Assembly: GCA_001898505.1 (NCBI GenBank)
Contig: MKTZ01000009.1
Location: 558,001 to 622,000, forward strand
Direction: 5' to 3'
Length of the DNA: 64,000 bases
Source: Sphingobacteriales bacterium 50-39
GTDB lineage: Bacteria; Bacteroidota; Bacteroidia; Chitinophagales; Chitinophagaceae
Position 1 is the stretch's first letter, and each line of letters starts with the position of its first letter. The position numbers and the translations under genes were made by a program. This document shows positions 1 to 64,000 of this stretch, piece by piece. Below the pieces are notes generated by a model, which was given only the letters and a program-made list of their open reading frames with translations, searched no databases and was not told where the DNA came from.

Positions 1-2
1 AA

Positions 3-1823
3 AGGTCTGAGGATACGGTGCTGCAGAAGCCACCTCAGACATTGGGTGAGGCAGTCGTAACCGGAGCGGGAAGCTTCGTAGCCAGCGATAAAGCAAAAGG
101 CGCTTCTCTCAGCCCCATAGACGCTGTCACAGTAGCGGGCAATGGCGGCGATCTTGCCAATGCGCTGCGATTCCTTCCAGGCGCACAGCAAATAGGAGAG
201 AAAGAAGGTCTCTTTGTACGAGGGGGAACAAGCGAAGAGACAAAACAATTCGTGGACGGTACCCTTCTCAGGAGCCCCAATTTTGCCAGTGTGCCTAATG
301 TACCGCAATCTGCCAGGCTAAACCCTTTCCTGTTCAAAGGCATATTATTCAGCACAGGCGGCTATTCCGCCTTATACGGACAGGCGCTCAGCAGCGCATT
401 GATCCTCGAAACCATCGATCTGCCAGAAGAATCCTCGGTCAGCGGTCATATTTTCCCGCAGCATATGGGCCTTGGATTCCAACAGCTTGGAAAGAAAGGC
501 AATGACAGCTATGGGATGAACCTGGGATATGGGAACCTCCAGCCATACAATAAGATAATACCACAACAGCAAGATTACTTCCACGGACCGGAATACCTGA
601 CCACAGACGCGAATTTCCGCATAAGAACGGGAAAAGAAGGTATGCTGAAATTTTATACCAATTATGGCTATAGCCACACCGGTGTACATGCACCCGACAT
701 CGATCATCCGGGAGGGACCTCCACATTCGAGATACGCGACAGAAATGAATATGCCAACCTTTCCTGGCGTCAACCGCTGGGCAAGGACTGGAAGATAGAT
801 GCGGCTGTTGCCGGCAACTACCAACACACCTCCATCCTGGACTCCGCCGACATCCGTCGCCATTTTTTCCAGGGACGGACGGTGCTTGCCAGGTCCTTCT
901 CTCACTTCCAGGCGCTGCGATTTGGCGGAGAGTATCTCTCCGACTCCACCGACCACCTCACCGCGGTATTCGCAGAAGGAGATATTTACCTGGCCCGCAA
1001 TCTTGCCATAAAAGCGGGGATCCGTGCCGAGCACGCTTCGTTACTGCGATCTACTCATCTCGCGCCAAGGATCAGCCTGGGCTATAGGCTGCCGGAAGGC
1101 GGCCAGATCAATATGGCATACGGGATATTTTATCAACAGCACAGCCAGGCCACCCACTGGATAGTGAATTATCAGAAGAAGGGGCATAACCGGCTCTTCA
1201 GGATCGAAGCATATTATAAAAGTTATGATCGACTCCCGGTGACGGATTCCATCACCACCCGGTATGACGGAACAGGATATGCGAAAGGAATAGAGCTCTT
1301 CTGGCATGATAAGAAAACATTCAAAGGCCTGGACTACTGGGTGACCTATACCTATCTGGATACCAAACGCAAATGGCTTCAATATCCTTATCAGTTGCGC
1401 CCGCCGTTTGCAACCCCGCACACCGCCAGCATTGCCCTGAAAAGGTTCTTTCAGGACCTGAACTTCAGCGCCAACATGTCCTATGCATTCGCGACGGGCA
1501 GACCCTACTATTATTTTGGGACGGGTGCAGACGGCAAAACCACCATCGGCGATCAGGGAACGACCAAAGTCTACAGTGTAATGAACCTCAGCTTTGCATG
1601 GCTTTTTACCATGTTGCCAAAATGGAAACGCAAAGATTTCTCAGGCATCGGATTTGGCGTAAATAATGTCCTGGGAAGCCACCCCGTTTTTGGATACGAC
1701 TACAGCTATGACGGGCTCCGTAAGCAGCCTGTCTCCCTGCCTGCTATAAGGAGCTATTACATCGGTCTGTTCATGAGCTTTGGTATCGATCGCCGCGACG
1801 ACTTTATCGACGAAAATCTTTAA
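3..1823 (+). CDS. TonB-dependent receptor, 5' end outside the window
   Basis: The reading frame is open from the first bases, so the gene begins upstream. A GTG at 18 is only an internal codon. The visible part starts in the plug domain: LGEAVVTG resembles the usual segment after a carboxypeptidase-like regulatory domain, and FVRGGTSEETKQFVDGT fits the plug core. The rest is rich in alternating aromatic strands and ends in a beta-strand terminus, as expected of a 22-strand outer-membrane barrel. Such receptors import ligands using energy from TonB-ExbBD. The substrate cannot be read from the sequence. The next gene starts 17 bases downstream, so both are probably co-transcribed. Confidence 0.85.
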   Translation, partial: RSEDTVLQKPPQTLGEAVVTGAGSFVASDKAKGASLSPIDAVTVAGNGGDLANALRFLPGAQQIGEKEGLFVRGGTSEETKQFVDGTLLRSPNFASVPNVPQSARLNPFLFKGILFSTGGYSALYGQALSSALILETIDLPEESSVSGHIFPQHMGLGFQQLGKKGNDSYGMNLGYGNLQPYNKIIPQQQDYFHGPEYLTTDANFRIRTGKEGMLKFYTNYGYSHTGVHAPDIDHPGGTSTFEIRDRNEYANLSWRQPLGKDWKIDAAVAGNYQHTSILDSADIRRHFFQGRTVLARSFSHFQALRFGGEYLSDSTDHLTAVFAEGDIYLARNLAIKAGIRAEHASLLRSTHLAPRISLGYRLPEGGQINMAYGIFYQQHSQATHWIVNYQKKGHNRLFRIEAYYKSYDRLPVTDSITTRYDGTGYAKGIELFWHDKKTFKGLDYWVTYTYLDTKRKWLQYPYQLRPPFATPHTASIALKRFFQDLNFSANMSYAFATGRPYYYFGTGADGKTTIGDQGTTKVYSVMNLSFAWLFTMLPKWKRKDFSGIGFGVNNVLGSHPVFGYDYSYDGLRKQPVSLPAIRSYYIGLFMSFGIDRRDDFIDENL

Positions 1824-1840
1824 TCACTAAATATTATGTT

Positions 1841-2485
1841 ATGTTACGAACCATCGCAAGCATCTTTCTGATGATTTCCATGCTCACATCGCAAGCTCAG
1901 TCGGACGACCTCTCCGGACTGACCCAGCGCCTGGACAAGACAAAAGACGTCAAAGGCCTCCAGCAGCTGGCTGAAAGCTTCTCGCATTTGGCAGACACCC
2001 GCAAGACGGAATGGCTTCCGTATTACTATGCAGCGCTCTGTAACGCCAGGATCGGATGGCTCTACCAGAATGATGGAGAACAGATCGAGCCGTATGCAAA
2101 CAAGGGCGATGAGCAGATACAAAAAGCCTTGTCCCTGCTGGACACGACACGGCAGAAAAAAGAGCTGTCGGAAGTCTACTGTGTGCTGAGCATGATCAAC
2201 AGGGCAAAAGTCTTTATCAATCCCATGACATACGGCCGTCGATACGGTCCAGCCGCCACCCGTTATATACAGCTGGCAAAGACCGTGAACCCGGACAATC
2301 CCCGGGCCTTGTACCTGGATGGTTGGGAGAAATATTACACCCCAAAGATGTGGGGTGGAGACAAGGCTAAGGCAAAAGAAATATTGTTGGCGGCCAGACA
2401 GAAATTCGACAACCAGACTGATGGGGATGCTGCGGGGCCGCACTGGGGCAGACAGGAGGTGGAGGACCTGCTGGCAAAAAAATAA
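1841..2485 (+). CDS. Secreted alpha-helical, TPR-like protein of unknown function
   Basis: 214 residues with an N-terminal signal peptide (hydrophobic core ending near SQAQS, about residue 20). The mature part is helical, with repeated motifs such as YYYAALCNARIGW and ALYLDGWEKYY that look like degenerate TPR helices. No catalytic motif is visible. It follows the TonB receptor by 17 bases and precedes the amidase by 29 bases, so it may be a periplasmic accessory of the receptor, although this is inference from position only. Confidence 0.7.
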   Translation: MLRTIASIFLMISMLTSQAQSDDLSGLTQRLDKTKDVKGLQQLAESFSHLADTRKTEWLPYYYAALCNARIGWLYQNDGEQIEPYANKGDEQIQKALSLLDTTRQKKELSEVYCVLSMINRAKVFINPMTYGRRYGPAATRYIQLAKTVNPDNPRALYLDGWEKYYTPKMWGGDKAKAKEILLAARQKFDNQTDGDAAGPHWGRQEVEDLLAKK

Positions 2486-2514
2486 GAAATAGTATCTTCG
2501 GAAAAATACCCCTT

Positions 2515-4098
2515 ATGCGTCGACGCGATTTTCTTCTTAACGGCAGCTTTGCAGGCCTGTCTATTCTTTCCGGGAGCACGGATGCCCTGCATCCGGCTCT
2601 TCCCGGCGCCTTCGACCTGGAAGAAACCACCATCGACCAGCTACAGCAGAAGATGGCTTCCGGCGAATACAGCTCCCGAAAGCTCACGGAGATGTATCTG
2701 CGGCGGATAAAGGAAGTGGATAAGAAGGGGGCAATGCTCAACGCCATCATCGAGCTGAACCCAGATGCAGTGGCTATTGCCGACCAGCTGGATAAGGAGC
2801 GCAAGGCGGGCCATATCAGGGGACCGCTGCATGGGATCCCCATCCTGGTAAAGGACAATATCGACACGGGAGATAAAATGATGACGACGGCCGGGTCGCT
2901 GGCTTTGCTCGGACATAAGGCGTCACAGGATGCGTTTATCATCGGTCGGCTCAGGGCGGCTGGCGCCGTCCTGCTGGGTAAGACGAATCTGAGCGAATGG
3001 GCCAATTTCCGTAGCAGCCGAAGTACCAGCGGATGGAGTAGCCGGGGTGGCCAGACGAGGAACCCTTATGTGCTGAACCGCAATCCCTCGGGATCCAGTG
3101 CGGGGTCGGGGGCTGCGGTGGCGGCTAATCTTTGTGCCCTTGCCATCGGTACGGAGACGGATGGCTCTATCGTATCTCCCGCATCGTGTAATGGTATTGT
3201 AGGATTCAAACCCACCGTCGGTCTATGGAGTCGCAGCGGGATCATCCCCATCTCCGCCACGCAGGATACAGCCGGGCCCATGGCCCGTACTGTAAAGGAT
3301 GCAGCTATACTACTAGGAGCGCTGGCGGCCGTGGACGAAAAGGACCCTGTGACAAAACAAAGTACGGGAAGAGCAAGGGCGGACTATAGTACCTGGTGTT
3401 TGGAAGGTGGATTGAAAATGAAAAAGATCGGGATCGAAAAGTCCCAATTGAAGGGGCATGAAGGAGTAGTGGCCCTGTATCAACAAGCCATAGAGACCAT
3501 GAAACAGCAGGGCGCCGAGATCATAGAGGTCGATCTGCTTGCACCCATCCGGGATCTGGGGTCAACGGAATTTACCGTATTGCAATACGAGTTTAAGGAT
3601 GGTTTGAATAAATATTTAGCCGGTGTGGAGGGGATGCGATCCCTGGAAGAGGTCATTGCCTTCAACCGCAGCAACGAGGCAAAGGCCATGCCTTACTTCA
3701 AACAGGAGACATTGGAAAGCAGTCAGGCAAAGGGCGGTCTGGAGAGCAAGGAATATCTCGACGCCCTGGAGAAAAGCACCAGCGCGCGGAAGATCATCGA
3801 TGACCTGATACTTAAATATCAACTAGATGCCATCGTAGGCGTCACCAATGGCCCTGCCTGCTGTACCGACCTCGTGCTGGGCGGCTATGGATCGGGCTTT
3901 TCGTTCTCTTCTCCCGCTGCCAAGGCAGGATATCCCCACATCACCGTGCCGATGGGGATGGTGCAGGAATTGCCCGTAGGACTTTCATTCGTGGCAGGCG
4001 CATATAAGGAAGGAGAATTGCTGTCGTTGGCATACGGGTATGAACAGGCCAGTAAAAAAAGAACGGCGCCAAAGTTCCTGCCCAGCCTAATGTACTAA
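2515..4098 (+). CDS. Secreted amidase, amidase-signature family
   Basis: 527 residues. Amidase-signature enzymes hydrolyse or transfer amides with a Ser-cisSer-Lys triad. The triad is visible: Lys113 in LVKDNIDTG, the cis-Ser near 194 in PSGSSAGSG, and the nucleophile Ser218 in GTETDGSIVSPAS. The N-terminus (MRRRDFLLNGSFAG) looks like a Tat or Sec export signal, so the enzyme probably works in the periplasm. It is therefore unlikely to be the GatA subunit of the tRNA amidotransferase, which is cytoplasmic and lacks an export signal. The substrate is unknown. The P450 gene begins 25 bases downstream. Confidence 0.88.
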   Translation: MRRRDFLLNGSFAGLSILSGSTDALHPALPGAFDLEETTIDQLQQKMASGEYSSRKLTEMYLRRIKEVDKKGAMLNAIIELNPDAVAIADQLDKERKAGHIRGPLHGIPILVKDNIDTGDKMMTTAGSLALLGHKASQDAFIIGRLRAAGAVLLGKTNLSEWANFRSSRSTSGWSSRGGQTRNPYVLNRNPSGSSAGSGAAVAANLCALAIGTETDGSIVSPASCNGIVGFKPTVGLWSRSGIIPISATQDTAGPMARTVKDAAILLGALAAVDEKDPVTKQSTGRARADYSTWCLEGGLKMKKIGIEKSQLKGHEGVVALYQQAIETMKQQGAEIIEVDLLAPIRDLGSTEFTVLQYEFKDGLNKYLAGVEGMRSLEEVIAFNRSNEAKAMPYFKQETLESSQAKGGLESKEYLDALEKSTSARKIIDDLILKYQLDAIVGVTNGPACCTDLVLGGYGSGFSFSSPAAKAGYPHITVPMGMVQELPVGLSFVAGAYKEGELLSLAYGYEQASKKRTAPKFLPSLMY

Positions 4099-4123
4099 CT
4101 TCGCCAGACAAATATTATCCGGC

Positions 4124-5488
4124 ATGGATGCCAGCAATAAATACTCCATTCCAAAGGGGTATAATACTACAAGACTTATCCTGCGCAGCCTGCGCTACTT
4201 CCGTCGCAATACCATCAATGCCATCACCATCAACATGGAGAAGTTCGGAGATACTTACTCCGTCGTATTTCCCGGCAACAGGCTCATTGTCGTCACCCGC
4301 GATCTTTCCTTTATCCAGCATGTGCTTCGCGACAATCACACCAATTATCACAAGTCGAAACACATGGTGGATAAGATCGGGAAGCTGTTCGGCAACGGAC
4401 TGCTCTTCTCCAGCGGCAGCTACTGGCTACAACAACGAAGATTGATACAGCCCGGATTCCATATGAAGAAGCTGCAGGGGCTGTATTCCATCGTAGCGGA
4501 GAGAATAGAGACGTTATTGGCTTCTTTCCCCAGCGGGCAGGCCGTCAATGTATACCCCGCCATCTACCAGATAGCCTTTAACATTATCCTTCGCAGCCTG
4601 TTCGACATCGACCTCTCAAGGGAGACCATGCACGAGATCAGTACACTGTTCAATGAGATGCAGGAATTTGTCATAAAGGACCTGAACCGGCCTCTTCGCC
4701 GTCTGACCTATATCTTTACACACAAGGATAAGATCAATATGCGGTATCGTGACAGACTGCGCGTCATCATGCACGGTATTATCGAACAACGCCGGCGAGA
4801 CACAAGGACCTATAACGACCTGCTGGATATGCTGCTCAACGCCCGTTATGAGGACACCGGGGAAGCCATGTCCGATGACCAGATCATCGATGAGGTGCTG
4901 GTATTGATGCTGGCAGGACATGAGACGACGGCCAATACCCTGTGCTGGCTGCTGTCGATGGTGGTGAAAAAGCCGCAGGTGATGGACAGGCTGCGCGTCA
5001 TCGCCGGGAGCACTGATATCTATGACAGCGTAAAGAACGACTATATCAATGCCGTGATCAATGAGTCCATGCGACTCCGTCCCGCGGCCTTTATGACAGA
5101 CAGAATGGCGCTATCCGATGACGGCGTCGGTCAGTGGTCCTATCCGAAGGATACGGTGATCATACCTTTTTTCTATGGTGTGCACCGAAGCAAAGATCAT
5201 TGGGAGAGCCCCGATGCCTTTATCCCCGAAAGATTCCTGGATGACGCCGGCAAGTTGCGTAAAATGCCCGCCTTTTTCCCTTTTGGAGCGGGTCCCCGGC
5301 TTTGCATCGGCAATAACTTTGCTATGGCGGAGATGTGTTTTTTTATACACGCTTTCTTCCGTCATTTTACCATTTCCTCCACGGGACAGGAACCCGTCAT
5401 GATGCCATTGATCACGCTGCGGCCAGACAAGGTGGTGCTAAAGGTCTGGCCGATACCGGGCCTTACAAAGCGTTCCGTCGGGCAGTGA
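4124..5488 (+). CDS. Cytochrome P450
   Basis: 454 residues, the usual length for a soluble bacterial P450. Visible are the I-helix oxygen-binding motif (LAGHETTANT), the K-helix ExxR (NESMRLRP) and the heme-ligand loop FGAGPRLCIG with the thiolate Cys near residue 394. There is no signal peptide or membrane anchor, so it is cytoplasmic and needs separate redox partners, none of which are adjacent. The substrate is unknown. Its 3' end overlaps the restored reading frame of the decayed regulator on the other strand. Confidence 0.93.
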   Translation: MDASNKYSIPKGYNTTRLILRSLRYFRRNTINAITINMEKFGDTYSVVFPGNRLIVVTRDLSFIQHVLRDNHTNYHKSKHMVDKIGKLFGNGLLFSSGSYWLQQRRLIQPGFHMKKLQGLYSIVAERIETLLASFPSGQAVNVYPAIYQIAFNIILRSLFDIDLSRETMHEISTLFNEMQEFVIKDLNRPLRRLTYIFTHKDKINMRYRDRLRVIMHGIIEQRRRDTRTYNDLLDMLLNARYEDTGEAMSDDQIIDEVLVLMLAGHETTANTLCWLLSMVVKKPQVMDRLRVIAGSTDIYDSVKNDYINAVINESMRLRPAAFMTDRMALSDDGVGQWSYPKDTVIIPFFYGVHRSKDHWESPDAFIPERFLDDAGKLRKMPAFFPFGAGPRLCIGNNFAMAEMCFFIHAFFRHFTISSTGQEPVMMPLITLRPDKVVLKVWPIPGLTKRSVGQ

Positions 5489-6297
5489 TCTTTTCCCGGA
5501 TGTTGTTGAAGAACCTTCTTCTTTCTTTCTCACTTACCTCGCTGATCAACATGGACCTTTTTATAAGATTGCGGATATTCTGATAGGTATGTTCACAAAA
5601 TCCCGGATCGCTCGTCACCAGGTGTTATCGCCGAGTATCAATTCATTGACATAGATCTTATAGGTTGCGCCCTTCCTTTCTCCGGAGCCGTCGGCTGTAA
5701 ATTTATATCCCGCCTCGGCCTGACGTTCCACGTGGTCCATGATCTTTTGCAGACAATCGTAAATGGCGAGGATGTCCTGCCTGGAAGCAAAGACGCCCGA
5801 GTTCTTATAATATTCTATCTGCCGGATGGTGCTGTTGATGTTCTCCGTATTCCATATTTCCTGTGAGGGTAGGTTATGATATGCTTCCGACAGCTGACGA
5901 CCCAACGCCAAAATTTTTTCATCCCGGAAGTCTTCGAGCCGGAAGGTCTGGTTGGCATACTGCGGAGAATGCAGGATGGTCTTCACCCAGAAAAAGGATT
6001 TAAAAGCCACCATCTCGGGAAAGAGAAAATAGTGAAAGATCGGGATGTCTTTGTTGAGGTAATACATTTCCCTTTCCGGAAAGGAATTCATCAGCTGGAC
6101 GTTCCGTAATACGTCCGTCAGGTATTGTTCATAATTAAAGGTTCCCTTGCCGGCCGTCTGCCCGGTGAAGATGAAGGAATCGCTCTGCAGGTGAAGGAAC
6201 TGATCCAGGGATATCGAAAAATGCCCGCAAAGCTTCTGCAGCTCGTCAAAAGAGATGGGCTTTTCTCCGCTTCCTGCCCCATGGGCGTTAGTTTAGG
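5463..6297 (-). pseudogene. Decayed XRE-type transcriptional regulator
   Basis: The longest intact frame is 5615-6091, but similarity of pattern extends both ways. Upstream, the same frame continues to about 6297 through GEKPISFDELQKLCGHF, the second half of a helix-turn-helix domain common in Bacteroidota regulators of about 250 residues. The first roughly 45 residues are absent, because the S10 peptidase gene ends only 20 bases further on, and no proper start codon remains. Downstream, the frame stops at 5615 after LGDNTW, yet the next frame carries TSDPGFCEHTYQNIRNLI and ENNIREK-like residues up to a stop at 5463. Restoring one C in an ACC/TGG run near 5625 would join them. The gene is therefore cut at its 5' end and frameshifted near its 3' end. 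Recognition of the family is from memory. Confidence 0.7.
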
Positions 6298-6316
6298 GAA
6301 ATATAAGCATTTTTTA

Positions 6317-7837
6317 TTATTTGGAGGTATCCTGTATAAACGCAGCCACGTCTTTTTTGAATGCTATCAACGAAGGCGTATGAATATACATCATATGCCC
6401 TGCCGGATAGTACTTCATCGTGACATTGCCGCGTATCTTTCTTTCCAGGCCCATGTGGTCGAAGGTGTATTCCGTTCCGAAGAAAGGCGTAGCCAGATCA
6501 TAGTAGCCATTCAGCACCAGGATCTTCAGGTTAGGGTTCTTGCTCATGACATTGGCCAGGTCCACGCTGGTGTTGGGGCTGGTGGGAAATCCATCCCCGC
6601 CGTTGGCAGCATGATGCCAGTCCCATTTGAAACCTTCCGCGGCATAGGCGGAGACATGATAGGAATAGTTTTTATTCACTTTGAGCTCGCCATAGTAGTA
6701 GCTCATAAATTCCGAGATATAAGGCGGGCTGATCTGTGTGCTTTGAGGATCGTCATTGGAGAACTCGCTCAACAGGTCCTGGTTGATGCCTTTGTAGCGG
6801 GCGTCCAGCCTTCCCACCATCTGGTGCTCGTCACGTAGCAGCTCTTGTGTAAAGGCGGGCTCGGGCACCCTGAGATTGGCTTTTATCCAGTACTCTTTGC
6901 TCAATCCCGTATAAGCCGAGAGCTTGGTGGCTACCTGCGCTTTTTCCGCATCGCTGAGCGCATCGCCTTTTTGAAGGGCCGTGGCATATTCGCCCTGGGA
7001 AAAGCTTCTTGCTTCTTTCAGGAATGCTTCCAGGTCGGCGGGCTTGTTGACAAGCTTGTTATGGAACCAGGCCGTGGCCGCATACGTCGGTATGTACACC
7101 ACATGCGACAGGTCGTCCTGGAACGTCAGCTGGTGGATGTCCAGCGCCACGGACACGAGGACCACCCCATTCAGCTGTATGCCCATATTGTCGTGCAGAT
7201 AGCTGGCGATACCTGCCGAACGGGTTGTGCCATAGCTTTCGCCCAGAAGGAATTTGGGGGAATTCCACCGGTCGTATTCTTTTACATATTGTGTGATGAA
7301 CTGGCTCATGGACTTGATGTCCTGGTCGACACCCCAGAAATCCTTGTTGGTGGCCTTGCCGATGGGATGGCTCAGACCCGTGCCGACGGGATCGATCATG
7401 ACCAGGTCCGTGACGTCGATGATGGAATTCTCATTGTCTTCCAGCTTATGAGGAGGCGCAGGATTGGGAGATGGGTCGTTGAGGACTACGCGACGGGGAC
7501 CCAGGGCGCCCATATGCAGCCAGATGGAAGAGGAGCCCGGACCGCCGTTGTAGGCGAAGGTCAGCGGACGATGGGATACATCGCCTTCGCCATCCTTGAT
7601 ATAAGCCGTATAGCCGAATAATGCAACGGATTCGTCCTTTTCGTTCTTTAGCAGCAACGTGCCCGCCGTGGCCGTATAGTTGATGACCTTCCCATCTACC
7701 TTGATGGAGTGTTTGGTCACCGACTTGTCGGGCTTGGTGATAACGGATGTGTCGGGAGCCGGGTTTGGTGCGGGTTGGGCAGTAACTGCCAGATGAGCCA
7801 TCGTTGCGATAACTATGGCGGTAAGGGGTTTTCTCAT
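6317..7837 (-). CDS. Secreted serine carboxypeptidase-like peptidase (family S10)
   Basis: 506 residues with a signal peptide at the N-terminus (hydrophobic stretch ending near VTAQP). Alpha/beta-hydrolase motifs typical of S10 carboxypeptidases are all visible: the oxyanion region NGGPGSSS, the nucleophile elbow GESYGTT, an Asp region in LNGYYDLATPF and a C-terminal catalytic His in YPAGHMMYIH. S10 enzymes remove C-terminal residues from peptides. This one is probably periplasmic or extracellular. It is divergent from the receiver gene, with 55 bases between the starts. Confidence 0.88.
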   Translation of the reverse strand: MRKPLTAIVIATMAHLAVTAQPAPNPAPDTSVITKPDKSVTKHSIKVDGKVINYTATAGTLLLKNEKDESVALFGYTAYIKDGEGDVSHRPLTFAYNGGPGSSSIWLHMGALGPRRVVLNDPSPNPAPPHKLEDNENSIIDVTDLVMIDPVGTGLSHPIGKATNKDFWGVDQDIKSMSQFITQYVKEYDRWNSPKFLLGESYGTTRSAGIASYLHDNMGIQLNGVVLVSVALDIHQLTFQDDLSHVVYIPTYAATAWFHNKLVNKPADLEAFLKEARSFSQGEYATALQKGDALSDAEKAQVATKLSAYTGLSKEYWIKANLRVPEPAFTQELLRDEHQMVGRLDARYKGINQDLLSEFSNDDPQSTQISPPYISEFMSYYYGELKVNKNYSYHVSAYAAEGFKWDWHHAANGGDGFPTSPNTSVDLANVMSKNPNLKILVLNGYYDLATPFFGTEYTFDHMGLERKIRGNVTMKYYPAGHMMYIHTPSLIAFKKDVAAFIQDTSK

Positions 7838-7892
7838 GTGCCGTTATTTATAGGGAAAATAAGTATTTTTAGGGAGATAAAATCAATTCGTT

Positions 7893-8297
7893 ATGGCGGG
7901 AAGAATACTTATGGTCGAGCATGACCAGGATGACAGGTGGCTTACGGAAGAAACCTTCCAATCGGAAGGCTTCGAAGGCGGGATCGACTTTATCTACCCC
8001 GCCGAGTTATCGGCCCATTTGGAGAGTCCCGATAACAGACCCTCGCTGATACTGCTTAGTATGAATGCACAGCCTTTCGATGGCATGGACCTGATACGTC
8101 AGATCAGGGATACAGAGGGCTATGAGAAAGTGCCGTTGATCGTTCTTAGTGAAAGCGCCCTGCCGGAGGATGTGCTGTCAAGCTATGCCGCAGGGGCCAG
8201 CAGTTTTATACAAAAGCCGGCCTCCTACAGCGATACTATCTTCAAGGTCAGATCCTTTATCAATTACTGGTTCCACACGGTGGAGCTACCTGCTTAA
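7893..8297 (+). CDS. Stand-alone receiver-domain protein lacking the phosphoacceptor Asp
   Basis: 134 residues covering one receiver domain and no output domain. The acidic pocket (VEHDQDD), the Ser/Thr switch (VLSES) and the conserved Lys (IQKPAS) are present. The strand-3 position that normally carries the phosphorylated Asp reads LILLSMN, with Ser in place of Asp. It therefore probably cannot be phosphorylated in the usual way and may act as a constitutive or protein-binding module. No histidine kinase is adjacent. Its last 12 bases overlap the end of the esterase gene on the opposite strand. Confidence 0.8.
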   Translation: MAGRILMVEHDQDDRWLTEETFQSEGFEGGIDFIYPAELSAHLESPDNRPSLILLSMNAQPFDGMDLIRQIRDTEGYEKVPLIVLSESALPEDVLSSYAAGASSFIQKPASYSDTIFKVRSFINYWFHTVELPA

Positions 8298-9599
8298 ACC
8301 CTCCAACTTTTTACGGGTATCCGGGTTTTCCCGTAACAAAAGGGCCTTTTGATAGCATTTCATGGCCGAGTCCTTCTGCGCCCTCTCCACCAGCAGATCT
8401 CCCATCGAGTCGTATACATTGAAACTGTTGGGATAGTTGTCCATGTTGAGATGAAAGTAATAGGCGGCCCTGTCCAGCTGATGACCCCCCATCAATTGAT
8501 AGCCTGTATTGTTGATAACAAACTCCGGCGGGGAGACCTTATACCCCATGTACCAGCTGATGGTCCGGTAGTGTGCTGTTATCAGGGAATCCTGTGTCCA
8601 GCCGGGGGCGAAGAACTCGTGGAAGGGGAAGCTGAGCGAGTAATAGGAAAAGATGAATCGGAGGGCATCGTATTCGGCCGGCAGGGGAAGGGCGCTATGA
8701 TCATAATCGGGATAATATTTCCAGGCGAATCGGAATGGCGGCAGCCCGGCCGGCGGAGCTTTTTCGGCAACGGGCGTCTGACCTGTAAAGGGAACAAAAG
8801 GGCGTGGCGTGGAACGGGGCCAGGCTGTCAGGATGCTGTTCCTGAGTGCAAAGATGGAACTCATATGTATGCTAAACAGACTGGTCGTATCTCGCCAGAT
8901 GGTGGTGGTGTCGACTCCGGGGGCCAGGTTGTCCGCGATGCCAAGATACAGGGCCCTGCCGTCGAACTTCTTTTCTTTTAGGATGTTCTTTGCCTGATGC
9001 AGCAACTTTTTATCATCCCAGAACATGCTCGGGTCCAGTGCGACGTAGGCATTGAACATAGCCGTATGATGGAGAAGGGTATTGATGACCGTGAGACCCC
9101 CCAGGGAATGACCCATGAATATCTTATACGGAGTGGTGCGATAGAGGGAGTCGATGTGCGGCATCAATTCATTGCCGATGAAGCTGAGGAATTTTTCACC
9201 GCCGCCTGTACGGCTGAGCGAGGCACTGTCCGACTCAGGGTTGAGGTCATGAGTGACATGGGTAGGTGTGAGGTCGCGGATACGGTCCGTATTGGGGATG
9301 GCTACTATAATGAGCTCCGGGAAATCCATGGGGCCGCCGCGGATCTCGCTTAATAGTTGTACGATAGTGGATACCGCGTTGAAATGAGTATCGCCATCCA
9401 GGAGATAGAGGACGGGGTAGCGGCGGGGATAGAAATAGGTGTCTCCATAGCTGGCGGGGAGATATATATGCAGACGCCGGGTCTCGCCAAGGGTCTTCGA
9501 GTAGAGTGTGTCCGTCTGGCCGGCATGGATCTGGGCTTGCGCCTGTTGCGTCTGGGCCAGCATGAGTGAGAGCATTATGAGGTAGAAAAGCTTTTTCAT
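8286..9599 (-). CDS. Secreted esterase, esterase D/Fes-IroE-like, with a C-terminal helical tail
   Basis: 437 residues when started at 9599, which gives a clean signal peptide (MKKLFYLIMLSLMLAQ). Frame-open sequence upstream to 9716 has no signal-like character. The alpha/beta-hydrolase core shows YPVLYLLDG, the nucleophile elbow GHSLGG and a probable catalytic His in DYDHSA. After about residue 340 there is a short TPR-like tail (AAYYFHLNMDNYP, ALLLRENPDTRKK). The family includes siderophore esterases, feruloyl esterases and S-formylglutathione hydrolases. A PepSY membrane-protein remnant lies just upstream on the same strand, which makes an iron-siderophore role possible but unproven. Confidence 0.82.
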   Translation of the reverse strand: MKKLFYLIMLSLMLAQTQQAQAQIHAGQTDTLYSKTLGETRRLHIYLPASYGDTYFYPRRYPVLYLLDGDTHFNAVSTIVQLLSEIRGGPMDFPELIIVAIPNTDRIRDLTPTHVTHDLNPESDSASLSRTGGGEKFLSFIGNELMPHIDSLYRTTPYKIFMGHSLGGLTVINTLLHHTAMFNAYVALDPSMFWDDKKLLHQAKNILKEKKFDGRALYLGIADNLAPGVDTTTIWRDTTSLFSIHMSSIFALRNSILTAWPRSTPRPFVPFTGQTPVAEKAPPAGLPPFRFAWKYYPDYDHSALPLPAEYDALRFIFSYYSLSFPFHEFFAPGWTQDSLITAHYRTISWYMGYKVSPPEFVINNTGYQLMGGHQLDRAAYYFHLNMDNYPNSFNVYDSMGDLLVERAQKDSAMKCYQKALLLRENPDTRKKLEGLSR

Positions 9600-9622
9600 T
9601 ACTGAAGGTTTTTGCAGTAAGA

Positions 9623-10223
9623 TTAAGCCATGTATGCCGGGGTTTTCTTTAAATGTGATGAATCCTTGGAGATATGTGACAAATTTACTGCCTTCGATTT
9701 TTTCCTCCGTCCCCACCAGATCAAAAAACCCGTAACTGGCAATGAGGCCGCCATCAGCGCGGCCAGAAAATAAATGATCTTGCTCCCTATGCCCAGTGCC
9801 CTGATACGGCCTGTATGAAAGTCATAATTGCTGCGGGCTACTTTGTCATAAGCATTGTAGTTGGTATACAGGTCCGCCTTCAGCAGCCGGCCATTGTAGG
9901 GTGAGAGAAAGAGAGTATTTTGCTTGCGGACCAGGGTATAGGGGTAGCGCATGATGATGCGAGAAGTGCTGGCCGGAGATGGGCTTGACCTTTATCCTGG
10001 CCTCTTTGGCAGTGACGGAGCTGTGTGCAATGAGGGCCACAAAGCCCTTTGCCGTATCGAATGTCCAGAAGAGACCTGTCATCGAAATGATCAGCAGCAT
10101 AATAAAGAAGATGAGCACATTCCATCGAACGATCTCTTTCCCCGCTCGGCCGAGAAGAAGTTTACGGATATGGGAAAGATTGGACGGCCCGTCGATGGCC
10201 TGCTGGCGACAGGAGATGGCCAG
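9623..10223 (-). pseudogene. Remnant of a PepSY-type membrane protein
   Basis: Two frames carry parts of one membrane protein. From about 10223 to 9970 one frame reads HIRKLLLGRAGKEIVRWN followed by a transmembrane helix (FFIMLLIISMTGLFW). After a frame change near 9965-9975, the other frame (within 9623-9952) reads PYNGRLLKADLY, YDFHTGRIRALG and a last helix with SLPVTGFLIWWGRRKK, the typical end of PepSY-associated iron-regulated membrane proteins. There is no ATG; the first frame runs straight back into a stop abutting the asparaginase gene end at 10224. Family members are usually around 380 residues, so the N-terminal half is missing as well. An alternative is a translated programmed frameshift, which is less likely given the missing start. 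Confidence 0.65.
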
Positions 10224-10715
10224 TTACTGCAATTCCTCAAACTGCCCCGTCTGCCTGTTCTTCCGGACATTATCCCAGGTGAAATAACGGCCGTTCATGG
10301 CTACATATACCCCCGGAGGTAGTGTCTGCGCAAAGGCCAGGGCGCCGCCCAGGTTGAAGAACCCGTCGGAGCTACCGAACTTATAAGGGATCATGGCGCC
10401 CGTGATGACGATGGTCTTGTCCTTTACCTTTTCGGCCAGGACGCGGGCGGTGACGGACATGGTATCGGTGCCGTGGGTAATAATGATCTTGTCTTCCTCC
10501 GCTGCCCGGCATTGATGGACGATGAGCTCGCGGTCTTCCTCCGACATATTGAGGCTGTCGATCATCATAAGGGTCCTTACTGTCACATCGATGGTGCAAC
10601 GGGCGCGGCTCAGCATTTCCGGAAGATGGGTCTCCTTAAAAAAGAGCTCGCCCGTGAGCTCGTTATATTCTTTGTCGAAGGTGCCGCCCGTGACGAAGAT
10701 GCGGATGGACATCAT
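10224..10715 (-). CDS. Short asparaginase-domain protein
   Basis: 163 residues. It has the N-terminal asparaginase fold signatures: FVTGGTFDK with the catalytic Thr, and the second motif ITHGTDTMS with the Thr-Asp pair, followed by IVITGAMIP. Classical L-asparaginases have about 330 residues in two domains, and this protein ends after the first. Short forms of this type exist as a separate group of predicted asparaginases, so it may be complete rather than truncated. There is no signal peptide, so it is cytoplasmic. Either of two consecutive ATG codons (10715 or 10712) could be the start. Confidence 0.75.
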   Translation of the reverse strand: MMSIRIFVTGGTFDKEYNELTGELFFKETHLPEMLSRARCTIDVTVRTLMMIDSLNMSEEDRELIVHQCRAAEEDKIIITHGTDTMSVTARVLAEKVKDKTIVITGAMIPYKFGSSDGFFNLGGALAFAQTLPPGVYVAMNGRYFTWDNVRKNRQTGQFEELQ

Positions 10716-10757
10716 AGAGGGGTAATTTTGGGGCCCAAAGATAGGGAGAACCGCGAA

Positions 10758-11825
10758 TTAAAGTACGATCCTCTTTCCGTCTTTGGCGCTGCGGCTGGCA
10801 GCCTCCAGTATACGCACGACGATAAGATTGTTGGGCAGGGAGGACAGGTCATTTCCCGGATCGACCTTTCCGCTCAGTACATCCGCAAGATACGGCAGGT
10901 TGTCGCGATAGGCGGCAGGATGTACGGCTACACTGTCATAACTCTTTTTCATCCGCTGTTGCAAGATATTAGGGTCCAGGGCATGCAGATAGCCGCTGAC
11001 CCCAAAGACCTCCAGGTCCTTGATCCCAAAAGGCCAGTTCCAGGATGCCTCGATGATACCCGTCGCATCGGGATATTCCAGCAGGATGGTGGCATCGTCG
11101 TCCACTTTTGTATAAATATCGGGCTTTATGTGATGGGTCATGGCCGTAACGGCTATAGGCGCCCGTCCTTGCATTAGCCAGACCATCAAGTTGGCGCCAT
11201 AGCAGCCGAAGTCGCGGATCGCACCTCCGCCATTCTTTATCGGGTCCGTAAGCCACGCCAGAAAGTCCTTGGAGCATCCTATCTCTTTGGGCCCCTGGTG
11301 CCCGTCATGGACCACCATCTTGCGGATGCTGCCGATGGCATGCTGTCCGTTGATCATCTCATATACCTGCTGATTGGTATTATACCAGGTGGTCTCGTAA
11401 TTGGTGAGCACATGGATATGGTATTGCGCGGCCAAACTTACTATACGTTCCGCATCTTTGACGGTAGTGGCCAAAGGCTTTTCCACCATGACAGAGATGC
11501 CTTTTGGCGCGCAAAGCTCTACCACGCCCAGGTGCTCGGAGATGGCGTTGTAAGCCAGCACCGCATCGGGATGGACATGTTCCAGCAATGCCTCCAGGCT
11601 GGGATAGAACAAGGAGTCCGGCAGATGATAGCTGTCCTTGTAGCGCTGGATCAGCTGCTGGTCCGACTCTGCAATGCCTGCGATGATCACCTCACCCCTC
11701 TTGAACTGATTCATGATATTGTGCACATGGTCATGGGTCAGGCCGGCTACACCTACCCGTAACAATTTCTGTGCGGGTGAAGTAAAGTTTATCAATAGCA
11801 AGAGAAAGACTGCCGGGGTTCGCAT
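10758..11825 (-). CDS. Exported Gfo/Idh/MocA-family oxidoreductase
   Basis: 355 residues from 11825; that ATG gives a signal peptide (MRTPAVFLLLLINF ending near SPAQ), while the frame stays open to 11846. A Rossmann fold for NAD(P) follows (LRVGVAGLTHDH), then the family motif VEKPLATT with the conserved Lys-Pro and a C-terminal alpha/beta domain (GGGAIRDFGCYG). Members oxidise or reduce sugars and related polyols. Exported members with a lost or bound cofactor are common in Bacteroidota glycan loci. The divergent GH35 gene starts 117 bases away. Confidence 0.85.
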   Translation of the reverse strand: MRTPAVFLLLLINFTSPAQKLLRVGVAGLTHDHVHNIMNQFKRGEVIIAGIAESDQQLIQRYKDSYHLPDSLFYPSLEALLEHVHPDAVLAYNAISEHLGVVELCAPKGISVMVEKPLATTVKDAERIVSLAAQYHIHVLTNYETTWYNTNQQVYEMINGQHAIGSIRKMVVHDGHQGPKEIGCSKDFLAWLTDPIKNGGGAIRDFGCYGANLMVWLMQGRAPIAVTAMTHHIKPDIYTKVDDDATILLEYPDATGIIEASWNWPFGIKDLEVFGVSGYLHALDPNILQQRMKKSYDSVAVHPAAYRDNLPYLADVLSGKVDPGNDLSSLPNNLIVVRILEAASRSAKDGKRIVL

Positions 11826-11942
11826 GGTTTTGACGATTATGTGCATTAAAAGTATGCAAAAATCGCCGGTGCGGGCCGGGACTAATTTTTAATTTAGTTG
11901 TCATTTGGTATAGAGGCCCCGAGGTTGGTGTCTATAAGAAAT

Positions 11943-13748
11943 ATGAAGAACAGATTTTACTACACCGTACTCGGTATTTTGCTGACCATAGGGTTGCGTG
12001 CGCAACACAGTTTTGCATTGAGCGATTCCGCCTTTATTTTGGACGGGAAACCTTTTGTCATGATCTCGGGAGAGATGCATTATCCCCGGGTACCGCGGGA
12101 GGCCTGGCGTGCCCGTATGAGGATGGCGAAGGCCATGGGGTTGAATACCATCGGCACCTATGTGTTCTGGAATGTGCATGAGCCTCAGAAGGGGGTGTTC
12201 GACTTCTCCGGCAACAATGATGTACGTGAGTTTGTAAAGATCGCCCGGGAGGAAGGTCTGTGGGTCATTCTCCGGCCCAGCCCTTATGTATGCGCCGAGT
12301 GGGAGTTTGGCGGATATCCCTACTGGCTGCAGAATGAAGAAGGGCTCATCGTACGCAGCAAGGAGCCCAAATACCTCCATGAATATGAACAATATATAAA
12401 AGAGATAGGGCGTCAGCTGGCCCCCCTCCAGGTGAACCATGGGGGAAATATCCTCATGGTGCAGATAGAGAACGAATACGGCTCGTACGGGGCCGACAAA
12501 GAATACCTCGGTGTCAACCGGAAATTATTCATCGAGGCTGGGTTCGACGGACTGCTCTATACCTGTGATCCAGCCGGCGACGTACGTAACGGACACCTGC
12601 CGGGCTTGTTGCCGGCAGTCAACGGCGTGGACAATCCGGCCAAGGTCAAACAGCTGGTGCGGGAGAACCACGAGGGGGTTGGACCTTTTTATATTGCCGA
12701 ATGGTATCCTGCCTGGTTTGACTGGTGGGGGGCTCCTCATCATACCGTACCTGCCGCGAAATACACCAGCAGGCTGGATTCGGTATTGGCAGCGGGCATT
12801 TCCATCAATATGTATATGTTCCATGGCGGGACCACGCGTGGGTTTATGAATGGGGCCAATTACAATGACCGGAGCCCCTATGAACCGCAGATCAGCAGCT
12901 ATGATTATGACGCGCCCCTGGACGAGGCAGGCAATCCCACGGAGAAGTTTATGCGATTCCGGGAGGTCATTGCAAAGCATCTGCCTGTCGGGACAACATT
13001 GCCGGATGTGCCGCCCGTCAAGCCGTCTGTCTTCGTGCCTGCTGTTGAAATGAGTATGCTGGGGCGGCTGTTGGATGTGCTGCCGGTGCCCGTTCGTAGC
13101 GAAAAACCGATGACCTTTGAGGATCTGCACCAGGATTATGGGTTTGTGCTGTATCGTACCCGGCTGAAAGGGGGACGTACAGCGATGTTACGGATAAAGG
13201 AAGTGCGCGATTATGCGATCGTATTGGTGAATGGCCGGCAGGTGGGAGTATTGGATCGAAGGCTTCGCCAGGACAGCCTGAGCTTGCAACTGCCCGCCGG
13301 GAAGGTGCGCCTCGACATCCTGGTAGAAAATCTGGGACGGATTAATTTCGGTCCTTACTTGCTAAAGAACAAAAAGGGTATCACTGACAAGGTGGAGCTG
13401 GGTGGAGAGGAGCTGAAGGAGTGGGAGATGTATAGTTTGTCGTTTAAGAATACGGATGGATTTAAGTCCCTTGCCAGCAGCGAAGGCGGACCTGTTATTC
13501 GTCGCGGGTGGTTTGACATGCCCGTGGTGGCGGATACCTATCTGGATATGCGCGGCTGGGGCAAGGGTGTCGTCTGGGTCAATGGGCATAACCTGGGGAG
13601 ATATTGGAACGCCGGTCCGCAGCAGACCGTATACGTCCCCGTGGAGTGGCTGAAGCCCACGAAGAATGAGGTGATGGTGCTGGAGCTGCTGAAGCCGGAG
13701 GTGAAGGAGTTGAAGGGGGTGGAGAAGCCGGTGTTGGGAGGTGAGTAA
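11943..13748 (+). CDS. Secreted beta-galactosidase, glycoside hydrolase family 35
   Basis: 601 residues from ATG 11943, which begins a signal peptide (MKNRFYYTVLGILLT). The TIM barrel shows GH35 hallmarks: SGEMHYPRVPREAW, TYVFWNVHEP, the acid/base Glu in QIENEYGSYG and the nucleophile Glu in FYIAEWYPAW. Jelly-roll domains follow, ending in the strand GWGKGVVWVNGHNLGRYW, typical of this family. It removes terminal beta-galactose residues from glycans in the periplasm or outside the cell. Frame-open sequence upstream to 11898 lacks signal-like features. Confidence 0.92.
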   Translation: MKNRFYYTVLGILLTIGLRAQHSFALSDSAFILDGKPFVMISGEMHYPRVPREAWRARMRMAKAMGLNTIGTYVFWNVHEPQKGVFDFSGNNDVREFVKIAREEGLWVILRPSPYVCAEWEFGGYPYWLQNEEGLIVRSKEPKYLHEYEQYIKEIGRQLAPLQVNHGGNILMVQIENEYGSYGADKEYLGVNRKLFIEAGFDGLLYTCDPAGDVRNGHLPGLLPAVNGVDNPAKVKQLVRENHEGVGPFYIAEWYPAWFDWWGAPHHTVPAAKYTSRLDSVLAAGISINMYMFHGGTTRGFMNGANYNDRSPYEPQISSYDYDAPLDEAGNPTEKFMRFREVIAKHLPVGTTLPDVPPVKPSVFVPAVEMSMLGRLLDVLPVPVRSEKPMTFEDLHQDYGFVLYRTRLKGGRTAMLRIKEVRDYAIVLVNGRQVGVLDRRLRQDSLSLQLPAGKVRLDILVENLGRINFGPYLLKNKKGITDKVELGGEELKEWEMYSLSFKNTDGFKSLASSEGGPVIRRGWFDMPVVADTYLDMRGWGKGVVWVNGHNLGRYWNAGPQQTVYVPVEWLKPTKNEVMVLELLKPEVKELKGVEKPVLGGE

Positions 13749-13776
13749 AGGTTAGACATGTTGCCCTGTTTTCGGC

Positions 13777-14853
13777 TTACACAAACTCCTCATACTTCCT
13801 CACTGCCGCCGCTAACGCACGCTCAGGCGCCGGTCTACCCCCCTCAAAAGGAATAATCTCTACAACAACCTTCCCCTTTTTAATGGCACGCTGCCACATG
13901 CCCACCACGCGGGTATTGTGGACGACGATGGGTTTGAGGCCATAGAAGCAGGTGGCGGCGTGGGCGGGGGCCAGCACGTCGTCGCGGTTCTTATAGGCTA
14001 CGGTGTATTCGTCGAAGGCGGGGAGGATGTAGGTTCCGTCAGGCCGGCTGGGCCGGACTGTGCTGTCCGATGGGGCTGGCGTGGCCGGAGCCGTGAACCA
14101 ATATTCAACCCCATTCACTTCCTCCGACTCTAATCCCGCGCGTACCGCATCGAGCCCCTTCCGGGCCTCCGTCAGCGTCAACCCTCCCCACCACGCAAAA
14201 TCCTGGACCGTAGCGGGACCCCGGCTGGGGAAATAACGGCGTGCCAGCTCTACAATGGCTTCTTCGGTGGACATATCTCGCTTCCCGGACGGTCCGGCCG
14301 GCGGCAGGTCCAACAACCCATAGGCAAACTGCTTGCCTATACGTCCTGCGCTGCAGATGATCGCATCCAGCTCCGCATCCATCAGCAAATGTCCCAAACG
14401 TGTCTCGTCGGTGGCTATCTTTCCCTTGCGTAACACCTCCGCCAGCTGAGGCCGGGTAAGCCGCCCATGCTCCCTGAGCGCCCTGGTGAGAAGCGACTTG
14501 CTCTTTTTCAGTATGGCATAATCGATATCCAGCTTCTGGTGATAGGGTCTGGTGAGCGCTTTGATCTTCGGTGCACTGAGCTTTAGCATCCACCGTATAT
14601 CTTCCGGACAGACGAAGTGCCAGGTGGGCCGCAGGACATGGGTACGGAGGATCTTCCCTTCGTTGAAATCTGCCTCCACCCCCGCATCCGTAGCTTTCGG
14701 AAGCCTGCACCCCACGGCCCATTTGGCCATAGCATAGTCCTGAGCCTGGATACAGCCCATCCATCGTACGAGCTGGGCCGCAGCGGCACCGCTCTGTGGG
14801 GCAGCCAGATGCTGATTGATTAGACGAAGCTGGGCTATATCGCGGCTATTCAT
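13777..14853 (-). CDS. Winged-helix DNA-binding domain protein (HTH_42/AlkZ-like)
   Basis: 358 residues. It matches the pattern of the HTH_42 family: an N-terminal LRLINQHLA and WMGCIQAQDYAMAKWAVG, the Arg-Pro-Thr-Trp-His block (LRPTWHF), and a winged-helix part with LREHGRLTRPQLAEVL. Relatives include the DNA glycosylase AlkZ, which unhooks interstrand crosslinks. AlkZ has a QxQ catalytic motif, and here CIQAQD provides the same Q-x-Q arrangement. A DNA-repair glycosylase role is therefore possible. It is cytoplasmic and not clearly in an operon. Confidence 0.78.
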   Translation of the reverse strand: MNSRDIAQLRLINQHLAAPQSGAAAAQLVRWMGCIQAQDYAMAKWAVGCRLPKATDAGVEADFNEGKILRTHVLRPTWHFVCPEDIRWMLKLSAPKIKALTRPYHQKLDIDYAILKKSKSLLTRALREHGRLTRPQLAEVLRKGKIATDETRLGHLLMDAELDAIICSAGRIGKQFAYGLLDLPPAGPSGKRDMSTEEAIVELARRYFPSRGPATVQDFAWWGGLTLTEARKGLDAVRAGLESEEVNGVEYWFTAPATPAPSDSTVRPSRPDGTYILPAFDEYTVAYKNRDDVLAPAHAATCFYGLKPIVVHNTRVVGMWQRAIKKGKVVVEIIPFEGGRPAPERALAAAVRKYEEFV

Positions 14854-14957
14854 AATTGTTCAAAGGTACACTTCACCTTGGCAAATCCTCAATTCATACA
14901 CCTGCTGGTTGTACCCCCGGCCAGGCCATAACATCTTTGCGCTATAAAAAACATTTT

Positions 14958-16241
14958 ATGCGCAAGGCGATATATATACTGACGGCCGCCCTCCTCCTGG
15001 GGACTCCTGGCTATAGTCAGTTCAAAAGCTTGATAAACAAGGTAAAGGCCAAGGTCGACCAACGGGTGGACAGGAAGGTGGACAATTCCATCGACCAGAC
15101 CCTGGACCGGGCGGAAGGCAAGAACACGACCGCTGCCGCCCCGGGCGGTCCCGCTGTTGCTCCTGCCACTGGCGGAGATGCCAAACCCAGTCTGAAAAGT
15201 TTTTCCAAATACGATTTTATCCCCGGCGAAAAAATGCTTTATTCAGATGATTTTGCACAGGACAACATCGGCGAGCTACCCATGGCATGGAACAGCAATG
15301 GCAGCGGGGAAGTGGTTATTTTCGATAAATACCCCGGCCGCTGGCTGCGTCTCCACAAGGGAGTAGCTTATCTCACCGGCAATCAAAAGGCCTTCGGAGA
15401 GAACTATACGGTGGAGTTCGATATGATCCTCGAACTGAAGAACAACGGCTGGATGTATCCCTCTTTTAGTTTTGCTCTTCTTTCCAGCCATGATCTGTCT
15501 TCCCTTGACAACAGCCTGCTGAAGGAATACAAGCGATTCAACGCCGTCAATGCCCTCCTGCAGCCGGCCGAGAACAACGGGTCCCGCGCCGTGCTGGAAT
15601 CTTCTACAGGAAGCGCACCGTATTTCAAGAGCAGCCTCATATCCATCGAAGCGCTGCAAAACTGGTATGGCCAGCCCATACACGTCGCTGTCCAGGTACA
15701 GAAGGAACGCTACAGGGGCTGGATCAATGAACTCAAGGCTCTCGACGTGCCCAGAGGCGTAGCCATCACGGGCGACACGATGAACCAGCTACGCTTTGAA
15801 GTAGGACATACCAACTATAGTGAGGAAACATACGGGGTGTACATCGGCAATATCAAGGTCGCCACCGGCCTCCCCGACACCCGTCACAAGCTCCTCGAAG
15901 AAGGCAAATTCACTACCAATGGCATTTTGTTCGACGTGCAGAGCGATGTCATCCGCCCCGAATCCTATGGGGTGATCAAAGAGATAGCCGGCGTGCTGAA
16001 AGAGAACCCCTCCATACGGGTAAAGGTCATCGGACATACCAGCAGCGACGGGGACGATGCCGCCAACCTCGAGCTGTCGAAGAAAAGGGCTGCCGCGGTG
16101 AAGACGCTGCTCTCCAGCGAGTTTTCCATCGATGCCGGCAGGATCGAAACGACGGGCAAGGGCGAGACCGAGCCCATGGCCGATAATAAGACCAAAGAAG
16201 GGCGGGCACAGAACAGACGCGTCGAGTTTGTGAAACTGTAA
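14958..16241 (+). CDS. OmpA-family outer-membrane protein
   Basis: 427 residues from ATG 14958, which gives a signal peptide (MRKAIYILTAALLLG). A short charged helical region with repeated KVDQRVDRKVDNSID follows, then a beta-rich domain (about 100-310), then a C-terminal OmpA domain: FDVQSDVIRPESYG, VIGHTSSDGDDAAN with peptidoglycan-binding Asp, LSKKRAAAVKTLL and GRAQNRRVEF. The domain anchors the protein to peptidoglycan. It begins a three-gene same-strand set with 16266 and 17122. Confidence 0.85.
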   Translation: MRKAIYILTAALLLGTPGYSQFKSLINKVKAKVDQRVDRKVDNSIDQTLDRAEGKNTTAAAPGGPAVAPATGGDAKPSLKSFSKYDFIPGEKMLYSDDFAQDNIGELPMAWNSNGSGEVVIFDKYPGRWLRLHKGVAYLTGNQKAFGENYTVEFDMILELKNNGWMYPSFSFALLSSHDLSSLDNSLLKEYKRFNAVNALLQPAENNGSRAVLESSTGSAPYFKSSLISIEALQNWYGQPIHVAVQVQKERYRGWINELKALDVPRGVAITGDTMNQLRFEVGHTNYSEETYGVYIGNIKVATGLPDTRHKLLEEGKFTTNGILFDVQSDVIRPESYGVIKEIAGVLKENPSIRVKVIGHTSSDGDDAANLELSKKRAAAVKTLLSSEFSIDAGRIETTGKGETEPMADNKTKEGRAQNRRVEFVKL

Positions 16242-16265
16242 ATCATTACCATTAAAATAAGTTTT

Positions 16266-17111
16266 ATGAGAAAGATCAGATTACATATTGGGTTGGGGGG
16301 TAGGCTGGTTATACTGGCCGTCATGCTCTTCGCCAGCAGTACACTTTTCTCTTTCGTCGTGGCCGACAGGCTGGCGGAAGACATCTGGAAAAGGCTGGGC
16401 ATCAACAGGCAGGATGGGATGGAAAAGATCAGAAGCAGTTTTATCGATGGCTATCTGCATCACTATGGATTAAGCAATGTAAAAAATCTGGCGGCGAACG
16501 ACCGTGCGGCGGCAGCAAAAGACCTGCTGGACTTTTCCAGGCAATATCTCAGTGGGCCCGTATTCAAGGCGGAATATGAAAAGGCGCGTACGGCTGCGCA
16601 TCCCGCCGAGCCGGTTGAAAATACCAGGACAAAAGAACAGATCAGGGACAACCAGATCGCCGAGCTGAAAAAATCCATTCAAAGCATGGAGTCCCTGGCT
16701 AAAACGCTGCCTGCGGACCAGAGGAAGGACTATCAGAACTCCATCGACGAGTTCAAGAACATGATAAAGGAATATCAGGATCCGAAGAACACCACTATCG
16801 AAATGATATACCAGCAGGAAGTGGCCACGAACAAGGGCGCCCTGGATAGGTACAAGGCGGATTTGAAGCATTGGGAGACGGAGTACCCCGCAGACAGCAA
16901 ACAGTTCGTCAAAGCTCGCATGCAGCATTATCTAAGCGTGGCGGCTACCGTGGATTTTTCTGCCCAGCTGACGGAGCAGTTTGGTAAAAAGCGTTTTGTC
17001 AATCCCGCTTATCAGTCGAAGAACAACGAATGGAAGCTGATCTACCGGGCCGGGAAGGATGTGTATGAGCAGACCAGGGTATTCATAGAACAATGGATGA
17101 AAGAGCTGTGA
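16266..17111 (+). CDS. Membrane-anchored or secreted helical protein, unknown function
   Basis: 281 residues. One hydrophobic segment near residues 13-34 (RLVILAVMLFASSTLF) is either a signal peptide or an N-terminal anchor. The rest is strongly helical and charged, with a probable coiled coil around EQIRDNQIAELKKSIQSM. I do not recognise the family. It lies 24 bases after the OmpA gene and 10 bases before the TPR gene, so the three are probably one transcript and act together in the envelope. Confidence 0.65.
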   Translation: MRKIRLHIGLGGRLVILAVMLFASSTLFSFVVADRLAEDIWKRLGINRQDGMEKIRSSFIDGYLHHYGLSNVKNLAANDRAAAAKDLLDFSRQYLSGPVFKAEYEKARTAAHPAEPVENTRTKEQIRDNQIAELKKSIQSMESLAKTLPADQRKDYQNSIDEFKNMIKEYQDPKNTTIEMIYQQEVATNKGALDRYKADLKHWETEYPADSKQFVKARMQHYLSVAATVDFSAQLTEQFGKKRFVNPAYQSKNNEWKLIYRAGKDVYEQTRVFIEQWMKEL

Positions 17112-17121
17112 GCTGTACGAT

Positions 17122-19029
17122 ATGAAAAAGATACTGTTTATATTTTTGGCAAGTATGTTGGCTGGCAGTGTTCAGGCTCAGATGACACAGCAGGAAATGC
17201 AGAAGCTGAAGGAGCTCTCTCCGGATCACGACCTGAAGCCCCCGGTGAAAGACCTGAAACGACTGTCGAAGATGCCGCTGGCGGCGCCCTCCCTGGCCGA
17301 ACTCTCGACAGCAGTGAGCAACTCCAGGAAGCAGTTGGAGAGCATCGCCGCCCCGGCCATCGTGCAGGAGGTAAAGACAATGACGTCGCAGCAAACGCCC
17401 GCTCAATTGCAAAGCATCTCCATCGGGCAATGGATAAACAATAATCCTGTACAGGCCATGCTGCTATCCATGACCTCTGCCCTGAAAAGCCCGCAGGAGC
17501 CAGCGGCCTGGAATAACCTGGCGGCTTTGTACAATATGATCGGGCTTGAGCAGAAGGCTGTGCCCATTCTTCGCTACTGGCTGGAAAAGATGCCGGATAA
17601 CCCACTTCTGCTGAACAATATGGGACAGGCCTACCTGGGAATGGGCGATATCGAAAAGGCGACACACTATCTGCAGCAATGCCTGACCCGGGATGAATTG
17701 AATCCCGAAGCCAATCACTCCATGGGAATGATAGCGGCTTTTAGCAACGAGGTGGAAAAAGCCATGGAATACTTCTCAAAAGAATTGCAGGTGGCCTATC
17801 GCAGGAGTACCCTGGGGCAGATAAAGCGGATGGGCCGCAGCGTAAACCTCCTCGCCTTGCGGGAAAAAAGCAAGCATATCCCCCACAAGGACCTGTTTAC
17901 CGAGATTGGGTTGTCGAAATTCCAGATACCCCGCCTCCCGATGAGCGCTGAAGAGGGAGTTGCATGGGATGGCGCCGTAGCCGGACTGAGGAAGTCATTG
18001 AACGCAGAATACTTTTTCTGGATGAATGCCGGGAAGATCACCGACGAGCAAAGCCGGGCGGAAGGTGGAAAATCACCCGGACTGTATGCCGACCTGGCCG
18101 ACCAGCTGTTCAGCGAACATGGGGACAAATATGCGCATCTGCTGGGCCCCGTGAAAAACGACCAGGATGTCGCCGCGTTGACGGAAATGACAAATGCTTA
18201 TGCCGCTCGTATGAATGCCGTTGTATGTCCCACGCCGCCCAGCGGACCCAATGTCACGGAGGCCGTGATCAAGGCCTATCAAAAGAAATGCTGTGACATT
18301 CGTGAGCCCATCGTGGATGCTTATATGAGAGAATACAATGGTCTCATGCAGGCGAGACTCAACGAAGCCATCGCCAACTGGAAATCATATATCAACGGAA
18401 TGGTGGACATCGCCCGGCTGGATCCCAATACGGGCAATAAGCTGATGGTATACCAGTCCGTCGCAGCGTATTTCGGATTTCTTCTCGGGGCTATATCGCC
18501 CAAAATAGAGCCGCTGCCGATGGAGTGCATGGTCCGTATGACCTCCGAAGAAGCCGATGCGATCATCGAGGCCAGCCATAACATAGAATTAAACTGTCCT
18601 TCCTGGCTCAACATCAAGCTGGACCTGTCCATGCTGAGACTGAGCGCAGACTGCAACAAGTACGGTATCGAAGGCGGAGAAGGACTGATGGGAGGGTATG
18701 AGAAAAATTTCAAGACTGGCGTAGCCACCCTTTCCGTTGGCGCCGGCATCAAGGCGAATTTCGGCGCGGCGAAGGCCGGCGCTGTACAGATGGTCTATAT
18801 AAGTTTTGACAACAATGACCAGATGACGGACATCGGCATTAGGGGCTCCGCCGGAGGAAATATCGGTTACACCACGGACGGGATGATAACGGAGACCATT
18901 GGAAAAGTGGGCGCCACGCTGGCCGGCGTGGAAGGAGGGTATTCGCTGGGCCTCGAATCCGGGTTCAAGGCGACCCTCACGGGCAAAGGGGTCATGAAGG
19001 ATTTTATTAAACTGGAAACAAGCTTATAA
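17122..19029 (+). CDS. Secreted TPR protein with a glycine-rich beta C-terminus
   Basis: 635 residues with a signal peptide (MKKILFIFLASMLAGSVQAQ). TPR helices are clear around residues 120-220 (EPAAWNNLAALYNMIGLEQ, NPLLLNNMGQAYLGMGDIE, ANHSMGMIAAF). The central part has paired cysteines (KKCCDI). The last roughly 100 residues are glycine-rich and strand-like (GSAGGNIGYTTDG, GATLAGVEGGYSLG), resembling a small beta domain. No enzyme motif is visible. The function is unknown; genomic context with OmpA suggests envelope organisation or a scaffold role. Confidence 0.68.
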   Translation: MKKILFIFLASMLAGSVQAQMTQQEMQKLKELSPDHDLKPPVKDLKRLSKMPLAAPSLAELSTAVSNSRKQLESIAAPAIVQEVKTMTSQQTPAQLQSISIGQWINNNPVQAMLLSMTSALKSPQEPAAWNNLAALYNMIGLEQKAVPILRYWLEKMPDNPLLLNNMGQAYLGMGDIEKATHYLQQCLTRDELNPEANHSMGMIAAFSNEVEKAMEYFSKELQVAYRRSTLGQIKRMGRSVNLLALREKSKHIPHKDLFTEIGLSKFQIPRLPMSAEEGVAWDGAVAGLRKSLNAEYFFWMNAGKITDEQSRAEGGKSPGLYADLADQLFSEHGDKYAHLLGPVKNDQDVAALTEMTNAYAARMNAVVCPTPPSGPNVTEAVIKAYQKKCCDIREPIVDAYMREYNGLMQARLNEAIANWKSYINGMVDIARLDPNTGNKLMVYQSVAAYFGFLLGAISPKIEPLPMECMVRMTSEEADAIIEASHNIELNCPSWLNIKLDLSMLRLSADCNKYGIEGGEGLMGGYEKNFKTGVATLSVGAGIKANFGAAKAGAVQMVYISFDNNDQMTDIGIRGSAGGNIGYTTDGMITETIGKVGATLAGVEGGYSLGLESGFKATLTGKGVMKDFIKLETSL

Positions 19030-19072
19030 ATATCAAAAATACAATTGTTACAACTTTTAAATCAAACCGAAT

Positions 19073-19660
19073 ATGCGTAAAGTATTCCTTTTAATGGGCG
19101 CGGCGATAGTAGCGCTGACGATCTTAACGAACACTTCCTGTAATGAAACGGCTGCCAGGAGCGAGGTGAAGGACAGCGCTCAGCTGGTGAAGAGGGGCGA
19201 ATATCTCGTCACTGCCATGGCATGTGATGACTGCCATTCCCCCAAGAAAATGGGACCACGTGGTCCGGAATTGGATATGGATCGTCGTTTTTCCGGATAT
19301 CCTGCCGGCAGGCCGCTGCCCTCCTTTGACACGAACACCACAAAACAATGGGCTCTGCTCAATATGGATGGGGCTGTTGTAGGGCCCTGGGGCGTCTCCT
19401 TTGCAGCCAATATTACGTCGGATGCCACCGGCATCGGCAACTGGAAAGAGGAGCAATTCATCCGTTGTCTTCGTGAAGGTAAATGGATGGGCCTCCCGGA
19501 TGCACGTCCTTTACTGCCGCCCATGCCCTGGGAAAGCATTGGCAAACTGACGGATGAAGACCTGAGTGCCATCTATCACTTTCTCAAGACTACCAAGCCT
19601 GTCAATAATACCGTGCCCGCATGGATACCTGCTGGCGCCAGGCCGGCAGCCGGCAAATAA
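19073..19660 (+). CDS. Lipoprotein cytochrome c, one heme site
   Basis: 195 residues. The signal peptide ends in a lipobox-like TNTSCNE, so it is probably a membrane-anchored lipoprotein. One CxxCH heme-binding motif is present (CDDCH near residue 53) and a probable axial Met lies in the C-terminal half (LPPMPWESIG). Electron transfer in the periplasm is the likely role. The next gene starts 41 bases downstream, though co-transcription is uncertain. Confidence 0.85.
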   Translation: MRKVFLLMGAAIVALTILTNTSCNETAARSEVKDSAQLVKRGEYLVTAMACDDCHSPKKMGPRGPELDMDRRFSGYPAGRPLPSFDTNTTKQWALLNMDGAVVGPWGVSFAANITSDATGIGNWKEEQFIRCLREGKWMGLPDARPLLPPMPWESIGKLTDEDLSAIYHFLKTTKPVNNTVPAWIPAGARPAAGK

Positions 19661-19701
19661 CTCCTGGCTGGGAATTATGGATTTTTATTTAATTTGACAG
19701 C

Positions 19702-20754
19702 ATGAGAATAAAAAGGTATAGCAAGACAGAGCCAAAGATATTTATATGGTTCATGACACCCTATACCGTGCTCATCAATCTGCTGTTGTTCGGCTCCTGT
19801 ATTTTTAGCTCTTTCGGCGGCTTCTTTACGTACTATGGTATCTCCGTAGTGTATTTTGCCGTCATCTATTCCATCTTCGGCATGGCGGCGGTGCTGGTGA
19901 AGAAACGATTTCCGGGTGACGATGAGCTGTTCAGGCGGATCGGGATATTGCTGCCCCTGTTCTGTGTGATGAATCTGCTGACCGTACAGGGTGTATATCT
20001 CCTGTATGAGCGGCTGCCCCTGACGGGATGTCCTATACGGCGCTATATGGAATGGTGGGCCACAGGCTATGGCTGTCTTGCCAGCGCCATCCTCACCTTT
20101 GTCAACGAGGCTGCGCTGGGATGGGAGAAATGGAGGAACGCCATGACCGAGACCAATCGTCTCCAGAGCGCCTATCAGAAGAGCCGTCTGATGAGCCTCC
20201 GCCGGCAGCTGCATCCTCATTTCCTCTTCAATTGTTTCAATACGCTGTCCAGCCTGATACAGGAGGATGAGAACGAGGCAAGCAGGTTCCTGGACGAGCT
20301 CACCAAGGTATACCGCTATTTATTGAAGGGCGACGAAGAACAGCTGGTGAGTTTACAAGAGGAGCTGAAGTTCATCGACTCCTATCTATACCTGGTCAAG
20401 ACCCGGTTTGGAGCAGCCCTGGATGTGGCCGTCGATGTAGATCCGCAGGAGTCGGCGAAACGGGTTGCCCCCATGAGCCTGCTGGTAGTGCTGGAGAACA
20501 TAATTTATCGTAACGTCTTCTGCAAGGCCCACCCGCTGCAAATAGATATACGTACATCGTTGCGCAGCCTGATCATCGACAACACCCTGCAACCAAAACC
20601 CGTGAGAGGAGATGGGTTCGACCAGGAAGAAGGATTGGACGACCTGGTGAGCAAGTACAGGCTGCTGGGCAGGCCGGAAGTAGAGATACACGAGTCACCT
20701 GCCCGGCGTAGTGTGATCATTCCCCTCATCGAATTAAATGGATCCCCGCTATGA
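19702..20754 (+). CDS. LytS-type sensor kinase with a degenerate ATP-binding domain
   Basis: 350 residues. Four hydrophobic helices occupy about residues 12-140. A His_kinase-type segment follows: QLHPHFLFNCFNTLSSLI, with the phosphorylated His in HPHFLFN. The nucleotide-binding half is altered compared with the next gene: its N-box reads ENIIYRNV rather than ENAVKHN, and the glycine loop GLTNIRAKY is GLDDLVSKY here. It may thus be a weak or pseudo-kinase that works with the second kinase. Its stop overlaps the next start by four bases (ATGA), so translation is coupled. Confidence 0.82.
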   Translation: MRIKRYSKTEPKIFIWFMTPYTVLINLLLFGSCIFSSFGGFFTYYGISVVYFAVIYSIFGMAAVLVKKRFPGDDELFRRIGILLPLFCVMNLLTVQGVYLLYERLPLTGCPIRRYMEWWATGYGCLASAILTFVNEAALGWEKWRNAMTETNRLQSAYQKSRLMSLRRQLHPHFLFNCFNTLSSLIQEDENEASRFLDELTKVYRYLLKGDEEQLVSLQEELKFIDSYLYLVKTRFGAALDVAVDVDPQESAKRVAPMSLLVVLENIIYRNVFCKAHPLQIDIRTSLRSLIIDNTLQPKPVRGDGFDQEEGLDDLVSKYRLLGRPEVEIHESPARRSVIIPLIELNGSPL

Positions 20755-21791
20755 AATTATCCCGCCCCCTGAAAATACAGGTAATAGGTTTTTGGGTGTC
20801 CATGCCGGCAATTACGCTGGCGTGGAATGCCATTTTATACCCCGGCAGGTTCCTAACGGACTGGCGGGTATGGGCTTTCTCATGGCCCCTTATCTATGGC
20901 ATCGGCATCGTAAGCTGGTATATTCATATCCAGTACGATCACTACATCCGCAGAAAATACCCTACTCTGAGACAGACGAATAAAAGGATCTTCCTGAAGG
21001 CCCTGGCCAACCTGATCGTCATGACGCCCAGCGTGCTGTTCATATTTTACGCCTATGACTACTTCCATATTTTAGGGTATCACCTCCGTTCGGCCGATCT
21101 GAAATGGGGGTACCTCATCGGGCTTTCCATCAACATGCTGTTCGAAACGCTCTGGGAAGTGCTGTATCTTCTGGAAAAATATCGTGATAGCCTATCGGAA
21201 AAGGAGCTGCTGGAGAAAATGAATATGGACTATGAGTTCGAAAATCTCAAAGGGCAGGTCAACCCGCACTTTTTATTCAATTGTTTCAATACTCTTTCTT
21301 CCCTTATCGAAGAGGATAAGAAAGAGGCGGAGCATTTTCTGGACGAGCTGAGCAAGGTCTACCGGTATTTGCTGCGTAATAATGAGGATGGCATCAGCAC
21401 CGTGGAAAAAGAGATAAAGTTCATACAATCCTATTATGAGTTGCTCCGGACGCGCTATGGAGAGGGGCTTCAGCTCAGCATCGAGATAGATCGCCGCTAT
21501 TATCCCTATCAATTGCCGACGCTGAGCCTGCAGCTGCTGGTGGAAAATGCTGTCAAGCACAATATCGTCTCGCGGCAGCAGCCCCTCATAATGGAGATCT
21601 TTACCACCGCCGGCAACAAGCTGGTGGTGAATAATAATTTGCAGCGACGGACCACCAATAAGCCATCCACCCGCATCGGGCTAACTAATATCCGCGCCAA
21701 ATACAAGCTGATGAAATGCGAAGGATTTCAGGTGGTGGAAGGCGAAAATAATTTTATGGTCGTGCTACCATTGATCTGGAATAACAATTAA
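20751..21791 (+). CDS. LytS-type sensor histidine kinase
   Basis: 346 residues with four predicted membrane helices in the first 150 residues. The dimerisation and phosphoacceptor motif is QVNPHFLFNCFNTLSSLIEE. The ATP-binding domain is intact in pattern: LQLLVENAVKHN as N-box and RIGLTNIRAKYKL as glycine-containing box. It autophosphorylates and passes phosphate to a LytTR regulator, most likely the gene 13 bases downstream. Strong similarity to the preceding kinase suggests a tandem duplication. Confidence 0.88.
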   Translation: MKLSRPLKIQVIGFWVSMPAITLAWNAILYPGRFLTDWRVWAFSWPLIYGIGIVSWYIHIQYDHYIRRKYPTLRQTNKRIFLKALANLIVMTPSVLFIFYAYDYFHILGYHLRSADLKWGYLIGLSINMLFETLWEVLYLLEKYRDSLSEKELLEKMNMDYEFENLKGQVNPHFLFNCFNTLSSLIEEDKKEAEHFLDELSKVYRYLLRNNEDGISTVEKEIKFIQSYYELLRTRYGEGLQLSIEIDRRYYPYQLPTLSLQLLVENAVKHNIVSRQQPLIMEIFTTAGNKLVVNNNLQRRTTNKPSTRIGLTNIRAKYKLMKCEGFQVVEGENNFMVVLPLIWNNN

Positions 21792-21804
21792 AAACCTGAC
21801 TACC

Positions 21805-22587
21805 ATGAATATACTCATTGTCGAAGATGAAGACCTGGCCGTTAAAAAGATACAAAAAACCTTATTATCCGTAGAGGGGGCTGCTAATGTGGTAGGGGTC
21901 ACCGACAGTATAAAAACTACCGTTAAATGGCTGCAGCAGAATGATGCGCCCGACCTCATCCTGATGGATATCGAGCTGGCGGATGGCCAGAGCTTCGAGA
22001 TATTCAAGCTGGCGGAGATAAAGAGCCCCGTGATCTTTACCACCTCTTATGACGAATATGCCTTAAAGGCGTTTAAGGTCAACAGCATCGATTATCTGCT
22101 AAAGCCCGTGCAGAAGGAGGAGCTGCAGGCTGCGCTGGACAAGTACAAACAAATGAAAAAGAGCTATGGTTCCAGGGGCGGCGAGATGGAAGAGGCGCGT
22201 CTGAACAGCCTCCTGAAGGAGCTACGGAGCCGGCTCGAGCCAAAGGAATATCGTCAGCGATTCCTCGTCAAGCATGGCCAGAAGCTGGTGAGTATCGAGA
22301 TGAACGAGATAGCTTATTTCTTTAGCGATGGACGGCTCAATTTTTTCAAGACCATCGACAACCGGAAGTTCGTTGTGGACTATACGATGGATGAACTGGA
22401 AGATATGGTGGACCCCCGGCGTTATTTCAGGATCAGCCGGAGCTTCTATGTATCCGTAAACAGCATCGACAAGATGGAAGATTACTTCGGCAACAGGCTG
22501 ATACTTACCCTGAAGCCTGTTGTAGATAAGGAGGCGCTCGTAAGCAGGGAGAAGGTCACCGACTTTAAAAAATGGATGGGCAAATAA
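21805..22587 (+). CDS. LytTR-family response regulator
   Basis: 260 residues. The receiver domain has the acidic pair (VEDEDL), the phosphoacceptor Asp in LILMDIELADG, Thr in FTTSYDEYALKAF and the Lys in LLKPVQ. The C-terminal LytTR DNA-binding domain includes FLVKHGQKLVSI, IAYFFSDGRLNFF and RYFRISRSFYVSV. It is the output of the two upstream kinases. Its last 23 bases overlap the 3' end of the propeller sensor gene on the opposite strand. Confidence 0.92.
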   Translation: MNILIVEDEDLAVKKIQKTLLSVEGAANVVGVTDSIKTTVKWLQQNDAPDLILMDIELADGQSFEIFKLAEIKSPVIFTTSYDEYALKAFKVNSIDYLLKPVQKEELQAALDKYKQMKKSYGSRGGEMEEARLNSLLKELRSRLEPKEYRQRFLVKHGQKLVSIEMNEIAYFFSDGRLNFFKTIDNRKFVVDYTMDELEDMVDPRRYFRISRSFYVSVNSIDKMEDYFGNRLILTLKPVVDKEALVSREKVTDFKKWMGK

Positions 22588-25500
22588 GGAGAATGGCCGC
22601 ACCCCGGTCGTCATACTGTGTCTCCAACGTACCGTGGATGGCCTGGGCCCTCGTCCTCATTTCTTCCAGCAGACGGAAGTAACGTGTAGTCCGCTCGTCG
22701 GGGCTTACTTCCGTGGAGAAGAGGGTCAGGTGGAGGTGGGGGTGCTGGTAGTCCAATTGAATAAGGACGTTGGAGACTTTTATCTCCTCCACCAGCATGC
22801 GTAACGACAGCTTGTATATCAAAAGAAATTCATGTCGTACTTTCATGTCCGGCCGTAATGTTCGGATATTGTCTTCCGCCAGCAGCTCGATACGGGCATT
22901 ATGCCTCAGTGAGAGGGCCGCTGCAAACTCGCGCATCCTGTCAATTGCTTTATCCATCGTGTCGTTGGCCGGGTCGATGCTCCATAGCATATCATCCATA
23001 GCGATGATCATGTTGTGGCTTTTATGATGTATCTCATCGATGTAGCTGATGGATTGTTGCGGGTACTTTTGTGCGCGGATACGGGCAATTTCGCTGAGGA
23101 CGTTGATATTTTGCAGGGCCTGGTTTATTTCTTCATGCAGATTGCGGGAGATGTCGCTCCGCATGCGTTCAATGGCTCCTTTTTTCTGCATACGCTGGCG
23201 ATCCAGCCAGTACAGGAGGGCTGCGGCTGCCAGCAGCAGGAATCCCAGGAACCACCAGGTACGCCAGAAGGGACTTCTTATAAGGATATGTACTTCTTTG
23301 ATATGCGGGCTCGTCTTATCCTTACCATTACGGGCATTGATACGGAAGGTGTAGCTGCCAGGGGGGAGATAGTTGTACACTGCCTCGTTGGACTTGGCCG
23401 GGATCCAATTATCGTCGAGGTTCTCCATCTGATAGGTAATGCCAAATGTATTTTGGTAGGTGAGGGTGGAGAAGGCAAACCGGATCGAGTTCTCGTCATG
23501 ATCGAGTTCCAGTGTTCCCTGTCGTGCCAGCGAGTCCAGGGGCAGCCATTTGTTCATCACTGCAATGGCTGTGATCTCCACATCCGGTGGCTGCTGACTG
23601 CCGCCTGTGATCTGTTCAGGCTGGAAGACGATGATGTCGTGGACAGTGCCGAAGGCTACTCTTCCGTCGTGGAGCAGAGAGCCCGAGGCGGGGTTGAAGG
23701 CGTTGGAGCCGATGCCATCCGCCTCATTAAAATTGCTTCTTACTTCATTGGGCAGGTTCAATCTGCATAGGCCGTTGCGACAGGTGATCCAAAGTTGCCC
23801 TTTTTTATCCCGCATGATATTGGTGATGCCCTCGAACGGTATGTCACGACCTTGTTTGGCGATCTGTATCAAATTAGTATAAACGTTGAGCAAACAGAGG
23901 TTGTCCGATGCCACTGCATAAAGGCTGTCCGATATCTGGACGATGTCGTTGGTCGTGATGGTGGAGAGCTTTTCCGACCCCGGCTTGTCGGGGAGATAAT
24001 TGTACAGGATAGTTCCGTCACTGGGCCGGATATGGAAGAGACCGTTCTTTTCGGTGCAGACCCAGCAGTCGCCCTTCCAGTCGAAGTACAGACGAATGAT
24101 GCTGCTGTGGAGCAGCTGCATGTGGACAAAGGTATTGGTGGCCGATATCCATTTTATGAGGTCGCCCGAATTCGTGCCGAACCATAGATCTCCATTATTA
24201 TCTTCTGCGATCTGACGGATGGTGGAGTGGTGGAAGATGGGTGACTCGAGCCTTTCGGTGGTGTGGGTGGCAGGATGGGAGATGATGAGTACGCCATGCT
24301 GCTGTCCTCTCCACAGGTCGCCGTTAGGCCGTTCGTGTATACACCATGTCTGCCCTTCATTCAGGCGCCGCCCCTGGGTGACATACCATCTGTCGATGGG
24401 GTGGAAGCTGCTGTCATAGGCAAAGAGACCGTTGCCCCAGGTGGCGACCACGATGTCCCCGTTGCTGATCTGTGATACATCCGTTACATCGGGCGTGAAA
24501 ATGGTGTCACGGCCCGGTCTTTTGTTGGCGATGGTCTGGAAGACCTGGGCGTAGGGATTGAATCTATAGACGCCTTTGTCCGTGGCAAGCCAGATATTGC
24601 CTTCCCTGTCTTCGAGCATGTCCGAGACCCTATCGTAATAGAGGCCGAACTCTCCCAATGACCTTGATTGCAATGGTTCGAAGTCCTTGCTGTTCTTACG
24701 AAGCACTGCCAGGACGTTGAGCCCGGTAAACCAGATCGTACCGTCCTTTTGCTCGGTGATACGTTGGACCTCATGATATATGTCGTGTATCAGCTTGTTG
24801 AGGGAGGGGTGCCGGAGCGTTATCTTGTCAGTATGGATGTTGTAGGTAAAGAAGGAGTTGCCCGAGCCGCCGTGTGGCCAGACGCTGAGCCAGAAATTGC
24901 CCTGTCCGTCCAGGAAGGGGAGACCCGTGTATCTGTATTGCTGATAGTGTTCGATGACCGGGTCATGGTCTGTATTGTGGCTGCGGTAGGAGAGGGTATG
25001 CCGGAGGGTGTTGTACTTTACCAGTCCGGAGTCCGACGAGAGATAGTAAGCATGCGATGCGCTGTCTTCGAAGATGGCGGAAGCTACCCAGCCTGACGGC
25101 ATTTGGAAAGGGAGGTAATGGTTGTTGAAGGATTGGGTCTTTTCGTCAAAGGAGAGGGTGACCTTGTAGTTGAGGAAAAGAAGGATATTCCCTTCGTGGT
25201 CGATATGGAGATTGCCTTCCAGTCCACTGAGCTCCGGCTCGGGCCAATCCACCGGCACCGGGTGGTATTGCAGTTGGTCGGTATCTATGTAGCCCAGCTT
25301 GTTGTATTGGCATAATACCCAAAGCCGGTTCTTTTTATCCAGCCGGATGCCCAGGACGATGTCGTTGGGGAGGGAATTGCGGCCTACGGCCTTGTGGTGC
25401 CAAAGCATAAAATCCTGACCGTCGTACCGTTCGAGGCCGCTCATGGTGGCTATCCAGATGTATCCTTTGGAGTCCTGCTGGAGGGCGTTCACCGCATTGG

Positions 25501-25609
25501 AAGCCAGACCGTCGCGCATACCCAGGTGGGAGAAGAGGTATTGTTGCTGGGCCGGCAGACGGATGCAGGCGAAGAGAATGACGGTGAGATATGTTAAAAA
25601 ACGAAGCAC
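22565..25609 (-). CDS. Two-component propeller sensor with a degenerate kinase module
   Basis: 1014 residues if started at the GTG at 25609, which gives a signal anchor (LRFLTYLTVILFACIRL). An upstream ATG at 25732 would overlap the divergent hydrolase gene. The periplasmic part has two seven-bladed propellers with repeats such as GYIWIATMSGLERYD and GNIWLATDKGVYRFNP, then a YYY-type domain and one membrane helix (FLGFLLLAAAALLYWL). The cytoplasmic part keeps the HisKA_3-like His (ISRNLHEEINQAL), but the ATPase half lacks a recognisable N-box and D-x-G motifs. No DNA-binding output domain is attached. Confidence 0.78.
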   Translation of the reverse strand: MLRFLTYLTVILFACIRLPAQQQYLFSHLGMRDGLASNAVNALQQDSKGYIWIATMSGLERYDGQDFMLWHHKAVGRNSLPNDIVLGIRLDKKNRLWVLCQYNKLGYIDTDQLQYHPVPVDWPEPELSGLEGNLHIDHEGNILLFLNYKVTLSFDEKTQSFNNHYLPFQMPSGWVASAIFEDSASHAYYLSSDSGLVKYNTLRHTLSYRSHNTDHDPVIEHYQQYRYTGLPFLDGQGNFWLSVWPHGGSGNSFFTYNIHTDKITLRHPSLNKLIHDIYHEVQRITEQKDGTIWFTGLNVLAVLRKNSKDFEPLQSRSLGEFGLYYDRVSDMLEDREGNIWLATDKGVYRFNPYAQVFQTIANKRPGRDTIFTPDVTDVSQISNGDIVVATWGNGLFAYDSSFHPIDRWYVTQGRRLNEGQTWCIHERPNGDLWRGQQHGVLIISHPATHTTERLESPIFHHSTIRQIAEDNNGDLWFGTNSGDLIKWISATNTFVHMQLLHSSIIRLYFDWKGDCWVCTEKNGLFHIRPSDGTILYNYLPDKPGSEKLSTITTNDIVQISDSLYAVASDNLCLLNVYTNLIQIAKQGRDIPFEGITNIMRDKKGQLWITCRNGLCRLNLPNEVRSNFNEADGIGSNAFNPASGSLLHDGRVAFGTVHDIIVFQPEQITGGSQQPPDVEITAIAVMNKWLPLDSLARQGTLELDHDENSIRFAFSTLTYQNTFGITYQMENLDDNWIPAKSNEAVYNYLPPGSYTFRINARNGKDKTSPHIKEVHILIRSPFWRTWWFLGFLLLAAAALLYWLDRQRMQKKGAIERMRSDISRNLHEEINQALQNINVLSEIARIRAQKYPQQSISYIDEIHHKSHNMIIAMDDMLWSIDPANDTMDKAIDRMREFAAALSLRHNARIELLAEDNIRTLRPDMKVRHEFLLIYKLSLRMLVEEIKVSNVLIQLDYQHPHLHLTLFSTEVSPDERTTRYFRLLEEMRTRAQAIHGTLETQYDDRGAAILLICPSIF

Positions 25610-25712
25610 GGCCCTAATGTAGGGAAGTATTGTCGCATCCGGAGACAATTCATACGCCGAAAACCTCAATTCATACAACAAGTGGGGCGTTTCTTTTGTA
25701 TGATAAGTAGTT

Positions 25713-27032
25713 ATGCGAAGGAGATGGATCATCACAGGTGTTGGTTTGGGGGCATTGCTGGCCTTCTTATTATGGAATAGCTTTCCCCTTATCAGTGGAT
25801 ATGGCGCCAAAGTGATGTGTTCAGCCGTATTTGTAGCCGGCAGAGACCCTGCCAATGTCGCACAGCAGGACCTGGGGCATTTCCCTTTTAGCCTGGGCAG
25901 GTTTGTTGTGGATAGAAAAGATAGCAGCGTCACCGGGACCGTTTGGGGACTGGCCTCCTCTAAAGCCATTTACCGGAGAGGACTAGGTGCTACGCTTGTC
26001 AATGGGTTGACGGAACGGCAGCTGCGCAGGCAGGTACCCGATGCCTGGTTGCCCTCGGCGCCGGTATTGGACCTGGATACGATGGATTGGCCGCAGGGGG
26101 ACAGGATAAGGGATACGGCATGGCCGGACCCGGCATCGCCGTCAGGACCGAGTCGCCTGAACCTGGATAAGTTCCTGGACAGGATATTCGCCGACGGCAA
26201 TGGCACCCGCGCCGTCATCGTCGTATATAATGACCATATCATCGGGGAGCGGTATGCCCCCGGATTTGACCAGCATACTCTCCTGGCGGGGTGGTCTATG
26301 ACCAAGGGTATCACCAATGCATTATTAGGGATACTTGTCCGCGACAGCCTGCTGGATATCCAGGAGCCGGCGTCCATTGCCGCCTGGAAGGGGGATCAGC
26401 GACGGAGCATTGCGATAGCTGACCTGATGCATATGCGCAGCGGTTTGCGGTGGTGGGAGTTTTATGCCCTGCCCGATGCGTGCTCCCGCATGCTGTTTGA
26501 AGAGAAAGACATGGGAAACTTTGCCGCCCGGTCCGATCTCCGTCATTCACCGGGGCAGGTATTCAACTATTCCAGCGGCACCGCCAATATCCTTTCCACC
26601 ATCATGCGGGGCAAAATAGATGGATCCTATTATTATAAATGGCCCTACGAACAGCTGTTTTATAGGATAGGCATGTACCACACCGTCATAGAGCCCGATG
26701 CAGGAGGTACTTTTGTCGGCAGCTCGTATTGCTACGCCACCGCCCGCGACTGGGCGCGGTTTGGGCTCTTATACTTGCATGACGGAGTGTGGATGGGATG
26801 CCGGATATTGCCGGAGGGCTGGGTAAGATTTACACGGGAGGGGGACAGGTATGGCGCCCTGTGGTGGCTGAATAACGGACGATGGCCGCATGTGGCGGCA
26901 GATGCCTTTGCCTGCGAAGGCTATGAAGGACAGCATATTTGGGTAATACCCTCCCGGAAGCTGGTGGTCGTACGGCTGGCTCTGCAGCGGGACAAGCTGG
27001 ATGTGGACAACGTGCTGCGATGGCTGATGTAA
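25713..27032 (+). CDS. Serine hydrolase of the beta-lactamase/class C family
   Basis: 439 residues with an N-terminal hydrophobic segment acting as signal or anchor (TGVGLGALLAFLLW). The catalytic SxxK is visible as SMTK (AGWSMTKGITNALLG) and the second motif is YSS in FNYSSGTAN. Relatives include esterases, D-aminopeptidases and 6-aminohexanoate hydrolases, so the substrate cannot be named. It probably works in the periplasm. It is divergent from the sensor gene and lies 30 bases upstream of the permease. Confidence 0.82.
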   Translation: MRRRWIITGVGLGALLAFLLWNSFPLISGYGAKVMCSAVFVAGRDPANVAQQDLGHFPFSLGRFVVDRKDSSVTGTVWGLASSKAIYRRGLGATLVNGLTERQLRRQVPDAWLPSAPVLDLDTMDWPQGDRIRDTAWPDPASPSGPSRLNLDKFLDRIFADGNGTRAVIVVYNDHIIGERYAPGFDQHTLLAGWSMTKGITNALLGILVRDSLLDIQEPASIAAWKGDQRRSIAIADLMHMRSGLRWWEFYALPDACSRMLFEEKDMGNFAARSDLRHSPGQVFNYSSGTANILSTIMRGKIDGSYYYKWPYEQLFYRIGMYHTVIEPDAGGTFVGSSYCYATARDWARFGLLYLHDGVWMGCRILPEGWVRFTREGDRYGALWWLNNGRWPHVAADAFACEGYEGQHIWVIPSRKLVVVRLALQRDKLDVDNVLRWLM

Positions 27033-27062
27033 TATATCCATGCTCCCGGCGACTAAGAAGAT

Positions 27063-29402
27063 ATGTTCAAGCATCATCTTCGGAAGAACAAATTATATTC
27101 CCTTATTAATTTATTGGGTCTTACTGCGGGCATGACCGTGGCCATCCTCATCGGACTATGGGTGAGTGATGAGCTGTCCTGGGACGAATGTCACGATCAT
27201 TACAAGCGTCTTGCACAGGTGATGGATACCCAGCTCATCAACGGCGAGCTCACTACGGGGGAAGGGAATGCTATCCCCCTGGCGGAGGAGCTGCGAAGCA
27301 AATATCCCGATGATTTCAAACGGGTAGCTCTTTTTTATCCCTTGTTCACCCATACCGTGACCGTAGACGATAGGAAGATATCGGCCGCCGGCAGCTGGGT
27401 GCAGAGCGATCTACCCGATATGCTCACTCTTCATATGTTGAGAGGCAGCCGGGATGCCCTTCGCGATCCTGCCAATGTGTTGTTGACCCGGAGCCTTGCC
27501 CACAGCTTGTTTGGCGATGCCGATCCCATGGGTAAGATCATCAAACTGGATAATATGGCCACCGTAAAGGTAGGAGGCGTATATGAGGACCTGCCCGGGA
27601 ACTCCACTTTTCATGAGGCGCGACTGCTCCTCTCCTGGGATAAGGCCCTCACCGTGCTGGACTGGTTCAAAGGCGTGCAGGGCGACTGGGGCATTCGTTA
27701 CTGGAAACTATATGTAGAGCTGAACGATAATGTGGATCTGGAAAAGGTATCTACGAAGATCCGTACTATCATGTACCAGCATATAAAAGGGGATGGTCAT
27801 GAAGTGTTGTCGCTGGCGCCGATGGAAAAATGGCATTTGTCCGGAGGGCGGATACGTATCGTGCGTCTCCTGGCGATCATCGGCGGCTTCGTGCTGCTGC
27901 TGGCCTGTATCAATTTTATGAACCTGTCCACCGCACGTAGTGAGAAAAGGGCCAGGGAGGTAGGGATACGTAAGGCCATCGGATCGTTGCGGGGACAGCT
28001 GATCGCCCAGTTTTTGGGCGAGTCGATGATCTTTGTGCTGGCGGCCGGGGTGCTGGCCCTGGTGACCGCGGGATTGTGTATGCCTTTTTTCAACCGAATG
28101 ACAGAAAAGCAGCTGTTCATCCCTGTTGGTAGTATTCTTTTTTGGTTGGGGATGCTTTTGTTTGTAGTGATCACCGGTGTGGTGGCGGGGAGCTATCCTG
28201 CTTTTTATCTGTCCTCTTTCCGGCCGGTGGAAGTATTGAAAGGCCGTTTGAATAAGGGACGGGCTGCGGGGCTGCCACGCAAGGTCCTGGTGGTCGTTCA
28301 GTTTGTCGTATCCGTCACCCTTGTTATCAGCACCATGATGGTGAGCCGGCAGGTGGAATACGTCCGAGACAGACCCGTTGGCTATATGCGGGAAGGACTT
28401 ATAGCCGTCACCATGAACAGCGGGGACATTTATGGCATACCGTATAATACCTTGCGGGATGAGTTGCGAAAGACCGGTGTGGTGGCAGATATGGCAAAAT
28501 CTTCCAGCCCGGCCACCGAGCCGCCATGGACTTCTTCCGACCTCTACTGGAAAGGGAAGGACCCGCATATACATCCGGAGATAGGGGTGGTGACCGCCAC
28601 GCATGATTATGGCAGGACCATGGGTTGGCATATTTCTGCCGGCAGGGATTTTTCCAGGGAATATATATCCGACACCGGCGCTATTGTTCTGAACCAGGCT
28701 GCCGTGCGGATGATGGGCCTGGGGCATCCCGTGGGTGAGATCATACGGGTCGATGGTAAATCCCGTACTATCATTGGAGTGACGGATGATATGGTGATGG
28801 GGTCGCCTTACAAGCCCGTGGGTGCTACCGTCTTCTGGCTGGATTATGATGCGAGGGGGTTGAATTCCATGGTCGTGCGACTGGCATCAGGTGTGCCCGT
28901 GCATAAGGCGCTGACGGCGACCGAAGAGGTCTTTTCACGATTGGCTCCCGGAGGAGCTTTTGAATACAAGTTCATCGATGAGGAATATGCCCGTAAGTTC
29001 TCCGATGAGGTGCGGGTAGGTCGTATCGTTACCGTCTTTGCCCTGCTGGCCATTTTTATCTCCTGTCTGGGGCTATTTGGGCTGGTGTCTTTTGTGGCTG
29101 AACAACGAACAAAGGAGATCGGTATACGCAGGGTGCTGGGTGCAAGGGTCATCGGTATCTGGGCCCTGCTGACCAAGGAGTTTATCGGACTCGTATCTAT
29201 CTCCTGTGTCATTGCTATTCCCATTGCATATTATTTTCTCCATGGGTGGCTGCAGCAGTACGAGTACAGGGCTGAGCTGAGCTGGTGGGTGTTTGGTGCG
29301 GGTGCGATCGGGGCGATGCTGATCACGCTGGCGACCGTGAGCTATCAGGCTATACGGGCTGCGTCGATGGATCCGGTGAAGAGCCTACGTTCGGAGGGGT
29401 GA
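27063..29402 (+). CDS. FtsX/MacB-type ABC permease, stop codon supplied by the intron
   Basis: 779 residues with the MacB architecture: an N-terminal helix, a large periplasmic domain, three helices near residues 275-390, a second periplasmic domain and three C-terminal helices. Typical motifs are ARSEKRAREVGIRKAIG and EQRTKEIGIRRVLGAR, repeated in the two halves. No ATP-binding subunit is adjacent. The last sense codon GGG and stop TGA (29400-29402) straddle the 5' end of the group II intron, so the stop codon lies inside the intron. Without the intron the frame would run 16 more codons, ending at 30089. Confidence 0.85.
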   Translation: MFKHHLRKNKLYSLINLLGLTAGMTVAILIGLWVSDELSWDECHDHYKRLAQVMDTQLINGELTTGEGNAIPLAEELRSKYPDDFKRVALFYPLFTHTVTVDDRKISAAGSWVQSDLPDMLTLHMLRGSRDALRDPANVLLTRSLAHSLFGDADPMGKIIKLDNMATVKVGGVYEDLPGNSTFHEARLLLSWDKALTVLDWFKGVQGDWGIRYWKLYVELNDNVDLEKVSTKIRTIMYQHIKGDGHEVLSLAPMEKWHLSGGRIRIVRLLAIIGGFVLLLACINFMNLSTARSEKRAREVGIRKAIGSLRGQLIAQFLGESMIFVLAAGVLALVTAGLCMPFFNRMTEKQLFIPVGSILFWLGMLLFVVITGVVAGSYPAFYLSSFRPVEVLKGRLNKGRAAGLPRKVLVVVQFVVSVTLVISTMMVSRQVEYVRDRPVGYMREGLIAVTMNSGDIYGIPYNTLRDELRKTGVVADMAKSSSPATEPPWTSSDLYWKGKDPHIHPEIGVVTATHDYGRTMGWHISAGRDFSREYISDTGAIVLNQAAVRMMGLGHPVGEIIRVDGKSRTIIGVTDDMVMGSPYKPVGATVFWLDYDARGLNSMVVRLASGVPVHKALTATEEVFSRLAPGGAFEYKFIDEEYARKFSDEVRVGRIVTVFALLAIFISCLGLFGLVSFVAEQRTKEIGIRRVLGARVIGIWALLTKEFIGLVSISCVIAIPIAYYFLHGWLQQYEYRAELSWWVFGAGAIGAMLITLATVSYQAIRAASMDPVKSLRSEG

Positions 29403-30040
29403 CACGAACAAAGGACGGCAGTTCTTTGATGCTGTACAGTAGATGGCGGAAGGCCCGCCGGAGCCGGCATACAGGTGCGGGCTTCAAACCAGCTTGAACA
29501 ATTCTGTCGAAAGGATAGGGTTGGAAGCGACAAGTCAAAAGGCACTTTGAAGAGTCAGGTAAGCTATGGGGAGACGAATGCAAATGAACCATCGAAGAGG
29601 CCTCGTTAGTAGGTAAAGTGATGTCAAAACCGGCGTTCCTCCGTTATGCCGGGATAAGCAGGGCGGAGACCTGTCTACTGGCTCTGTGGCATCCGGGGTA
29701 AAGATGGCGTGAACCGATAGCAGGCTACTGTATGGAACGTGTGAGATCCTGCCAGGGATGATAAGGGAAAAGGCACAAGGGCGTCCAACCTGAGGCTGAA
29801 AGTACCGATGCGGTGGCAGGAAGTCGGACCAGCCCAAAGTAGTGAGGAAGCTGCGTAATGGCAGTGGAGCGAAGGGGCTGGCATTGTCGAAGTGGATATG
29901 GGTCACAACTCTGCAAAGAGGAAGACGACAGATGTTCGCAACAACACGAAACGTGTATGACAATGAAAAGCCGTATGAGGGGAGACTGTCACGTACGGAT
30001 TTGAGAGGGCTTAGGGCTGAAATGCTCTATTCTACTCGAC
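29399..30040 (+). other. ORF-less group II intron (or intron relic)
   Basis: 642 nt ribozyme-like element. The 5' end GTGAC is close to the GUGYG consensus. Domain I has a hairpin (29630-29652, six pairs) whose 11-nt loop carries EBS1 (TCCTCCG, 29637-29643); this pairs over seven positions, one a G-U, with IBS1 (CGGAGGG, 29392-29398) directly upstream of the 5' end. EBS2 (GTAGG, 29609-29613) pairs with IBS2 (CCTAC, 29384-29388). Domain V lies at about 29967-30002 (AAAGCCGTATG ... GTACGGATTT), followed by a domain VI-like tail ending CTACTCGAC at 30040. No reverse-transcriptase gene is present, so it depends on a maturase from elsewhere or is dead. The G of the domain V AGC triad faces A, not U. 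Confidence 0.8.
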
Positions 30041-30778
30041 TAGCCTTCCCAGTTCTTTAGGGACCGTGATCCTATACTCATTCACGTAGATCCCGTTCCT
30101 GACAATGTTGCGCTTGCCATTTCCTAATTCTATATTTGTTCCATATATTTCTTCAAACCACTCGTGACAGGCTTTGTCAGCCATGTAAGCAAAAAGTCGT
30201 TTTACTTTAACAGAACGGCAATTTTCAAGTAATGCCTCCACTTCTTCCGGCTGCAGATCATTTAATCCTTCCATTAATTCGTAGCATTCCATGAGATCCT
30301 GGTGATGAGGCGCGAGGTAAATGCATTCCATCAATGCGCGAGCGGGGCCTGAAACAGCCAGGTTGAGACCACTTACTTCCCTGTTTATCATCCCTGGATG
30401 TGGGTCTAAAAAGGAGGTTGGATGGTAGTCGATCTTTACTCCCCAGTCATGCTTGCTGAACCATGCGGGTAGTTTCTCTTTTGGGCTGCCGAACAGTACA
30501 AGTTCTTTCACCGATGGTTCCAGGTAAAAGGCTGTCCTGGCCCCTGGATGTATAGAAAGATTGCTTTGTTGCTGCAATGCATAAATGGCTCCTTCAACAC
30601 TGGCTTTGTCGCCGGCACGGATGTAAGCCCCCGCACCTATAGGCAGCAGCCATTTACTCTTTTTATATCGTTGTTGCAGGTCGTGACTGTAGCCTTGCTG
30701 TTTTAGCCAGGATGATTGCAATATAATACCTGCTGGTCGAAGGTCGAAAAGTCGGTTTAATTTATCCCTATTTTCCAT
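30032..30778 (-). CDS. AbiEi-like antitoxin-domain protein, orphan
   Basis: 248 residues. The N-terminal winged helix has the pattern of type IV antitoxins (LRPAGIILQSSWLKQQGYS, then KSKWLLPIGAGAYIR). The remainder (GARTAFYLEPSVKEL, VLFGSP, GNGKRNIVRNGIYV) also fits AbiEi-type proteins, which repress their own operon and counter an AbiEii nucleotidyltransferase. No toxin gene is present on either side. The last residues (VE and the stop) are read from the intron's 3' end in antisense, so the true ancestral C-terminus differed slightly. It could also act as an ordinary transcription regulator. Confidence 0.75.
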   Translation of the reverse strand: MENRDKLNRLFDLRPAGIILQSSWLKQQGYSHDLQQRYKKSKWLLPIGAGAYIRAGDKASVEGAIYALQQQSNLSIHPGARTAFYLEPSVKELVLFGSPKEKLPAWFSKHDWGVKIDYHPTSFLDPHPGMINREVSGLNLAVSGPARALMECIYLAPHHQDLMECYELMEGLNDLQPEEVEALLENCRSVKVKRLFAYMADKACHEWFEEIYGTNIELGNGKRNIVRNGIYVNEYRITVPKELGRLVE

Positions 30779-30894
30779 ACTTTTAAAATGGTTTAATTTT
30801 CTCCTAATTTTCGTACTTGTAGTACTAAAATTCGATAATTTTTAAACCACTTGGCAAACTCGTTTTTGCACATACCTTCCGGGACCCAGCTTTA

Positions 30895-32838
30895 CTACAA
30901 ATAAAGTATCACCGCGCTGTGGCCTTGCAGCCGGATGCTGCCTGTATGTGTGCCATGGGATCCATCCATTGCCAGTCCCGTGTGCCAGGCCCCTGCAGGT
31001 AGAGAAAACTCCTTCGTAGTATCGCCGCCATTAAACCCCACCCATATCTTTTTCCAGCTGTCCATCATGGCTGCTCCATTCAGTGTGTAGGCGATGGTGC
31101 CGGCTGGAGTGTGTTCATCGAAGTGCAGGTACTCAGCAACTTGTGCTCCCGTATACATCCGGAAAGCAGGATGCTGCCGCCGCAGCCGGATCAGCTCCTT
31201 TACATATTGCACCACATCCTGGTGCTGATATTTACTGCGCCAGTCCAGTGCGTTGATGCTGTCGGGTGACTTATAGGAGTTATCGACACCTTTTTTGGTA
31301 CGCAGGAATTCTGTCCCTGCATGAAGAAAGGGTATCCCCTGTGAAGTAAGCACAATGGTCAGCGCGAGTTTGTGCATTTTAATGCGCGTCTCTTCCGAAG
31401 CATCGGGACAGGAGAGGGCCAACTTGTCCCAAAGGGTATTATTGTCGTGGCACTCGCAGTAGCTGATGACCTCATCGGGGCTCCATGCATAAGGCTGTTT
31501 CGAATAGTTGACCTTGCTGTAATCTATCTGCGGGTGTTGACAGGCGGCGGCGACACCGAATTTGATGGATTCTGCAGCATCCGCCCGCCCGCTGGCGAAG
31601 CCAATATCATTTATATCGAAGACACTGCCTTTTATTCCATCCCGGATGTCGTCGCTGAATACCGCTATATTGTGGAGCTTGCTGACATTCTTCTTCAGCG
31701 CGCGGAGACTGCCGGGTACCGGGCTGTCGCCGGCTGTCCATCCTTCGCCATACAGAAGTATGTCCGGCCTGACCTTTCGAAGGGAGTCTGCCAGTAAGTT
31801 CATCGTGGCTATGTCATGTACACCCATCAGGTCGAAGCGGAATCCATCGATGTGGTATTCACGGGCCCAGTACAGCACGCTCTCCACCATGAACTTCCTC
31901 ATCATGGGCGCTTCGCTGGCCGTCTCATTGCCACAGGCCGTGGCGTTGGACAGGCTGCCATCGGACTTGTGCCGATAGTAATAGCCCGGTACCAGCTCAT
32001 TGAAGTTGGAGGTCTCTGTGACCCCCGTATGGTTGTATACCACGTCCATGACCACCCGCAGGCCGTTGCGATGCAGGGCGGCGATCATTTGTTTGAGCTC
32101 TTTTATCCGAGTGATGCCGTCATAAGGATTGGTGCTGTAGGACCCTTCGGGTGCATTGTAGTTCAGCGGATCATATCCCCAGTTGTATTGCGGGCTGTCC
32201 GGACGGCTCTCGTCTACTGAATTATAATCGAAGAAAGGCAACAAATGAATATGAGTGACGCCCAGCTCCTTCAGATGCGACAGGCCTGTGGAGAGACCTT
32301 CCGGACTATGGGTGCCTTCTTCCGCCAGACCCAGGAACTTGCCTTTGTGGGTGATGCCCGAAGAAGGATCGATGCTTGCGTCGCGGATATGCAATTCATA
32401 AATGATGGCGTCGGTGGGACGGTCATGGGTGGAGAAGACAGGGCTTTTATCTGTTGTCCATCCTTTGGGATTGGTGTCCCTCGGGTCGAAAATCAGGGCC
32501 TTTTTTCCATTCACGCCTACTGCCCTGGCGTAAGGGTCGGGTACTGCCTGGCTCCATTGCCCATTTATGTTGACCCGGAAATTATACCATATGCCTTTTT
32601 GATCGCCATCCAGCCGGGTGAACCAAGTACCGGCCTCGCCTTTTTGCAAGTCGATGATCTTGTAGGCCGTAACGTCGCCGGCGGACCTGTATAGTAAAAG
32701 CTGCGCTGCTGCGGCAGGTGGGCTCCAGATACGGAAATGGGAGGCGGAGACCGTGTAGTGAAGACCCAGATCCTTGCCCTGATAGACGGGATGACCTGTA
32801 TGAATAAGGAGGGGTAGGATCATGAGTAATAGGGGCAT
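30895..32838 (-). CDS. Secreted type I pullulanase (GH13)
   Basis: 647 residues from ATG 32838, which begins a signal peptide (MPLLLMILPLLIHTG). An N-terminal CBM48-like domain (HFRIWSPPAAAAQLLLY) precedes the GH13 barrel. The pullulanase signature is YNWGYDPLNYNAPEGSY. Catalytic regions are DVVYNHTG, the nucleophile in DGFRFDLMG, the acid/base Glu in YGEGWTAGDS and the third acidic residue in CECHDNNTLWD. It cleaves alpha-1,6 branches of pullulan or starch. It follows the BNR protein gene on the same strand with 72 bases between. Confidence 0.9.
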   Translation of the reverse strand: MPLLLMILPLLIHTGHPVYQGKDLGLHYTVSASHFRIWSPPAAAAQLLLYRSAGDVTAYKIIDLQKGEAGTWFTRLDGDQKGIWYNFRVNINGQWSQAVPDPYARAVGVNGKKALIFDPRDTNPKGWTTDKSPVFSTHDRPTDAIIYELHIRDASIDPSSGITHKGKFLGLAEEGTHSPEGLSTGLSHLKELGVTHIHLLPFFDYNSVDESRPDSPQYNWGYDPLNYNAPEGSYSTNPYDGITRIKELKQMIAALHRNGLRVVMDVVYNHTGVTETSNFNELVPGYYYRHKSDGSLSNATACGNETASEAPMMRKFMVESVLYWAREYHIDGFRFDLMGVHDIATMNLLADSLRKVRPDILLYGEGWTAGDSPVPGSLRALKKNVSKLHNIAVFSDDIRDGIKGSVFDINDIGFASGRADAAESIKFGVAAACQHPQIDYSKVNYSKQPYAWSPDEVISYCECHDNNTLWDKLALSCPDASEETRIKMHKLALTIVLTSQGIPFLHAGTEFLRTKKGVDNSYKSPDSINALDWRSKYQHQDVVQYVKELIRLRRQHPAFRMYTGAQVAEYLHFDEHTPAGTIAYTLNGAAMMDSWKKIWVGFNGGDTTKEFSLPAGAWHTGLAMDGSHGTHTGSIRLQGHSAVILYL

Positions 32839-32910
32839 TGTTTTGTTTATAAAGATACTGTTTTGGAGATACGGATCAAATAGCCCTCGGGCGACATAAG
32901 TCATTGATTA

Positions 32911-35523
32911 TCATTTCGATTTTTTGACACAGCGGAAATAAGCCCAGTCAGAGTCAGCGTCCTTTATGCCCGGGTTGTAGGCAGAGAGGGCGGATAATAC
33001 CCTTATCCGGTATTCTCCTTCTTCCGTCACTCTTACTAAAAAGGGCTCACATTTCAGATCGGTGCATGGTATGGTATCTAATTTATCCTCCTCAAAATAA
33101 TCGATAGCTCCATATTGAGGTAAATCCATATAGCCGTTCTTTTCTTTTTTCTGGAGCTGGGTGCTGTTGAACCCTGTCAGGGTGTTGCCTTGTACATATC
33201 CCCAGCGCATAGGCCTGAGTATAACGTACCGTCTTCCGCATGGTAAGTGGATTTGAAAGTCGAGATGTATGGGGTCACCTACAAACGCCTCTGTCCTGTC
33301 CAGGGTCAGTCTTGCAGATATGGTGTCGGTGGGCCGTGGATATCCATGCCAAACCCCCGATCCATAGGTCGTCAGATACACTTTGTCAGGATCATTCTCG
33401 TCCACAATGACCCTATGTCCCCAGTGGAAATCATAGCCCTGTATACGACGCCAGTTTCGGCCATAATCATCACTCCGCCAGGCGGCTCCTGTGAAGGTGT
33501 TGCAATATATCCTTCCCGGATGATGTGGGTCTACCGCGACATCATAGACATAATTCTTTTTATCAAAAATGGATGTCCAATGCTGACCTCCATCTTCGGA
33601 CAGGAAGATACCTCCGGCCCAGCACCCCACATACACGCGTTGCGGGTCCAACGGATCGACTGTCACCCCGGAAGGGAAGAATGCATCGTCTTCCGACAAT
33701 GCCAGCTTCGACCAGCTGTCCGCGCCGTCGGTAGATTTATAAACGGCGCCAGGGGAAGTGACAAGATAAAGATCGCCATTGCCAGCAACGGCGATCCTGA
33801 ACGCACGGGTATTATCGCCGATGCCATTGTTCTTTTGCACCCAGGTCTTACCGTCATCCACCGACTTGAACACCCCCTTATTGTATACCGTTGCATACAG
33901 CGTACGATTTCCCGCAGGGGACAGGGGATCCACAACAATACAGGTGGTAGCAGAATTACGATCCATTCCATTCACCAATGGGGTCCAGGATCGGCCCCCA
34001 TCCGTAGAGACGCAGGCGCCACCTGTGCAACGTGTCTTCCACTGCGGGTCGCGTGTCATTTTGCCTCGCGGAAGATCGTGTATACCCGACCATGCCGACC
34101 AAAGCTTCCCTGGATCAGTCGGGTCGAACGCGACCCAGTAGCAGGTATTCACCCAGTCGGACGGCACCCCTGACACAGCTCGCATCCAGGTCTTCCCGCC
34201 ATCGAATGAATGATGATAACCTATGTCCGTGCAGCTCATAGCTATATGCTTATGATCATACGGATCGAAATGCACTCCATAGGTAGTGGTAACATCCAGC
34301 CCCGTACTGGCAGCTCTTCCATCTGCATAGTCATGGCTATAAATGCTTTTCCAACTCCTGCCGCCATCGGTTGTCTTCATGACCCTGTACCAATCGGTGA
34401 TCACGGCAGTATCTCCATTACATGGCGATACTCCCACGTCCAGCACCTGTACGAACTCCTTGCCAAAAGCCCTGCCTGCCCAGCCATCGTCCAGATTGCC
34501 GGCATTCTGCGCATCCGGAACTCCATATTGACCTGTGCCACCCCCGGCTCTCCAAACCCAATCCCAATGGTCACCGTTGTCACGCGTCCGCCATACGCCA
34601 TACCATATACGTTGAGGCCCCTCTTCCAGCCTGTCCACTACTACATAGGCTTTGGACGCATCGAATTCTGCACAGGCAATAGCCGTAGCATTCGCCGCGA
34701 CCGGAAAACTATTTGACCGGCTCCAGGTCTTGCCCAGATCATGCGACATCCAGATCCCCGCATGAGCGCTCAGCGCGTAAAAGATAATCGAACCTGTCTG
34801 CTTTGTTCTGCCTGCCGCAAAATGGGCGACCGGCTCCATGACAGATGGCAATGCCGAGGCCGTGATCTTTTCTTTGTCCAGACGATAGATCGAGTCGGCG
34901 GAAAAAATATAAACCCCCTGATAAATATATAGATCCAAAAGACGAACATGCAGGTCCTTTGTCGCCCACGTTTCACCCCTGTCGCGCGAATAAAAGAGCG
35001 AATGGCCCACCGCAAAGTATATGTTGGAGGAGTCGACCTTGATAGCGTTGATTACTTCCCCTGCCGGCCAATAACGCACATTCTTCGCGACTTCGATGCT
35101 CATTTCCGCATGATCTCCCGAATAGCTCCGCCCAAGCACCTGATCAGGCTTAGGATAGACCTGGTCCCAGTGATCACCCCCGTCGGACGATCGGTACAAG
35201 ACAGATGAACCAATATAGATCACCTTCCCGTTGGCAGGGTCGAACGCGAAACTATGGGCCCCATTCGGAAAATTTACCTGCCGATAGCTTTGTCCCCCAT
35301 CCTGTGTGTGATAGGTCCCCGTCATATCGCAGCGCAGCAGAAATTCGTTCGGATGACGATAGGAGAAAGTTGGACGAAAAGTAGCGCCCCCTCCCCCAGG
35401 ACCGACTCTCTCCCAGGCGGAGTCTTGCGCTTTACAAAAGCAAGGACCGGCCAGCAGCACGATCACCGTGACAGAACCATACAATCGCTGTATCAAAAGC
35501 GAACAGTATTTTAGGTTAAACAA
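32911..35523 (-). CDS. Secreted BNR/sialidase-fold protein, GH74-like
   Basis: 870 residues. About ten Asp-box repeats of the form S-x-D-x-G-x-x-W are visible, for example SRDRGETW, SHDLGKTW, TTDGGRSW, SFDGGKTW, SVDDGKTW and SEDGGQHW, building two beta-propellers as in xyloglucan hydrolases of family GH74. The catalytic Asp pair cannot be fixed from the sequence alone, so it may also be a binding or sortilin-like protein. The first possible start is a TTG at 35523; a second TTG lies further in. No ATG precedes the signal peptide (SVTVIVLLAGPCFC), so the start is uncertain. Confidence 0.8.
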   Translation of the reverse strand: MFNLKYCSLLIQRLYGSVTVIVLLAGPCFCKAQDSAWERVGPGGGGATFRPTFSYRHPNEFLLRCDMTGTYHTQDGGQSYRQVNFPNGAHSFAFDPANGKVIYIGSSVLYRSSDGGDHWDQVYPKPDQVLGRSYSGDHAEMSIEVAKNVRYWPAGEVINAIKVDSSNIYFAVGHSLFYSRDRGETWATKDLHVRLLDLYIYQGVYIFSADSIYRLDKEKITASALPSVMEPVAHFAAGRTKQTGSIIFYALSAHAGIWMSHDLGKTWSRSNSFPVAANATAIACAEFDASKAYVVVDRLEEGPQRIWYGVWRTRDNGDHWDWVWRAGGGTGQYGVPDAQNAGNLDDGWAGRAFGKEFVQVLDVGVSPCNGDTAVITDWYRVMKTTDGGRSWKSIYSHDYADGRAASTGLDVTTTYGVHFDPYDHKHIAMSCTDIGYHHSFDGGKTWMRAVSGVPSDWVNTCYWVAFDPTDPGKLWSAWSGIHDLPRGKMTRDPQWKTRCTGGACVSTDGGRSWTPLVNGMDRNSATTCIVVDPLSPAGNRTLYATVYNKGVFKSVDDGKTWVQKNNGIGDNTRAFRIAVAGNGDLYLVTSPGAVYKSTDGADSWSKLALSEDDAFFPSGVTVDPLDPQRVYVGCWAGGIFLSEDGGQHWTSIFDKKNYVYDVAVDPHHPGRIYCNTFTGAAWRSDDYGRNWRRIQGYDFHWGHRVIVDENDPDKVYLTTYGSGVWHGYPRPTDTISARLTLDRTEAFVGDPIHLDFQIHLPCGRRYVILRPMRWGYVQGNTLTGFNSTQLQKKEKNGYMDLPQYGAIDYFEEDKLDTIPCTDLKCEPFLVRVTEEGEYRIRVLSALSAYNPGIKDADSDWAYFRCVKKSK

Positions 35524-35602
35524 CGTTTATTGTATTGATAATAAAATTGTTATGAAAATGGAGGCGTTTTTGTAAAATTAAAGGAACAAAATGATCTGAT
35601 CA

Positions 35603-38032
35603 ATGATACGCAACTACTTTCTGACTGCCTGGAGAAATCTGAAGACCCATAGACTGAATGCCATCATCAACATAGCCGGACTGGCCATCGCCTTCACCGT
35701 CTGTATCCTGCTCTTCCTGATGGTGCATTTTGAATTCTCCTTCGACAAATGGCATAAGAATGTAAACACCCTATACATGGCCTACAACCTGAGCCATGCG
35801 CCAGACGGGGATCAAAAAGGGTCTGTTTTCGGATATCCGGCGGCACCAGCCTTCAAGACGGAAGTGCCGGGCATTGTGAGGACGACTGATTATATGGCGA
35901 TGGGTGGCGGTGTCCGTTATAAAGATAAGGAAGTAGGCAAGAGCGTCACGCTGGTGAGCCCTGATTTTCTGGACATGTTCAGTTTCCCGGTGGTGGCGGG
36001 AAATAAAACCACGCCATTGGCCGACCTTGGCAGTGCTGTCCTTACCCAGTCCTCTGCTGCAGCCGTATTTGGCAAGGAAGATCCAATCGGCAAAGTGATA
36101 AAGGCAAAGATCAATGGTTCCTGGAAGGACCTCGTAGTCACCGCTGTCGTACAGGATGCTCCGGAGAATTCCACGTTGCAGTTCAATGTGCTGGCACGCA
36201 TCGAGCTCAATAGTGACTATGCTGCTCAAAAGAATGAATGGAATATCCAGCATCATCCGGTATATGTACAGTTGGCGCCGGGCGTCACACACCGCCAGGT
36301 CGAAACAAATTTAAGGGAGCTGGTAAAAAAGCGCCATCTGGCGGATGAAGAATATATGAAAGGCAAGGGCTATCGCAAGGACGCCAACGGGGATATGTAC
36401 GCTATCAAGCTGGCGCCCTATTCTTCTCTTCACTTCGACGAGGAACTGGGCCGGGGTGCGGTGAATAGGAACTATTTATTTATCCTGATCCTCATAGCTA
36501 TAGTGGTGTTGGTCATTGCCTGCTTCAATTTTATCAACCTGAATGTCGCCAGGGCCTTTACCCGTGCCAAAGAAGTCGGGGTGCGTAAGACCATCGGAGC
36601 CGGCAAGACCCAGATATTTTTCCAGATGTGGAATGAAAGTCTGCTGTTGTTTTCCGTTGCGTTGATCATGGCAGTGGGACTGGCCGTACTCTTGCTGGAT
36701 CCATTTAACAGACTCTTTGTCGAAAAGCTGACCATGCAGGCCCTGGTGCAGCCGCTGGTAGTCCTGTGCGTACTGGCTGGCATGCTGTTGGTGTCGTTTA
36801 TGGCTGGCGGCTATCCGGCCTGGCTGGTGGCAAAGTTCAGGACCGTGGAAGTATTGAAAGGCAGGGTCTCGGTAGGACGGAGCTCGATGATACGCAATGG
36901 GCTCATTACTTTCCAATTTGTTATGGCCTGTCTGCTAATATGCAGCACCATTGTTATTTACCGTCAGTTCCAGTACATGCGCACGGCTCCATTGGGTTAC
37001 GAACAGGAGTCGGTGATCAGCATCCCTGTGAAGAATCAGGAGAATTCCCTTCGATATATCCGTCAATTACGCCAGGAGCTTGCCTCTCAACCCCAGGTTG
37101 TCAACGTGACAGGCAGCTCCGCCAACATCGGTATTGGAGAAGACCACAGTCAGAGTGGTTGGAGCATCGGATTTACCTATAATGGGAAGGGCATTATGAC
37201 GGAGATGCTGACCGTCGATTATGATTTCCTGGAGACCATCGGCGTCAAGCTGCTGGCCGGCAGAAACTTCAGTCGTGAATATCCTGCTGACACATCTGCC
37301 AATATCCGGAATGTCATTGTTTCGGAAAGCATGGCGAGGCAATTCGCCGAAAAGAATATAATAGGTCTGTCGTTTTATTCGGACAGCGCTGAGCCGAAAT
37401 GGAATATCGTCGGATTGATACCGGACATCCACCTGCATAGTCTGCATGACAAGATGGGCGCCCTGACATTGGAGATGGCCAAGCAGCATACGTCGTTGGG
37501 ATATATCATGGTCAAAGTGCGTACGAACAATCCCCGGCAGGCAATGGCCATCGTGCGGGACGCTTATAAGACTATCGAGCCCGATAATTCTACCAACCCT
37601 TCCTATCTCACGGAAAATACCTATCGCTGGTATGCCAAGGAAGAAAGACTGTCTACTCTTTTTTGTACGGCGTCTGTCATTGCCATCGTGTTGTCCTGTC
37701 TTGGACTTTTCGCTATCGTTTCGCTGGTGATCGGGCGGCGTCGCAAGGAGATCGGGGTCCGCAAGGTATTGGGTGCATCGGTGACGGGGATCACGGGACT
37801 GCTGTCAAAAGAATTCCTCCGGCTGGTGGCCCTGGCCTTTTTAATAGCTACGCCCATTGCCTGGTATTCCCTTAATAAATGGTTGACGGATTTTCCATAC
37901 AGGATCACGCTCAGCTGGTGGGTATTCCCGCTGGCGGGTGTGACGGCGCTGGTTATTGCGTTGGGTACGATCAGTATACTCACCATACAGGCATCGCTGG
38001 CCAATCCCGTGAAGAGCCTCAGGACTGAGTAA
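35603..38032 (+). CDS. FtsX/MacB-type ABC permease
   Basis: 809 residues with the same architecture as the permease at 27063: an N-terminal helix (IINIAGLAIAFTVCILLFLM), a large periplasmic domain, then two sets of three helices with the paired motifs RAKEVGVRKTIGAGK and RRKEIGVRKVLGASV. It ends with NPVKSLRTE, a common terminus of this group. No ATPase gene is adjacent, as usual for these Bacteroidota genes. Its final 14 bases overlap the encapsulin gene on the opposite strand. Confidence 0.9.
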   Translation: MIRNYFLTAWRNLKTHRLNAIINIAGLAIAFTVCILLFLMVHFEFSFDKWHKNVNTLYMAYNLSHAPDGDQKGSVFGYPAAPAFKTEVPGIVRTTDYMAMGGGVRYKDKEVGKSVTLVSPDFLDMFSFPVVAGNKTTPLADLGSAVLTQSSAAAVFGKEDPIGKVIKAKINGSWKDLVVTAVVQDAPENSTLQFNVLARIELNSDYAAQKNEWNIQHHPVYVQLAPGVTHRQVETNLRELVKKRHLADEEYMKGKGYRKDANGDMYAIKLAPYSSLHFDEELGRGAVNRNYLFILILIAIVVLVIACFNFINLNVARAFTRAKEVGVRKTIGAGKTQIFFQMWNESLLLFSVALIMAVGLAVLLLDPFNRLFVEKLTMQALVQPLVVLCVLAGMLLVSFMAGGYPAWLVAKFRTVEVLKGRVSVGRSSMIRNGLITFQFVMACLLICSTIVIYRQFQYMRTAPLGYEQESVISIPVKNQENSLRYIRQLRQELASQPQVVNVTGSSANIGIGEDHSQSGWSIGFTYNGKGIMTEMLTVDYDFLETIGVKLLAGRNFSREYPADTSANIRNVIVSESMARQFAEKNIIGLSFYSDSAEPKWNIVGLIPDIHLHSLHDKMGALTLEMAKQHTSLGYIMVKVRTNNPRQAMAIVRDAYKTIEPDNSTNPSYLTENTYRWYAKEERLSTLFCTASVIAIVLSCLGLFAIVSLVIGRRRKEIGVRKVLGASVTGITGLLSKEFLRLVALAFLIATPIAWYSLNKWLTDFPYRITLSWWVFPLAGVTALVIALGTISILTIQASLANPVKSLRTE

Positions 38033-38819
38033 GGGCGACGGCCGCTTCCGCAGTCAGCACCCGGAAGGTAAAGCTTTCCTGCAGATAGAGCCTGACAGTG
38101 GCTTCGGAATGATCGAGATAGCCGATGGAAATATCCTGTCCGATGCTCAATTCAAAATCGCCGCCACGTGTCGTTAGCACAAAGCCGCCTGAAATGGCCG
38201 GAGCCCAAATGATCTCTCCATCGACCAGGCGCCGGATATGTTGAAGAACGGGATATCCTTCGTCACTGCCGCCGCCGGCAGCGGTATATGGCCCGGCGCC
38301 CAGCACAAGAGAGTAGGGGCCGTTGACCCCCGCAAGGCGCAATTGGCTCACTGCCTGTGCTATCGCGTCCGGGTAGCCGCGTACATTGGAAGGGAGTGTC
38401 AATATGGGATTGCTGCTTCCCTGACGGATGCCCTGGATCCCCGCTGCTGCATATCCTTCAAAGACGGAACGATCTTCTGCGAAGGCCATCGTCCGGGCGG
38501 CGTCTTTCAGGGGACCCCAGTCCGAATCGGTTGCGCCACGCTCCACGTCGTCGATGGCCTGACGCTTGAGCTCGAACGGAACGCGAAGTTCCACCAGCAT
38601 CTTTGCCTCGCGTTGTGCAGCCTGGATCCCGGCGCCGGGCGCCTGGATGCTTTGAATATGCCCCGTCCCGACTGCCGGAAGATCAAAACCTTTCGGACCG
38701 GCCACATCTACAACACGTCTTGCTGCCAGGTGGCGTTTGAGTGTGCGGGACGCCTCCGCCTCGATTTGGGCCCAGGCCGCATCAGAGATGGGGGCGAGTT
38801 CCCGATAAAGATTATTCAT
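38019..38819 (-). CDS. Encapsulin shell protein (family 1, linocin M18-like)
   Basis: 266 residues with the HK97-fold pattern of family 1 encapsulins: an N-terminal helix (LYRELAPISDAAWAQIEAEA), the segment RRVVDVAGPKGFD, an axial part with GPYSLVLGAGPY and a C-terminal strand region (YLDHSEATVRLYLQESFTF). Such proteins assemble into closed compartments of about 24 or 32 nm that enclose cargo enzymes. Its start overlaps the end of the peroxidase gene by eight bases, the usual cargo-then-shell order, so the two proteins are translated from one transcript. Confidence 0.93.
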   Translation of the reverse strand: MNNLYRELAPISDAAWAQIEAEASRTLKRHLAARRVVDVAGPKGFDLPAVGTGHIQSIQAPGAGIQAAQREAKMLVELRVPFELKRQAIDDVERGATDSDWGPLKDAARTMAFAEDRSVFEGYAAAGIQGIRQGSSNPILTLPSNVRGYPDAIAQAVSQLRLAGVNGPYSLVLGAGPYTAAGGGSDEGYPVLQHIRRLVDGEIIWAPAISGGFVLTTRGGDFELSIGQDISIGYLDHSEATVRLYLQESFTFRVLTAEAAVALTQS

Positions 38820-39840
38820 ATCCTGCTTCCTTTTGGAGTGAACCGATATTTAGTGATCCGTCGGCTGATAATGACCGGGATTTAACGTTGGGGACGACGA
38901 CGGCCGTCTCCGTCGCCCCTGAGATGATATTCTTTAAAAATGTCACCGATGGAGCAAAGAACAGGGCGCCGGTCTTTGGCGTACTGAAATCCAATATCCT
39001 GTCGTAATTCCCTTCAGGCGAACCTACGAACATGTTATTCAACATTTTCTTTACAGTACTGAATGTGCTTGTATAAGCAATAAAATAAGTCCCCATTTCA
39101 TTAGTGGACATATTTCCGAAGGGCATGTTGTCACGGATGATCTTCAGGTCGTCTCCTACATTGGCCAGGGCAATATGAGAATTGGAAGGTTTTACATCAT
39201 CCGGCATTTCAATATCATTCGATTTATATCTTCCTATCACGTTTTCCTGCTCCTGAAGAGGCAACGCTTTAAATGCATTCAGGTCATGAATGTATTTTTG
39301 AACAAAAAGGTAACTCCCTCCTTTATAGGCGGGATCGTCATCCCCGATCAATCCAAAAAAAGCGCGGTCATCCCCCCTGGGATTTTCGGTGCCGTCGACA
39401 AAACCTAAAATGGAACGGCCATCCCAATATCTGAAGCCATGAATTTCTTCTATGCTTATTGCCACCGGCGCCAGAACATCGGATATGGCGGATGCCATAT
39501 CATAGCATATGCTGCTGGAGCTCCCTCTGAGATGAAAATGCAGGTCTCCCTTTGTGGACACCGCGGTGTGCTTTTTCCCGGCTATGGGAACGAAGTTCTC
39601 GAATTCTTTTGGAGGTGGATCGGGAAGATGGAGCCGATGCCAGACGTCATATCCTATTCCCATCACACAGCTCGTGCCGGAATCCGGGAAACGGGTGCTG
39701 CCTGAATTATTAAGATTGATGACTAATGCGCAAATACTCTTAAAAGCATCCCCGATCTCTGTATTGCTTTTAAAATTCCAGACCATAAAGATGGTATTGT
39801 CGCCATGATAATCTAATACATTCTGAGACTCAGGGTTCAT
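38812..39840 (-). CDS. Dye-decolorizing peroxidase, encapsulin cargo
   Basis: 342 residues. It has the DyP signature GxxDG (GFVDGTENPRGDD), a proximal heme His in SNSHIAL and a conserved Arg in IIRDNMPFGN. DyP enzymes use hydrogen peroxide to oxidise dyes, lignin-type phenols or other donors. The extreme C-terminus carries DGSLNIGSLQKE, which matches the known DyP encapsulin-targeting peptide pattern (SLxIGSL). It is therefore expected to be packed inside the adjacent shell. No signal peptide is present, so the compartment is cytoplasmic. Confidence 0.94.
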   Translation of the reverse strand: MNPESQNVLDYHGDNTIFMVWNFKSNTEIGDAFKSICALVINLNNSGSTRFPDSGTSCVMGIGYDVWHRLHLPDPPPKEFENFVPIAGKKHTAVSTKGDLHFHLRGSSSSICYDMASAISDVLAPVAISIEEIHGFRYWDGRSILGFVDGTENPRGDDRAFFGLIGDDDPAYKGGSYLFVQKYIHDLNAFKALPLQEQENVIGRYKSNDIEMPDDVKPSNSHIALANVGDDLKIIRDNMPFGNMSTNEMGTYFIAYTSTFSTVKKMLNNMFVGSPEGNYDRILDFSTPKTGALFFAPSVTFLKNIISGATETAVVVPNVKSRSLSADGSLNIGSLQKEAGYE

Positions 39841-39873
39841 AGTTCGGGTAATTTACGTACATTTCCGGACAAA

Positions 39874-40176
39874 ATGCATATTGGGGTAATGAATATAGAA
39901 ATGATCATAGAAGAGCACGCGCATCATTTTTTACATGGGATAAGGGCGGAATACAATGGAGATAAAGAAGCCTGTTCAATCATTCGGAAATACATAAGGG
40001 AAGGCAAAATAAGTAACGATGAGGAGCATATATTGAAAGTCCAGCTGATGGATTCGCTTAAGATCGTCGGCATAGGCGTTCCTTTTGTATTGATACCAGG
40101 CGCATCCATCCTGATGCCTATACTTATAAAGATCGCTGACAAGCACAATATACAGCTGATGCCTTCTGCATTTTAG
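39874..40176 (+). CDS. Small LETM1-like protein
   Basis: 100 residues (95 if the ATG at 39889 is used). The C-terminal half holds one hydrophobic segment (IVGIGVPFVLIPGASILMPI) followed by IADKHNIQLMPSAF, which resembles the membrane segment and LLPS-F end of LETM1-domain proteins. The N-terminal half is charged and helical. It is divergent from the encapsulin operon with 33 bases between, so both may share a control region. Its function is not known, and the LETM1 link rests on a short stretch only. Confidence 0.6.
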   Translation: MHIGVMNIEMIIEEHAHHFLHGIRAEYNGDKEACSIIRKYIREGKISNDEEHILKVQLMDSLKIVGIGVPFVLIPGASILMPILIKIADKHNIQLMPSAF

Positions 40177-40616
40177 CGTAGGCCGGTAATGGTATATTGT
40201 TTATAAAGGGTCCTCGACTGGTCCTTATAAGCCAGATAGACATCTTCACCCAATGTGGCCGGGTCAAGCTTGGCAGAGGGTGGCCCGACCACCTCGAACT
40301 CATCCATGATAAAAAGCTTGCCTTGTGTCCGTCTGATCAATTCCTGCAAAAGATATTTATTGGGCATCGTGCTGGTCCATCCTTTGGCAATACGATGCCT
40401 GTCCAGCGTAGCCATGGCTGCCAGCCGCGGGTCCTCCGAATTCCGCATCGCCGGGGAAAAGCAGGACCAGGGACCCGGATCGAGTTTCTCCCATGGCACT
40501 TTATAAACGATGTCGTTGATGTCGACTGTATCTATTTTTAGCGAAAGGCTGGGGTCGAAGGCGTATCCTCTCAGCTTGCGAAAAGGAGGCTTTTTGTGTG
40601 TGAAGGGATGACTCAT
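40173..40616 (-). CDS. Unknown protein, possibly an internally deleted remnant
   Basis: 147 residues, cytoplasmic, without a known motif. The first 42 residues (KLRGYAFDPSLSLKID, then WEKLDPGP) resemble from memory the N-terminus of a much longer Bacteroidota protein family of unknown role. The rest (GKLFIMDEFEVVGPPS, EDVYLAYKDQSR) looks like a separate compact end. If this is right, the middle of a longer gene has been lost in frame. The gene is divergent from the patatin gene and overlaps the LETM1-like gene by four bases at its stop. Confidence 0.45.
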   Translation of the reverse strand: MSHPFTHKKPPFRKLRGYAFDPSLSLKIDTVDINDIVYKVPWEKLDPGPWSCFSPAMRNSEDPRLAAMATLDRHRIAKGWTSTMPNKYLLQELIRRTQGKLFIMDEFEVVGPPSAKLDPATLGEDVYLAYKDQSRTLYKQYTITGLR

Positions 40617-40705
40617 AGGTGCCTGTAAGGTTGAAATTCGAATATAGTGTAAATTTTTATATATTTAGGACCTGACGGGCTGGAGCCCACTATAAACCTT
40701 TCTAT

Positions 40706-42610
40706 ATGGAAGAACCATTCCAACTCGCATCGACACCCCTCAGGACGCCATTCCGAAAAATAGCAATGGCATTGTCCGGCGGTGGATTTCGCGCTGCCAG
40801 CTTTAGCATCGGCGCCATGGGCTATCTCCACAAAGTACAATACGACGACAGCAGAAATCTTTTGGACAACGTGGAATTTATTTCCTCCGCCTCTGGAGGG
40901 ACCTTCCCGGCCATCTTGTATTCCGTCTATACGAAGAAGGGTATTCCCTTCGGGAAGGTGTATAAGGATATGCTAACCTTTATGGATGGAGAGGGGTTGC
41001 TGGAAGATGTATTGAAGCTGCTGGATGATGACAAGGCATGGGAAGGGGAGATAAAAAACCGGAACCTGATCAATGCATTTGCAAGAACCTATGATCAACG
41101 TCTTTTCAAAGGCGAGACATTTGGTGTGTACTGGGGAAAGGAAGGCAGGAACGTAGAGGTTTGCTTCAATGCCACGGAATTTACCCGTGGGCTTTCTTTT
41201 CGGTGGCAGACTATTGGCGGGCAGACAGGTAACAATTACATCTACATCGACAAGCGAACGCCATCCCACCTGGAGGCATTGCAGGATATCAAGCTGGGTG
41301 ATATCATGGCATCGTCCTCTTGTTTCCCCGGTGGGTTCGAGCCCATCGTATATCCGGAAGACTTTAGCTATCCCGCCGGTCGGGACGGAAGAGAGGGAGG
41401 TGGCGGGCTCAGCAGGGACAGGCTTGAGCAGGCGATGATCGTCACGGACTATAACAATCAACCCGGCATACTGGACGGTTCCATTGGATTGATGGATGGA
41501 GGTGTGGATGATAACCAGGGACTGTACAGCGCCATCCTGGCCGATACACGCCGGAGAAAAGATCAGCCGGACAACGGATTTGACCTGATCATCGTGTCGG
41601 ATGTCGCCAGTTACTTTATGGACCCGTATATACCTTGTGTGCCTGAGTCCAAAGGTTCCTGGCGAAAGAAAAATACGGAGGATATATTGAAAGGGCTGGG
41701 AAGTGTGATGAGAAGGGTCAACAATAGTATAAAACTATTCTTCTGGCTCGGACTTATCCTGCTGGCCGGGTCGGTGACGTTGCTGGTGCAGCATGATGAG
41801 GGACCCTGGAGGAATATCGGGTTCTTCCTGCTATCGCCTGCCATTATACTTTTATTGTTGTGGATAGCTGCGCTGATCGCCCGACGGTCCATTCCCCAGA
41901 TAGGACAATTGTCGGATTTTTTAAACTCGTCGGATAAATCTTTTCAGGAATCCCTGAAGGAGCAGTTGCCTGCGGTGACTGTCTTATCCGGCAGTGCGTT
42001 GAGTTCATTGATAAAGTATTTGAAAAAATCCCGGTTCAGCGTGCTGGAGCAGATGCTAAAGACAAGGGTCAACTCTACGCTGAGCATGGTGATGGATATA
42101 AATCTCAAACAGACGCGCCGGCTGATATTCGATATATTCTTTGGTAATTTTTATGGAAAGGATGTGTGGGAGAATCGCCGCGCCTTTGACGTCATTTATG
42201 AATTGAGTACATATAACAAGGCCAGCCGGGAAAAGTCAATAAAGAACAAATTCCAGAATAACCAGGATGCCCAGTCACTTCTGCTGGAAGGATGCCTGGA
42301 GATAAATGCGGTGGCGGAAGATGCGAGGACCATGGGGACTACCTTGTGGTATGATCACAATGATGCGGCGGAGAAGAGGATGATGAAGGTGGTAGCCTGT
42401 GGACAATTTACTACCTGTGCCAAGCTGCTGGAGTATGTGCTGGATCTGGAACAGACGATGAAGAGCGAGACGTCCCTGCCGGAGGAGCGGAAGAGCATAC
42501 AGCTGTCGGCGAAGGAGAGGGCTATATTCGATGGGGTGAAGGCACAGCTGCTCGATGATTGGAAGAAGTTCAAGAACGATCCATACTTTGTTTATAAAAG
42601 TATGTTGTAG
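40706..42610 (+). CDS. Patatin-like phospholipase with membrane segment
   Basis: 634 residues. The oxyanion motif is SGGGFRAASF and the nucleophile Ser is in SSASGGTF, where the first Gly of the usual GxSxG is Ser. The catalytic Asp is in LMDGGVDDNQG. Between residues 345 and 395 there are two transmembrane helices (FFWLGLILLAGSVTLLV and IILLLLWIAALIA), followed by a helical C-terminal domain of about 230 residues. The enzyme probably hydrolyses lipids at the inner membrane. An AT-rich TATATTTA box 38 bases before the start could be a promoter -7 element. Confidence 0.82.
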   Translation: MEEPFQLASTPLRTPFRKIAMALSGGGFRAASFSIGAMGYLHKVQYDDSRNLLDNVEFISSASGGTFPAILYSVYTKKGIPFGKVYKDMLTFMDGEGLLEDVLKLLDDDKAWEGEIKNRNLINAFARTYDQRLFKGETFGVYWGKEGRNVEVCFNATEFTRGLSFRWQTIGGQTGNNYIYIDKRTPSHLEALQDIKLGDIMASSSCFPGGFEPIVYPEDFSYPAGRDGREGGGGLSRDRLEQAMIVTDYNNQPGILDGSIGLMDGGVDDNQGLYSAILADTRRRKDQPDNGFDLIIVSDVASYFMDPYIPCVPESKGSWRKKNTEDILKGLGSVMRRVNNSIKLFFWLGLILLAGSVTLLVQHDEGPWRNIGFFLLSPAIILLLLWIAALIARRSIPQIGQLSDFLNSSDKSFQESLKEQLPAVTVLSGSALSSLIKYLKKSRFSVLEQMLKTRVNSTLSMVMDINLKQTRRLIFDIFFGNFYGKDVWENRRAFDVIYELSTYNKASREKSIKNKFQNNQDAQSLLLEGCLEINAVAEDARTMGTTLWYDHNDAAEKRMMKVVACGQFTTCAKLLEYVLDLEQTMKSETSLPEERKSIQLSAKERAIFDGVKAQLLDDWKKFKNDPYFVYKSML

Positions 42611-42689
42611 GGATCCGATTTTATCTTTCGGTTAAGTTTCCTACCTTCAGGCCGTCGATGAACTTGTTTTATGCAATTTGCATGCTGAT

Positions 42690-43262
42690 ATGAAAAATTT
42701 GTCGCAGGCTGCTGATTTACCAAAACTGATCTCTATTAAGGATGGCGACCATGCTGCCTTCCTTGAAGTATATAATATATTACATGCCAGGATATTCCGA
42801 TTCTTTCTCAAGCGGGTTCACCTCCACGACAATGCCAAGGACCTCACACAGCAATGTTTCATCCGCTTATGGCAATTCCGGCAGACCTTATCGGAAGACC
42901 ATCCCCTGGAGAAGCAGGTCTTTATCATCGCACGCAGCCTGCTGATCAATCATATCAAAAAAGAGACCACCCGCCGGAGACTGCATCTGGTACATGATCA
43001 GACCCTGGAAGAAAAGATGCAGCCCTCACCAGCCATACATTTTGAGGTATCCAGCGAAGTGAGCGCTGCCATCGATACCCTTCCCCCTGTCCGGAAAAAG
43101 ATCCTGATGCTAAAAGCCTTCTATGGCTGCTCCAACAAGGAAATTGCATCCCAGATGAGCATCTCCATCAAGACGGTAGAAGACCACGTCAGTAAAGCAT
43201 TCCGTCATATCCGGCAGATTGGGATCACCTTATTGCTCATCGTACTGGGCTCCCTCCCATAA
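42690..43262 (+). CDS. ECF sigma factor
   Basis: 190 residues from ATG 42690; the TTG at 42678 is a less likely start. Region 2 is seen in DHAAFLEVYNILHARIFRFF and KDLTQQCFIRLWQFRQ, region 4 in LPPVRKKILMLKAFYGCSN and KEIASQMSISIKTVEDHVSKA. It belongs to the sigma group that controls SusC/SusD loci in Bacteroidota, where the cognate FecR anti-sigma factor is encoded next, as here. A short hydrophobic tail (ITLLLIVLGSLP) at the C-terminus is unusual and may touch the membrane. Confidence 0.9.
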   Translation: MKNLSQAADLPKLISIKDGDHAAFLEVYNILHARIFRFFLKRVHLHDNAKDLTQQCFIRLWQFRQTLSEDHPLEKQVFIIARSLLINHIKKETTRRRLHLVHDQTLEEKMQPSPAIHFEVSSEVSAAIDTLPPVRKKILMLKAFYGCSNKEIASQMSISIKTVEDHVSKAFRHIRQIGITLLLIVLGSLP

Positions 43263-43271
43263 AAAAATATT

Positions 43272-43291
43272 TTTACCCCGGCAGGGGTAAA
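43272..43291 (+). promoter_or_regulatory. Perfect hairpin between sigma and FecR genes
   Basis: The sequence TTTACCCC, a four-base loop GGCA and GGGGTAAA form an eight-pair perfect inverted repeat, 10 bases after the sigma stop and 52 bases before the FecR start. It is not followed by a T-run, so it is not a simple terminator on the plus strand. It could be a binding site or an mRNA hairpin setting the ratio of sigma to anti-sigma factor. Confidence 0.5.
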
Positions 43292-43342
43292 CATTCCCTG
43301 CAACTGTACATAGTTATATCGAATTTATTATTGACCGACTGC

Positions 43343-44395
43343 ATGCAGAAATTACCCGACGAATTGATAGAGAAATTTTTAAGTGGGAATTGCACTAAGG
43401 AAGAGGCTGCGCTTGTCTGGAACTATTTACGCAAGAATCCCGATGAGTCCTATCTGCTTAAAGAATTCGAGCAGGAGGATGGAGAAGCTCCTTTGCCTGA
43501 GGGCTACAGGGAAGAGATGTTGGCCTATATCACCGAGATGACGCCTGTGGCACCTGCAGAAAAGAAGGTCAAACGTCTTAATTTCTTATGGTATGGTGCG
43601 GCCGCCGCAGTCATACTTGTAATCTGCAAAATGTGGCTGCTGGACAGACCCGCCATGAAAGCGTCCGGTGAACACTTGGCTTCATACGAGGCGCCGAAGA
43701 CAGAATGGATAACAGAGAGCAATGCCGGTAAAAAAGAGATAATGGTGTTTCTTCCGGATAGCTCGAAGGTCCGGTTGTCGCCCGGGGCGCGGATGCTTTA
43801 TCGAAAAGGTTTCGGGACGATTGCAAATAGAGATGTACAGGTGTCCGGAAAGGCTTTCTTTGACGTAGCGAAAAATCAGCAAAGGCCTTTTACCCTGTAC
43901 AGCGAGGGGCTTCAGACCAGCGTATTGGGGACATCATTCTATGTCAATGCCAATCCGTATAGCGACAAGGTCAGCGTCAAACTTTTTACAGGGAAGGTGC
44001 GTATCTCACTGGACGATTCGACAAGCAAAAGAGCATATTACCTGGAGCCCGGACAAGAATTGGTTTTTAGCAAGAGCAGCCGTAATATAGCTATCAACGG
44101 TCCCGTAAAACATACGGAAGATCATATAGCCAAAGCGCATAGTCTGAAAGCGGATACGATCTCCAACTGGTATATGTTCAACAACCAGAGACTCGCAGAT
44201 GTGTTCGACCAGCTGTCGGCCATTTACAACGTAGATATTGAGTATTCTCATAGTGAGATCAGGGACATGTATTTCATTGGGAAGTTGGAAAAGAAAGATT
44301 CATTGAACGAGATCATAAGCGATATAGCAATATTGAACCATTTATCCGTGACCACCTCCAACGGCAGGTATATTATCAGGAAAGGCAAGCCTTAA
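43343..44395 (+). CDS. FecR-type anti-sigma factor
   Basis: 350 residues from ATG 43343; an in-frame TTG at 43331 is less likely. A short cytoplasmic N-terminal part (LPDELIEKFLSGNCTKEEA) binds the sigma factor, one membrane helix follows (FLWYGAAAAVILVICKMWLL), then the periplasmic FecR domain (IMVFLPDSSKVRLSPGARM, VSGKAFFDVAKN) and a C-terminal DUF4974/STN-like domain (FNNQRLADVFDQLSAIYN). It relays the receptor state to the sigma factor. The SusC gene starts 29 bases downstream. Confidence 0.92.
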   Translation: MQKLPDELIEKFLSGNCTKEEAALVWNYLRKNPDESYLLKEFEQEDGEAPLPEGYREEMLAYITEMTPVAPAEKKVKRLNFLWYGAAAAVILVICKMWLLDRPAMKASGEHLASYEAPKTEWITESNAGKKEIMVFLPDSSKVRLSPGARMLYRKGFGTIANRDVQVSGKAFFDVAKNQQRPFTLYSEGLQTSVLGTSFYVNANPYSDKVSVKLFTGKVRISLDDSTSKRAYYLEPGQELVFSKSSRNIAINGPVKHTEDHIAKAHSLKADTISNWYMFNNQRLADVFDQLSAIYNVDIEYSHSEIRDMYFIGKLEKKDSLNEIISDIAILNHLSVTTSNGRYIIRKGKP

Positions 44396-44424
44396 CCCGC
44401 AGCAAAAATTTCAAAAACTATATT

Positions 44425-47400
44425 ATGAGTAAAAAGCTACTTACATGGCTCTTATTGGTGTGCCTTGGTTACACTCTTCAGGCGCAGGATCGGACAGGTA
44501 GCGTCACCGGCATCGTTCGTAATGACATGGGCGACCCTTTGTCCGGTGTCACCGTGCTGGCGACCAATAGTGAGACAGGACTTTCATCCGGCACGCAGAC
44601 CGATTCTTCAGGCATTTTTCATTTTACCAAGCTGCCTGTCAAAGGCAGATATAGCTTCACCTTCAGCGGCGTAAGCTTCCAGCAGCAGACCCTTACGGGG
44701 TATGCGCTCAAAGCCGATGCATCCACTTCTATCCTCGTGCGAATGAAGAACCAGGCCGGAGCGTTGAGCGAGGTCGTTGTTGTAGGTTATGGTACGCAGA
44801 AAAGGGCTAATCTTACAGGGGCTGTTGCACAGGTCAGCGGCGATGTCCTGGACAGACGGAGTATCCCCAATATGACACAGGGTTTGCAGGGTATGATCCC
44901 CAACCTCAATCTGATCACTACCGACGGCAAGCCCGTCTCATCCGCCACCTATAATATTCGCGGAGGGACATCCATCGGACAGGGCGGCAATGCCCTGGTG
45001 CTGATCGACGGTGTACAGGGTGATCCCAGTCTCCTGAACCCTAACGATGTGGCCAGCGTCACCGTGCTGAAGGATGCCGCATCTGCCGCTATCTATGGCG
45101 CCAGGGCCGCCTTTGGCGTGGTGCTGATCACTACCAAGACGCCAAGCAAGGGCAAGTCTACCATCACTTACAGCTCCAATTATTCCATCAAGTCGCCTAC
45201 CTATATTCCCAGGATCGAGTCCAATGGCTACAAGTATATGATGATGTTCGACTCCGCCTGGACAGGCTGGAACGATTATTCGCAGATACCCGCCGGTGTC
45301 AACAAGACCCAGCCTTTCTCTCAGGCCTATCTCACCGAATATGCCAAACGCGATGCCGACCCCAGTCTGCCAAAAGTAGATGTGGGCTCGAATGGCAACT
45401 ATGTCTATTACGGCAATACGGACTGGTATGCGCTGCTGTATAAAAAACACAATGCTGCCATAGATCAGAACCTGTCCATCTCCGGCAGTAGCGGCAAAGC
45501 CAGCTTTTATGTGACGGGTCGTTACTACGGACAGGATGGGATATTCCGATATAATTCCGATGACTATCACATGTATAACCTCACCGCCAAGGGGAACATC
45601 GAGGTATTGCCCTGGTTGCAGGTATATAACTATACACAATATACGTCCCGTGATTATCACAACCCACTGAACGTAGGCGAGGGCGGCGGTATCTGGCGTA
45701 ACATGGCCGATGAGGCGCACCCCTCTTCCATGCTGCTGAACCCCGATGGAACGCTGACCTTTTCAGCTGCCTATACCGTGGGGGACCTCTTCTATGGCAA
45801 GAATGGCATCAACCTGAAAAGCCAGGTCTTCCGCAATACGACTGGATTTGTCGCTAAGTTCATGGACAACCACCTTCGTATCAAGGGAGACATCACCTAT
45901 CAGAATACGGACTCCGCACTCAAACAGATACGCGTACAGGTACCCTATAGTGTCACACCGGGTGTGATCGCCTATGTAGGCACCACTACCAATGACCTCC
46001 TGATGGGCAACGGCAAGACCCAGTATCTGGCGACAAATATTTATGCGGAATATGAGAATACTTTCGCAAGCGACCATTATTTCAAAGCATTGGTGGGATA
46101 TAACTACGAGCAATCCGTATTCAACAATTTCAATGCGCAGCGCAATGGCCTGGTCTATGCCAATGCGACGGACCTGAGCCTGGCATTGGGGCAGAATATC
46201 ACTACCAATGGAGGTTATGAGAAATGGGCGATCCTGGGCGGCTTTGGGAGGTTGAACTATGCTTATAGGGACAGATACCTGGTAGAGTTCGATGGCCGCT
46301 ATGACGGCTCTTCCAAATTCCCATCCAATCAGCGCTATGCCTTCTTCCCCTCTGTGTCGGCAGGCTGGCGTCTGACCAAAGAGGCATTCTGGAATGTAGA
46401 TCCCAATACGATCTCCGATATCAAGATCCGCGGTTCTTATGGCAGCCTGGGTAATGGCAGCATCGCCTCCTATGCTTTCCAGGAGCTCTTCAAGATCGCC
46501 CAGTCGGGTAGGGTCATCAATGGTGTACGTCCTCAGACCACCACACAGCCCAATGTGATCCCCGATGGGCTCACCTGGGAAAAAGCCACTACCAGAGATC
46601 TTGGCCTGGATATCTCCACGCTCAATAACCGGCTGACCTTTACGGGCGACATCTATACCCGTATCACCACCAATATGTTCACGGTTGGAAAGACGCTGCC
46701 CGCTGTATTTGGAACAACGGTACCCAAGGGCAACTACGCCGACATGCGGACCAATGGCTGGGAGGCTTCCATCAACTGGCGGGATCTGTTCAACATCGCA
46801 GGCAAGCCGTTGCATTACAGTGTCGGTGTCTGGATGTCCGACTACCAATCCACTATTACCCGATACAACAATGCTACCAAGCTCCTTTCCGACTACTATT
46901 CGGGTCAGAAGCTGGGTGAGATCTGGGGCTATACCAACGATGGTTTCTGGACAGATGCAGACAATCCGGCTGTCAACGGTCCCAAGTTCCAGCCTATCTT
47001 CAAGGCTTCCAATACCGGCAAATGGCTGCCCGGCGACCTCAAGTTCAAGGACCTGAACCACGACGGTGTCGTGAACAACGGAGCCAATACGGCCAATGAC
47101 CCCGGTGACATGCGTATCATCGGCAACAGCACGCCGCGATATACTTATGGTATCAGCCTGAATGCAGATTATGGAGGCTTCTTCTTCGGCGCCTTCTTCC
47201 AGGGTGTCGGCAAGCAGGACTGGTGGCCCGGCAGCGAGGCGGATGTATTCTGGGGCCAGTTCAATCGTCCTTATAACTTCCTCTTCAAATACCAGGAAGG
47301 CAAGATCTGGAGCCCTCAAAACCCCAACACCTATTTCCCGCGCTACCGTGGTTATACTGCACAGAACAGTCAGGGCGAGTTGTATAATGCACAGACGAGA

Positions 47401-47679
47401 TATCTGCAGAATGTAGCTTATATACGGCTGAAGAACGTACAGGTCGGATACAATCTGCCAGCTGCCATGGTACAGCGTCTGAAGCTGACGGGTATACGGG
47501 TATATGTATCCGGCGAGAACCTCTGGACATACTCACCCATGTTCAAGATCACGAAGAATCTCGATCCCGAGAGCATTGGCAAGTCGGACATTATCCTGAC
47601 GGGGACGTCTAACAATGGCAACGGTAACAACTATCCTATCTTAAAGAGCCTAACCCTGGGATTGAACATAACACTTTAA
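44425..47679 (+). CDS. SusC/RagA-type TonB-dependent outer-membrane transporter
   Basis: 1084 residues. A signal peptide (LLTWLLLVCLGYTLQAQ) is followed by a carboxypeptidase regulatory-like domain (GSVTGIVRNDMGDPLSGVTV), the TonB-box/plug start (EVVVVGYGTQKRANLTGAV), the plug (NIRGGTSIGQGGNALVLID) and a large barrel ending in a typical aromatic strand (LKSLTLGLNITL). No N-terminal secretin/STN signalling domain is seen. It imports oligomeric substrate together with the SusD lipoprotein encoded 10 bases downstream. The substrate is not a certain glycan, see the downstream enzyme. Confidence 0.95.
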   Translation: MSKKLLTWLLLVCLGYTLQAQDRTGSVTGIVRNDMGDPLSGVTVLATNSETGLSSGTQTDSSGIFHFTKLPVKGRYSFTFSGVSFQQQTLTGYALKADASTSILVRMKNQAGALSEVVVVGYGTQKRANLTGAVAQVSGDVLDRRSIPNMTQGLQGMIPNLNLITTDGKPVSSATYNIRGGTSIGQGGNALVLIDGVQGDPSLLNPNDVASVTVLKDAASAAIYGARAAFGVVLITTKTPSKGKSTITYSSNYSIKSPTYIPRIESNGYKYMMMFDSAWTGWNDYSQIPAGVNKTQPFSQAYLTEYAKRDADPSLPKVDVGSNGNYVYYGNTDWYALLYKKHNAAIDQNLSISGSSGKASFYVTGRYYGQDGIFRYNSDDYHMYNLTAKGNIEVLPWLQVYNYTQYTSRDYHNPLNVGEGGGIWRNMADEAHPSSMLLNPDGTLTFSAAYTVGDLFYGKNGINLKSQVFRNTTGFVAKFMDNHLRIKGDITYQNTDSALKQIRVQVPYSVTPGVIAYVGTTTNDLLMGNGKTQYLATNIYAEYENTFASDHYFKALVGYNYEQSVFNNFNAQRNGLVYANATDLSLALGQNITTNGGYEKWAILGGFGRLNYAYRDRYLVEFDGRYDGSSKFPSNQRYAFFPSVSAGWRLTKEAFWNVDPNTISDIKIRGSYGSLGNGSIASYAFQELFKIAQSGRVINGVRPQTTTQPNVIPDGLTWEKATTRDLGLDISTLNNRLTFTGDIYTRITTNMFTVGKTLPAVFGTTVPKGNYADMRTNGWEASINWRDLFNIAGKPLHYSVGVWMSDYQSTITRYNNATKLLSDYYSGQKLGEIWGYTNDGFWTDADNPAVNGPKFQPIFKASNTGKWLPGDLKFKDLNHDGVVNNGANTANDPGDMRIIGNSTPRYTYGISLNADYGGFFFGAFFQGVGKQDWWPGSEADVFWGQFNRPYNFLFKYQEGKIWSPQNPNTYFPRYRGYTAQNSQGELYNAQTRYLQNVAYIRLKNVQVGYNLPAAMVQRLKLTGIRVYVSGENLWTYSPMFKITKNLDPESIGKSDIILTGTSNNGNGNNYPILKSLTLGLNITL

Positions 47680-47689
47680 AAACAGAAGT

Positions 47690-49507
47690 ATGCTTCGCAA
47701 TAAAAAATATCTCATCTGGCTGTCGATAACTCTTTTATTCGCCAGCTGTGCCAAGAACCTCGACCAGCAGCCTCAGTCCACTGCCAATAAGGATGTTATA
47801 TTCAGCAGCGCGGACGGTCTGCAGCTGTATGCCAATTCATTTTATGATGTGCTGCCCGGCATCAACGATGTCTTCCGGACGGACGCCAACATGAGCGATT
47901 ACGGCGCACGCAATGCCGTGCCCGACTATATCCGCGCGGGATTTTACAATTCGCGGCAGAGCTCCGGCTGGAGCTGGACCGCATTGCGTAATATCAACTA
48001 TTTTATTGCCAATAACACCAATGCCAAGATCGCCCAGAGTGTACGGGACAACTACACCGGGCTGGCCAGGTTCTTCCGAGCTTACTTTTATTATAATATG
48101 GTGCAGAAATTCGGGGATGTGCCCTGGATCAGCAAGCCGTTGAGTGTTACCGACACCGCCCTGCTTTATGGAAAACGTGATCCCCGCGAAAAGGTGATGG
48201 ATTCTGTTCTGGCCGATCTGAACTATGCCATCGGACATATGTCTCTCTCCACCGATGCCAGCCGCAGCCAGATCACCAAATGGGTGGCTTATGGCATGAA
48301 ATCCCGCATCTGTCTTTTTGAAGGGACATACAGGAAGTATGATTCAGCCACCTCCAGCGATGCAACGGTGAAGGCTACCGCCAACCAATGGCTCCAGGAA
48401 GCTGCCACTTCGGCCAGGGCGGTAATGGACAGCGCCGGATTCAGCCTGAACACTTCCAACGGCCTGGATCTCTCTTATCGCAACCTGTTCATCAGCACCT
48501 CCCCCGTGACCAACGAGATCATGCTCTCCAGCGTCACCAGCAGCTCGCTGGCCGTCCTCAACGACGCCAACTGGTACTATACCAGCAGCACGTATGGCGT
48601 CCGTCTGAATTTTACCAGGGACTTCATCAATATGTATCTCAACCTCGACGGCTCGGCGTTTACGGATATCCCCGGTCATGACACCCTGACCTTCTGGCAG
48701 GAGACACAGGGCAGGGACAAGCGTTTGGCACAGACCATCCGCACACCAGGCTATACCCGTATCAGCAGCGGTTCGGTGATAGCCGGACCTCCCGCCTTCA
48801 ACTATTCCTATACAGGCTATCAGCCCATCAAATGGTGTTTGGACGACACATATTATGACAACGGTACGCTCAACACGAATTCCATCAGCCAGATGCGTTA
48901 CGCCGAGATACTGCTTAATTATGCGGAAGCTCAGCAGGAACTGGGACAGCTCTCCCCATCGGACTGGACAAAAACCATCGGGGCGTTGCGCTCGCGTGCC
49001 GGCATCACCGGTGGTCTGAATGCTTTGCCTGCCGTTGCTGACCCCTATATCCAGGCCTATTTCCAACGATGGAACGGAGGCCTTACCGACCCCGTCCTCC
49101 TGGAGATCTATCGCGAGAGGAGCATCGAGCTCGTGCTGGAGGGCCTGCGTTATTCCGACCTGCTGCGCTGGGGAATGGGCAAGCTGCTCTTAAGACCCTG
49201 GAACGGATTTTATGTACCTGCCCTGAATCAGCTGATGGACCTGGACCAGAATGGCACGCCCGACGTATGTTTCTACCAGGGCACGAAGCCGGGTAATGTC
49301 ACCGGGGTCACCTATATCAATGTTGCTACGACCATCGGCAGCACCGTCAATCCGCAAACGCTCGAACATGGCACCTATGGAAATATATTGTGGCTGGTGA
49401 ATGGTAATCCCGGCGCCGTGTGGAACGAATGGAGAGCTATCTATCCCATTCCTTATAATGATCTTCAACTTAATGCGAATTTGGGACAGAATCCCGGATG
49501 GAATTAA
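47690..49507 (+). CDS. SusD/RagB-type surface lipoprotein
   Basis: 605 residues. The signal peptide ends in a lipobox (LLFASCAKNL), so the protein is lipid-anchored at the cell surface. The SusD helical fold is recognisable from NTNAKIAQSVRDNYTGLARF and RAYFYYNMVQKFGDVPWI near the N-terminus, and from MRYAEILLNYAEAQQELGQ and EIYRERSIELVLEGLRYSD near the C-terminus. It binds substrate over the SusC channel. The operon continues into the EEP-NPP enzyme 10 bases after its stop. Confidence 0.94.
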   Translation: MLRNKKYLIWLSITLLFASCAKNLDQQPQSTANKDVIFSSADGLQLYANSFYDVLPGINDVFRTDANMSDYGARNAVPDYIRAGFYNSRQSSGWSWTALRNINYFIANNTNAKIAQSVRDNYTGLARFFRAYFYYNMVQKFGDVPWISKPLSVTDTALLYGKRDPREKVMDSVLADLNYAIGHMSLSTDASRSQITKWVAYGMKSRICLFEGTYRKYDSATSSDATVKATANQWLQEAATSARAVMDSAGFSLNTSNGLDLSYRNLFISTSPVTNEIMLSSVTSSSLAVLNDANWYYTSSTYGVRLNFTRDFINMYLNLDGSAFTDIPGHDTLTFWQETQGRDKRLAQTIRTPGYTRISSGSVIAGPPAFNYSYTGYQPIKWCLDDTYYDNGTLNTNSISQMRYAEILLNYAEAQQELGQLSPSDWTKTIGALRSRAGITGGLNALPAVADPYIQAYFQRWNGGLTDPVLLEIYRERSIELVLEGLRYSDLLRWGMGKLLLRPWNGFYVPALNQLMDLDQNGTPDVCFYQGTKPGNVTGVTYINVATTIGSTVNPQTLEHGTYGNILWLVNGNPGAVWNEWRAIYPIPYNDLQLNANLGQNPGWN

Positions 49508-49517
49508 AAATACTACT

Positions 49518-51635
49518 ATGAACGAACGTTCACACAGGGTTCTGACTGGAACAGGGACAGCATTATTGCTGTCCCTTCTTTGCATGACCGCAGCCTATGC
49601 ACAGCGGTTCAACATCGGCACGTACAATCTGCGCTATGCCAATCATGGAGATTCTCTGCATGGCAATGGATGGGGACAGCGACTGCCCGTGATAGCTGCC
49701 CAGGTGCGCTTTCATGACTTCGATATCTTCGGCACACAGGAAGGCCTGGATCATATGCTGGAAGGCTTGCGTGACAGCCTGCCCGACTATGCATACATCG
49801 GCATTGGCCGGGATGATGGTAAACAGGCCGGCGAACATTCCGCCATTTTTTACAAGACCAATAAGTTCAAGCTACTGGAGCATGGGGATTTCTGGCTGTC
49901 CGAGATCACCGACCGTCCCAACAAGGGATGGGATGCCGTGCTGCCTCGTATCTGTACCTGGGGCAAGTTCAGGGAGACAGGCACAGGGTTTATTTTTTAT
50001 ATGTTCAATCTGCACATGGATCATGTAGGCGTCCAGGCTCGCGCGGAGAGTGCCAAAATGATCCTGGCGAAGATCAAAACATTCCCTGCCAGCATGCCCG
50101 TGATCCTTACCGGCGACTTCAACGTAGATCAGACCAGCGAAAGCTATAAGCTGATCAACAACTCCGGCGTATTGAGAGATTGTTATGAATTATCGCCTAT
50201 CCGGCTGGCGACCAACGGCACTTTCAATAATTTTCACACCGACGGCAAAACAGATAGCCGTATAGACCATATATTCGTCACCAGGCAATTCCGCGTCGCT
50301 CGCTATGGGATACTCACGGATACGTATTGTGGCCGTACGCCCTCGGATCATTTCCCTGTCGAAGCACAGGTGGAATTTGGAGCCCTCTTGCAACAGGTAG
50401 AACACGTCGTGCTGATCACCATCGATGGGCTCCGTCCCAACCTTTATATGGACCCTTCCTGGAATACCGTACACCTACATCAACTGATGAAAGATGGCGC
50501 CTATGCCGAAGGTGTCAACAGCGTATTCCCCTCTATGACCTATCCTTCACATGCCACCATCGTCACCGGTGTTCAGCCGGCAAAGCACGGAGTATATTTC
50601 AATAATATGTTCGAGCCCAACGGCCCTACCGGAAAGATGTATTGGAACGACAGTTCCATCCATTCCCCCACCGTCTGGGACGCTGCGGAGAAAAAAGGAA
50701 TGAAGGTGGCGGCCCTTTTATGGCCTGTGTCGGCCGACGCGCCGGTACAGTACAATATCCCCGACATCGGCAGCATGGGCGAGGCTGTTCGAGAACAGTA
50801 TTCAAGACCCGCAGGGTTTGTAGATGCGCTTAAGAAGGAAGTCTTTGACGGCGCAGACAGGATAGACTATGGGAGAGATCACAATGTAGCGCGCATAGCT
50901 GCCTATGTCATTGCAAAGGATCAGCCCAACCTGATGACCATCCACTTCTTCTCTGTGGATCATTATTCGCATATGCAGGGCAGGGATGGAGACAGCGTCC
51001 GGAGGGCGGTGCTGGATGCCGATAGCAGTGTTGGCATCGTAATGGATGCATTGAAGATAGCTGGTATCTGGGACAAGACTGCGCTCATCATCACCGGCGA
51101 CCATGGTTTTGAAAATGTGACGACCAGTGTAAATCCCAATGTATGGTTGGTCCGGGCCGGGTTGATCACCGATGTAAAGACCGACGACTGGAAGGCGCAG
51201 TTCTTCTGTGTGGGTGGCAGCGCCTATCTGTATCTGAAGGACAGGAGCGATAAGGAGACCCTGAAAAAGGTGAGGGGGATGCTCGACAGACTGACGCCCG
51301 ATGAGAAAAAGTACTTTCATGTCATTGACCGGGCCAAACTAAATGCCATCGGCGCCAACCCCCTGGTAGAGTTTGCTTTGTCTGCTGAAAATGGCGGTTC
51401 GTTTGGCAATGGTATGAAAGGGGAGGCTATCAAGTCCGGACACGGGGGAACACACGGACATTTCCCCGACCGCCAGAATATACGTACCGGCTATATCATC
51501 TGCGGTCCCGGAGTGAAAAAAGGTACGGTGATCAGGGAGATGAACCAGCGGGATCAGGCAGCGATCATCTGCAAGCTGCTGGGGCTGTCCATGCCCACTA
51601 TAGATGGGAAGGTGCCGGTGGGATTGTTGCAATAA
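49518..51635 (+). CDS. Fusion enzyme: EEP-family phosphoesterase plus nucleotide pyrophosphatase/phosphodiesterase
   Basis: 705 residues from ATG 49518, which begins a signal peptide (TALLLSLLCMTAAYAQ). Residues about 28-290 form an endonuclease/exonuclease/phosphatase domain with all key motifs: TYNLRY, GTQEG with metal Glu, TGDFNVD and the terminal SDHFPVE. Residues about 297-705 form a type I phosphodiesterase: metal Asp in LITIDGLRP, nucleophile Thr in SMTYPSHAT, SVDHYSHMQG, ITGDHGFE and SGHGGTHGH. Both active sites look intact. Position directly after SusD suggests that it acts on phosphodiester or pyrophosphate bonds of the imported substrate. Confidence 0.9.
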   Translation: MNERSHRVLTGTGTALLLSLLCMTAAYAQRFNIGTYNLRYANHGDSLHGNGWGQRLPVIAAQVRFHDFDIFGTQEGLDHMLEGLRDSLPDYAYIGIGRDDGKQAGEHSAIFYKTNKFKLLEHGDFWLSEITDRPNKGWDAVLPRICTWGKFRETGTGFIFYMFNLHMDHVGVQARAESAKMILAKIKTFPASMPVILTGDFNVDQTSESYKLINNSGVLRDCYELSPIRLATNGTFNNFHTDGKTDSRIDHIFVTRQFRVARYGILTDTYCGRTPSDHFPVEAQVEFGALLQQVEHVVLITIDGLRPNLYMDPSWNTVHLHQLMKDGAYAEGVNSVFPSMTYPSHATIVTGVQPAKHGVYFNNMFEPNGPTGKMYWNDSSIHSPTVWDAAEKKGMKVAALLWPVSADAPVQYNIPDIGSMGEAVREQYSRPAGFVDALKKEVFDGADRIDYGRDHNVARIAAYVIAKDQPNLMTIHFFSVDHYSHMQGRDGDSVRRAVLDADSSVGIVMDALKIAGIWDKTALIITGDHGFENVTTSVNPNVWLVRAGLITDVKTDDWKAQFFCVGGSAYLYLKDRSDKETLKKVRGMLDRLTPDEKKYFHVIDRAKLNAIGANPLVEFALSAENGGSFGNGMKGEAIKSGHGGTHGHFPDRQNIRTGYIICGPGVKKGTVIREMNQRDQAAIICKLLGLSMPTIDGKVPVGLLQ

Positions 51636-51653
51636 AGCAAGTATCTTGCGAGC

Positions 51654-52493
51654 ATGTCCTCGCCCCTCACTTTTCGCCGGACAAGAATAGCGCCTACGCC
51701 CAGCGGGTATCTGCATTTGGGTAATGCCTGGTCCTTTAAGTTAACGGCCGGCCTGGCCCGCCGCACGGGGGCGAAGATCCTGCTCAGGATCGACGACCTG
51801 GACAGGGAGAGGGTTGAGGAGCCATACGTACAGGACATATTCGACACATTGCATTTTTTGGACATACCCTGGGATGAAGGACCTCGCGCCAGGGCGGACT
51901 TCGAGCGGACCTGGTCACAGCTGCGCCGGATGGACTTGTATCGCCGTTCGTTGGAGGAGCTGAGACAGCAGGGTGTTCTTTTTGCCTGTGCCTGTTCTCG
52001 TACGCAGATTGCCAGGGAGTCCGCAGGCGGAGAATATCCCGGTACATGCAGGGATAAAGGTCTTTCATTGGATATGCCCGATGTCAGTTGGCGGGTGAGG
52101 ACCGATATAGGAAAAGAGCTGACCATGCAACAGCTGGATGCACCGGTATTCAAAGGCCTACTGGACAGGAGCGTCAAAGATTTTGTTGTAAGAAAAAAGG
52201 ACGGATACCCCGCCTATCAGTTGACGTCCCTGGTAGACGACCTGCATTTTGGGGTAGACCTTATCGTGAGAGGCCGGGACCTCTGGTCATCTACCCTCGC
52301 CCAACTGTACCTGGCAGACCTTCTCCCCGGAGGCACGGCTTTTACAAACGCGATCTTTCATCATCATGCATTGTTTACAAATGCCGACGGGAGCAAGCTG
52401 TCCAAGTCGGCGGGAGCTGCTTCCATACAGTTTCTTCGTAGAGAGGGGAAAACCCCGGCCGGGATTTTCGGGATGATGGGACAAATTCAGTAA
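51654..52493 (+). CDS. gluQ: Glutamyl-Q tRNA(Asp) synthetase-like protein
   Basis: 279 residues, the length of GluQ-RS rather than full GluRS. The ATP site has TPSGYLHLGNA as the HIGH-type motif and DGSKLSKSAGA as the KMSKS motif. A zinc-site pattern of the GluQ type is seen in FACACSRTQ and YPGTCRDK. The anticodon-binding domain is absent. Such enzymes activate glutamate and attach it to queuosine in the anticodon of tRNA(Asp). The gene starts 18 bases after the EEP-NPP stop, though the functions are probably unrelated. Confidence 0.8.
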   Translation: MSSPLTFRRTRIAPTPSGYLHLGNAWSFKLTAGLARRTGAKILLRIDDLDRERVEEPYVQDIFDTLHFLDIPWDEGPRARADFERTWSQLRRMDLYRRSLEELRQQGVLFACACSRTQIARESAGGEYPGTCRDKGLSLDMPDVSWRVRTDIGKELTMQQLDAPVFKGLLDRSVKDFVVRKKDGYPAYQLTSLVDDLHFGVDLIVRGRDLWSSTLAQLYLADLLPGGTAFTNAIFHHHALFTNADGSKLSKSAGAASIQFLRREGKTPAGIFGMMGQIQ

Positions 52494-52518
52494 ATTCGGT
52501 CACTCAAAAGCAGTTTCC

Positions 52519-53607
52519 ATGAACACCCGTCGCGATTTCCTTCAAAAGCTGGCCGCCACGGCCCTTGTCTTCCCCTCGTTGTCTTGTTTCACCGCCGCCG
52601 ATGGGCCCATGCTGCGTGTAGCCATCATGGGTCTCGGGAGTTATGGAACAAGGGTTGCCGAAGCCATGAAGTCGTGTACAAAGGCCAGGCTGGCAGGGGT
52701 TATCAGCGGCCACCCCGACAAGATCAAACGCTGGCAATCCCAATATAATATTCCTGATAAGAATTGTTATAACTACGAGAACTTCGATGCTATCAGGAAC
52801 AATCCGGATATAGATGCCGTATATGTCATCACCCCCAACGGCCTCCATCATGATGAGGTCATTCGCGTAGCCAGGGCCGGCAAACATGTCATCTGCGAGA
52901 AGCCGATGGCCATCAATGCCAGGGAGGGACAGGAAATGGTGGATGCGTGCAACCAGGCAGGTGTAAAGCTGCTGGTGGGCTACAGGATGCACTTTGAACC
53001 CCATACGCTCGAGATCATCCGTATGCGCAAGGCCGGAGAACTGGGGGCCATCCGGTTTTTTCAGGGGCTGTCCGGTTTTGTCATCGGCGACCCTACGCAA
53101 TGGCGATTGAACAAGCAGCTGGCCGGCGGCGGCGCCATGATGGACATCGGCATCTATTCGATCAATGGTAGCCGTTATATGGTCGGGGAGGACCCTATTT
53201 GGGTGACGGCGCAGGAGACAAAGACCGACCCCCTAAAATTCAAGGAAGGCGTGGATGAGACCATCCAGTTCCAGATGGGTTTCCCCAGTGGCGCAGTTGC
53301 TTCCTGTCTTTCGACCTACAACATGAATAACCTCGATAAATTTTTCCTGGATGGATCCAATGGCTGGGCCGAACTATGGCCGGCAACAGGGTATGGGCCT
53401 ATCAAGGGACGTACCCACAAGGGAGAGATCAATCAGCCCATCACCACTCATCAGACTGTCCAGATGGATGAGATGGCAGGTATCATCCTGGAAGGGAAAC
53501 AGCCTATCGTGCCCGTGGATGGGGTAGAGGCCGTGAAAGACCTGAAGATCATCGATGGTATATACGAGGCCGTACGCACCGGCGGAAAGGTGACGTTCAA
53601 ACTCTAA
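52519..53607 (+). CDS. Exported Gfo/Idh/MocA-family oxidoreductase
   Basis: 362 residues. The N-terminus (NTRRDFLQKLAATALVF) has a twin-arginine export motif. The Rossmann fold shows VAIMGLGSYGTRVAEA, the family motif is CEKPMAINAREG and the C-terminal domain has GGGAMMDIGIYSING. Tat export of a folded, cofactor-bound protein is typical of glucose-fructose oxidoreductase, so NADP may travel with the enzyme. Its sugar substrate is unknown. A strong terminator follows about 85 bases after the stop. Confidence 0.85.
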   Translation: MNTRRDFLQKLAATALVFPSLSCFTAADGPMLRVAIMGLGSYGTRVAEAMKSCTKARLAGVISGHPDKIKRWQSQYNIPDKNCYNYENFDAIRNNPDIDAVYVITPNGLHHDEVIRVARAGKHVICEKPMAINAREGQEMVDACNQAGVKLLVGYRMHFEPHTLEIIRMRKAGELGAIRFFQGLSGFVIGDPTQWRLNKQLAGGGAMMDIGIYSINGSRYMVGEDPIWVTAQETKTDPLKFKEGVDETIQFQMGFPSGAVASCLSTYNMNNLDKFFLDGSNGWAELWPATGYGPIKGRTHKGEINQPITTHQTVQMDEMAGIILEGKQPIVPVDGVEAVKDLKIIDGIYEAVRTGGKVTFKL

Positions 53608-53692
53608 TCTGTTTTTCTCGGCAGGTCCTGATAATGAAGTTGATGGAGTTTTCGGCTACTTAATAAAGCAATAACCCAATATGAAAATTTTG

Positions 53693-53734
53693 CGGCGGGC
53701 AACCCTCACGGGGGTGTCCGCCGTTTGTTTTTTT
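53693..53734 (+). terminator. Rho-independent terminator
   Basis: A stem of CGGCGG (53693-53698) with CCGCCG (53718-53723) encloses a further GC-rich inner pairing (ACCCTCACGGGGGT). It is followed by TTTGTTTTTTT. This ends the transcript of the Gfo/Idh/MocA gene. Confidence 0.85.
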
Positions 53735-53843
53735 GCCCGCTGAGAACTGCTTTCCTCCTACTTACAACTCACCGTAGAAGTTCACCCTGGGTCACACATC
53801 GGGTGGCGTGTCATCCCATTTTGTTAACCTTAAAAATTGCTGT

Positions 53844-55016
53844 ATGAACAACACTCTGCAAATGAATGTTTTCCGGAAGAGCATCCGATTACCAGCTTAC
53901 CTTATTGCAATACTGGCGCTGGCTGCCGGATGCCGCAAGACACATATCGACCAACAGGACCTGCGGAACTTTATGCAGGTCAATCTCGTATCTAATACCG
54001 CAAAATACAGCCCCGTCCATATGGACGGAACATTGATGAATGCCTGGGGCCTTGCCTGGGCTCCTTCGGGTATTGCCTGGGTGAATTCCAATGGAGGCGG
54101 TGTCTCTGAAGTATACACTGGAGAGGGAGCATTGATCCCTGCGAGGCCGCTGGTCAATATTCCTACCGCGATGGATACTACCGGTGGACCCGCGACGGGC
54201 ATCGTTTTTTCCGGCGGCAAAGGTTTCAGGCTTTCCAATGGCGGTACGGCTAATTTTATTTTTGACGCGCTGGACGGTATACTCTCCGGCTGGAATGGGG
54301 CGGCGCACAACAATGCCATACTGATCAAGGATATGTCCAAAACCAGCAGTTTTACGGGATTGGCCATCGGTTCATGGGGAACCAAAAATTTAATCTATGC
54401 GGCGGACTTCAAAGCAGGTAAGATCGTCGTATGGGATACGGGTTTTGCCGAGGTGTCGCTGCCTTTTCAGGATCCCAATATACCCGTTGGATTCGCGCCC
54501 TTTAATATTCAGGCCGTGGGTAGCTGGCTTTATGTAACCTATGCCAAGGTCGGGCCTATGGGGCACGATGTAAGTGGCCCCGGCAATGGATTTGTGGATA
54601 TTTTCGGGATGGATGGCTCTTTCAAGACCAGGTTTGCTTCCATGGGATGGCTAAACTCACCCTGGGGGATAATCGCAGCGGGAGATACTTTCCTGGATGC
54701 TAACGATATGGGTGATGATGACGATCATGGCGACGACCATAGTAAAAGCAATAACAACGGGAAAGGCAACAATCATACTGACGTTGATTCGGTGATACTG
54801 ATAGGTAATTTCGGCGATGGCAGGATCAATGTATATAGCATGAAGGGGCTGTGGCTTGGACAATTGCGTTCGCATAACGAAACTATCGTTATCAACGGAC
54901 TTTGGGCATTGTCCTTTGCTCCCTCTACTTCCACTATCGATCAGACCAGGCTGTATTTCACGGCCGGACCTGACGGTGGGAAGAATGGGTTATTTGGATA
55001 CTTGAAGAAACAATAG
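53844..55016 (+). CDS. TIGR03118-like lipoprotein with Asp/His-rich insert
   Basis: 390 residues from ATG 53844. The signal peptide ends in a lipobox (LALAAGCRKTH). The body fits the TIGR03118 family of six-bladed propeller-like proteins: NAWGLAWAPSGIAWVNSN, TGLAIGSWGTKNLIYAADF and NGLWALSFAPST. Near residues 290-315 an acidic, histidine- and asparagine-rich insert (DMGDDDDHGDDHSKSNNN) interrupts a blade; it may bind metal or be a flexible loop. The molecular role of the family is not established. Confidence 0.78.
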   Translation: MNNTLQMNVFRKSIRLPAYLIAILALAAGCRKTHIDQQDLRNFMQVNLVSNTAKYSPVHMDGTLMNAWGLAWAPSGIAWVNSNGGGVSEVYTGEGALIPARPLVNIPTAMDTTGGPATGIVFSGGKGFRLSNGGTANFIFDALDGILSGWNGAAHNNAILIKDMSKTSSFTGLAIGSWGTKNLIYAADFKAGKIVVWDTGFAEVSLPFQDPNIPVGFAPFNIQAVGSWLYVTYAKVGPMGHDVSGPGNGFVDIFGMDGSFKTRFASMGWLNSPWGIIAAGDTFLDANDMGDDDDHGDDHSKSNNNGKGNNHTDVDSVILIGNFGDGRINVYSMKGLWLGQLRSHNETIVINGLWALSFAPSTSTIDQTRLYFTAGPDGGKNGLFGYLKKQ

Positions 55017-55030
55017 TCAACATCGAGACG

Positions 55031-55114
55031 CAAGGCCCCTGCCGGGGCCACGGTCGCTTATTATTGTCCTTCGGACAATGGACCGTTGGTCCATTTGGGG
55101 GCCTTGTCGTTTTG
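55031..55114 (+). terminator. Nested hairpin terminator with two possible pairings
   Basis: CAAGGCCCC (55031-55039) pairs over nine bases with GGGGCCTTG (55098-55106), enclosing two hairpins (TTGTCC/GGACAA and TGGACC/GGTCCA). The T-run TCGTTTT follows. The same GGCCCC can also pair locally with GGGGCC at 55044-55049. It probably ends the upstream transcript and could act as an attenuator for the cytochrome gene. Confidence 0.55.
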
Positions 55115-55153
55115 AGTGGAATCCTTTACCTTAGGTAGCAAATAACTCCTAAA

Positions 55154-56131
55154 ATGAAAAAAGCCCTAAAAGTCCTGGGTATCATCCTGGGCGTGGTGGT
55201 CATTGGCCTGGCCGCTGTTATTGGTTTTATCAAGGTTGCCCTTCCCAATACGGGCGCACCTCTTGACCTCAAAGTACAGATAACATCGGAGCGGGTGCAG
55301 CGGGGTGAATACCTCGCCAATCACGTGGCCGTCTGTATGGATTGCCATAGCCAGCGCGACTGGTCCATCTATGGAGCCCCCCTGAAAAAAGAAACCTTTG
55401 GCAGTGGTGGTGAGAAGTTCACCCATGAAGTTGGGTTCCCCGGCACCGTCTACTCCCGCAATATTACCCCCGCGGGACTAAAGGACTGGACGGACGGCGA
55501 GATCTTCCGGGCCGTCACCACCGGGGTCGAGAAAAATGGCAAGCCGCTTTTCCCCCTGATGCCCTATCCCCACTATGGGCAGACGGACCCCGAGGACATC
55601 CTATCCATCATCGCCTATATAAGGACCCTGCCCGCCATACAAAATCAGGTGCCTAACCATGAGCTGGACTTCCCGCTCAATATTCTCGTGAATACCATGC
55701 CTTCCAAGGCGGCCATGCAAAAAATGCCGGACTCCAATAACATCACGGCTTATGGGAAATACCTGGTAGTAATGGCCGGATGCGCCGAGTGTCATAGCAA
55801 AATAGAAAAGGGGGCAGTCGTCGCCGGAACGGAATTTGGCGGTGGCAGGGTATTTACTTTCCCCAATGGGACGATCGTTACAGCGCCGAATATTACTTTT
55901 GACAAGACCACGGGCATCGGCAACTGGGACAGGAATCTTTTTATCCGGAAATTTAAACAGTATACAGACAGCGGCTATACACCCAAACAGCTGGCGCCGA
56001 CCGACTTCAATACGCCCATGCCATGGTTGATGTATTCCGGTATGAAGAATAGCGATCTCGCGGCTATTTATGCGTATCTGGGGACGGTGACGCCAAAAAA
56101 TAATACGGAGAAGGTGTTCCAACGAAAGTAG
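55154..56131 (+). CDS. Diheme cytochrome c
   Basis: 325 residues. An N-terminal hydrophobic helix (VLGIILGVVVIGLAAVIGFI) is a signal or anchor. Two heme-binding motifs are visible: CMDCH near residue 57 and CAECH near residue 211, in two cytochrome c domains, each with a candidate axial Met (LMPYPHYG, PMPWLMYSG). Such proteins carry electrons to or from periplasmic dehydrogenases. The stop codon directly abuts that of the LytTR regulator on the other strand. Confidence 0.9.
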   Translation: MKKALKVLGIILGVVVIGLAAVIGFIKVALPNTGAPLDLKVQITSERVQRGEYLANHVAVCMDCHSQRDWSIYGAPLKKETFGSGGEKFTHEVGFPGTVYSRNITPAGLKDWTDGEIFRAVTTGVEKNGKPLFPLMPYPHYGQTDPEDILSIIAYIRTLPAIQNQVPNHELDFPLNILVNTMPSKAAMQKMPDSNNITAYGKYLVVMAGCAECHSKIEKGAVVAGTEFGGGRVFTFPNGTIVTAPNITFDKTTGIGNWDRNLFIRKFKQYTDSGYTPKQLAPTDFNTPMPWLMYSGMKNSDLAAIYAYLGTVTPKNNTEKVFQRK

Positions 56132-56839
56132 CTATTGTAGCATCTTCCCTCTCATCTTCTCTAAAAATGCGGGTCTGTAAGTCTCGCCCAGCAGGATGCC
56201 TTCCCTGACATTCCGCAGCATTACCATATTCCCTTCGATGGCCGTGATCTTATCGACAGGAATGATAAAGCTCCGGTGGATGCGCATAAAGCGGGCCTGT
56301 GGCAGACGGTTTTCGAGATCCTTCATCGTAAGAAGGGCCAGTGTCTTTATCCCATTGTGGTGTATGGCCACATAGTTGTTCATGCTTTCGATATAGTCGA
56401 TATCTGAAAAGTTTACCCGCAGCATCTTCCCCTTGAGCTCCGTCTTCAAAAAGAAATAATCATCCACACCAGTCTCGGGGACGTCCGACTCCGTCTGTTG
56501 TATGCGTTGCACGGCTTTTAGGAACCTTGGGAAGGGAATGGGCTTTAGCAGATAGTCTTCCACTTCCAGTTCAAATCCCTCCGTAACAAATTCGCTGTAG
56601 GCGGTAGTGAGTATCACTTTTGACCTGCCCTGGATAGCGCGGATGAAGTCGAGTCCCGATATATCCGGCATCTGTATGTCGAGGAAGAGGAGGTCGACCT
56701 TCTCCCTGTTCAGCAGATCCAGCGCCTGCAGCGGATTGGTAAAGGAGGCCAGCAGACGCAGGGAAGGTATTTGCTTTACATAGTGCTCCAGCACATCGAT
56801 GGCATGTTGTTCGTCGTCTACAATGATACAGGTTGTCAT
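56132..56839 (-). CDS. LytTR-family response regulator
   Basis: 235 residues. The receiver has VDDEQHA, the phosphoacceptor Asp in LLFLDIQMPD, Thr in TTAYSEF and Lys in LLKPIP. The LytTR domain shows INFSDIDYIE-like residues (NFSDIDYIESMNNYV) and FMRIHRSFIIPVDKI. It is the last gene of a four-gene operon: permease, ATPase, kinase, regulator. It probably controls that transporter or genes linked to it. Confidence 0.93.
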   Translation of the reverse strand: MTTCIIVDDEQHAIDVLEHYVKQIPSLRLLASFTNPLQALDLLNREKVDLLFLDIQMPDISGLDFIRAIQGRSKVILTTAYSEFVTEGFELEVEDYLLKPIPFPRFLKAVQRIQQTESDVPETGVDDYFFLKTELKGKMLRVNFSDIDYIESMNNYVAIHHNGIKTLALLTMKDLENRLPQARFMRIHRSFIIPVDKITAIEGNMVMLRNVREGILLGETYRPAFLEKMRGKMLQ

Positions 56840-56841
56840 GG

Positions 56842-57954
56842 TTACAAGTTAATGGATAGAGCTGCGGTATAGGCTTCCCGCTGGTCTTTAATATACAAAG
56901 AATAATTCTCTCCATAGGCAAGTTCCAGCCTTTTGCGGGTGTTTTCCAGCCCAATACCGGTGGAGAGCTCTTTGGGTCCCGTCTTTTTCTTGTTGACACA
57001 ATGGAATCGTAGCTTCTTGCCAGGACCCGGGGCGCGGGCGGCGGTGTCGTCGATGCAAAGGTCCAGCGTCACCGGATGTTCGGGGTCCTTCAGCTCGCCG
57101 TGCTTAAAGGCGTTCTCCACTATGGTGATCAGAACAAAGGGAAGGATGCGCAGTCCTTCCGGACGGCCCTGGATGGTAAATACCACCTGCAGGGCATTGC
57201 CAAATCGCAGCTGCTGTATCTTGATGATATTGTTCATGTGTTCGATCTCCTTTGTCAGGAGCACCTTGCCATCCGCATCTTCTTCTTTATCCAGGGAGTA
57301 GCGCATGATCTCGGACAAGGTGAGAATGCCTTCCGACAGTTCGGTGGAGTAGGGGAGGCTCCGGGCATAAAGAAAATTCAGGGTATTGTGCAGGAAGTGC
57401 GGATTGATCTGGGCCTTTAGAAAAAGGTAATCGGCCTGCATCTTCTCCTTTTCCAGCCGGGATGTCCGTTGTTCCAGCACTTTTTGGTTCTCGCCCTGCC
57501 ATTTCTTTTCGTCCAGCTGGCGGGTGACGGCCGCAATGGCCAGCGGTATACCTATCTGGAATAGGGCGCTAAAGCAATAGGCGAAGAGACGCATGCTGAT
57601 GGTGGTCTGGGATAGTTTTTCCGGACCGGTGAGGGTGATGTCATTAACGAAATAGTAAACAAAAGTGGCGCCTAAAAGGACCAGGGTCACCAGCAGATAG
57701 GAAGGCCATCCGCCTTTTTTGGCCATCACCCGGTAGTAGTGGTTCAGCGCGTAATAGTCGAATATACACTGGAAGACCAGGGATACTGCGCCCCGAAGAA
57801 GAAACCGGCCGAGTGGGAAGGTCCGTGGATTCCAGCTTTGTTGGGGGATCTTGACAAAGTAGACCATAGTCAGCATCAGCCCCAGGATCACCACATTGAT
57901 GAGCGTCACCCAGAAGCAGACCTTCCAGAAAGAGTATCTATACTTTTTATTCAT
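56842..57954 (-). CDS. LytS-type sensor histidine kinase
   Basis: 370 residues from ATG 57954; the open frame extends to 58068 but would overlap the ATPase gene. Four hydrophobic helices occupy about residues 10-150. A coiled-coil linker (EQRTSRLEKEKMQADYLF) leads to the phosphoacceptor motif QINPHFLHNTLNFLY. The ATP site is intact (ITIVENAFKHG, TGIGLENTRKRL). Its partner is the regulator gene two bases downstream. The start lies 14 bases after the ATPase stop. Confidence 0.92.
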   Translation of the reverse strand: MNKKYRYSFWKVCFWVTLINVVILGLMLTMVYFVKIPQQSWNPRTFPLGRFLLRGAVSLVFQCIFDYYALNHYYRVMAKKGGWPSYLLVTLVLLGATFVYYFVNDITLTGPEKLSQTTISMRLFAYCFSALFQIGIPLAIAAVTRQLDEKKWQGENQKVLEQRTSRLEKEKMQADYLFLKAQINPHFLHNTLNFLYARSLPYSTELSEGILTLSEIMRYSLDKEEDADGKVLLTKEIEHMNNIIKIQQLRFGNALQVVFTIQGRPEGLRILPFVLITIVENAFKHGELKDPEHPVTLDLCIDDTAARAPGPGKKLRFHCVNKKKTGPKELSTGIGLENTRKRLELAYGENYSLYIKDQREAYTAALSINL

Positions 57955-57968
57955 ATGCAGATCGGGCT

Positions 57969-58664
57969 CTATACTTCGAAATACATTTCCAGTTCCTGTA
58001 GCGTATCGGCCGTCGTGTCGATGTCCTTGATGATACGTCCTTTTTCCATCAGCAGTATGCGATGACATACCTCTGTGACATGGTTCAGGTCATGACTGCT
58101 GATAAAGACCGTCATCCTGCTCTGGGCGGGCAGCTCTTTCAGCATTTTGATCAGGCGCATCTGCGAGGATGGGTCGAGATTGGCAAAGGGTTCGTCCAGG
58201 ATGAGGAGTTCCGGCTTTTGCAGGAGACAGGCTGCGATGCCTACCTTGAACTGATTGCCTTTCGAAAGGTCCCGGATATATTTGCCGCTGTTGAGGATGC
58301 TGCCGTCAAAGAATGCCTCGAAGCGTTGCAGGAACTCATCCACATCGACCCTGGACAGCTGGTGCAGTTTACCTACAAAGTAAAAATATTCTTCGGGGGT
58401 AAGGTAATTGATCAGGAAGCCTTCGTCCAGGTAGGCCGCCGTATAGTTTTTCCAGTCTTCCGAAGCGGCAACATTCTTTTCTTTGGAAAGGATCTGGCCT
58501 TTGTCCGCCCGTATCAGGTCCAGCATCAGCCGGAAAAGAGTGGTCTTGCCGGCGCCGTTGTTGCCTACCAGCCCGACAATTTCGCCGGTGGCGATCTCCA
58601 ATTGCGGGATATTGACGACTGTATTGCCGTTGTATGATTTGGTGATATCGGTAATAGTGATCAT
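57969..58664 (-). CDS. ABC transporter ATP-binding protein
   Basis: 231 residues from ATG 58664; sequence upstream in frame overlaps the permease gene and lacks ABC features. Walker A is GNNGAGKTT, the ABC signature is LSKGNQFKVG and Walker B is LLILDEPFANLD, followed by the switch His in FISSHDLNHV. It pairs with the DUF5687 permease encoded upstream. Together they form an export or lipid/antibiotic-response type transporter; the direction of transport is not shown by the sequence. Confidence 0.93.
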   Translation of the reverse strand: MITITDITKSYNGNTVVNIPQLEIATGEIVGLVGNNGAGKTTLFRLMLDLIRADKGQILSKEKNVAASEDWKNYTAAYLDEGFLINYLTPEEYFYFVGKLHQLSRVDVDEFLQRFEAFFDGSILNSGKYIRDLSKGNQFKVGIAACLLQKPELLILDEPFANLDPSSQMRLIKMLKELPAQSRMTVFISSHDLNHVTEVCHRILLMEKGRIIKDIDTTADTLQELEMYFEV

Positions 58665-58690
58665 AAATAATGTGTTGTAAGGGTGATGAA

Positions 58691-60169
58691 TTATTTTTCT
58701 CTGAATCCTGCCAGCATGAGATATTTTCGTCGTTGGAATTCGCGGGTCAGCACTTCGACCCAGTAGCTTTGCATCAGCAGGCTGATGAGACCCAGTCCGC
58801 CTATTACCGCACAGGCCGCCCAGGGGCTGACGAATTTCGCCAGCGGGTAGTAGATCGCGTAGGGGACCAGTATGATGATAAGGGCATATACCCATTGTAC
58901 CGTGCCGATGCCCTGGTAATTGAAGGTGGCGCTGCGGCTGAGGTCGATGGCCTTATAGCTAAAGGTAGCCAGGTAAATGGAGATAACACTGTTGACACCG
59001 ATGTTATAGAGGAAGCCAGCCGCTTGTATAACCAGTATCTTCCAGGTGATGAGGCCATAGAAACTGGTGATGATAAAGATGGTGGTGCTGATGGCATTGT
59101 ACAACATGAATTTGCTTCGGATAAAGGCGGGGATACTGATATTGGATGCCATCAGTCCGTCGAAAAAGCTGCTATGCCAGGCAAAGAGGAACTGGCCATA
59201 GTTCATGATAAAGATCCCTGTCAGAAAGAGGGCCGGGAAAAAGAGAATGATGTACATGCTTTGGTCCGACAGATAATGTTTGTTGTAGAATACAAAGCCA
59301 TAGAACATGAACAAGGCCGACAGGCGGACAATATACTTAGGCCGCTTGTTACGGAGCATGAGCTTTATCTCCAGAGCAATGAGCTCGCCCGTGAGACCCA
59401 GCTGCTGGAGCCAGGAATATTCACGTGAGGATTTTTCCTTTTCCGACCTGGCGCCTTCGTCGAGGTAGAGATTTGTGAGGAGGAATCGATAGTTGTTAAA
59501 CCAGGCCGCCAGCCCCAGGACCACCGGGACAATCGCCAGTATGGGTTTGGCCAGCAGCGCTACAAAGAGTTTCGAGGACCAGCCGGACAGGGAGATGATA
59601 TGGAAGAAATCCAGTGTCATAATGCCTATCATCACGACCGCGAAGCCTACCAGCCACCAAACGTTGATAATGGTCCTCCGCTTGACATAGAGGATGAGGA
59701 AATTGTTAAAGAGCATGATAAAGACGATGGCCGTGATAAAGGCGGCTGCTGCGAGCTTCCCGCTATGCACCGCCATATCCGTACAGGCAAAAGGCGCGAA
59801 GAAGAGCAGGGGCATCAGGTTGAGGAAATGGAAAAGCGAGCGTATGTTGAGAAAGCTCACCATTTGCCGTCTGCGGATGTTTTGACCCAGGTAGGGCACT
59901 ATCGTCAGCACCGGCAGCTCCTGCATGGCGAATCTTAAAAGGATGTCGATAAAGAAATAATAAAGGACAAATCCGCAGAAGATGCGAACCGTGTCCTGGC
60001 CGGGGAAGGCCTTATTGAGAATGTGCCCGGTGGCGAGACCTGCGAAGAGTATGGACGCCATGAGGTAGGCGATGAGGAGGCCGATGAATATCTGGGTAGC
60101 CAGGCTCCTGGCGGCATTGCGGCCGCGCCAGAAGGACTTCCATTGATGAGACAGTAATGTTAGGATCAT
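58691..60169 (-). CDS. ABC transporter permease, DUF5687 family
   Basis: 492 residues with about twelve predicted transmembrane segments, for example IFIGLLIAYLMASILFAGL, FVLYYFFIDILLRFA and ALIIILVPYAIYYPLA. The N-terminus (LLSHQWKSFWRGRN) is typical of DUF5687 permeases of Bacteroidota. It is the first gene of the operon with the ATPase, kinase and regulator. The substrate is unknown. Confidence 0.85.
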   Translation of the reverse strand: MILTLLSHQWKSFWRGRNAARSLATQIFIGLLIAYLMASILFAGLATGHILNKAFPGQDTVRIFCGFVLYYFFIDILLRFAMQELPVLTIVPYLGQNIRRRQMVSFLNIRSLFHFLNLMPLLFFAPFACTDMAVHSGKLAAAAFITAIVFIMLFNNFLILYVKRRTIINVWWLVGFAVVMIGIMTLDFFHIISLSGWSSKLFVALLAKPILAIVPVVLGLAAWFNNYRFLLTNLYLDEGARSEKEKSSREYSWLQQLGLTGELIALEIKLMLRNKRPKYIVRLSALFMFYGFVFYNKHYLSDQSMYIILFFPALFLTGIFIMNYGQFLFAWHSSFFDGLMASNISIPAFIRSKFMLYNAISTTIFIITSFYGLITWKILVIQAAGFLYNIGVNSVISIYLATFSYKAIDLSRSATFNYQGIGTVQWVYALIIILVPYAIYYPLAKFVSPWAACAVIGGLGLISLLMQSYWVEVLTREFQRRKYLMLAGFREK

Positions 60170-60274
60170 AGCAAGTTATTTATCGGACCGATGAACCAGG
60201 GGTTCGCGATCCTGGGACGAAAATAGCCTTCGGACGCCTGAATTTGGAAAAATAATACACGAAAAAGGAGATTG

Positions 60275-60294
60275 TCCCGGCGAATCGGCCGGGA
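60275..60294. promoter_or_regulatory. Inverted repeat upstream of the GH92 gene
   Basis: TCCCGGC, a six-base spacer and GCCGGGA form a perfect seven-pair inverted repeat 18 bases before the GH92 start. It may be an operator or a hairpin in the leader mRNA. No regulator binding it can be named from the sequence. Confidence 0.35.
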
Positions 60295-60312
60295 GTTCGA
60301 TATTTTTAGCGG

Positions 60313-63300
60313 ATGAAAAGAATTTATCTCTTAGCTGTCCTTACAGGTCTGTCCCTTATGGCTGTTTGCCAGCCAACACAAGGCCGGCGCCTCTCGTCTT
60401 ATGTAAATCCTTTTATCGGCGCCAGCACCAGTATTACCAAGGGTGAGAATTCGGCCGGATTGGGCAAGACCTTTCCCGGTGCGGCTACTCCGTTCGGAGT
60501 CGTACAGGTGAGCCCCAATACCATCACCGGAGGGGACAATGGTTCGGGGTATAGTTATGAGCATACCACCATCGAAGGGTTTGCCTGTACGCAGATGAGC
60601 GGCGTGGGATGGTATGGCGATCTGGGGAATTTTCTGGTGATGCCCACAACAGGCAAGTTACAGGTTGTGTCCGGCGCTGAAGGACAGGATGAGCAGGGCT
60701 ATCGCAGTAAATACGACAAATCATCCGAAAAGGCGTCAGCGGGATATTATAGTGCCCGGCTGACGAAGTACGATGTGCTGGCCGAGCTGACTGCCGCACC
60801 CCACAGCGCGATGATGCGTTTTACTTTTCCCGCCAATGACCAGAGCCGGATACAGATAGACCTGGCCCACCGTGTAGGCGGCACTTCTACGGCCCAGTAT
60901 GTTGAGGTAGTGGATGATCATACTATCCGGGGCTGGATGAAATGTACACCCGAAGGAGGGGGATGGGGACATGGCGATGGTCATGCCGAATACACCGTTT
61001 ATTTCTATGCGCAGTTCAATAAGCCTGTCAAAAAATACGGTGTATGGAGCAAGGAGGATGTGCAACCTATGGTCCGGAAGAAAGAAGGCAGTCATCTCGG
61101 CTTCTACACTGAGTTTGCTACAAAGGCCGGCGAGCAGGTAGTGTTAAAGACCGGTATCTCCTTTATCAGCATGGAGGGAGCCGGGAGGAACCTGAAAGCT
61201 GAGATCACCGGCTGGGATTTCGATCGTGTGCATGAGGCCGCGCAACAGTTGTGGGACCAGGCCCTGGGCAAGATCCGTATCACGGGTGGGACCGATGATG
61301 AGAAGACCATTTTTTACACTTCATTGTATCATACCCTTATAGACCCAAGGGCCCTGTCGGACGTCGATGGAACTTATCCGGGGGGTGATGGTAAGCCGCA
61401 CAAAACGGATCTTTTCACCAAGCACAGTATTTTTAGCGGTTGGGATGTTTTCCGCAGCCAGATGCCCTTGCAGACCATTATCAACCCCCGGATGGTGAAT
61501 GACCTTATCGCCAGCCTGGTGGAATTGGCGGACCAGAGCGGGAAGGGATATCTCGAGCGTTGGGAGCTGCTCAATGCTTACAGCGGTTGCATGGTAGGCA
61601 ATCCCGCCGTCGTTGTGCTGGTGGATGCCTATGCCAAGGGTATACGAGATTATGATGTCAACAAGGCATATCGATATGCCGTCAACACCTGTGAGATGTT
61701 TGGCAATAAGAATGGCTGGGAGCCCGGCAATATTTCTGTGACCCTGGAGAACGGTTTTTCCGAATGGTGTCTTTCGCGGCTGGCTGCGGCGCTGGGTAAG
61801 AAGGAGGACAGTGTGAAATATGCTGCCCGGGGAATGAGCTATAAGAACATCTGGAATGACAGCGTGCGTTGGTTCCGTCCCCGCAGAAAGGACGGCAGTT
61901 GGGAACCCTGGCCTGCAGAAGGCAGGATGAAACAGGATTACGGCACCGTGGAAAGCAATCCTTATCAGCAGGGATGGTTTGTCCCGCAGGATATACCGGG
62001 AATGGTGCAGCTGATGGGTGGACGTGGGCCTGTACTCGCGGACCTCCAGCAGTTTTTTGAAAGGACACCAGAGAACATGCTTTGGAATGACTATTATAAT
62101 CACGCCAACGAGCCCGTGCATCATGTGCCTTTCCTGTTCAATCGGCTGGGTGCACCCTTTCTGACGCAGCAATGGACAAGAACCATCTGCACACGTGCCT
62201 ATCATAATTCCGTGGAGGGGCTTGTCGGCAATGAGGATGTGGGACAGATGTCTGCCTGGTATGTACTGGCCGCCAGCGGGCTGCATCCTGTATGCCCTGG
62301 CGACACACGGTGGGAGATCACCAGCCCCGTATTCGACAAGGTGGTGATGCAATTGGACCCACATTACGCAAAGGGGAAAACTTTTACCATCATTGCGCGC
62401 AACAACTCCCGGGAGAATAAATACATCCAATCCGCCAGCCTGAATGGGCAGTCGTATAATAAATGCTGGCTGGATCATGCAGACATCATGGCTGGAGGTG
62501 TATTGGAGCTGAATATGGGGAAGTCTCCGGCGATGAGCTGGGGTGTTGAAGGGGTGTCCCAGGATGTAGATACTGTTGTGACCTATAGCGCGGCCATGCA
62601 CAAAGAGATCAAAGCAGTAGTAATAAAACCAGCCGCCTATCAACAAGGCAGTCCCTACCCCGTAGTATACCTGCTGCATGGATACAGCGGAAATTACAGC
62701 GACTGGGTGAAAAAGGTACCTGCTTTAAAAGAATATGCGGACAGGTATAATGTATTGATCGTATGTCCCGATGGCAATTTCGGCAGCTGGTATTTCGACA
62801 GCCCCGTGGACAGCACCTGGAAGTATGAGACCTATGTGGGCAAAGAGCTGGTGAAATACATCGATGATCACTATAAGACGTTGCCGGGCCGCAAAGGAAG
62901 GGCCATCACGGGACTAAGCATGGGCGGGCATGGAGCATTGTTCCTCGCCTTCCGCCATCAGGATGTATTTGGTGCGGCCGGCAGTATGAGCGGTGGGGTG
63001 GACATCCGGCCCTTTCCAAAGAACTGGGACATCGCGCGTCGTCTGGGCAGTCTTGACAGCTTCCCCCAGCGATGGGCCGACTACAGCGTGGTGAATCAAA
63101 CAAAGCTATTGAGGCCCGGCAGTCTTTCCATCATCTTCGATTGTGGCAGCGATGACTTTTTTTATAAGGTAAATAACGGGCTGCATGAGAAGCTGCTGGC
63201 TGAAAAGATACCCCATGTTTTCACCAGTCGTCCGGGTGGACATGACTGGAACTATTGGAGCAATTCCATAGAGTATCAGTTACTATACTTTCATCACTAT

Positions 63301-63324
63301 TTCGAGGAAAATAAACCTTTATGA
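60313..63324 (+). CDS. GH92 alpha-mannosidase fused to a C-terminal esterase
   Basis: 1003 residues with a signal peptide (MKRIYLLAVLTGLSLMAV). Residues about 28-745 are GH92: IEGFACTQMSGVGWYG, DVFRSQMPLQTIINP, NEPVHHVPFLFNRLG and GNEDVGQMSAWYVLAASG. Family members are calcium-dependent exo-alpha-mannosidases. Residues about 752-1003 form an esterase-D type alpha/beta-hydrolase with YPVVYLLHGYSGN, the nucleophile Ser in GLSMGGHGAL, an Asp region in DCGSDDFF and the His in RPGGHDWNYW. Both parts look complete, so one secreted protein may remove mannose and an acyl group. Confidence 0.9.
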   Translation: MKRIYLLAVLTGLSLMAVCQPTQGRRLSSYVNPFIGASTSITKGENSAGLGKTFPGAATPFGVVQVSPNTITGGDNGSGYSYEHTTIEGFACTQMSGVGWYGDLGNFLVMPTTGKLQVVSGAEGQDEQGYRSKYDKSSEKASAGYYSARLTKYDVLAELTAAPHSAMMRFTFPANDQSRIQIDLAHRVGGTSTAQYVEVVDDHTIRGWMKCTPEGGGWGHGDGHAEYTVYFYAQFNKPVKKYGVWSKEDVQPMVRKKEGSHLGFYTEFATKAGEQVVLKTGISFISMEGAGRNLKAEITGWDFDRVHEAAQQLWDQALGKIRITGGTDDEKTIFYTSLYHTLIDPRALSDVDGTYPGGDGKPHKTDLFTKHSIFSGWDVFRSQMPLQTIINPRMVNDLIASLVELADQSGKGYLERWELLNAYSGCMVGNPAVVVLVDAYAKGIRDYDVNKAYRYAVNTCEMFGNKNGWEPGNISVTLENGFSEWCLSRLAAALGKKEDSVKYAARGMSYKNIWNDSVRWFRPRRKDGSWEPWPAEGRMKQDYGTVESNPYQQGWFVPQDIPGMVQLMGGRGPVLADLQQFFERTPENMLWNDYYNHANEPVHHVPFLFNRLGAPFLTQQWTRTICTRAYHNSVEGLVGNEDVGQMSAWYVLAASGLHPVCPGDTRWEITSPVFDKVVMQLDPHYAKGKTFTIIARNNSRENKYIQSASLNGQSYNKCWLDHADIMAGGVLELNMGKSPAMSWGVEGVSQDVDTVVTYSAAMHKEIKAVVIKPAAYQQGSPYPVVYLLHGYSGNYSDWVKKVPALKEYADRYNVLIVCPDGNFGSWYFDSPVDSTWKYETYVGKELVKYIDDHYKTLPGRKGRAITGLSMGGHGALFLAFRHQDVFGAAGSMSGGVDIRPFPKNWDIARRLGSLDSFPQRWADYSVVNQTKLLRPGSLSIIFDCGSDDFFYKVNNGLHEKLLAEKIPHVFTSRPGGHDWNYWSNSIEYQLLYFHHYFEENKPL

Positions 63325-63495
63325 GGTCAGGCAAAAAAAAAGGGCCAGGATAGAAATCCAGCCCCGTCTTTAAATCCAATATCCTATGAAAAACCGAATA
63401 TGTAAATACAATCCTTGTGCCGGCTCGTGTCATTGGGCTGTGTATTTGATAGAAAAAATTATAATCAACTGACATACAATAATATATGATGCGCG

Positions 63496-63521
63496 CCAAC
63501 CGAAGGTTGGTGTCTGTTTTT
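63496..63521 (+). terminator. Terminator-like hairpin in a 276-base intergenic stretch
   Basis: CCAACC, loop GAA, GGTTGG, then a T-rich tail (TGTCTGTTTTT). It lies 172 bases after the GH92 stop and 80 bases before the permease start. The rest of 63325-63600 holds no gene that I can support; a short imperfect hairpin beside an A-run lies at 63333-63361. Confidence 0.5.
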
Positions 63522-63600
63522 ACCTTGACCCAAGTCAATTTTTCTCCCACGGACGGAAAGATTTTCCCAGGGCAGGAACAGGGAGTATATTCACATACCA

Positions 63601-64000
63601 ATGAAAAATAAACTGGGCTTATGGACCGCCACCTCCCTGGTTGTCGGCAATATGATCGGAGCAGGCATTTTCTTACTGCCGGCGGCAACCGCATCCTTTG
63701 GTGGTATAAGCCTGTTAGGCTGGCTGCTTTCCGCCATAGGCGCCCTGTTTATCGCGCATATGTTCAGCGAGACCAGCAAGCTTTTGCCCCATATGGATGG
63801 AGGTCCTTATTCCTATACCCGCCATGCATTCGGGGATTTCCCCGGCTTCCTGATGGCATGGGGCTACTGGATATCCATCTGGTGTACCAATGCCGCCCTG
63901 ACCGTAGCGTTTGTCGGCGCCCTCAGCACTTTTTTTCCAGCCTTGTCCGCCAATCCTGTGCTGGCCGTCGGCACGGGGCTCGCCGCCATCTGGCTGCTCA
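63601..64000 (+). CDS. Amino-acid permease (APC superfamily), 3' end outside the window
   Basis: 133 residues are visible, running off the window end. The start region WTATSLVVGNMIGAGIFLLP is the hallmark first helix of APC-superfamily amino-acid/polyamine antiporters, and helix two (GWLLSAIGALFIAHMF) and the segment GPYSYTRHAFGDFPGF follow the same pattern as AdiC-type transporters. It resides in the inner membrane. The exact substrate (arginine/agmatine or other amino acids) cannot be told. Confidence 0.88.
   Translation, partial: MKNKLGLWTATSLVVGNMIGAGIFLLPAATASFGGISLLGWLLSAIGALFIAHMFSETSKLLPHMDGGPYSYTRHAFGDFPGFLMAWGYWISIWCTNAALTVAFVGALSTFFPALSANPVLAVGTGLAAIWLL

What the first reader, a model, noticed from the sequence alone, without database searches (positions are those of the whole stretch)
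29399..30040. ORF-less group II intron with matching exon-binding sites
Seen: EBS1 in a domain I hairpin loop (29637-29643) pairs over seven bases with the exon bases just before the proposed 5' end (29392-29398), EBS2 pairs with IBS2, and a domain V-like hairpin and a CTACTCGAC end lie at the 3' side. There is no reverse transcriptase. Known: bacterial group II introns normally carry an IEP gene in domain IV. Inference: a trans-mobilised or dead intron.
Basis: partly seen in the sequence, partly recalled or inferred. Interest (0 to 1): 0.75.

Follow-up and report, generated by a model that had tools for sequence, protein, structure and literature searches.

The report
Intron parked before a stop codon
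A self-splicing RNA element that has lost its own mobility gene sits exactly between the last codon and the stop codon of a membrane-transporter gene, and its first six bases bring a new stop codon, so the host protein is nearly unchanged whether or not the element is cut out.

Summary
The ORF-less group II intron is real: Rfam domain I and domain V/VI hits, and EBS pairing with its own exon. The intron is 29397-30040 (644 nt), shown by an orthologous empty site (GAA|TAG) in a congener and by 29 paralogues read in the same genome (28 end in Glu + stop). It lies between the last codon and the stop of a MacB/FtsX permease, a family with at least 87 C-termini in this genome. Splicing would give ...SLRSE*; unspliced RNA gives ...SLRSEG*, because the intron begins GGG-TGA where relatives begin GUGUGY. 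A congener has an 83-93% identical intron with a reverse transcriptase in domain IV; ours keeps only the ends of that gene. In 33 congeneric genomes five copies or 5' stubs sit at this junction in five different permease genes. The host genome has no close IEP, and equal or better target sites are empty, so it is probably immobile now. Splicing is untested. A new variant of a known kind (introns at stop codons have precedents): a lineage in a niche where splicing is dispensable, whose remains can stay as the host gene's stop.

The parts
27063..29396 (+). 5' exon: MacB_PCD/FtsX-type ABC permease gene, coding part up to the last Glu codon (...DPVKSLRSE)
   Evidence: ORF; Pfam PF12704 and PF02687; G002 orthologue 73% identical ends at the same Glu
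29383..29388 (+). IBS2 (GCCTAC)
   Evidence: pairs 5 WC + 1 GU with EBS2; differs together with EBS2 from G021 ATCTGC/GCAGAT
29391..29396 (+). IBS1 (TCGGAG)
   Evidence: 5 of 6 pairs with EBS1; across 16 members own pairing exceeds each of 10000 re-dealings
29397..30040 (+). ORF-less group II intron, 644 nt, 5' GGGUGACACG...CUACUCGAC 3'
   Evidence: Rfam, empty orthologue and paralogues, relatives' 5' ends
29400..29402 (+). in-frame TGA stop carried by the intron; ends the unspliced ORF as ...SLRSEG*
   Evidence: translation
29445..29560 (+). domain I core
   Evidence: RF01999 76.2 bits
29609..29614 (+). EBS2 (GTAGGT)
   Evidence: aligned loop
29639..29644 (+). EBS1 (CTCCGT)
29932..29966 (+). 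domain IV remnant: start codon region to stop codon of the lost IEP ORF, 35 bases
   Evidence: compared with both ends of the IEP in G021
29966..30040 (+). domains V and VI; bulged A at 30034
   Evidence: RF00029 53.8 bits; fold
30041..30043 (+). 3' exon start: TAG, the permease's own stop codon after splicing
   Evidence: G002 empty site GAA|TAG; spliced frame DPVKSLRSE*
30032..30778 (-). convergent AbiEi_3 antitoxin-like gene whose last codons and stop lie in the intron's 3' end (neighbour, not part of the intron)
   Evidence: ORF, Pfam PF11459, PF17194

Best explanation
This is a group II intron that lost its reverse transcriptase/maturase gene by a deletion inside domain IV. It belongs to a lineage that inserts, by EBS1/EBS2 pairing, into the conserved 3' end of MacB/FtsX permease genes, exactly between the last codon (Glu) and the stop codon. 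Shown by sequence: boundaries, target site, IEP-bearing sister, recurrence at the same junction in different permease genes, and an in-frame stop at intron bases 4-6. Inferred: because spliced (...SLRSE*) and unspliced (...SLRSEG*) RNA both give a nearly normal permease, the insertion is close to neutral, so copies without a maturase, and even 5' stubs, can persist. Inferred: the window copy is now immobile or nearly so, and its splicing, if any, depends on self-splicing or on a distant maturase such as that of the C10 intron. Whether it still splices is left open; the first two rivals below differ from this statement only there and in mobility, so the odds overlap.
For: Rfam hits. Orthologous empty site GAA|TAG in G002 with the same downstream alpha-amylase/pullulanase-type gene. 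In the own genome 28 of 29 paralogue 3' ends read (the 29 best of 86 matched) are GAR + stop, the other GAC + stop, none EG*. IEP-bearing sister in G021. Five intron copies or stubs in 4 of 33 congeneric genomes, at the Glu|stop junction of five permeases that are 31-44% identical to each other over about 250 residues; the scan without the GAR prefix gave 5 hits, 4 of them these and 1 chance. EBS1/IBS1 own pairing 86.5 of 96 in 16 members, re-dealt mean 63.9, sd 3.3, 0 of 10000 as good. EBS2/IBS2 differ between window and G021, yet each fits its own site better than the other's.
Against: No RNA data: splicing is not shown. EBS1/IBS1 has a U-U mismatch at -6, and with the boundary one or two bases further the pairing scores higher. 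GGGUG departs from the GUGYG rule at base 2, which might weaken splicing. Domain V has a G-G mismatch that none of 34 other domain Vs has. Of the five only the window shows both junctions on one contig; G021's lie on two contigs, and three are 5' stubs, one of them 16 bases with one mismatch. Four of 8 permeases in the genus that match SLR(S/T)E-GGG-TGA have no clear intron sequence behind it, so that ending is not proof of an intron.
Confidence: 0.8

Rival explanations
1. A fully functional, trans-spliced and trans-mobilised intron: the C10 intron's IEP (or another) acts as driver, as in Thermosynechococcus elongatus.
For: The genome holds three other RVT_1 genes, each near a group II domain V; the C10 IEP is 63% identical to the N-terminal part of the G021 IEP and its RNA 67-71% identical to ours in parts. 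The ribozyme keeps 120 of 128 consensus pairs and own EBS pairing.
Against: The C-terminal part of the C10 IEP is only 42% identical; there is a single copy; an empty site with the identical 17 nt (L094) and one pairing better (L113) exist among 29 paralogues compared.
Confidence: 0.2
2. A dead relic: neither splices nor moves; it is now only a 3' tail and stop codon of the permease gene.
For: Stubs at the same junction in G032, G013 and G021:C208 show that the body can be lost; a domain V mismatch found in none of 34 others; GGGUG instead of GUGUG; substitutions from G021 are nearly as frequent in paired columns (36 of 258) as in the rest (60 of 345, gapped columns included).
Against: Rfam finds DI and DV/DVI, the stretch between aligns with relatives, the whole RNA folds well, and 5 of 7 both-sided changes from G021 keep pairing (on a structure derived from the same alignment).
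Confidence: 0.4
3. Alternative splicing device: splicing at 29398/29399 would add residues to the permease (...SEGSLPSSLGTVILYSFT*).
Against: The empty orthologue and paralogues show that the two G's belong to the intron; the extra peptide is antisense to the AbiEi-like gene.
Confidence: 0.05

Closest known systems
Thermosynechococcus elongatus ORF-less group II introns (TeI3 family)
   Same: ORF lost by deletion in domain IV with remnants of both ORF ends; good EBS/IBS pairing for most (PMC2882425, passages)
   Different: There 17 ORF-less copies and active driver IEPs; here one copy, no close IEP in the genome, and the target is a permease 3' end
Intron at the stop codon of groEL of Azotobacter vinelandii
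   Same: Insertion at a termination codon of a protein gene. PMC4465626 (passages) places the A. vinelandii intron near the groEL 3' end and says its A. chroococcum orthologue is not exactly at the termination codon; it cites Michel et al. [quoted passage not shown]
   Different: Belongs to a lineage with a large 5' insertion (same passage). Here the site recurs in a multigene family, the intron's first six bases bring an in-frame stop, and stubs remain
C.te.I1 of Clostridium tetani
   Same: ORF-less bacterial intron with a stop codon at the 5' junction, so spliced and unspliced RNA differ at the C-terminus (PMC3919590, passages)
   Different: C.te.I1 fuses reading frames by a shifted 5' site; here splicing restores the gene's own stop and changes one residue
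Related group II introns of Chitinophagaceae and of proteobacterial plasmids
   Same: Same RNA family, stretches 66-87% identical, CTACTCGAY-type end
   Different: Those with a readable start begin GUGUGY and sit elsewhere, four of them in a DUF4134 (traE-like) gene; 16 of the fetched loci encode a close relative of the G021 IEP

Membership tests
Bacterial group II intron | Domain V/VI covariance match | tested here: met
   RF00029 53.8 bits, gathering 40
Bacterial group II intron | Domain I match | tested here: met
   RF01999 76.2 bits, gathering 36
Bacterial group II intron | EBS1/IBS1 and EBS2/IBS2 pairing with own exon | tested here: met
   EBS1 5 of 6, EBS2 6 of 6 with one G-U
Bacterial group II intron | GUGYG 5' end and AY 3' end | tested here: not met
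   3' AC is met; 5' is GGGUG, while relatives have GUGUGY. PMC4424553 (passages) says the vast majority of introns have these ends; I treat it as a strong tendency, not a definition, so membership is kept
Bacterial group II intron | Precise empty site | tested here: met
   G002 orthologue GAA|TAG
Bacterial group II intron | Splicing | not testable with these tools
   no RNA data
Mobile group II intron (retroelement form) | IEP with RT in domain IV | tested here: not met
   no RT ORF in 29397-30040; deletion remnant
Trans-mobilised ORF-less intron | Closely related IEP in the same genome | tested here: not met
   closest IEP 63% and 42% identical to the two G021 IEP parts
Trans-mobilised ORF-less intron | Several copies of the ORF-less form | tested here: not met
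   one copy

The most novel reading that the evidence does not exclude
A group II intron lineage has specialised on the Glu|stop junction of a permease family with at least 87 C-termini in one genome, and its 5' end changed from GUGUGY to GGGUGA so that it brings its own in-frame stop. This frees it from the need to splice, lets ORF-less copies survive, and leaves 5' stubs behind as lasting host stop codons: an intron whose insertion is safe by where it lands and how it reads, not by splicing.
Probability: 0.45. Interest if true: 0.72.

Novelty: new variant of a known kind. Interest (0 to 1): 0.55.

Why it matters
ORF-less bacterial group II introns are called rare and nearly always have a related IEP in the genome (PMC4424553, passages). 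Here the site itself makes splicing dispensable, and natural replicates (a copy with IEP, an ORF-less copy, 5' stubs, empty sites) exist in one genus. That makes the loss of the mobility gene, and the use of intron sequence as a host stop codon, directly testable. It also bears on how a retroelement can use a conserved protein end, repeated in a large gene family, as a reservoir of sites.

Tried and rejected
A phylum scan with a 15-mer (395 genomes) and a family scan with a 16-mer (394 genomes), both without mismatches, found only the own copy; they do not exclude diverged members, and neither draw included G021, G032 or G013. The IEP search in genome contigs gave 5 loci, one matching G021's own contig in length and at 100% identity. 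A loop-fixed EBS1 test misplaced the loop in some members; I replaced it by a search within the loop. An EBS2 permutation over all members was not convincing (own 48.5, shuffled mean 38.1, sd 6.8, maximum 59.0), so EBS2 is claimed for the window and G021 only. The boundary of the C10 intron next to a SusD stop stayed unresolved, and it was left out of the EBS1 permutations. G031 and G000:C3 are chance matches to the 5' pattern. G001:C590 holds intron-like 3' sequence with a degenerate domain V; I saw no permease frame there. The domain V GGAU variant was first read as damage, but 5 of 34 other domain Vs share it, so it is not counted as such. The overall interest was lowered from 0.58 to 0.55 after one search confirmed a precedent at a termination codon.

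Full report
What was checked. The window lies in a 7.9-Mb, 27-contig genome (G000:C9:558001-622000). The relative G021 appears to be a Chitinophagaceae MAG (contig of the same length, 100% match). Rfam finds group II domain I at 29445-29560 (76.2 bits) and domains V/VI at 29966-30040 (53.8 bits), the only 2 matches at gathering level in the window. No RT ORF lies between them. The RNA folds 4.4 sd below the mean of 20 shuffles and shows a DVI bulged A at 30034, seven bases from the end.

Boundaries. The 5' exon is a MacB_PCD/FtsX permease. The own genome has 87 matches to its C-terminus at E up to 5.4e-15, the window's own included (counted, which scored 150 of 188 candidates, so a lower bound). 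Of the 86 paralogues I read the 29 best-scoring 3' ends: 28 end in Glu then stop, one in Asp then stop, none in Glu-Gly. One more in this window, 35603-38032, ends ...VKSLRTE*. In other genomes of the genus 28 loci were printed: 25 end in Glu + stop, 1 in Asp, 1 in Ser-Gly, 1 could not be read. The best of them, G002, is 73% identical (next best 53%), ends TCG GAA|TAG, and is followed by the same alpha-amylase/pullulanase-type gene as in the window; the AbiEi-like gene that lies between them in the window is not there. Hence the inserted stretch is 29397-30040, and the 3' exon starts with the permease's own TAG.

The 5' end. Aligned to relatives, the intron starts GGGUGACACGAAC. Nine Chitinophagaceae relatives whose first two bases were not part of the search (L061, L063, L067, L068, L072, L074, L075, L079, L080) and three proteobacterial plasmid introns start GUGUGY; five more (L064, L065, L070, L077, L078) were placed by that motif itself and say less. 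The window copy thus differs at base 2 (U to G) and base 6 (U or C to A), which makes GGG TGA in frame with the exon. Unspliced...SLRSEG*; spliced...SLRSE*. In four of four relatives inserted in a DUF4134 gene (Pfam on one of them; the name traE is recalled) the junction also yields an in-frame stop, there TAG, but there the protein is truncated without splicing. A review says that most group I introns have an in-frame stop just past the 5' junction, to keep ribosomes out (PMC3073962, passages).

Origin. G021 has a stretch 83% identical over the first 538 bases with an IEP start in domain IV, and on another contig an IEP end plus the last 82 bases at 93%. The IEP breaks off at the contig ends, and the two contigs were not shown to be one copy. 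From start codon to stop codon the window has 35 bases in place of the IEP, its first and last bases recognisable, as described for T. elongatus (PMC2882425, passages). NCBIfam's best match to the G021 N-terminal piece is group_II_RT_mat, under its cut-off (264.9 of 300 bits) as the piece is partial.

Recurrence. Among 33 congeneric genomes, GARGGGTGACACGAAC with up to one mismatch gave 6 hits (the backward control 2). One is chance (G031). Five are at the Glu|stop junction of permeases: the window, G021:C192 (with IEP), G032:C70 (78-base stub, 81%), G013:C429 (15 exact bases; further similarity by eye only), G021:C208 (15 of 16 bases). Without the GAR prefix, the exact 13-mer gave 5 hits (control 0), 4 of them these and 1 chance. 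The five host genes are 31-44% identical to each other over about 250 residues, so they are paralogues and the insertions look independent. A scan for permeases ending SLR(S/T)E-GGG-TGA gave 15 hits (control 2), 8 in permeases: 4 of the above and 4 without clear intron sequence (12 of 16 bases in G021:C297, 9 of 16 in G032:C353, none evident in G031:C755 and G002:C12). Those may be eroded stubs or ordinary variants.

Targeting. EBS1 loops pair with their own exons across 16 members at 86.5 of 96; 10000 re-dealings averaged 63.9 with a maximum of 78 (C10 was dropped for its unclear boundary; with L065 also dropped, 80.5 of 90 against a maximum of 72). Members are related, so this is not a strict probability. 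EBS2 GTAGGT/GCCTAC in the window and GCAGAT/ATCTGC in G021 fit their own sites (5.5 and 6.0) better than each other's (5.0 for the window's EBS2 on the G021 site, 3.5 the other way); for EBS1 the own scores are 5.0 and 5.5, the crossed ones 4.0 and 5.0. L094 has the same 17-nt site and L113 pairs better, and both are empty.

State of the ribozyme. In a consensus of 16 sequences the window keeps 120 of 128 pairs and G021 123 of 128; other members range from 88 to 100% (the structure comes from the same alignment). Window and G021 differ at 36 of 258 paired columns and 60 of the other 345, a weak sign of constraint. Domain V of the window alone among 35 has a broken pair in the upper stem. So activity is possible but not shown.

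Known work. Bacterial ORF-less introns are called rare, nearly always with a related IEP in the genome, C.te.I1 being the exception named (PMC4424553, passages). An intron at the groEL termination codon of Azotobacter vinelandii is a precedent for the place (PMC4465626, passages). Six searches of the held library (20 of 108, 20 of 43, 20 of 36, 15 of 26, 10 of 10 and 10 of 22 papers listed) showed no title or abstract start on the arrangement described here. Passages of eight papers were seen, none read whole; Michel et al. 2007, which may bear on it, was not seen.

Verdict. Ordinary in kind (group II intron), unusual in niche. The mechanism to which I commit: retrohoming by EBS pairing into the permease 3' end; near-neutral because the intron's own stop makes splicing dispensable; loss of the IEP; decay to stubs that remain as host stop codons. 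The anatomy and the target are well supported; neutrality, immobility and the selective origin of GGGUGA are inference.

Noticed in passing
30032-30778: AbiEi_3-type antitoxin-like gene; no toxin partner was looked for beyond the neighbouring ORFs; absent from the syntenic place in G002; its last codons and stop are in the intron's 3' end.
   Followed up: partly
own genome: At least 87 MacB/FtsX permease C-termini in one 7.9-Mb genome; in the 30 read, the end is close to ...NPVKSLR(S/T)E*.
   Followed up: partly
L009 1196-3072 (G000:C10): IEP-bearing relative next to the stop of a SusD gene (Pfam PF07980) ending ...QNPGY; its exact boundary is unclear.
   Followed up: partly
L068, L070, L079, L080: Relatives inserted at one site in DUF4134 (traE-like) genes of four genomes, each junction making an in-frame TAG.
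   Followed up: partly
L064 and L065 (G574): Two introns in one genome with the same EBS1 loop at different sites and near-identical aligned sequence, a possible sign of recent movement.
   Followed up: no
L012 2640-2907 and L019 start of the minus strand: The G021 IEP breaks off in the same RT motif on two contig ends, by another element or an assembly break.
   Followed up: no
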